23,493 bases of DNA from positions 1 through 23,493 of the IMG/VR virus record IMGVR_UViG_3300027985_000865, one strand, 5' to 3'. The notes beneath the pieces are model-generated. The model saw only the letters and a list, made by a program, of their open reading frames with translations. It did no database searches and was not told where the DNA came from. Source of the stretch: a virus. Below are positions 1-23,493 of this stretch, one piece after another. Positions within the stretch are counted from its first letter, which is position 1, and each line of letters starts with the position of its first letter. A program made the position numbers and the translations under genes.

Positions 1-51
1 GTTAAATCATAAAAATAAAAAAAAGTAAAAATAAACAGTAAATTAGTTAAA

Positions 52-81
52 TTGTCAGTGACGATTTCATTCCCTTATGTA
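52..81 (+). promoter_or_regulatory. Possible sigma70-like promoter in AT-rich leader
   Basis: In the AT-rich non-coding leader (1-199), TTGTCA at 52-57 lies 18 bases before TATGTA at 76-81, a fair match to -35/-10 elements. AT-rich DNA produces such matches by chance. A T7-type late module would be expected to use a phage RNA polymerase promoter, and I could not find a repeated motif of that kind. The 10-bp palindrome GTTAATTAAC at 135-144 is the other notable site in this leader. Confidence 0.2.
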
Positions 82-162
82 TTTTTATTCAAATATTTTC
101 TTTTTTAATATTAAGTTGAAATCCGATAAGTCTAGTTAATTAACCACATATATCCTTACTCT

Positions 163-188
163 TTCCTTCTTAGACATACAAGAAGGAG
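163..188 (+). promoter_or_regulatory. Hairpin sequestering the first gene's ribosome binding site
   Basis: TTCCTTCTT (163-171) pairs with AAGAAGGAG (180-188): nine pairs, one of them a T-G wobble, around the 8-base loop AGACATAC. The right arm contains the strong SD sequence AAGGAG of the gene starting at 200. The hairpin could lower translation of that gene, stabilise the 5' end of the late transcript, or be an RNase III site. The pairing is visible in the sequence; the function is inferred. Confidence 0.5.
171..188 (+). repeat. 18-bp repeat, copy 1 (leader/SD element)
   Basis: TAGACATACAAGAAGGAG occurs here and again, identically, at 15989-16006. Both copies lie just upstream of a start codon (at 200 and 16019) and both supply the SD sequence. 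These are the first gene of the cassette and the tail-fibre gene. Apart from a few chance bases the flanks differ, so the unit appears to be the 18-mer itself. Confidence 0.75.
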
Positions 189-199
189 CATACCCAACA

Positions 200-487
200 A
201 TGGCAAATTCAGCAGCAGACCGATTTTCAGCGCACCGGCATAATGCCAGCGCTGCCGACCGTGAAGCCAGAGGATTACTCCCGGTTGTCGAAGAAGAACC
301 TCAAGCACCCAAGAAGTCACTGGAAGAAATCGAAATCAAATCCGCAGCGCGTAAATTATTTGATGCGCTCAATGCCGATTTTCCCGAACGCTTTGACTTT
401 ATCGACGAGCGCGAAGCCTGCCAGTATTCAGGTATCCGTAAATTAATTCATCATATCGAAACAGTTTATCTTTTTGACAAGGAGTAA
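200..487 (+). CDS. Hypothetical phage protein, 95 aa
   Basis: I do not recognise this family. It is the first gene of the late module and starts 11 bases after a strong AAGGAG. The protein is hydrophilic, with no signal peptide or membrane segment. It has an acidic and basic N-terminal third with EEEPQAPKK, then a helical segment (about residues 40-62) and a C-terminal HHIETVYLF stretch. Its stop is followed within six bases by the next start, and the SD of the next gene overlaps its last codons, so the two are probably co-translated. From its place just before the gp7.3-like and portal genes, a virion-assembly role is plausible but not shown. A leader hairpin covers its own SD. Confidence 0.75.
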   Translation: MANSAADRFSAHRHNASAADREARGLLPVVEEEPQAPKKSLEEIEIKSAARKLFDALNADFPERFDFIDEREACQYSGIRKLIHHIETVYLFDKE

Positions 488-492
488 TTATC

Positions 493-741
493 ATGTGTTT
501 TGGCAGCAGTGGCAGCAGTGGCGGCGGCGGCACAACAACAGCAGCCCCGACCTATGCAGCACAAACCCCGACGCAGTATACAACGGCTAACGCCACCAGC
601 GTGGAACTTGACGACGCAGACATTGACGGTGCAGCCGGTGCAGAAAAAACAGCCGATACCGGACGTTCAACCCTGCGCAATGACCTGACCCAGAGTACCG
701 TAGGAACTAACAGTTCTGAATTCCTCAATATCCTGCAGTAA
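493..741 (+). CDS. T7 gp7.3-like small virion/tail assembly protein
   Basis: This 82-aa protein opens with MCFGSSGSSGGGG, then a Thr/Ala/Gln-rich low-complexity stretch and a C-terminal GRSTLRNDL segment. Short glycine-rich proteins with an MCFG start and a late GR-x-LR motif are common immediately upstream of the portal gene in T7-like phages, the position of T7 gp7.3, a virion/tail assembly protein. The assignment rests on position, length (T7 gp7.3 is about 99 aa) and these short motifs. AAGGAG at 479-484 gives the start. The stop at 739-741 lies three bases before the portal ATG, whose own SD is weak, so the portal is probably translated by coupling. The gp14-like protein also begins MC-x-G. 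Confidence 0.7.
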   Translation: MCFGSSGSSGGGGTTTAAPTYAAQTPTQYTTANATSVELDDADIDGAAGAEKTADTGRSTLRNDLTQSTVGTNSSEFLNILQ

Positions 742-744
742 TCC

Positions 745-2355
745 ATGATTAAAGAACAGGGAATAATTAAAGCCAGGTATGACCAACTCGCTATCGAGCG
801 TCAGCCATACCTTGAGCGCGGCCGTTCCATCGCCGCGTTGACCAAGCCTTACTTCCTGCCTGAAGATGGAGACGACGGAAACACCGATTATCCCACACCG
901 TGGCAGTCTACCGGTGCAATCGGCGTTACCTCATTTGCCAGCAAACTCGGCCTTGCGCTCTTTCCGTACCAGAACTCATGGTTCCAGTACAAAGTCACCA
1001 ATATGGTTGACAAGGACCAACTCGAAGCGCAGCAACCCGGAGCAATGGCAGAAATTGAAAACCAGCTGTCAATCAGGGAAGAAGGCGTCCGGGATTACAT
1101 TGAGACAACCGAACTGAGAACCACCGGTAATGAATGGTTTGAACACATGACCATCTCCGGCAACGTTCTGGCTAAGATCCCGCTTGACGGCTCACCACTC
1201 AGAAGCTTCGGCCTTGAGCGTTACGTCGTCAAACGTGATAACGGCAATGACGTTCTGGAAATCATTATCAAGGATTCCATTCGCCCGTCGCGTCTGCCTG
1301 CTGGTCTGCGCTCTATCATCTCACTGGAAAGACAGGCCCGTAACGAAAATATTCACGAAGACCAGCCGCTTGAGCTTTACACCCAGATCAAATTTGATGA
1401 ACGGGAATTGTTCTGGATTGCCAAGCAGGAAGTCGGCGGCTTTGCCATTCCTGAAATCGGCGTTGACGGTTTCGGCCGTTGGGAGCGCTACCCGATTGAC
1501 GCCCTGCCATATATCCCTTTACGCTGGCGTAAAGAGGACGGCCGGGATTACGGACGCAGCTACATTGAAGACTTTGTTGGCGACCTTTACTCTCTTGAGG
1601 TTGTCAGCCAGGCTTTGAACGAAGGGGCGCAGATTGCATCCCGTACTCTGATCGGCGTACCACCGGGCAGCGCAACCAAGGCCCATGAACTCAGCAAGGC
1701 CAAGAATGGCGCGGTCGTTATTGCTGACTTCTTTAAAGAGGTCACAACGCTCAACCTCAATAAAGACCGGGATTACAATGTTGCCCTGCGTCTGAAGGAA
1801 GAACTCAAGACCGACCTGCGCCTGCGCTTTCACATGAAATCCGGCGTACAGCGTCAGGGTGAGCGTGTGACGGCCACCGAAATCATGGAGCTTATTGAAG
1901 ACCTCAACCAGTCTTCAGGTGCAACCTTCGCGCTCTTTATGAAGGAACTGCAGGTTCCAGTAATCAGTATTTATGAGCGCCGGATGGAAAACCTCGGTTT
2001 GCTGATTCCGCTACCAGAAGGCATTGTTGACCGATCTGTCACCACTGGTCTGGAAGCCCTCGGACGCCAGCAGGATCTGAAGAAGACTCTTGAGTTATGC
2101 ACCATTCTCAAGCAGGTTCTGCCACCGGAAGAAGCGGCAATCATTATGAACAATGAAATCCTGGTCAAACAGATCATGTCGTCAATGCAGATTGATATCC
2201 CCGGTCTGATTAAATCACCGGAAGAAATCGCCAAGATCAGAGAGCAGATTCAGCAGCAATCCCAATTACAGCAGATGATGCCACTGGCAGGACCAGCGGC
2301 AAATTTAATATCAAAGTCAATGGATCAACAACAAGGAGAAAACCCTAATGGCTAA
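745..2355 (+). CDS. Portal (head-tail connector) protein, T7 gp8-like
   Basis: This is the portal, the dodecameric ring at one capsid vertex through which DNA is packaged and ejected and to which the tail attaches. At 536 aa it equals the length of T7 gp8. The N-terminus (ARYDQLAIERQPYLERGRSIA, about residues 11-31) and the following TPWQSTGAIGVTSFASKLGLALFP segment are typical of this portal family. The C-terminal third has the SGVQRQGERVTATEIMEL stretch and ends in a Gln-rich tail (QQQSQLQQMMP). The ATG has little SD of its own and follows the preceding stop by three bases. The last eight bases overlap the next gene, whose SD (AAGGAG, 2334-2339) lies inside the portal coding sequence. Confidence 0.95.
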   Translation: MIKEQGIIKARYDQLAIERQPYLERGRSIAALTKPYFLPEDGDDGNTDYPTPWQSTGAIGVTSFASKLGLALFPYQNSWFQYKVTNMVDKDQLEAQQPGAMAEIENQLSIREEGVRDYIETTELRTTGNEWFEHMTISGNVLAKIPLDGSPLRSFGLERYVVKRDNGNDVLEIIIKDSIRPSRLPAGLRSIISLERQARNENIHEDQPLELYTQIKFDERELFWIAKQEVGGFAIPEIGVDGFGRWERYPIDALPYIPLRWRKEDGRDYGRSYIEDFVGDLYSLEVVSQALNEGAQIASRTLIGVPPGSATKAHELSKAKNGAVVIADFFKEVTTLNLNKDRDYNVALRLKEELKTDLRLRFHMKSGVQRQGERVTATEIMELIEDLNQSSGATFALFMKELQVPVISIYERRMENLGLLIPLPEGIVDRSVTTGLEALGRQQDLKKTLELCTILKQVLPPEEAAIIMNNEILVKQIMSSMQIDIPGLIKSPEEIAKIREQIQQQSQLQQMMPLAGPAANLISKSMDQQQGENPNG

Positions 2356-2818
2356 GAAACAGGAAACACCCGCCAAAGGTGGCGAAGGTACGGAAACCCA
2401 GAATCCCGAAACACCAACAGACGTCGCGACAGAAACCAAGACTGAAGAAAAGTCCGGTACTGCCGTTGCCACTGAAAAGATCATCGAGGACAAGGACCGC
2501 GAGATTGCTGAACTTAAAGCGCAGAACGCAGCCTTGCAGGATATCAGCAAGGAACTGCCGGAAATCAAGCGCCAGCTTGCCGAACAGCAGGCCGCATCCA
2601 AAGGGCTTGAGAAAACGCTTGACGCGCTCTCCAAGGAAAAACCTTCTGAAGCTGACCAGCGCCGCTGGGAACAGCAGCGTACCGCATATCTGGGCAAGAT
2701 CAATCCAATGCCCGGTAACAAGCTGATGATTCACACCGCTGCCGGAAAGAATCTTGACCCCAAGGAATGCGGCAAGAAACACAAGGAAGCGATGGACAAG
2801 GAAAACAAGGCTGAGTAA
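2348..2818 (+). CDS. Hypothetical coiled-coil protein between portal and scaffold
   Basis: This 156-aa gene has no counterpart that I recognise in T7, where scaffold (gp9) follows portal (gp8). The N-terminal 45 residues are low-complexity (Thr/Glu/Pro/Lys), the middle (about residues 45-105) is a likely coiled coil, DREIAELKAQNAALQ and onwards, and the C-terminus is lysine-rich. There is no membrane segment. It overlaps the portal stop by eight bases, with SD at 2334-2339, and its own stop lies in the loop of a terminator hairpin. Charged coiled-coil proteins at this place could assist scaffolding or bind the portal; that is inference. A +2-frame reading of the region is a shadow. Confidence 0.8.
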   Translation: MAKKQETPAKGGEGTETQNPETPTDVATETKTEEKSGTAVATEKIIEDKDREIAELKAQNAALQDISKELPEIKRQLAEQQAASKGLEKTLDALSKEKPSEADQRRWEQQRTAYLGKINPMPGNKLMIHTAAGKNLDPKECGKKHKEAMDKENKAE

Positions 2819-2838
2819 TTCAGCCTTGTAGTTTTATC
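2805..2838 (+). terminator. Intrinsic terminator overlapping a stop codon
   Basis: ACAAGGCTGA (2805-2814) and TCAGCCTTGT (2820-2829) form a perfect 10-bp stem with a 5-base loop GTAAT, followed by AGTTTTATCT. The TAA stop of the 156-aa gene lies in the loop. The U-tract is short, so termination is probably partial. That would reduce transcription into scaffold and capsid unless these have a further promoter, or it could serve as an RNA-stability element. Confidence 0.6.
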
Positions 2839-2862
2839 TGACTCAATCAAAGGACACGGACA

Positions 2863-3723
2863 ATGACAGTATTATTCAGCAGCAAGAAGGATGAAGCGGC
2901 AAACCAGCTGACTAATCCTCAACCAGAACAATTGCCGGGTAACTCAGCAGATGCGGCCACAAACACAGGGGGAGGAACGCCGCCTGCTGAAAACCCGGCG
3001 CCAATTATAGTACCGGGGCAGGAACCGCAGCCACAACAGAATCCGCAGCAGACACCGCAAAATCCGGCCGAGAAGCCAGCGGAAACTGAAGCGGACAAAC
3101 TCACCGGTATGCAGAACCAGACGCAGGACTTTCTCAAAGGCAAAGGCTTTGAACCTGCATCACTGGAAAAAGAGTGGGCCGCGAATAACGGCAAACTCTC
3201 AGAAGACACTTACAAGAAGTTTGCCGAACTTGGTCTTTCCAAAGAACTGGTCGATTCTCACGCCAGTATGATGTCGCAGATGCAGTCAAAGGTTCAGCAG
3301 CAGGCCGTTGCTGATTATCAGACTGCAATGGACGCCCACACCGGCAGCCGCCAGAACACCGCCCAGCTTGTGCAGTATCTTAAATCCGGCGCAGTGCCGA
3401 TTAATGAAGCGGTAGTCCTCAATCAGCAACTGGCATCCGGTAACGCAGAACAGGGCAAGATGGCTCTCACCAGGATTCAAAACCTGATGCAGTCACGCTT
3501 CGGTCAGCAGGGATCACTTATTGAAGGTGATAACACGCCCGCACCAGCCGGAACACCAAACGGAATGTTCTCCAATCTCAATGAGGTAATGCAGGAAGCC
3601 CGCCGTATCAACAAGCTTCCGCGCTTCAAGGCTGAAGAACAAAGCGCATTTCTTGACAGATTGGCGCAGACTAACAACTGGCGTAAAGCCCGTGGTCTGC
3701 CACGTCTGGACATTCCCACGTAA
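2863..3723 (+). CDS. Capsid assembly scaffolding protein, T7 gp9-like
   Basis: The protein has 286 aa (T7 gp9 is about 307) and lies directly before the major capsid gene. The N-terminal 75 residues are Pro/Gln/Asn-rich and disordered (IIVPGQEPQPQQNPQQTPQN). The rest is acidic and helical, with FLKGKGFEPASLEKEWAANNGKLSEDTYKKFAELGLSKELVD, a pattern common in T7-group scaffolds. The C-terminal part (NEVMQEARRINKLPRFKAEEQSAFLDRLAQTNNWRKARGLP) is the basic helical end that in such proteins contacts the capsid subunit. It would direct prohead assembly and leave before the head matures. AAAGGA lies upstream at suitable spacing. The family call is strong from place, length and composition. Confidence 0.9.
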   Translation: MTVLFSSKKDEAANQLTNPQPEQLPGNSADAATNTGGGTPPAENPAPIIVPGQEPQPQQNPQQTPQNPAEKPAETEADKLTGMQNQTQDFLKGKGFEPASLEKEWAANNGKLSEDTYKKFAELGLSKELVDSHASMMSQMQSKVQQQAVADYQTAMDAHTGSRQNTAQLVQYLKSGAVPINEAVVLNQQLASGNAEQGKMALTRIQNLMQSRFGQQGSLIEGDNTPAPAGTPNGMFSNLNEVMQEARRINKLPRFKAEEQSAFLDRLAQTNNWRKARGLPRLDIPT

Positions 3724-3865
3724 TTTAAAACCCAATCACACCTGAAAGCTTGATCCAACCGACAGGGGCTACGCTACGGCGCGGCTCTGCTTTTGCATGG
3801 AGTTTTCGCAAGGTGATTACTTTTCAATCAAACATTTTTATCAACTTATTTAAAGGAGTAATATT
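3724..3865 (+). promoter_or_regulatory. Long leader of the capsid gene
   Basis: This 142-base gap is the longest inside the structural block and precedes the gene that must be expressed most. It ends in a strong SD (AAAGGAG) seven bases before the ATG. A weak hairpin, TGATT (3814-3818) with AATCA (3826-3830), is followed by ACATTTTTA. By analogy with T7 phi10 a phage-type promoter is expected here, but I see no recognisable consensus and no second copy of one elsewhere in the window. Confidence 0.35.
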
Positions 3866-4870
3866 ATGGCTTTCCCTAACAGCCCGGAATCAAATCCGCA
3901 GTATCCGGGTCAGGAAAATCTTGCGGGTGATCTTGACGCACTTTTCAAGGACAAGTTCAAACCCGCCGTCGGTCAGCTTCTTATGGAAGAAGAAAAGCTT
4001 TCCGGCATCTTTGAAGTGGTATCACTTAACGGCAGCAAGACTTATACCGAACCTGCCGTCGGTCGTACCATCACCAAGACTCAGGAAAATCGCGGTGATT
4101 TTCTCTCAGGCGAGAAGATCGAACACGCCGAAAATACCATCGGCTGTGACCGCCCGGAATACGCCAAGGTATCGGTTGACCAGGTTGACGAAGCAATGTC
4201 TAACCTGCTGATCAAGCCCGTTTACCGTACCCGTATGGCCCGCGCGATCGGTCGTTACCGTGACGGTTATCGTATCTGCGAACTGGTCAAGGCTGCCCGC
4301 GCCACACACGCTCTTACCAGTGAAGTCGGTGGTTCTGTTATTACCGGTGTGGACCTTACCACCCCGACCACCAAGGCAGACCAGGGCGAAGTTCTTTATC
4401 ACGCGCTGGAAAGTGCTATCCAGACCATGCGTGAAAAGGACGTGGAAGACAGCCTTACCGCGCTTCTGACCTACGCCCAGCGGACCATGCTGCACAACTA
4501 CATTCCGCTTATCAACAAGGATTACGGCGGTCCGTCTGATGTTACCGACGAAGATGTTAAGAACGTTCTTGGTCTGAATATTATCTATTCAAACACCGCC
4601 AACCAGATGTACGGCGTAACTATCGACGGCACTCAGGTCGGTCTGAGCATGAATGTACAGTCCAACCACTATGTTAATATGCTCAACACCGTCGGTCTGG
4701 TCTTTGCTGATCAGGCCCTTCTGGAGACCAGCCTGACCATCAAGGATGAAGGTTGGTTCTTGATTGACCGCGAGGAACATCTTGAAACTGCCGTCCAGAA
4801 CGTGATCGTTCGCGGCTGTGGTGTAAGAGATCCACGTTACGCAATTGAGCTTTCTTCTTTAGTAGCATAA
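3866..4870 (+). CDS. Major capsid protein, T7 gp10A-like (HK97 fold family)
   Basis: At 334 aa this matches T7 gp10A (345 aa) in length and place. It forms the icosahedral shell. Typical family features are an N-terminal arm (PGQENLAGDLDALFKDKF), the P-domain-like stretch TYTEPAVGRTITKTQENRGDFLSGEKIEHAENTIGCDRPEYAKVSVDQVDEAMSN read across about residues 60-112, the long spine helix region (MREKDVEDSLTALLTYAQRTML), and a C-terminal part containing YAIELSSLVA. The start has a strong SD and a long leader, and the gene is followed by an intrinsic terminator as in T7. I found no convincing slippery site for a 10B-type frameshift product at the 3' end. Confidence 0.95.
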   Translation: MAFPNSPESNPQYPGQENLAGDLDALFKDKFKPAVGQLLMEEEKLSGIFEVVSLNGSKTYTEPAVGRTITKTQENRGDFLSGEKIEHAENTIGCDRPEYAKVSVDQVDEAMSNLLIKPVYRTRMARAIGRYRDGYRICELVKAARATHALTSEVGGSVITGVDLTTPTTKADQGEVLYHALESAIQTMREKDVEDSLTALLTYAQRTMLHNYIPLINKDYGGPSDVTDEDVKNVLGLNIIYSNTANQMYGVTIDGTQVGLSMNVQSNHYVNMLNTVGLVFADQALLETSLTIKDEGWFLIDREEHLETAVQNVIVRGCGVRDPRYAIELSSLVA

Positions 4871-4893
4871 TCCTGCTGACGTGTCCCAAAACC

Positions 4894-4930
4894 GGTGGGC
4901 GGCTTGTGGCTGCCCACCACTTTATTTTCT
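4894..4930 (+). terminator. Intrinsic terminator after the capsid gene (T-phi position)
   Basis: GGTGGGCGGC (4894-4903) pairs with GCTGCCCACC (4909-4918), 10 pairs with one G-T wobble and a 5-base loop TTGTG. ACTTTATTTTCT follows. This is a strong rho-independent terminator and lies exactly where T7 carries T-phi, between genes 10 and 11. It would lower expression of tail genes relative to capsid. Confidence 0.85.
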
Positions 4931-4939
4931 AAGGATATT

Positions 4940-5545
4940 ATGACAAATTTCATAAAGACCAAGCTTGACGCGGTAAAACGGATGCTACGGCATATCAATG
5001 AAACTCCCGTCGCCACACTCGACGAGGATATTCTTGATATCAATTCTGACGCAGCAACCGCGCTGACCTGCCTTGAGGAAGCCACCGGCGAGGTCCAGGA
5101 AGAAGGGATCTACACCAATTCCGAAACAATGATCTTACCGCCAAATACTGACGGACAAATCAAACTCCCTGAAAACTGTCTTTCTGTAACCGCCACCAAT
5201 AGCGATGAATACCGCAACCTGGGCGAGCGCGGCGGCCTGCTTTATGATCTTGACAACAACACCTACAAATTCGACCGGAGCGTCAACGTTATTGTCCGCA
5301 CCTGTCTTGAGTTTGAAGAACTTCCCTTTGCCGCCAAACGTTATATCACCATGGTGGCAACCATCAATTTGATTATTAATACGCAGGGTGACGGCGCAAG
5401 ACAGCCTTACACCGAAAACCAGTTGCGTAATGCCAGAGCAGCGCTTGATACCGCTGTCACGACCAACAGCAGCCCCAACATGCTTGAGGACTGCGAAATA
5501 GATATGCGCCGCTTCCGCAGCCGAAGAACGGGATCAAGAACATGA
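4940..5545 (+). CDS. Tail tubular protein A (gatekeeper), T7 gp11-like
   Basis: This protein forms the ring joining portal to nozzle and closes the DNA channel. The start at 4940 gives 201 aa (T7 gp11 is 196) and has AAGGAT upstream. A longer reading from 4895 would begin inside the terminator stem and is rejected. Family-like features include an early segment with DAVKRMLRHINETPVATLDEDI, then ATTALTCLEEATGEVQEEG-like helices, and AAKRYITMVATINLI about residue 130. The C-terminus is basic (DMRRFRSRRTGSRT). It overlaps the next gene through ATGA (5542-5545), a sign of translational coupling. Confidence 0.93.
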   Translation: MTNFIKTKLDAVKRMLRHINETPVATLDEDILDINSDAATALTCLEEATGEVQEEGIYTNSETMILPPNTDGQIKLPENCLSVTATNSDEYRNLGERGGLLYDLDNNTYKFDRSVNVIVRTCLEFEELPFAAKRYITMVATINLIINTQGDGARQPYTENQLRNARAALDTAVTTNSSPNMLEDCEIDMRRFRSRRTGSRT

Positions 5546-7887
5546 AAACAAACCTGCAGGAAATCCCTGCTTTGATAAATGGTATCTCGCGCCAGCCACC
5601 ATCCGAGCGCTTGCCCTCGCAGTGTGAAGAACAGGTCAATCTGCTTTCCTCACCGGCTGACGGGCCAAAGACCAGGCCACCGGCTGATTATGTCGCCACT
5701 CTTGGTAATATTGAGCTTGACGGGATCTGCGCTTCACACATCATCGAGCGCGATTCACAGGAGCAATATCTGCTGATTGTCCGTAATGGCACTCTGAATA
5801 TCTGGAGTTTTATCGACGGCAGCCAAAAGACAATTACCTATGATGAAGGAGCGCTCGATTATCTGGCGTCAACTGATCCTGAGAGTGATTTTAAATTCCT
5901 CACCGTTGACGACACAACCTGGATTGTCAATAAAACCGTTACTGTTGCAGACGCCGGGGATATTGAAGAAGCCAATCGCCACGGCATTGTCTATGTCAAG
6001 CGCGGCCTGAAGGCGGTCAAATATGTTGTTGTCCTGCGGGTGGGATCAACTGAGTATTCAATTATTCATACAACAGCCGCACAGGAAGCCGGTACTGCAG
6101 CTGAAACCTCAACTGAAGATATCGCCGTTGCCCTGCGTAACACCTTTGATACTGATGCTACTCTGGCCGCTGCGCGTGATGCTTTCTACTGCGACAAGGT
6201 TGCCGGAACCCTGCGTTTCAGGCCAAAGCAGTCAGACGCGTCAATGGTGCGCGTAGAAGACAGCTACGGCGGCCAGGCTCTCATTGGCTTCACCAACGAA
6301 TACAAGAACTTTACCGACCTGCCCGGACTCTGCTTTGAAGGGCATAAAGTCCGCATCAAAGGCATTGACGACGAAGCGGACTATTATCTTGAATACACCG
6401 AATCAACCAGTACGCAATTCGGTACATGGCGCGAGTGTGCCAGCTGGGGCAATAAGAATGAAATTGATAACAGTACCTTCCCGTACAAACTGGTTCGCCA
6501 GAGTGACGGCACTTTCCATTTTTCACCTTGTGCTGTTGAACCCCGAATCGCCGGTGACGAAGACACTGCCAAAGCCCCGCACCTTATCGGTAACACCATC
6601 GACGAAATCTCGTTCTATAATAACCGCCTGAATGTCTTCTCTGACGATCATGTCAGCCACAGCAAGATTGGTGATTACTACCGCTTCTATCCGGTAACTG
6701 TTCGCCAGGCGCTTGACGATGATCCCTTTGAGCAGACCACCACACTGGAAGGGCTTTGCCAGATCAAACACGCCTTGCCTTTTGACCGCAGCCTGCTACT
6801 GTTCGGCGTAACCCAGCAATACCAGATCACTTCAAAGGGCGCGTTCATACCGGACAATGCCGTTGTGGACCCGACCACCAATCACAAATGTTCTGATATC
6901 TGTAAACCAGTAAAGGCCGGAACGACCGCTTTCTTTGTTTCGCCAAATGACGACCACTCGATTATCCGCGAGTATTACGTTGTCAATGATGAAGTCAGCA
7001 ATGAATCAGGTGAGTCAACCGCGCATATCGGCAATTATCTGCCTAACAGTGTTTTCAAGATGTCAGCCAGAAGCGCCAATAATATGGTCGCTTTTCTGGT
7101 GAAGGATCACCGCAACCGGATTTATATTTATTCCTATCTCTGGACGGGAACCGAAAAGCGGCAAAGCTCATGGAGCTATTGGGAATTCTCAGAAGGAACG
7201 GTCATTATCGACTGCCGGTTTATCGAAGACAAATTACATCTTGTCCTGCAGCGCGACGGCTATAGCTATATTGAAAGTATGACCATGACAACCGACGCAC
7301 CGGCGGGCCTTACTTACGATCCGCACATGGACAGCCGGGTTCTGCTTGATAACGCCACGTATGATGAAGACAGCGACACGACCACCTTCACCATGCCTTA
7401 CAACCTTGACAATCTTGATCTGGTCGCGGTTTCAGGACTTGATACGCCAACGCCGGATCGACCGCTTGAGATTATCAGCAAATCAGGAACCGACTTCACC
7501 GTCAGCGGCGATTACTCAACCGGAGAAATTTACGCCGGAATCAACTATACCAGTAAGTATAAGTTGTCTGAGCAATATTTCCGGCGCGGTGATGATGCCC
7601 GGAGTCTGACCGGTAAACGCACCCAGATTCTGCGCATGGCCGTGTCCTATCAGAACAGCGGAGATTTTACCGCCGTAATCGAGAATAAAGGCCGCGTCAT
7701 TGAAAAGAAGAAAGACGGTCTGATCGGCACAACTGGTCTGGTTCTGGATAAGGCCCGGATTGACTCAGGTGAGTTCACCTTTGGCGTTAATGGCGAAAAT
7801 ATCCAGACAGAAATCTCTCTGGTTGCTCAGTCACCGATACCCGTTAATTACACCAAAATTGTTTGGAAAGGATGGAGGGCGAACTAA
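5542..7887 (+). CDS. Tail tubular protein B (nozzle), T7 gp12-like
   Basis: This is the hexameric nozzle of the short tail, to which fibres attach. The length is 781 aa against 794 in T7 gp12. The N-terminus INGISRQPPSERLPSQCEEQVNLLSSPADGPKTRPP is the typical opening of this family ('GVSQQ..., R...GQ...N..S....G...R'). The rest is beta-rich, with YYRFYPVTVRQALDDDPFE and the YLWTGTEKRQSSWSYWEF segment (about residues 530-550), both common in these nozzles. It starts in the ATGA overlap with tail tube A and ends in TAATG, sharing a base with the gp13-like start. Confidence 0.94.
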   Translation: MKTNLQEIPALINGISRQPPSERLPSQCEEQVNLLSSPADGPKTRPPADYVATLGNIELDGICASHIIERDSQEQYLLIVRNGTLNIWSFIDGSQKTITYDEGALDYLASTDPESDFKFLTVDDTTWIVNKTVTVADAGDIEEANRHGIVYVKRGLKAVKYVVVLRVGSTEYSIIHTTAAQEAGTAAETSTEDIAVALRNTFDTDATLAAARDAFYCDKVAGTLRFRPKQSDASMVRVEDSYGGQALIGFTNEYKNFTDLPGLCFEGHKVRIKGIDDEADYYLEYTESTSTQFGTWRECASWGNKNEIDNSTFPYKLVRQSDGTFHFSPCAVEPRIAGDEDTAKAPHLIGNTIDEISFYNNRLNVFSDDHVSHSKIGDYYRFYPVTVRQALDDDPFEQTTTLEGLCQIKHALPFDRSLLLFGVTQQYQITSKGAFIPDNAVVDPTTNHKCSDICKPVKAGTTAFFVSPNDDHSIIREYYVVNDEVSNESGESTAHIGNYLPNSVFKMSARSANNMVAFLVKDHRNRIYIYSYLWTGTEKRQSSWSYWEFSEGTVIIDCRFIEDKLHLVLQRDGYSYIESMTMTTDAPAGLTYDPHMDSRVLLDNATYDEDSDTTTFTMPYNLDNLDLVAVSGLDTPTPDRPLEIISKSGTDFTVSGDYSTGEIYAGINYTSKYKLSEQYFRRGDDARSLTGKRTQILRMAVSYQNSGDFTAVIENKGRVIEKKKDGLIGTTGLVLDKARIDSGEFTFGVNGENIQTEISLVAQSPIPVNYTKIVWKGWRAN

Positions 7888-8339
7888 TGGAATATCAGAT
7901 TCACGCCGCCAAGGTACATCATGCCTTTGAGCTTGGCAAGAACCTATTTGATCTTGAGCGCATAATGTTGGCGCGGTCTTTCCCGGAAGTTCCCTGCAAT
8001 ACCGCCCCTTATCTCTCGCTCTGTAATTCTGAAATATCCTGGGCGGCAGAGTGGCAAGGTGAAACCTGCGCGATGTGGGGCGTTCTTAATGACGGTCTGG
8101 TCTGGCTGATGCACGACAACCGGCTGAATAAATACCGCCGTTATCTACTCAAGGAAATGCCGCATTACGTCAATATTATGAACGAAGTTCACCCCGTAAT
8201 TTACAGCAATATCTGGGCCGAGAATAAGCGTCTGGTCAAGATGGTCAGCTGGCTGGGCTTTGAGAAAGTATCAGAAATGACCAATTTCCGGGGCTACGGG
8301 GAAACCTTTTACCGAATGGAGAAAAGATTATGTGTTTAG
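7887..8339 (+). CDS. Internal virion protein A, T7 gp13-like (GNAT-like fold)
   Basis: This 150-aa protein is in the position of T7 gp13 (138 aa), a minor protein needed for correct assembly of internal/ejection proteins. Its C-terminal half reads WAENKRLVKMVSWLGFEKVSEMTNFRGYGETFYRME. The pattern 'N...L.K...WLGF' resembles the end of GNAT acyltransferases, which many T7-group gp13-like proteins show. I see no clear acetyl-CoA loop, so activity is doubtful. A TTG-initiated longer reading and an ATG at 7872 exist, but ATG 7887 has GGAGG at good spacing and shares a base with the preceding TAA. The 3' end overlaps the gp14-like start. Confidence 0.8.
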   Translation: MEYQIHAAKVHHAFELGKNLFDLERIMLARSFPEVPCNTAPYLSLCNSEISWAAEWQGETCAMWGVLNDGLVWLMHDNRLNKYRRYLLKEMPHYVNIMNEVHPVIYSNIWAENKRLVKMVSWLGFEKVSEMTNFRGYGETFYRMEKRLCV

Positions 8340-8941
8340 GTGCAGCTGCCATCATGGGCATTGCTACCGGTGCGGCGGCTCTTGGTAATACGATTACCGG
8401 CATGAGCAGCCAGCAGGCGCAGTACGACGCGCAAATGAGCGCCTACAACCAGCAACTTCGCAGTAATGAAATTGCCATCGCTAATTACAACAGCGAAATG
8501 GCTGCCAAGGGTGTTGAGACGGTCAGCGCCTATGAAGCCGCTAACGAGGAAGTTCTGCAGGCGCAGGAAAAGGCCACTTCAGAGAAGAATGAAATCATGC
8601 AGGAAGCCAATAGAAAAGCCGCCGCCCAGAAAGCGGCCGGGAGCTACGCCGGACTTGCCGACAGTACCATTGCCCGCATGGTCAATGAAGTAAACCTCAA
8701 TGCTTCACAGGACGTCGATACCGCCAACAAGAACCTTGAGAACCGCACCATTGCCGCGCAGATGAAGAAGAATAACGCCTGGCAGTCCAGCTATATGCCG
8801 GGGCTGAACCTGATTGATCCGGCAATGCCGTCAGAGCCAAACTTCATGGGATCACTGGTATCAGGTTTCACTAACGGCGTTCTCGGCTCATATTCTGCCT
8901 ACACTTCAACCAACGCTCAACTTAACCGCTATCAAGGATAA
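8330..8941 (+). CDS. Internal virion protein B, T7 gp14-like ejection protein
   Basis: The protein has 203 aa (T7 gp14 is 196). The N-terminal 25 residues are small and hydrophobic (MCLGAAAIMGIATGAAALGNTITG). A long Gln/Ala/Glu-rich helical section (about residues 27-115) and a C-terminal stretch with MPGLNLIDPAMPSEP follow. In T7, gp14 leaves the virion and inserts in the outer membrane as the first part of the trans-envelope channel, and the hydrophobic N-terminus agrees with a membrane role. The start is inside the last ten bases of the previous gene. The order gp13-14-15-16 is fully kept. Confidence 0.88.
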   Translation: MCLGAAAIMGIATGAAALGNTITGMSSQQAQYDAQMSAYNQQLRSNEIAIANYNSEMAAKGVETVSAYEAANEEVLQAQEKATSEKNEIMQEANRKAAAQKAAGSYAGLADSTIARMVNEVNLNASQDVDTANKNLENRTIAAQMKKNNAWQSSYMPGLNLIDPAMPSEPNFMGSLVSGFTNGVLGSYSAYTSTNAQLNRYQG

Positions 8942-8947
8942 AATTCA

Positions 8948-11215
8948 ATGATTGGAAATGGCTATACCCGCACCCGTACACCGGATTCATCAACCCGTGA
9001 ATTGAGTACGAATATTCTCAACGGGATCTTCACACCCGGATCTGGAGTGAATATCGGTGATACCCGGATGATCGCCAACAATCCGGCAATGCCCACCAGC
9101 AATGATAATTCCCTTGAAGCGCTTGGACAGGCCTTGCTCAATGCGGGAAAAGGTATATCGCAGGTCGCCAACCAGTCGGTTGAGGATGCAAGGTTTCAGT
9201 TTGCCGAGAAGAAACAGGCTGAAGCTGAAGCGAAACAGGCATCACGGGAAGCCAAGTATGAAGCGGAAAAAGCCAGTCGTGAGCAGTACAAGACCGACCG
9301 CATCAACGCCAGCCTGCAGAAGCTGAAGGATTTTGATCTGACCAATCCAGAGAGCGAAGGCTCAAAGATGATTGCCAGCTTCAGAAGTGGCGAACGCAAC
9401 TGGGATCAGACCGTCGATTACGCCAAGACCCAGATTGACGGGCTTTCTGATGGCTATAAGGCTGAATATCTTTCGGCCTATGAAGGATTGCTCCGGGGCA
9501 TACAGGGTGAACACCTCAAGAAGCTGACCAATAATTTCAGCGATGAATCAACCGACTCATTGGTCGCGGCATTTACCACCGGCGATTACGATACCGAATC
9601 ACTGCGCAAAACTATTGACGGTATCTACAATATTGCCGACACCAATATGCCGCACCTTACCCCAGATCAACGGCAGGACATGAAAGAGAATATTCTCTAT
9701 AATTCCGCTGATGTCGCTTTCAGCCGTTTGCTGGCTGAAGACAAAATGGAAAATGCTACCGACCTGATGGAAGCCCTGCGCTCTGGTAGCAGCCGGGATG
9801 GTGAGAATACCTTGTTTTCGCGCATGGGCGAAGCCAGAAAAAGCCAGTTAATTGCCAGATGGCTACCGGAACTAAACCAGAAAGAGAAATATCTTGAAGG
9901 TCAGGCCATGAATAACAAGCTGGATAATAACATCTTCACGACTACCAAAACAGCCGCCAAAGCCACCACACTTGACCAGCTTGAACAAATGATGTCAGAC
10001 AATCACAACGAAGCCAAAGACGTCACCGACCCAGAGCAGATCAAACTTATTAACGCCAAAGCCGAGGTCTTGCGTAACCGCTGGTCACAACTCAGCTTTA
10101 TCAAGAACCGCTTTAATGAAACCCTGCAGCTAGTCAGCACCAAAGCCAATGCCATGATAAAAAAGGCATCACCCGATGAATGGGGCGAGGGCGGCCAGCA
10201 ACCAATGCTCTTTGGTAAGGATGGTCAGATTACCGTACCAGACGGCTCAAGAATCAGCGAAGCCATGCACACGGCCGCATCACGCTCAACCGATTACGTC
10301 ATGGGTAAAGAACTCGACCCTAACGGTAAAGACGCCAGAGAAGCGACAATGAAGATCTTCAATGAAGAACTTGGCAGACTTGGCTTTTCCCCAATTGGCG
10401 CTGAAGAACAGCAGAACGTTCCCTTTAAGGAAATCACCAAAGATATGCTTGTTGATAATCCGAAAATGGCAGAAACCTTTTACGCAAAATTCATGTCAGA
10501 CACCAGCGGCATGACCAGAGAACAGATAGTTTCCACCGCCAGCAAGATTCACCCCGACAAGAATGTCACCACCTGGCTGCTTGACCGGATCAATTCTGAA
10601 GAACGCAACCGGTCGATGATGCTGGTCAACCCCGCTAATCCCAAAGGCTATGAACCGATCACCAGATCAGAACCCAAACGCAGCGGACCATTTGACAGCG
10701 GGATAACCGGTAAGGGAATTGATAGCTTCTTTCGCATCAAAGACGGCAAACTTGAATACCGTTCGGCAGAATATTCCACTGACTTTAATCACTTCTGGCT
10801 CTTTGAGAAAATGAGCTATAAGCCTGAAACGATCAAGACCGAACTTGCCGGGGTTGACGCTGAGAAGATGTTTATCGTCAATGCCCTTTCAAGCCCGTCC
10901 GGTGATGCCCAACCAAAGAATCCGTATTACCGTCCGTCTGAAATTTTCAGCGGGATGCTTGATGATGATTTTGACGAAATGCGCCAGGGGATGCTTCGTT
11001 ACCGTAATCCGCGCACTCTCAATGAAATGATTACCGATCTCAGCCTTGCCGCACCACAACGGCAGAAAGATTTTCCGCAAGCCATCAATGAACTGGTGAA
11101 AGACGGAGTAATCAAAAAGACTGAAGACGGTAAGTACCAGCTTATCAATATCCCTGAATCATTTATCAACGAACTCTATTCACCTGAAAAGAACAAACAC
11201 AAAGGAAAAAAGTAA
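8948..11215 (+). CDS. Internal virion protein C, T7 gp15-like ejection protein
   Basis: At 755 aa this matches T7 gp15 (747 aa). T7 gp15 is ejected and forms the periplasmic section of the DNA-translocating channel. Residues about 75-120 form a highly charged coiled coil (FAEKKQAEAEAKQASREAKYEAEKASRE); the remainder is helical and hydrophilic with no membrane segment. The identification rests on place, length and helical character, as these proteins diverge strongly. AAGGAT upstream fits the ATG at 8948, and the stop is directly followed by the ATG of the gp16-like gene. Confidence 0.88.
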   Translation: MIGNGYTRTRTPDSSTRELSTNILNGIFTPGSGVNIGDTRMIANNPAMPTSNDNSLEALGQALLNAGKGISQVANQSVEDARFQFAEKKQAEAEAKQASREAKYEAEKASREQYKTDRINASLQKLKDFDLTNPESEGSKMIASFRSGERNWDQTVDYAKTQIDGLSDGYKAEYLSAYEGLLRGIQGEHLKKLTNNFSDESTDSLVAAFTTGDYDTESLRKTIDGIYNIADTNMPHLTPDQRQDMKENILYNSADVAFSRLLAEDKMENATDLMEALRSGSSRDGENTLFSRMGEARKSQLIARWLPELNQKEKYLEGQAMNNKLDNNIFTTTKTAAKATTLDQLEQMMSDNHNEAKDVTDPEQIKLINAKAEVLRNRWSQLSFIKNRFNETLQLVSTKANAMIKKASPDEWGEGGQQPMLFGKDGQITVPDGSRISEAMHTAASRSTDYVMGKELDPNGKDAREATMKIFNEELGRLGFSPIGAEEQQNVPFKEITKDMLVDNPKMAETFYAKFMSDTSGMTREQIVSTASKIHPDKNVTTWLLDRINSEERNRSMMLVNPANPKGYEPITRSEPKRSGPFDSGITGKGIDSFFRIKDGKLEYRSAEYSTDFNHFWLFEKMSYKPETIKTELAGVDAEKMFIVNALSSPSGDAQPKNPYYRPSEIFSGMLDDDFDEMRQGMLRYRNPRTLNEMITDLSLAAPQRQKDFPQAINELVKDGVIKKTEDGKYQLINIPESFINELYSPEKNKHKGKK

Positions 11216-14200
11216 ATGTCAGCAATCAATCCTGATTATGATCCGACAATTTCGCAATCTATCTTCTCACCAAAGCCGCAAGGCTACAGCCATGACGTAT
11301 ATAATTCACGGCGTAAGGCTGCCGCTGCAGAAGACAGCTGGTCAGTTGGCCGCTGGGGTAGCGCGGTTGGTGAAGCGGCCTGGAAGGGCGCGTATCACGG
11401 CCTTGCTCTGGATACTCCCGAAACCTTTTACCGCATTGTCCGAACCGTCGGCGATATGTTCGGTATGGATGAATGGGGCCGGTGGGCGGGTGACAATCTC
11501 AATGAAATCAAACGTCAGCGCGAATACGATCCGACCTATCAGGTCTCGCAGGACGTACTCGACGATCCTGTCGCGCGTAGTATCTATGGCGGTATTTCCT
11601 CACTGGTAACTTCATTAGCTGCCGGTGTTCCTGGTGCAGTCGCCGGAGTTGCTACTGGTGGCGCGGGCTTCATTCCGATGATAGCCGGTTACGCGATGTC
11701 AGCGGGCGGTTTGTTTGGTCTGGCTGAATACGACCGCTTTGTTGACGACGCCTACAGTGAATTTTCAAAAGCCAATCCCAGCCTGACCTGGCAGCAGGTG
11801 CAGGACGAAGTTCACTCCGACGCTCTGCTTTCAGCCGTGGCTGAAGGCGGTCTTGAGATGGCTGGCGATCTTCTGGCCGGTAAATTACTCGGCGCAGCCG
11901 GTAAGAGTTTCGTCGGCAGCATCGGCGGTCGCAGCGTCAAAGGCTGGCGCAGCTTTGGCCACAAACTTATGAAGGGAATGCTTATTACCGGACCGGCTTC
12001 CGAGCTTCCTTCTGAAATGGCTACCGCCTATATCCAGAATGAACTGCGTCGCTCGGCGGGTATGACTGTTGAGGATTCTGCAAAGGTCATGCAGGATACT
12101 TTCGGCCCGGCTCTGGTTTCATCCATGATCTTTGGTGGCGGTGGGGCAATTGCCGAGCATACCGCGCAGGCTGGCCAAAGAGGGAAAGAGCAGCAAGCCT
12201 ACCGCGCTGAAGTTGAAAAGCTCAAAGAGCAGTACCAGAATAACCCGGCAATCAAAGCTCTCCGGGAAGGCAGCGACGATGAAGTGATATCGGCTATCGC
12301 TAATGACGCCTTCAAGGTGATATCCGGTGACGAGCAGAATATCGTTACTGCCCTGCAGAAAGAAATGGCCGAAACTTCACGCCCCAAAGCACCGACCACG
12401 CTCAACCCTGAATCAGCCCAGTTTAAGGAATACCTCAAGACCCCGCTGGAAAGCTACGGCCTTGCTTATGAAACCCCGATGGGGCCTAAAGCTGGCAAGC
12501 GCCCGCTGCTGCGCACCGTTGAAGATGTTTACAACATCTATAATGATTTAATTCAGGGTAAGCTTGAAGATCATATTGGCAAGGGTCGGAAGTGGCAGTT
12601 TGGCCGGATCGCAACCGAGCAAGCCCAGGCAATCAAATCCAGTACCGGCCTTGACGCTGAAGGTGGATACTTCACTATTGATCTGGATGAACTGCGTCAT
12701 ATTCGCAAAGCGCACCCGGAACTTACCGCTGAAGAATTTTCCCTTGTTCCGCTTGTCCTGAGTGATTTTGATACAGCGCCACGAATTGCTTTTAAGAAAG
12801 GTGATGTTGACCGTACCCGTCGTGGATCTGTAAAATTCATTCTCAGCAAAAATATCGGTCAACGTTATTTCGCTTGTGAAGCAATCAGCAAAGGTAAAGA
12901 CAAACGGCTTGAATTGATTTCGTTTTATCGGGAAGATACTGACAATAAAAATGCCTCACCCGAAGGTGAGGCGGTCAAGGCTGGGATGCCACAGGTGGCT
13001 TCCGCAAGTACGTCCGCAACGCAGCCGGATTTTAAATCTCGGGGTCAGATGCCTTCCGAAACGGAATCCCCTGACTTTACGTCTTCAACGAACCCTGACT
13101 CTATTAATAATCCTACCACACCTGAGACTGATGTCAACAAAAATATTGCCGAGAGTTTCAGCAAATATCTTCGCGGCGAAGCACAGGAAATGACCCCGCA
13201 GATGGCAAAGGTCTTTGAAAATATGCGCGGCAAGATTGAAAATAATCTCAATACCGCCAAAAAATACGGCGCCGTCAGCGACATGGATATGGCCAGATAT
13301 CAGGACCTTTTCGGCAGGAAAACAGAAATTGCCAGACCCGATCCAGAACTTCGGGCAAAGGCTATTGAGCAGCAGTGGAATGTAATCGCCGGAAAAGCCG
13401 AGCCGACCACCGACATTCACGATACCGTCAATTCCAGTATCCTCGCACCGGATATGGAAAACAGCCAGAACGTTATGGAATACATGAACGCCCTGGCGCC
13501 GGAAATCGAGAAGCTTGCCGCCAGAGATCAACACACTTCAGCCAAGTTAATTGATAGGGCCAAACTTGCCATTGCCAGTAACAGCATCAATCTCGATGTG
13601 TTCCGTGGCTTTAATAAGTCCTTTGAAAACGCCGATACCGCGATGATTGCCGCCGGGATGATGCACGAACAGATGAACCGTGAAGTAACTACCGCCGCAC
13701 TGGAAGCCCTCAAGACCGGTCGGCAGGAAGATGTCGCCTACGCAACCCTGAAGATGTCAGCGGCTAATGAAATGACCGAGCTACTTTCCGGTATGGGAAC
13801 CAGTGCCGGCCGTTCACTTCGCGCGCTGCGTACTATCAAGGAAAAGCGCGGTAATGAACTGACTGACGCCCTGCACAGTGTCCTCGGTGGCGAAGCAACC
13901 AAAGAAACCAGCGAACTTCTGCAGCGGATTATCGGCAATCTCGTTGAGGTCGCAGATCCCAAGAATGAAAATGAAACTTCAATGATCCGCGCCCTGCAGG
14001 AAGAAGTCTCACAAATTCTCAGCCGCCCCGACCGTGAAGGTCTGAGTGATGAAGAATGGCAGAAGATCCGGGTACTCCTTGACAAGACTAATTTCCTCGA
14101 TCTTTCCGCACAGGTCAATATCCGAAGCCGTTATGAACGTGTCCGCGATATGGTCCTGCACTCGACAATTGCCGGAATGCTCACCGGCCCGGCAACCCAT

Positions 14201-15991
14201 ATCACGAACACCATAACCGGCATTTACACCAATACCAGCGAGGTCTATGATCGACTGGTGGCCGGGCTTGCCTTTGAAGGTGACGTCGCCATCAAGGGCA
14301 GCAAGGAAGCCCGGGTGATGCTTCACGGCGCCATTGAAGGCTATATCGACGCCTTCAAAAACAGCTGGCAGGCTTTCAAGACCGGATCGTCAAAGTTCGG
14401 TAATGAAAGCGAAAAGTCCGGCCAGCTGGTGGAAGGATTATCCGGCGCCAATGCTTACGGCATTGTCCACGGCACAAAGTATGACATGACCCTTGAGCAG
14501 CTGGAAGCGGCCGGGGGCTTGGGTAAATTATCCAAGATGGCTTACCAGAGTTTTGATGTCATGGCCAAAGCCCAGAAATTCATGTCAACCAATATGATGC
14601 TTGCCAGTGATGAATTTCTCAAAACCATGACTTATCATATGCAGCGCCGCGCCCTGGCTGAACGCAGCCGCATGATGGCCGAGCAGCAGGGCATGAATGG
14701 TGATGAAGTCTATAATTCCATCATGGACGGCAATAACCAGAATAATACCGAGCTGCACGAAGAACTGATGCAGTACGCCAAATATGTAACCTTCCAGGAT
14801 AGCATACGCCGCGATTCAGCCTGGACCCATGCCGAACAATTCCGTAAGAAATATCCTGAAACCATGCTGATTGTTCCCTTCCTGCGCACCCCGCTTAATA
14901 TCGCCAAGTGGGCAGGGGTACGGACTCCGGGCGTGGCCAAGATGTTCAAGGAGTACCGCGAAGCCACCAAAGACGGCGCCGACATGGCAACCCGCCAGAT
15001 GGCTGAAGCCCGGATGCTGACGGGTTCAATGCTCTGGCATACGGCGATGGTTCTGGCCGCTGAAGGAATCCTCACCGGTTCAGGCCCAAGCGACAAGGAC
15101 GAACGGGAAAAGCTCTACGATACCGGATGGCGCCCGAACTCGCTCAGAATCGGCAAGACCTATATCGAACTCACCCGCCTTGATCCGCTGGCAACCTTCC
15201 TCAACACCATGGCAACCTTTGTGGAAGTACACTCGGAGCTTGACCGCATGGATGCTTCTGAAGGTGTTGCTGCAACCTTCGGCGCAGCCATGAAGGTTGT
15301 CAGCGATAAATACTATCTAACCGGCGTCAATGAGCTTCTAATGGCCATGCGCGATTGGGATCGTTACGGTTCTGCCTGGGTAGCAAAACAGGCCAACGGC
15401 TTTATGCCGTTTGGTGGCGCAAGGCGGGCAGCGGCCAGAGCAATGGACCCGGTAATGCGTGAAGCCAAGGACTTTGTTGATATGGTCAAGAAAGATACGC
15501 CGATGGCTTCATTTGCCGGGGCAGCCAAAAGGACCATGCTCGGGGAAACAGTCTACTATGAAGATTCCGGACTTGCCCGCGCTCTCTCACCGATCCGCAC
15601 CGCGACACAGAAGGGTGACAAGGTTTATGACGAAATCTACCGACTCTCAAGCCGTGACCTCTTGAGTACCTCAAAGCCCCAGCGCCGGATCACCATTAAT
15701 GGCGAGAGCGTCAAATTGAATTCTCAGCAGTATTCACAGTACCTTGCCCTTTCCGGAACCGGCATCAAGCGCATGGGCCTTACTGCCAAACGCCAGCTTG
15801 AAAGGATCATCACCAGCCCGAAATATAAATACATGAATGACGAGGATAAAGCCAAGGTCCTTGATTCAACTATCCGGCTTTATCGCTCACGGGCCAGAAA
15901 AGTTCTGATCTCGCAAGATCCCGAACTGATGCAGATTATGAAAGATACGCAAGCCAACAATAACCCATTAGCGCAAATGCTGCGCAAATAG
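11216..15991 (+). CDS. Internal virion protein D, T7 gp16-like, with embedded BECR-type nuclease-like domain
   Basis: The protein has 1591 aa (T7 gp16 is 1318) and occupies the gp16 place. In T7 this protein is ejected, opens peptidoglycan and helps pull DNA in. Seen here: residues 1-110 are soluble; about 120-330 are Gly/Ala-rich with hydrophobic stretches (SSLVTSLAAGVPGAVAGVA); about 400-575 resemble phage BECR-fold (Barnase/EndoU/ColicinE5-D/RelE) nuclease domains, with LRHIRKAHPELTAEEF (H495, H500) and a final LELISFYRE; about 576-650 are a disordered linker; about 650-1591 are a large helical region including LTGPATHITNTITGIYTN, a stretch typical of giant phage ejected proteins. I see no transglycosylase motif. 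AAAGGA lies upstream and the gene abuts the previous stop. The nuclease call is by pattern only. Confidence 0.88.
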   Translation: MSAINPDYDPTISQSIFSPKPQGYSHDVYNSRRKAAAAEDSWSVGRWGSAVGEAAWKGAYHGLALDTPETFYRIVRTVGDMFGMDEWGRWAGDNLNEIKRQREYDPTYQVSQDVLDDPVARSIYGGISSLVTSLAAGVPGAVAGVATGGAGFIPMIAGYAMSAGGLFGLAEYDRFVDDAYSEFSKANPSLTWQQVQDEVHSDALLSAVAEGGLEMAGDLLAGKLLGAAGKSFVGSIGGRSVKGWRSFGHKLMKGMLITGPASELPSEMATAYIQNELRRSAGMTVEDSAKVMQDTFGPALVSSMIFGGGGAIAEHTAQAGQRGKEQQAYRAEVEKLKEQYQNNPAIKALREGSDDEVISAIANDAFKVISGDEQNIVTALQKEMAETSRPKAPTTLNPESAQFKEYLKTPLESYGLAYETPMGPKAGKRPLLRTVEDVYNIYNDLIQGKLEDHIGKGRKWQFGRIATEQAQAIKSSTGLDAEGGYFTIDLDELRHIRKAHPELTAEEFSLVPLVLSDFDTAPRIAFKKGDVDRTRRGSVKFILSKNIGQRYFACEAISKGKDKRLELISFYREDTDNKNASPEGEAVKAGMPQVASASTSATQPDFKSRGQMPSETESPDFTSSTNPDSINNPTTPETDVNKNIAESFSKYLRGEAQEMTPQMAKVFENMRGKIENNLNTAKKYGAVSDMDMARYQDLFGRKTEIARPDPELRAKAIEQQWNVIAGKAEPTTDIHDTVNSSILAPDMENSQNVMEYMNALAPEIEKLAARDQHTSAKLIDRAKLAIASNSINLDVFRGFNKSFENADTAMIAAGMMHEQMNREVTTAALEALKTGRQEDVAYATLKMSAANEMTELLSGMGTSAGRSLRALRTIKEKRGNELTDALHSVLGGEATKETSELLQRIIGNLVEVADPKNENETSMIRALQEEVSQILSRPDREGLSDEEWQKIRVLLDKTNFLDLSAQVNIRSRYERVRDMVLHSTIAGMLTGPATHITNTITGIYTNTSEVYDRLVAGLAFEGDVAIKGSKEARVMLHGAIEGYIDAFKNSWQAFKTGSSKFGNESEKSGQLVEGLSGANAYGIVHGTKYDMTLEQLEAAGGLGKLSKMAYQSFDVMAKAQKFMSTNMMLASDEFLKTMTYHMQRRALAERSRMMAEQQGMNGDEVYNSIMDGNNQNNTELHEELMQYAKYVTFQDSIRRDSAWTHAEQFRKKYPETMLIVPFLRTPLNIAKWAGVRTPGVAKMFKEYREATKDGADMATRQMAEARMLTGSMLWHTAMVLAAEGILTGSGPSDKDEREKLYDTGWRPNSLRIGKTYIELTRLDPLATFLNTMATFVEVHSELDRMDASEGVAATFGAAMKVVSDKYYLTGVNELLMAMRDWDRYGSAWVAKQANGFMPFGGARRAAARAMDPVMREAKDFVDMVKKDTPMASFAGAAKRTMLGETVYYEDSGLARALSPIRTATQKGDKVYDEIYRLSSRDLLSTSKPQRRITINGESVKLNSQQYSQYLALSGTGIKRMGLTAKRQLERIITSPKYKYMNDEDKAKVLDSTIRLYRSRARKVLISQDPELMQIMKDTQANNNPLAQMLRK
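12953..12972 (-). terminator. Terminator-like hairpin inside the gp16-like gene (minus strand)
   Basis: GCCTCACC (12953-12960) and GGTGAGGC (12965-12972) form a perfect 8-bp GC-rich stem. Read on the minus strand the loop is TTCG, a very stable tetraloop, and the stem is followed by ATTTTTATTG, so it is a canonical intrinsic terminator for antisense transcription. On the + strand there is no U-tract. It falls in codons for KNASPEGEAV, directly after the nuclease-like domain. Confidence 0.65.
12984..13075 (+). repeat. Two further hairpins in the linker-coding DNA
   Basis: GGA-T-GCCA (12984-12991) pairs with TGGC-T-TCC (12996-13003) around CAGG, with one T-T mismatch. Further on, GTCAG with TTCCG (13044-13058) pairs with CGGAA and CTGAC (13062-13075), with an internal loop. 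Together with the hairpin at 12953-12972, three stem-loops lie within about 125 bases of linker-coding DNA. Confidence 0.45.
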
Positions 15992-16006
15992 ACATACAAG
16001 AAGGAG
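15989..16006 (+). repeat. 18-bp repeat, copy 2 (leader/SD element)
   Basis: This is identical to the sequence at 171-188. It includes the TAG stop of the gp16-like gene (15989-15991) and gives the strong AAGGAG SD of the fibre gene. Here the upstream arm that would pair with the SD is absent (GCGCAAA precedes it), so the two copies share the SD element but not the hairpin. Confidence 0.75.
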
Positions 16007-16018
16007 GTCGCCGAAAAC

Positions 16019-16906
16019 ATGCCTGAGAATATTTCACCATTCAAGACCAGGGATTACTACATCTATGATAGCAGCACGTCATTGTTTCCCGTCTCTTTTA
16101 CCTATCTGAAAAAGACCTATGTAAAAGTCCGGGTATACTCCCAAGTCAACGATGAATATACTTCTTATTCCCTTGATGCTGGTGATTACGAATGGTCAAA
16201 CGACTCAACAATCAATCTTCTCACGCTGCCTTCTGTTGGTGACCAGGTTGAGATATACCGCGAAACAGAAGATTCCGTCCGGCTTATTCAGTTTGATAAC
16301 AGCCGGACGCTTCATACAAATGAACTCAATAAGGATTCCCAGCAGCACTTTGATATCTCGCAGGAAGCAAAAGACCTCGCCAGAGAATCATTAACCGGCT
16401 CAGATCAATCCGTCACTGATTCAGCAATCGCCCTTGAGAATTCCGAGACGGCGCTGACAAATTCAGAAACCGCCCTGACCAATTCAGCCGCTGCCCAGAC
16501 CGCCGCTGAAGACGCTGCCGCCGCTGCGCAAGCTTCCGCTGATACTGCAGCTGCAGCCCTGCTGACGGCAACTGACAGCGCCCATGCTCACACCAATAAG
16601 GATCAACTCGACAAGATCGGTGAAGATGCCGAGGGCAATCTGACTTATGACGGTAATACTTTAAGTAAAGACGATCATAACCATGATGATGACTATTACA
16701 CTGAAACCGAAATTGACACGCAGATGGCAGACAAGCAGGATACTTCATCTGCCTTGACGGTTCTTGAGGTGACTGCGCTTCCAGACGTGGCCAGTGCAAG
16801 CAGTAATATTATCTATGCCCGTAATGCCAATGGTGACTGGCTTGATGATGATGATGGTTTTTACAAGCTGATCGGTTCAGCGTTTGTTGAAATGGGGGGC
16901 GTCTGA
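16019..16906 (+). CDS. Tail fibre protein with T7 gp17-like N-terminus (short, adaptor type)
   Basis: Residues 1-120 match the T7 gp17 N-terminal domain that fixes fibres to the nozzle (FPVSFTYLKKTYVKVRVYS, VGDQVEIYRETE, QQHFDISQEAKD). Residues about 125-188 are an Ala/Thr-rich coiled coil with ETALTNS repeated twice (DNA 16445-16486). Residues 189-228 carry the fibre motifs HAHTNKDQLDKIGEDAEGNL and HNHDDDYYT. It ends with a small beta segment (YARNANGDWLDDDDGFYKL). At 295 aa it is much shorter than T7 gp17 (553) and lacks a large receptor-binding tip, so it probably serves as an adaptor for the next gene product. The stop overlaps the next start (TGATG). The second copy of the 18-bp SD element drives its translation. 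Confidence 0.9.
   Translation: MPENISPFKTRDYYIYDSSTSLFPVSFTYLKKTYVKVRVYSQVNDEYTSYSLDAGDYEWSNDSTINLLTLPSVGDQVEIYRETEDSVRLIQFDNSRTLHTNELNKDSQQHFDISQEAKDLARESLTGSDQSVTDSAIALENSETALTNSETALTNSAAAQTAAEDAAAAAQASADTAAAALLTATDSAHAHTNKDQLDKIGEDAEGNLTYDGNTLSKDDHNHDDDYYTETEIDTQMADKQDTSSALTVLEVTALPDVASASSNIIYARNANGDWLDDDDGFYKLIGSAFVEMGGV
16445..16486 (+). repeat. In-frame duplication encoding ETALTNS twice
   Basis: Two adjacent 7-codon units encode the same heptad, ETALTNS, in the fibre shaft; the DNA differs at several third positions. A heptad period fits a trimeric coiled coil. The divergence between units suggests an old duplication held by selection. Confidence 0.6.
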
Positions 16907-18516
16907 TGACTGTGAAATTTGAAAGCGCGGTCATTGACGGCCAGCCGGTTATGCGCAGATCCGCTACCGTCAGCGCCGGTCTTTACGACCAGCAGACCAT
17001 GCTCTTGCTCTCGCGTCTTTTAAAAGATGCTGGCGCAGATATCAGCAGTGGCAATATGGTCGCTTATACATTCACGAATACCGCCGGTGTGACCATTAAT
17101 AATGGCGAGATTACCGGTGGGGTACTGCGTTCTGTAATTACGCCTGCAGTTGCTGGCGGCGATAACAGGGAGTCGGTCGATAGCATTTTGCCGACCTCCG
17201 AAACGCCTGTACTGGCAGGTAATGCTGACGGATACTCATACCGTAAAGGCTGGGCGATAATATCCTCCACGATTGCACGGTACGCCGGAATATATGGCGG
17301 CTTCAATGGCGTTAATAATAGCTCGTCTGCTGGCAACTATGCGTTCGGCAATTCCGGTACGACTACTAACGTAACCCTTCTGTTTGACGCGCCCCTACGC
17401 TTTGACGATTACACACTTTACACCTACGAATCGAGTGGGGCATTTTACCCTGCGCGGTCGTGGAACACATGGACTTGCGAAGTTACATACGATAACGGCG
17501 CCACGTGGGTGCCAGCCGACACACGCAGCGGCGTAACCTTCCCCTCGTCGTCAGTCGGGCAAGTATTTACTCCGACATTCACAGGAACAATGGTTGACGG
17601 CATCCGCTATGATGTCACTGCTAATAACGGAGACTCGTCAACCTACCTGACAGAAATTGAGATCAATGGCAGATCAATTGACGAACTGATACCCGCAATG
17701 GCGGCAAACTCGCAAGACGGGTACGTTGCAACGGTAGACAGCGGCAGCACTGCCTACGCAGTTTTCGACCAAGCGACTAGCATCGCATGGACAAGCGCAA
17801 CAACCAATGGCGGGTGGGTGCAGATAGAATTACCAGCGGATGTTTTAGTTCTTGGGTATTCGCTATGCTGCAAAGACGGAACAAGCTCCGTGTACCCTGC
17901 AGATTGGCACATCATTAAATCTACAGACGGCGGTACTAACTGGTCTACAATAGACACGCAGACCGGACAGGTTCTAACAGCGATACCAACACATTATGCA
18001 ATTTCGCAGACTGAAGAAGGGGCGATGTACCGCTTAGTAATTGATGCAATGAGCCAAGCTGGTTACAGCGGTGGAGTAGGTAACTGGCAGATGTATGGCT
18101 ATTCACAAACGGATGGGGAGTACCCGCTTAGTGAAGCTACGCCCGCTACCACAAATCAGCTTGATGCGGTCCTTGATCCTGTCACTTTTGATGCGGCCAA
18201 GGATTACACTAAAGTTCTGATTGTCGGAGAAAACAAGGATATCACCGATGGTCAATTAACACTTGCGGCCGCCGATGCTGATCTGACTGTGACCTGGAAT
18301 GAAGATGGTTCGACCACTCCAAGCGGCACACTTGTCTTGAACAGCTCAACCGCCCTTGGCCTTGGCACAACCCTCTGGCAGCTTGACTGCGAGGAACTGT
18401 TATTAAACGGTGCAACCGCAGCAAGCTTCAGCCTGAAAACCAACGAAAACACGGCGGGCAGTTTCCCGAATATTGAGATTACCGCCTTTGCCTTTATTCC
18501 AAGGGAGGAAGAATAA
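16906..18516 (+). CDS. Putative receptor-binding tail protein with discoidin (F5/8 type C)-like domains
   Basis: This 536-aa protein follows the fibre adaptor with a one-base overlap. Residues about 264-399 look like an F5/8 type C/discoidin carbohydrate-binding domain: AYAVFDQATSIAWTS, GGWVQIELPADVLVLGYSL, PADWHIIKSTDGGTNWSTI and a late YRLVIDAMS. Residues about 100-255 show a similar, more diverged plan (DAPLRFDDYTLYTYES, WTCEVTYDNGATWVPAD, IRYDVTANNG, YLTEIEINGR). The N-terminal 80 residues and C-terminal 135 residues are beta-rich and unassigned. DNA at about 17170-18120 uses more ACA, ATA, TTA and GGG than its surroundings, so the lectin part looks imported. The likely role is host recognition at the fibre tip; the ligand is unknown. 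The domain call is by eye. Confidence 0.8.
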   Translation: MTVKFESAVIDGQPVMRRSATVSAGLYDQQTMLLLSRLLKDAGADISSGNMVAYTFTNTAGVTINNGEITGGVLRSVITPAVAGGDNRESVDSILPTSETPVLAGNADGYSYRKGWAIISSTIARYAGIYGGFNGVNNSSSAGNYAFGNSGTTTNVTLLFDAPLRFDDYTLYTYESSGAFYPARSWNTWTCEVTYDNGATWVPADTRSGVTFPSSSVGQVFTPTFTGTMVDGIRYDVTANNGDSSTYLTEIEINGRSIDELIPAMAANSQDGYVATVDSGSTAYAVFDQATSIAWTSATTNGGWVQIELPADVLVLGYSLCCKDGTSSVYPADWHIIKSTDGGTNWSTIDTQTGQVLTAIPTHYAISQTEEGAMYRLVIDAMSQAGYSGGVGNWQMYGYSQTDGEYPLSEATPATTNQLDAVLDPVTFDAAKDYTKVLIVGENKDITDGQLTLAAADADLTVTWNEDGSTTPSGTLVLNSSTALGLGTTLWQLDCEELLLNGATAASFSLKTNENTAGSFPNIEITAFAFIPREEE

Positions 18517-18716
18517 TGACCGTACGGGTATTTGAAAAAGGAAAGATTGTTCCTGAAACCAGTTATATCACCCAATCAGGTTCAGTTGTCCATATGAGTC
18601 CAGACTGTCATTACCTGATTAATACACCAAAGGAAAATCTGATAAAGATCAAAACCATGGACGCCAGAGCCATGAAGTACAGTTTCTGCACACATTGTGA
18701 TTTAGTGGTCGGTTAA
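18516..18716 (+). CDS. Small Cys-rich hypothetical protein (possible zinc knuckle), 66 aa
   Basis: I do not recognise a named family. Its start shares a base with the previous stop (TAATG), with AGGGAGGAAG just upstream. The protein contains CH at residues 31-32 (MSPDCHYLI) and a CTHC pair at residues 58-61 (YSFCTHCDLVV), which may form a small zinc site. There is no signal peptide or membrane segment, so the cysteines probably face the cytoplasm. Its place between receptor-binding and lysis genes gives no firm clue. Alternatives are a fibre chaperone, as often encoded next to fibres, or a small regulator. Confidence 0.75.
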   Translation: MTVRVFEKGKIVPETSYITQSGSVVHMSPDCHYLINTPKENLIKIKTMDARAMKYSFCTHCDLVVG

Positions 18717-18730
18717 TTTATTAATCGGCC
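18707..18730 (+). repeat. Hairpin over the stop codon of the 66-aa gene
   Basis: GGTCGGTTAA (18707-18716) pairs with TTAATCGGCC (18721-18730), 10 pairs including two G-T wobbles, with a 4-base loop. The TAA stop lies in the left arm. An A-rich tract rather than a U-tract follows, so it is not a classical terminator. It may separate or stabilise the transcript ahead of the lysis genes. Confidence 0.4.
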
Positions 18731-18763
18731 AGAATAAAAAAAATTATTTGAAAAGGGGAAGTT

Positions 18764-19540
18764 ATGTTTAGTAAGTTTTATGGTTTTTGGCTCAAGCTTG
18801 CAGCTATTGCTTTGGGTATTCTTGTCGGTGGCGCAGTACTGATTAGTCTCGGTGCAATGGTCGGCTGCACACCCAAAGATGCTGTCAAGCAGGCTATTGC
18901 CGGAAGCGACAACGAGCAATACACCGAAACCAAAGCGCTCGATACCAAATCAACGGCTTTAGCTGTAAAGAATGAAACCGACCAGTCAGACCATTCAAAA
19001 GATAACCGGATCAACTTCGCGCCGCCAGTAGCACTGGTCGCACCAGCCGCACTGGTCGCACCAGTTGCGCCAGTCGTTGCGCCGCCGTCACTTCAGACAA
19101 TCATAACACCAGTGGCCATGGTTCAGGATGCACCTGCAGAAAACATGTGTGCAATCAATGATCCCAATTGCGGCAAGCCAAAACTTACAGAAATGGACAA
19201 GGTTAATATCGAACAGAACGCCGCCATAAACGCCAAGATCGTCCAGTTTGGCGCCGCTATGAATCAGATGAATCAGAATATGAACGGCTTCACGCAACTA
19301 CTCGCTGGTTTTCAGAATTCATATCAGCAGCAGGCCGAAGCCGCCAGAGCCGCAATTGACGCGCGGGGCAGGGCCGAAGCTGAGAAAGAACGTATTCGCG
19401 CAGATCAGGCCATTGCCATTAATGCAGAGAAAGAAAAGAAATGGCAATATGCAATGGTCGCTATAATTCTTATTGCGGCAGTATTGATCGTTCTGGCCTG
19501 GTTCAAGCAGTCACCACTTAAAAAGAAAGCGACCGCATGA
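18764..19540 (+). CDS. Candidate unimolecular spanin-like envelope protein, 258 aa
   Basis: Residues 12-34 are hydrophobic after a basic start and end in GAMVGC (C35), which resembles a lipoprotein signal, although Met at -3 is unusual. A Pro/Val/Ala-rich section follows (about residues 86-110). Then come C129 and C136, a helical Gln/Asn/Ala-rich region (about 145-225), and a strong C-terminal membrane helix (about 229-246) with a lysine-rich tail. An N-terminal lipid anchor plus a C-terminal inner-membrane helix is the plan of unimolecular spanins such as phage T1 gp11, which fuse the inner and outer membranes at lysis. The next gene is holin-like, which fits. T1 gp11 is much shorter. If the lipobox is not used, this is a two-membrane-segment protein of unknown role. 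AGGGGAAG is the SD, and ATGA couples it to the next gene. Confidence 0.6.
   Translation: MFSKFYGFWLKLAAIALGILVGGAVLISLGAMVGCTPKDAVKQAIAGSDNEQYTETKALDTKSTALAVKNETDQSDHSKDNRINFAPPVALVAPAALVAPVAPVVAPPSLQTIITPVAMVQDAPAENMCAINDPNCGKPKLTEMDKVNIEQNAAINAKIVQFGAAMNQMNQNMNGFTQLLAGFQNSYQQQAEAARAAIDARGRAEAEKERIRADQAIAINAEKEKKWQYAMVAIILIAAVLIVLAWFKQSPLKKKATA
19031..19066 (+). repeat. Tandem 18-bp repeat in the Pro/Ala/Val linker of the spanin-like gene
   Basis: GCACTGGTCGCACCAG occurs at 19031-19046 and 19049-19064, a period of 18 bases or six codons, encoding near-identical ALVAPA/ALVAPV units. Each unit also contains the inverted pair CTGGT/ACCAG. Such repeats can change copy number by slippage and so alter linker length. 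Confidence 0.75.
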
Positions 19541-19878
19541 GCGAAGATATGCTAAAAATGTTTCTGGAAAAGATGATCGCCCAAACAGAAAAACAAACCG
19601 GCTTCATTGCGAAAATCCAGATAACCTTGGCAGAGCTAAGAGCCGACCGCCATAAAACACCATGCGAAGCTCATACCAAATTATCCGAGTTGGTTCGTTC
19701 CGATATCGGTGCATTACATGAAAAAGTTAATTCCCATGTTCAGGACGGCCACGCTGAAAACATCAAGGCTACCGTAGCTGATCGGCGCGATGATGAACAG
19801 GCTAATCGTAGCCGTTGGGAAATCGTACTCATTGCCGCCGGTATCATCGCTTCAATCCTGATCGCTATTTTCAAATAA
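19537..19878 (+). CDS. Holin-like / XhlA-like protein with C-terminal membrane helix
   Basis: This 113-aa protein starts in an ATGA overlap with the spanin-like gene. Residues 1-90 are hydrophilic and helical, and residues about 95-112 (EIVLIAAGIIASILIAIF) form a single membrane segment ending in one lysine. That layout resembles XhlA/haemolysin-type lysis accessory proteins and some single-span holins. T7 places its holin (gp17.5) in the same interval between fibre and small terminase, which supports a lysis role. No endolysin is in the window; in T7 the lysozyme lies in the early/middle region. An alternative is a membrane-bound regulator. The assignment is by topology and place only. Confidence 0.65.
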   Translation: MSEDMLKMFLEKMIAQTEKQTGFIAKIQITLAELRADRHKTPCEAHTKLSELVRSDIGALHEKVNSHVQDGHAENIKATVADRRDDEQANRSRWEIVLIAAGIIASILIAIFK

Positions 19879-19889
19879 GGAACTTTCAA

Positions 19890-20162
19890 ATGTCAGAAGA
19901 AAAATCACGCAGCGAAACAATGACCGAACTCTTTGACACCTGCGCCGAGCAGCTGACCGAACGTATCAAGTCCGGCTCATTCAACGACAAAGACGTCAAG
20001 GCCGCTGTTGACCTGATGAAGCTGGCCGACGTCAAAATTCCACTTGAAAAGAATAAGGCCGCTGAAGCCCTGCAGGATCAACTAACCGTTACCGACTGTG
20101 AAACCGGCGAGACTTACGACGTCACCAGGCCCCCGGATTACAGCAAAGCAGTGACTAACTGA
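19890..20162 (+). CDS. Small terminase subunit, T7 gp18-like
   Basis: The ATG at 19890 has AAGGAA seven bases upstream and gives 90 aa (T7 gp18 is 89). A longer reading from 19815 would overlap the previous gene by 64 bases and add a basic, unlikely N-terminus, so I reject it. The protein is acidic and helical (ETMTELFDTCAEQLTERIKSG, NDKDVKAAVDLMKLADVKIP) with a charged C-terminal tail, as in T7-group small terminases, which form a ring that regulates packaging and passes DNA to the motor. Its TGA overlaps the large-terminase ATG by one base, so the two subunits are translationally coupled. Confidence 0.9.
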   Translation: MSEEKSRSETMTELFDTCAEQLTERIKSGSFNDKDVKAAVDLMKLADVKIPLEKNKAAEALQDQLTVTDCETGETYDVTRPPDYSKAVTN

Positions 20163-21925
20163 TGGTAGCTAACCTCACTAATTGGGAAGCGCTCTGGCAG
20201 GAAGAATACAAAGACAGCTTTCCCAAGTTTCTCTGGCTCTGCTGGCTGCATCTTGGCCACAGCGCACCTACGCCAATTCAGATCGACATGGCTCACTTTC
20301 TGCAGTACGGCCCACAGCGAACCTGTATCGAAGCCCTGCGCGGTGAAGGCAAGTCTTACGTCACCTGTTGCTTTGCCGCCTGGCGTCTGAAGCGTGATCC
20401 CAGCGAATCAATTATCATTGTCTCATGCTCAAAGCCAAAGGCAACCGATAACGCAAACTTCATTCACGACCTGATCTATTCAATGCCAATCCTCAAGTCA
20501 TTGCGCCTGACGGTTGAGGATAAATGCGATCCCGAAAGAAATTACCGCGACTCAGTTCTGGCCTTTGATGTCAAAGGCTCAAGGCTGCAACAGGTTCCTT
20601 CCGTCTGGTGTTCCGGTATCAAAGGCTCAGTAACCGGTAAGCGCGGAAGCCTGATTATCCTTGACGACATCGAGGACCCGCAGAACGCAATCAGCATTTT
20701 ACAGCGTGAGCGTATTGAATACCTCTCAACAGAATTTGAAGCCGTCGTCAAGACCGGTGAAGACACCCGTATTATTTATCTCGGCACTCCGCACAGTTCC
20801 GCGTCAATCTACTTGAAGCTCCCGGACAAGGGCTACGAGGTCAGAATCTGGCCGGCAGAAGTTCCGACCCATGACTGGATGGAAGCATTCGGCCGTCACC
20901 TCGGCCCCTGCATTCAACGGATGCTTGATAATGGCGTCGCCCCCGGTACACCAACCGAGCCACGCTTTGATGAAGCCGAACTCTTAAAACGTAAAATCGC
21001 AATGGGCGAAAGCCGGTACACTTCTCAGTACCTGCTAGACCCCAGGAAAAATGACGAGAATTACTTCCCGTTCAAACTGCGCAACCTCATTGTCATGGAC
21101 GTCGATCCATACCGGGCGCCCGTTCAGGTTGTCTGGTCAAGCGACGACCGCTGCCGACTGGATCTGGACGTAATCGGTCACAAGGGCGACGCCTGCTACA
21201 CCTACATGTACGCCGACCCCCGCTTTGAGCCATACGAACATATCATCATGGCTATCGACCCGTCAGGTAAAGGTAAGGACCAGACCGCAATCTGTGTTCT
21301 CGGCGTTCTCAACGGCAAGATCTACGTAATCCACCTTGAAGGTATCGACGGCGGTTTCGAGCCGGAAGTCCTCAGAAAGATTGCAAAACTCGCCTTCAAG
21401 TACCGCGTCAGCCAAATTTACACCGAATCCAATTATGGCGGTGGCATGTTCGACGACCTGTTAAAGCCGTACCTCAAGAAGTATGAGAAATTTGACTGGC
21501 AATGCGGCATCACCTCAGAGCATAACACCCAGCAGAAAGAGCAACGCATCTGCGACGTTCTTGAGCCGGTTATTTCAAACCACCGCCTGGTGATGAATAA
21601 GCAGGTCCTTCTCGATGACGAAGCGACCAAGGACTTCACCCCGTATTACACCTTCTCTTATCAGTACAGCCAAATGACCAGAGAGAAAGGCGCTGTTACC
21701 CACGACGACAAAATGGACGTCCTGGCAATGGCAGTTCGGTTCGTCCAATCATATCTGGCCACCGGGGAAGAAGAAGCCGTCGAGGATTACAATAAATCCC
21801 GCGAAGACGAAGCCTGGGAAAAAATGCTCAAAGGTATCCCAGTTGTCAACCAGGAACCAGACAACGACCCGACAACCTTCCTCAACCACAAAATCAAAAT
21901 GAACCACCACGGCATGTTTAATTAA
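20162..21925 (+). CDS. Large terminase subunit (packaging ATPase/nuclease), T7 gp19-like
   Basis: At 587 aa it matches T7 gp19 (586). The N-terminal ATPase has a Walker A-like loop ALRGEGKS (about residues 58-65), Walker B LIILDDIE (about 164-171) and a coupling motif YLGTPHS (about 206-212). The C-terminal RNase H-like nuclease has AIDPSGKGKD (D366), YTESNYGGG (E422) and HDDKMD (D515-D519), the usual three acidic motifs. All key residues are present, so it looks functional. It packages and cuts concatemeric DNA at the portal. It is the last gene of the T7-like block, and the AT-rich cargo gene starts 64 bases downstream. Confidence 0.96.
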   Translation: MVANLTNWEALWQEEYKDSFPKFLWLCWLHLGHSAPTPIQIDMAHFLQYGPQRTCIEALRGEGKSYVTCCFAAWRLKRDPSESIIIVSCSKPKATDNANFIHDLIYSMPILKSLRLTVEDKCDPERNYRDSVLAFDVKGSRLQQVPSVWCSGIKGSVTGKRGSLIILDDIEDPQNAISILQRERIEYLSTEFEAVVKTGEDTRIIYLGTPHSSASIYLKLPDKGYEVRIWPAEVPTHDWMEAFGRHLGPCIQRMLDNGVAPGTPTEPRFDEAELLKRKIAMGESRYTSQYLLDPRKNDENYFPFKLRNLIVMDVDPYRAPVQVVWSSDDRCRLDLDVIGHKGDACYTYMYADPRFEPYEHIIMAIDPSGKGKDQTAICVLGVLNGKIYVIHLEGIDGGFEPEVLRKIAKLAFKYRVSQIYTESNYGGGMFDDLLKPYLKKYEKFDWQCGITSEHNTQQKEQRICDVLEPVISNHRLVMNKQVLLDDEATKDFTPYYTFSYQYSQMTREKGAVTHDDKMDVLAMAVRFVQSYLATGEEEAVEDYNKSREDEAWEKMLKGIPVVNQEPDNDPTTFLNHKIKMNHHGMFN

Positions 21926-21929
21926 TTTC

Positions 21930-21958
21930 TTGACATGATTCTACTCATATTGTAGCTT
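21930..21958 (+). promoter_or_regulatory. Sigma70-like promoter for the nuclease-like gene
   Basis: A perfect TTGACA (21930-21935) is followed after 17 bases by TAGCTT (21953-21958), a weak -10. It lies in the gap between the terminase stop and the next gene, about 30 bases before its start. A strong SD (AAGGAG) follows. A separate host-type promoter is expected for cargo expressed independently of the lytic programme. Confidence 0.5.
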
Positions 21959-21989
21959 TTCTTCTTGTTAATTTAAAAAGGAGAAGGCC

Positions 21990-22865
21990 ATGGCAAAGCA
22001 ATTTAAAGATTTACCAATTGGGCAGAACGACTTATTGGAATATTTAGAAGGTGATTCTGATTTTTCATTTGAACTGGAAGTGTTTAAAGAATTAGTTGAT
22101 AGGGGTTTCTATTGCTCTCATAATGGCACCTATGATGATCCAGCCACAAAAACTCCTCGTGAGTACGATATACGAGCCCACAAAAACATTGATAGCTATT
22201 ATTTAAGGATGGCGGTTGAGTGTAAAAACTTAAAACAAAATTATCCATTGTTAGTCACATCGACTTGTCGCACTGAATATGAGTCATTGCATAATATACT
22301 TATACATTATTACTCTCAACAACCTCAATTGCTGCATGATGAAGAAAATATCATTATAACGATATCCCCATCAGAATACTACTGTTCTGGAGATTTTATA
22401 GGAAAATCCTGCGCTCAAGTAGGTCGGTTAATGAGTAATAACTCAATAAGTTCTAGCGATGCTGAGGTATACAATAAATGGTCACAAGCAATTAGCTCTG
22501 CATATGGGTTGTTGCAACAGGGTGCGACTTTGGATATGAGAAATATTGGTGGAGAAATTGTTTTAGCGGTTATTCCAATTTTGGTTGTACCCGACAATAT
22601 GTTGTGGATTGTTAGATATAATGATGATGGAACTCTAAATTGCGTTCCTTTTCAAACAGATCATTGCCATTACAAAATTATGAAAAACTATTCGATTGGA
22701 TATAATAATGATCAAGAAACCTACACTATTAATTGTCTTGAAATAATGACAAAGTCTGGTTTCTCTCGTTATCTTGATCGATTGTGTGACGATACAGACG
22801 ATCTTTGGAGCAAAATATTTCCTCAAGGGGAAATTGAACTTAAGTTTGCACAACAAAAGGTGTGA
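21990..22865 (+). CDS. PD-(D/E)XK nuclease-like protein, AT-rich cargo gene
   Basis: This 291-aa protein has the sequence plan of a restriction-endonuclease-fold nuclease near its N-terminus: a helix with acidic residues (FELEVFKELVDRGF, E28/E30), then YDDPATKTPREYDIRA (D60), then a strand LRMAVECKNLK (E77-x-K79). These fit the E, D and ExK catalytic residues. A middle part with VYNKWSQAISSAYGLL (about 164-179) and a beta-rich C-terminal half follow, which I cannot assign. Codon use (TTA, ATA, AAT, AAA) and composition are clearly more AT-rich than the structural genes. It has its own promoter and strong SD, and two hairpins follow. T7 has no such gene after gp19. Anti-phage defence or superinfection exclusion is a reasonable guess, but only a nuclease-like fold is supported. 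Confidence 0.85.
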   Translation: MAKQFKDLPIGQNDLLEYLEGDSDFSFELEVFKELVDRGFYCSHNGTYDDPATKTPREYDIRAHKNIDSYYLRMAVECKNLKQNYPLLVTSTCRTEYESLHNILIHYYSQQPQLLHDEENIIITISPSEYYCSGDFIGKSCAQVGRLMSNNSISSSDAEVYNKWSQAISSAYGLLQQGATLDMRNIGGEIVLAVIPILVVPDNMLWIVRYNDDGTLNCVPFQTDHCHYKIMKNYSIGYNNDQETYTINCLEIMTKSGFSRYLDRLCDDTDDLWSKIFPQGEIELKFAQQKV

Positions 22866-22875
22866 TTTCAATCGG

Positions 22876-22912
22876 ATGCTCTCTACGGCGCTCTGTGGCG
22901 TCGAGAGGGCAT
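22876..22912 (+). repeat. Strong hairpin after the nuclease-like gene
   Basis: ATGCTCTCT (22876-22884), a bulged A, and CGGCGCT (22886-22892) pair with GGCGTCG (22897-22903) and AGAGGGCAT (22904-22912) around the loop CTGT. This gives 16 pairs, three of them G-T. ATATATAAGTG follows rather than a U-tract, so it is not a classical terminator. It could act as an RNA-stability element or a weak terminator for the cargo gene. Confidence 0.6.
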
Positions 22913-22914
22913 AT

Positions 22915-22939
22915 ATAAGTGTCGTTTACCAACACTTAT
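22915..22939 (+). repeat. 8-bp perfect inverted repeat upstream of the 68-aa gene
   Basis: ATAAGTGT (22915-22922) and ACACTTAT (22932-22939) flank the 9-base spacer CGTTTACCA. It lies 13 bases before the next ATG, so it could be an operator for that gene or a second hairpin in the intergenic transcript. Confidence 0.5.
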
Positions 22940-22952
22940 TAGAAAGAACAAT

Positions 22953-23159
22953 ATGGATCTTGAACTTGTCTCAACAGACGACCTTATAACAGAGCTTGAA
23001 AAACGAGCTGAAGCGTTGGTATTGTCTATGTATACTCCACGAGCAAACGAAATCAACATACACTATGATGCAACAAAAGGAAATTACTTCACATGCCTTG
23101 GACTATGCACCGACCTCTGTGCGCAGTTGGCAAAAAATGCGCTAGACACCATGCCATAA
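22953..23159 (+). CDS. Small hypothetical phage protein with LVSTDDLITELEKR motif, 68 aa
   Basis: I cannot name a family, but the opening LELVSTDDLITELEKRAEALVLSM resembles a short helical motif ('LSTDELIEEL.RR') seen at the start of small hypothetical phage and prophage proteins. The rest (NEINIHYDATKGNYFTCLGLCTDLCAQLAKNAL) includes three cysteines and looks folded. No membrane segment is evident. AGAAAG is a weak SD. It lies in the AT-richer segment after the terminase, separated from the nuclease-like gene by two hairpins. A small regulator or partner of the upstream cargo is possible; there is no direct evidence. Confidence 0.6.
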   Translation: MDLELVSTDDLITELEKRAEALVLSMYTPRANEINIHYDATKGNYFTCLGLCTDLCAQLAKNALDTMP

Positions 23160-23270
23160 AAAAATAGGACGAAAATTCGAGTGGGTATTCATACGCACAA
23201 CGTTTTATGTTTCCCCCCTCGTGCCTTCCATATTGCGCCAGACGCTCAGAAAACAGCCGGAAAAGAGGTA

Positions 23271-23292
23271 AAAAGGCACACAAAAGGCACAA
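23271..23292 (+). repeat. Tandem 11-bp repeat (AAAAGGCACAC / AAAAGGCACAA)
   Basis: Two units with a period of 11 bases, close to one helical turn, differ only in the last base. GTGCCTT at 23221-23227 is the same core, AAGGCAC, in inverse orientation. The phasing and the third inverted copy are typical of binding sites for a DNA-bending, replication or recombination protein. Confidence 0.55.
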
Positions 23293-23342
23293 GAAAACCT
23301 GCTGCAAACCATAAGAAATGTACTGATAAGGGGTTATGAAAG

Positions 23343-23373
23343 AGGTTGTTATACTACTACAATATAACAACCT
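23343..23373. repeat. Perfect 11-bp inverted repeat
   Basis: AGGTTGTTATA (23343-23353) and TATAACAACCT (23363-23373) are exact inverse complements around the 9-base spacer CTACTACAA. The arms are AT-rich and no U-tract follows, so an operator or a recombinase core-type site fits better than a terminator. There is no coding sequence around it. Confidence 0.65.
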
Positions 23374-23493
23374 GCATTCTCAGGGCTAAATGCCGCTACT
23401 TCAAACAAATAAATTATTTATCCATCCACGTTTGACCATCAGTTTTTTTAGATTTTCTATGGTTTTCCAAATGTTTTCATATGGATTTATTTT

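What the first reader, a model, noticed from the sequence alone, without database searches (positions are those of the whole stretch)
12400..12940. BECR-type nuclease-like domain embedded in a T7 gp16-like ejection protein
Codons about 400-575 of the 1591-aa ejected protein read like phage BECR-fold nuclease domains (PBECR group, usually found at the end of MuF-type or polyvalent phage proteins): FGRIATEQAQAIK, GGYFTIDLDELRHIRKAHPELTAEEF with H495/H500, a VPLVLSDFD stretch, and a closing LELISFYRE. gp16-type proteins go into the cell with the first DNA, so an attached RNase or tRNase-like domain would be delivered before any phage gene is expressed. It could disable the host, a competitor or a defence system. 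Placement in the middle of a T7-type core protein is, to my knowledge, unusual.
Basis: partly seen in the sequence, partly recalled or inferred. Interest (0 to 1): 0.8.

Follow-up and report, generated by a model that had tools for sequence, protein, structure and literature searches.

The report
Nuclease-like domain in phage ejection protein
A short-tailed phage carries, inside one of the proteins it shoots into a bacterium ahead of its DNA, a module related to RNA-cutting toxins; the kind of module is already known from other injected phage proteins, but this carrier protein is a new one, and the module has lost one conserved loop, so whether it still cuts RNA is open.

Summary
ORF 11216-15991 (1591 aa) lies in the gp16 slot of a T7-supergroup podovirus. 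Codons 457-578 encode a divergent PBECR3 (PF18812) domain. Pfam gives 25.4 bits for the segment, below its curated cut-off of 30. A profile built without the window gives 47.7 bits, against at most 9.9 in 20,000 shuffles. An AlphaFold2 model (pLDDT 81, pTM 0.72) matches a TA-toxin chain and phage polyvalent and minor-capsid proteins. H495, H500 and S569 sit on the family's conserved His/His/Ser-Thr positions.

Two corrections. (1) PBECR3 in the last ejection-protein slot is not unique: at least four other giant ejection-slot proteins carry it. What is new is its position upstream of a phrog_6651 gp16-type core; relatives with that core lack PBECR3 and some carry other cargo. (2) The window copy lost an 11-residue loop holding a Glu invariant in 12 of 12 relatives, so activity is uncertain.

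Best reading: a phage-delivered RNase-type effector riding on a gp16-like chassis, a new variant of the known polyvalent/PBECR theme. Delivery and catalysis are inferred. The core has no detectable sequence similarity to T7 gp16 itself; 'gp16' rests on gene order and on homology to cyanophage and pelagiphage internal virion proteins.

The parts
11216..15991 (+). 1591-aa gp16-position ejection protein (internal virion protein)
   Evidence: single open frame; phrog_6651 'internal virion protein' E 5e-26; tblastn to cyanophage, pelagiphage and Desulfovibrio phage ProddE internal virion protein D / gp16; follows gp14-like and gp15-position ORFs
12584..12949 (+). PBECR3 (phage BECR nuclease-like) domain, aa 457-578
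   Evidence: Pfam PF18812; left-out profile; AlphaFold2 pLDDT 80.8, pTM 0.72; Foldseek
12698..12700 (+). H495 codon, invariant His in the N-terminal helix
   Evidence: aligned with His in all 12 other PBECR3 domains
12713..12715 (+). H500 codon, second invariant His
   Evidence: aligned with His in all 12 other PBECR3 domains
12716..12727 (+). aa 501-504, site of an 11-residue deletion: the HG..E..RGQ loop (Glu 12/12, Gln 11/12) is missing
   Evidence: alignments of the domain
12920..12922 (+). S569 codon, aligned with the conserved Ser/Thr of the last strand
   Evidence: profile alignments; alignments A16 and A21
12950..13150 (+). aa 579-645, Ser/Thr/Pro/Asn-rich linker after the domain
   Evidence: composition
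11588..11725 (+). aa 125-170, Gly-rich hydrophobic stretch, candidate membrane-inserting segment upstream of the domain
   Evidence: Kyte-Doolittle windows above 1.3; membrane role inferred
14138..15925 (+). aa 975-1570, conserved C-terminal core of the gp16-type chassis
   Evidence: homologous to G002, G008 and 58 IMG/VR loci
8330..8941 (+). gp14-like internal virion protein
   Evidence: Pfam T7_gp14 E 3.8e-10; phrog_805
8948..11215 (+). gp15-position ORF (755 aa)
   Evidence: position only; no Pfam hit and no PHROG hit below E 0.09
7863..8339 (+). internal virion protein, 158 aa
   Evidence: phrog_308 E 4.6e-15
16019..16906 (+). T7-type tail fibre N-terminal domain protein
   Evidence: Pfam Phage_T7_tail E 2e-15

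Best explanation
The domain is a genuine but divergent PBECR3 module spliced into the variable middle of a gp16-type ejection protein. The ejection protein is packaged in the head and enters the cell with the first DNA. The module lies after a hydrophobic, probably membrane-crossing stretch and before the conserved C-terminal core, so it would end up in or next to the cytoplasm. There it most likely acts as a small metal-independent endoribonuclease (His495/His500 with Ser569) on host RNA before any phage gene is expressed. Shown: sequence and fold family, conserved residues, virion-gene context, absence from near relatives, other cargo domains in relatives. Inferred: packaging and ejection, cytoplasmic location, catalysis, target.
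For: Pfam PBECR3; PBECR3-bearing G145 ORF found with the whole protein; left-out profile 47.7 bits versus at most 9.9 in 20,000 shuffles. AlphaFold2 pLDDT 80.8, pTM 0.72. Best PDB match is a Salmonella toxin-antitoxin chain (7vd7_A, probability 1.00, TM 0.64 by target); HigB2 and RelE follow with low probabilities. The six viral matches with E<=1e-3 include PolyVal ADP-ribosyltransferase, 'nuclease' and minor capsid proteins. His/His and Ser/Thr positions kept. Iyer 2017 (PMC5512222) gives His in the N-terminal helix plus C-terminal Ser/Thr as the PBECR active site. Gene order gp14-like, gp15-position, this ORF, tail fibre. Near relatives G002 and G008 lack the domain. Same domain in other ejection-slot giants. 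Other enzymatic cargo on the same core.
Against: Below Pfam's curated cut-off. The loop with the family-invariant Glu and the nearly invariant Gln is deleted and the conserved Gly after His500 is Pro, so catalysis may be lost. None of 58 IMG/VR relatives with this core carries PBECR3, so there is no recurrence for this exact architecture. No near relative is available to test for selection. No PBECR3 enzyme is known to me to have been assayed. The best PDB match has E 8e-3 only.
Confidence: 0.5

Rival explanations
1. The module is a PBECR3 that has lost catalysis and serves as an RNA- or nucleic-acid-binding or spacer domain in the ejectosome, as proposed for the MuF-C domain of phage Mu gp30.
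For: Loss of the invariant Glu and conserved Gln loop and of the Gly after H500; second-longest end branch among 13 domains; Iyer 2017 describes an inactive PBECR domain in Mu gp30 and suggests RNA binding.
Against: The residues named by Iyer as the active site (His in helix, Ser/Thr in last strand) are kept, as is R494; the role of the lost loop is unknown.
Confidence: 0.33
2. The domain is an active RNase whose target is a defence RNA or a competitor's RNA (CRISPR RNA, retron RNA, tRNA-based abortive systems) rather than bulk host RNA.
For: PBECR domains are frequent in early-entry proteins, and Iyer 2017 suggests CRISPR RNA as a possible target; a relative of this core carries a DarB-like methylase/helicase module of anti-restriction type.
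Against: Nothing in the window points to a particular target.
Confidence: 0.12
3. The segment is an ordinary helical structural part of gp16 and the PBECR resemblance is chance.
For: Pfam score below the curated cut-off.
Against: Shuffle control, left-out profile, fold prediction and absence from homologous gp16s.
Confidence: 0.03
4. Assembly chimaera or dead gene.
For: The contig is a 23.5 kb piece of a draft bin, and the domain has lower G+C (0.456) than the gene (0.523).
Against: One intact 1591-codon frame with the gp16-type parts on both sides of the insert; all neighbours are coherent phage genes.
Confidence: 0.02

Closest known systems
PBECR3 family (PF18812), phage-Barnase-EndoU-ColicinE5/D-RelE like nuclease 3
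   Same: Profile match, predicted fold, conserved R-H-x4-H motif, T, P, D and final Ser/Thr
   Different: Lacks the E..RGQ loop (Glu 12/12, Gln 11/12 in the family); Gly after the second His is Pro; score under the curated cut-off
Polyvalent proteins of phages (Iyer et al. 2017, PMC5512222)
   Same: Large protein encoded among late virion genes, carrying an effector domain predicted to enter with the DNA
   Different: Only one recognisable effector domain; no metallopeptidase, ART, LPD or ArdC domain found; chassis is a gp16-type internal virion protein ('internal virion' and 'ejection' have no occurrence in that paper's main text)
phrog_9880 giant ejection-slot proteins with PBECR3 (L098, L102, G013)
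   Same: Last ejection slot between a gp15-position ORF and tail genes; PBECR3 upstream of the conserved C-terminal core
   Different: C-terminal core not detectably homologous to that of the window; 2021-2863 aa; some with LPD22, LPD3 and RadC domains
T7 gp16 / P-SSP7 gp16 internal virion protein
   Same: Gene order and slot; homology to P-SSP7 gp16, Syn5, P60 and pelagiphage 'internal virion protein D'
   Different: No detectable sequence similarity to T7 gp16; no transglycosylase domain found; carries PBECR3
MuF- and portal-fused PBECR domains
   Same: Same domain family delivered by a head protein; seen here in L095 and probably L032 (portal-like proteins, read from position and sequence) and in G096 (MuF by Pfam)
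   Different: There the domain is at the C terminus of a portal or MuF protein; here it is in the middle of an ejection protein

Membership tests
PBECR3 (PF18812) | Profile match above curated cut-off | tested here: not met
   25.4 bits in the segment, 21.7 in the whole protein, cut-off 30; E-values significant, so homology stands though the curated bar is missed
[quoted passage not shown]
   AlphaFold2 helix 37-46 then strands 70-73, 87-94, 97-106, 111-120 of the model; Foldseek to TA-toxin chains
PBECR3 (PF18812) | Active-site His in the helix and C-terminal Ser/Thr | tested here: met
   H495, H500, S569 (definition from PMC5512222)
PBECR3 (PF18812) | Family-conserved E..RGQ loop after the second His | tested here: not met
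   11-residue deletion in the preferred alignment; Glu 12/12 and Gln 11/12 elsewhere
PBECR3 (PF18812) | RNase activity | not testable with these tools
   no enzyme assay possible
gp16-type internal virion (ejection) protein, phrog_6651 | Homology of the C-terminal core to annotated internal virion proteins | tested here: met
   phrog_6651 E 5e-26; tblastn to 64 phage records, many annotated internal virion protein
gp16-type internal virion (ejection) protein, phrog_6651 | Position after gp14- and gp15-type genes and before the tail fibre | tested here: met
   the gp15 slot is filled by an ORF without family match
T7 gp16 proper | Sequence similarity to T7 gp16 | tested here: not met
   profile and BLAST give nothing significant
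T7 gp16 proper | N-terminal lytic transglycosylase domain | tested here: not met
   no such domain by Pfam; known to be absent in P22-type relatives too (PMC8954989)
T7 gp16 proper | Packaged in the head and ejected into the cell | not testable with these tools
   inferred from slot and homology
Polyvalent protein (Iyer 2017) | Two or more domains of disparate biochemical activity in one protein, encoded with virion genes | tested here: inconclusive
   one effector domain plus structural core; no second enzymatic domain above threshold

The most novel reading that the evidence does not exclude
gp16-type ejection proteins of T7-supergroup phages are a general delivery chassis with an exchangeable cargo bay upstream of the C-terminal core. 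In this phage the cargo is an active RNase that acts in the cell before the first phage transcript; in relatives it is DarB-like methylase/helicase, GGDEF or other enzymes.
Probability: 0.33. Interest if true: 0.75.

Novelty: new variant of a known kind. Interest (0 to 1): 0.5.

Why it matters
If the module is active, one of the best-studied phage entry machines has been adapted to deliver an enzyme that acts before the genome is read. The cargo bay seen across relatives would then be a place to look for unknown early anti-host and anti-defence activities. Even if this copy is inactive, the comparison shows PBECR3 carried upstream of two ejection-protein cores that share no detectable sequence similarity (phrog_6651 type and phrog_9880 type).

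Tried and rejected
Chance match: rejected by the left-out profile and 20,000 shuffles. Helical structural segment common to gp16s: rejected, absent from G002 and G008 and from 58 IMG/VR relatives. Relation of the C-terminal core to LPD38 of L101: hhalign gave probability 0.04%, not pursued. Relation of the core to T7 gp16: nothing significant. Relation of the core to the phrog_9880 proteins: nothing convincing. Solved-structure sequence searches with the whole protein, the core and the domain found nothing. Single-sequence AlphaFold2 of the domain was useless (pLDDT 34). Phage collection with the window domain alone: no match. IMG/VR scan with the two-sequence window + G013 profile: no match. 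Tree of 13 domains: unresolved and troubled by long branches. Several MAFFT alignments put the window's HPELTAEEF across the E..RGQ loop without the gap, and the profile of 12 relatives chose that register too. To get a usable structure-prediction alignment I tried many subsets and chose A21 because it had the gapped register, so the model is not independent evidence for that register. The gapped alignment is preferred because T504, E507, P512 and D519 then fall in exact register and FSLVPLV is identical to G013; in the ungapped one E506 would sit on the invariant Glu, and the loop loss would be smaller.

Full report
Setting. The window is the whole of a 23,493-base contig (G000:C49) of a draft bacterial genome. 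It carries the structural genes of a T7-supergroup podovirus, all on the + strand: portal, scaffold-like, major head protein, tail tube A and B, a small internal virion protein, gp14-like, a gp15-position ORF, the 1591-aa ORF, tail fibre and large terminase. A genome of the same bacterial family (G005) contains a contig that appears to be the same as a record named 'Planctomycetota bacterium isolate Hs463_bin132' (identical length of 28,529 bases and identical ORF), so the source is probably a Planctomycetota bin. Host assignment of the phage is not tested.

The carrier. The 1591-aa protein matches phrog_6651 'internal virion protein' (E 5e-26). By tblastn it matches the internal virion protein D or gp16 of cyanophages, pelagiphages, roseophages and a Desulfovibrio phage, only over aa 1014-1587 in the rows listed. 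It has no detectable similarity to T7 gp16 itself and no transglycosylase domain. 'gp16' is therefore a statement about slot and about the P-SSP7-type lineage, not about T7 gp16 by sequence.

The domain. Pfam finds PBECR3 at aa 465-578 (E 1.9e-4 in the full protein; 1.4e-5, 25.4 bits, in the excised segment; curated cut-off 30). The full protein found, on its own, a G145 ORF through aa 447-622 (E 6e-7), and that ORF scores 103 bits against PBECR3. A profile made of seven other PBECR3 domains, without the window, gives 47.7 bits for the segment; the best of 20,000 shuffles gives 9.9. With eight aligned sequences AlphaFold2 gave pLDDT 80.8 and pTM 0.72, against pLDDT 34 without an alignment. The best match among solved structures is a Salmonella toxin-antitoxin chain (7vd7_A, probability 1.00, E 8e-3, TM 0.64 by target length); HigB2 and RelE chains follow with low probabilities. 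Among predicted viral proteins the six hits with E<=1e-3 include PolyVal ADP-ribosyltransferase, 'nuclease' and minor capsid proteins.

Active site. Iyer et al. [quoted passage not shown] In 12 other domains collected here, R-H-x4-H is invariant or nearly so and the Ser/Thr is present in all. The window keeps R494, H495, H500 and S569 (with the register of S569). It lacks the following loop, HG..E..RGQ, in which Glu is 12/12 and Gln 11/12, through an 11-residue deletion. This is the strongest reason to doubt activity. It rests on an alignment choice: without the gap, as the profile places it, E506 would take the Glu position. The gapped version puts T504, E507, P512 and D519 in exact register with the family and aligns an identical FSLVPLV with G013, so I prefer it.

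Insertion and cargo. The nearest gp16 relatives in the same bacterial family (G002, 1193 aa, and G008, 1358 aa) align at both ends but not over about aa 340-650, and have no PBECR3 (hmmsearch of 62 sequences). The domain has lower G+C (0.456) than the gene (0.523) and is followed by a Ser/Thr/Pro/Asn-rich linker, aa 579-645. In 58 IMG/VR relatives of the core the part upstream of the core varies from under 300 to at least 2000 aa. Of 26 scanned, some carry enzymatic or other domains: strawberry-notch type helicase with a weak N6-methylase (L040, DarB-like), SLT plus GGDEF (L045), SLT plus a weak C39 peptidase match (L061), DnaJ (L094), DUF7178 (L059). A weak methyltransferase match (L049) is below Pfam's cut-off.

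Recurrence. PBECR3 is rare in sampled genomes (5 of 392 in the phylum). In the phage collection, two PBECR3 queries (the G145 and L101 domains) together found eight records at E <= 1e-3, and the window domain itself found none. It is recurrent in the last ejection slot, though: G013 (2863 aa), L098 (2754 aa), L101 (2123 aa) and L102 (2021 aa); L099 (3789 aa) carries it too but its slot was not checked. L102 has the full order tail tube A, tail tube B, internal virion protein, gp15-position protein with endolysin and peptidase parts, then the PBECR3 giant of family phrog_9880. L098, L102 and G013 share the phrog_9880 core, which is not detectably related to the window's core. So the same module occurs upstream of two ejection-protein cores that share no detectable similarity, as well as in portal-like, MuF and solo contexts. 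These were found by searching with PBECR3, so the count says nothing about how common the arrangement is.

Mechanism. In the T7 model (PMC8954989) gp16 leaves the head, its N-terminal part stays in the periplasmic tunnel, and its C-terminal part crosses the inner membrane and reaches the cytoplasm. The only strongly hydrophobic stretch here is aa 125-170; PBECR3 lies after it. By analogy the module would be in or at the cytoplasm at the moment the first DNA enters. A small RNase there could cut host or defence RNA before phage expression. Packaging, topology and catalysis are inferences by analogy.

Verdict. My probabilities, which are judgements and not computed: PBECR3 homology 0.95; ejected into the cell 0.8; catalytically active about 0.5.

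Noticed in passing
L040:1-7638 (IMGVR_UViG_3300032294_001736): A 2546-aa open frame with the same gp16-type core carries a strawberry-notch/SNF2-type helicase (AAA_34, Helicase_C_4) and a weak N6-methylase match, i.e. DarB-like anti-restriction cargo on an ejection protein.
   Followed up: partly
L045:2056-7794 (IMGVR_UViG_3300033991_000123): A gp16-type relative with an SLT transglycosylase and a GGDEF-like domain in one protein.
   Followed up: no
L112 (G000:C12, 3630 bases): A small contig of the same draft genome encodes a 908-aa T7-type single-subunit RNA polymerase; it could belong to the same phage as the window. Not linked by sequence.
   Followed up: partly
L019:10538-14663 (G002:C217): The gp16 relative of G002 is split into a 170-aa and a 1193-aa ORF, with one in-frame TAG reported by the search; a recoded or mutated stop, not examined.
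   Followed up: no
L102:4018-6147 (IMGVR_UViG_3300010218_000019): The gp15-position protein next to the PBECR3 giant carries endolysin-like and metallo-endopeptidase-like parts, so the cell-wall enzyme sits in the gp15 slot there.
   Followed up: no
8948-11215: The 755-aa gp15-position ORF has no Pfam match and no PHROG match below E 0.09, although it sits between two recognisable ejection proteins.
   Followed up: no
L095:6297-8438 (JAITVQ010000161.1, Puniceicoccales bacterium): A portal-like protein ending in a PBECR3 domain that is closest by BLAST to the window's domain.
   Followed up: partly
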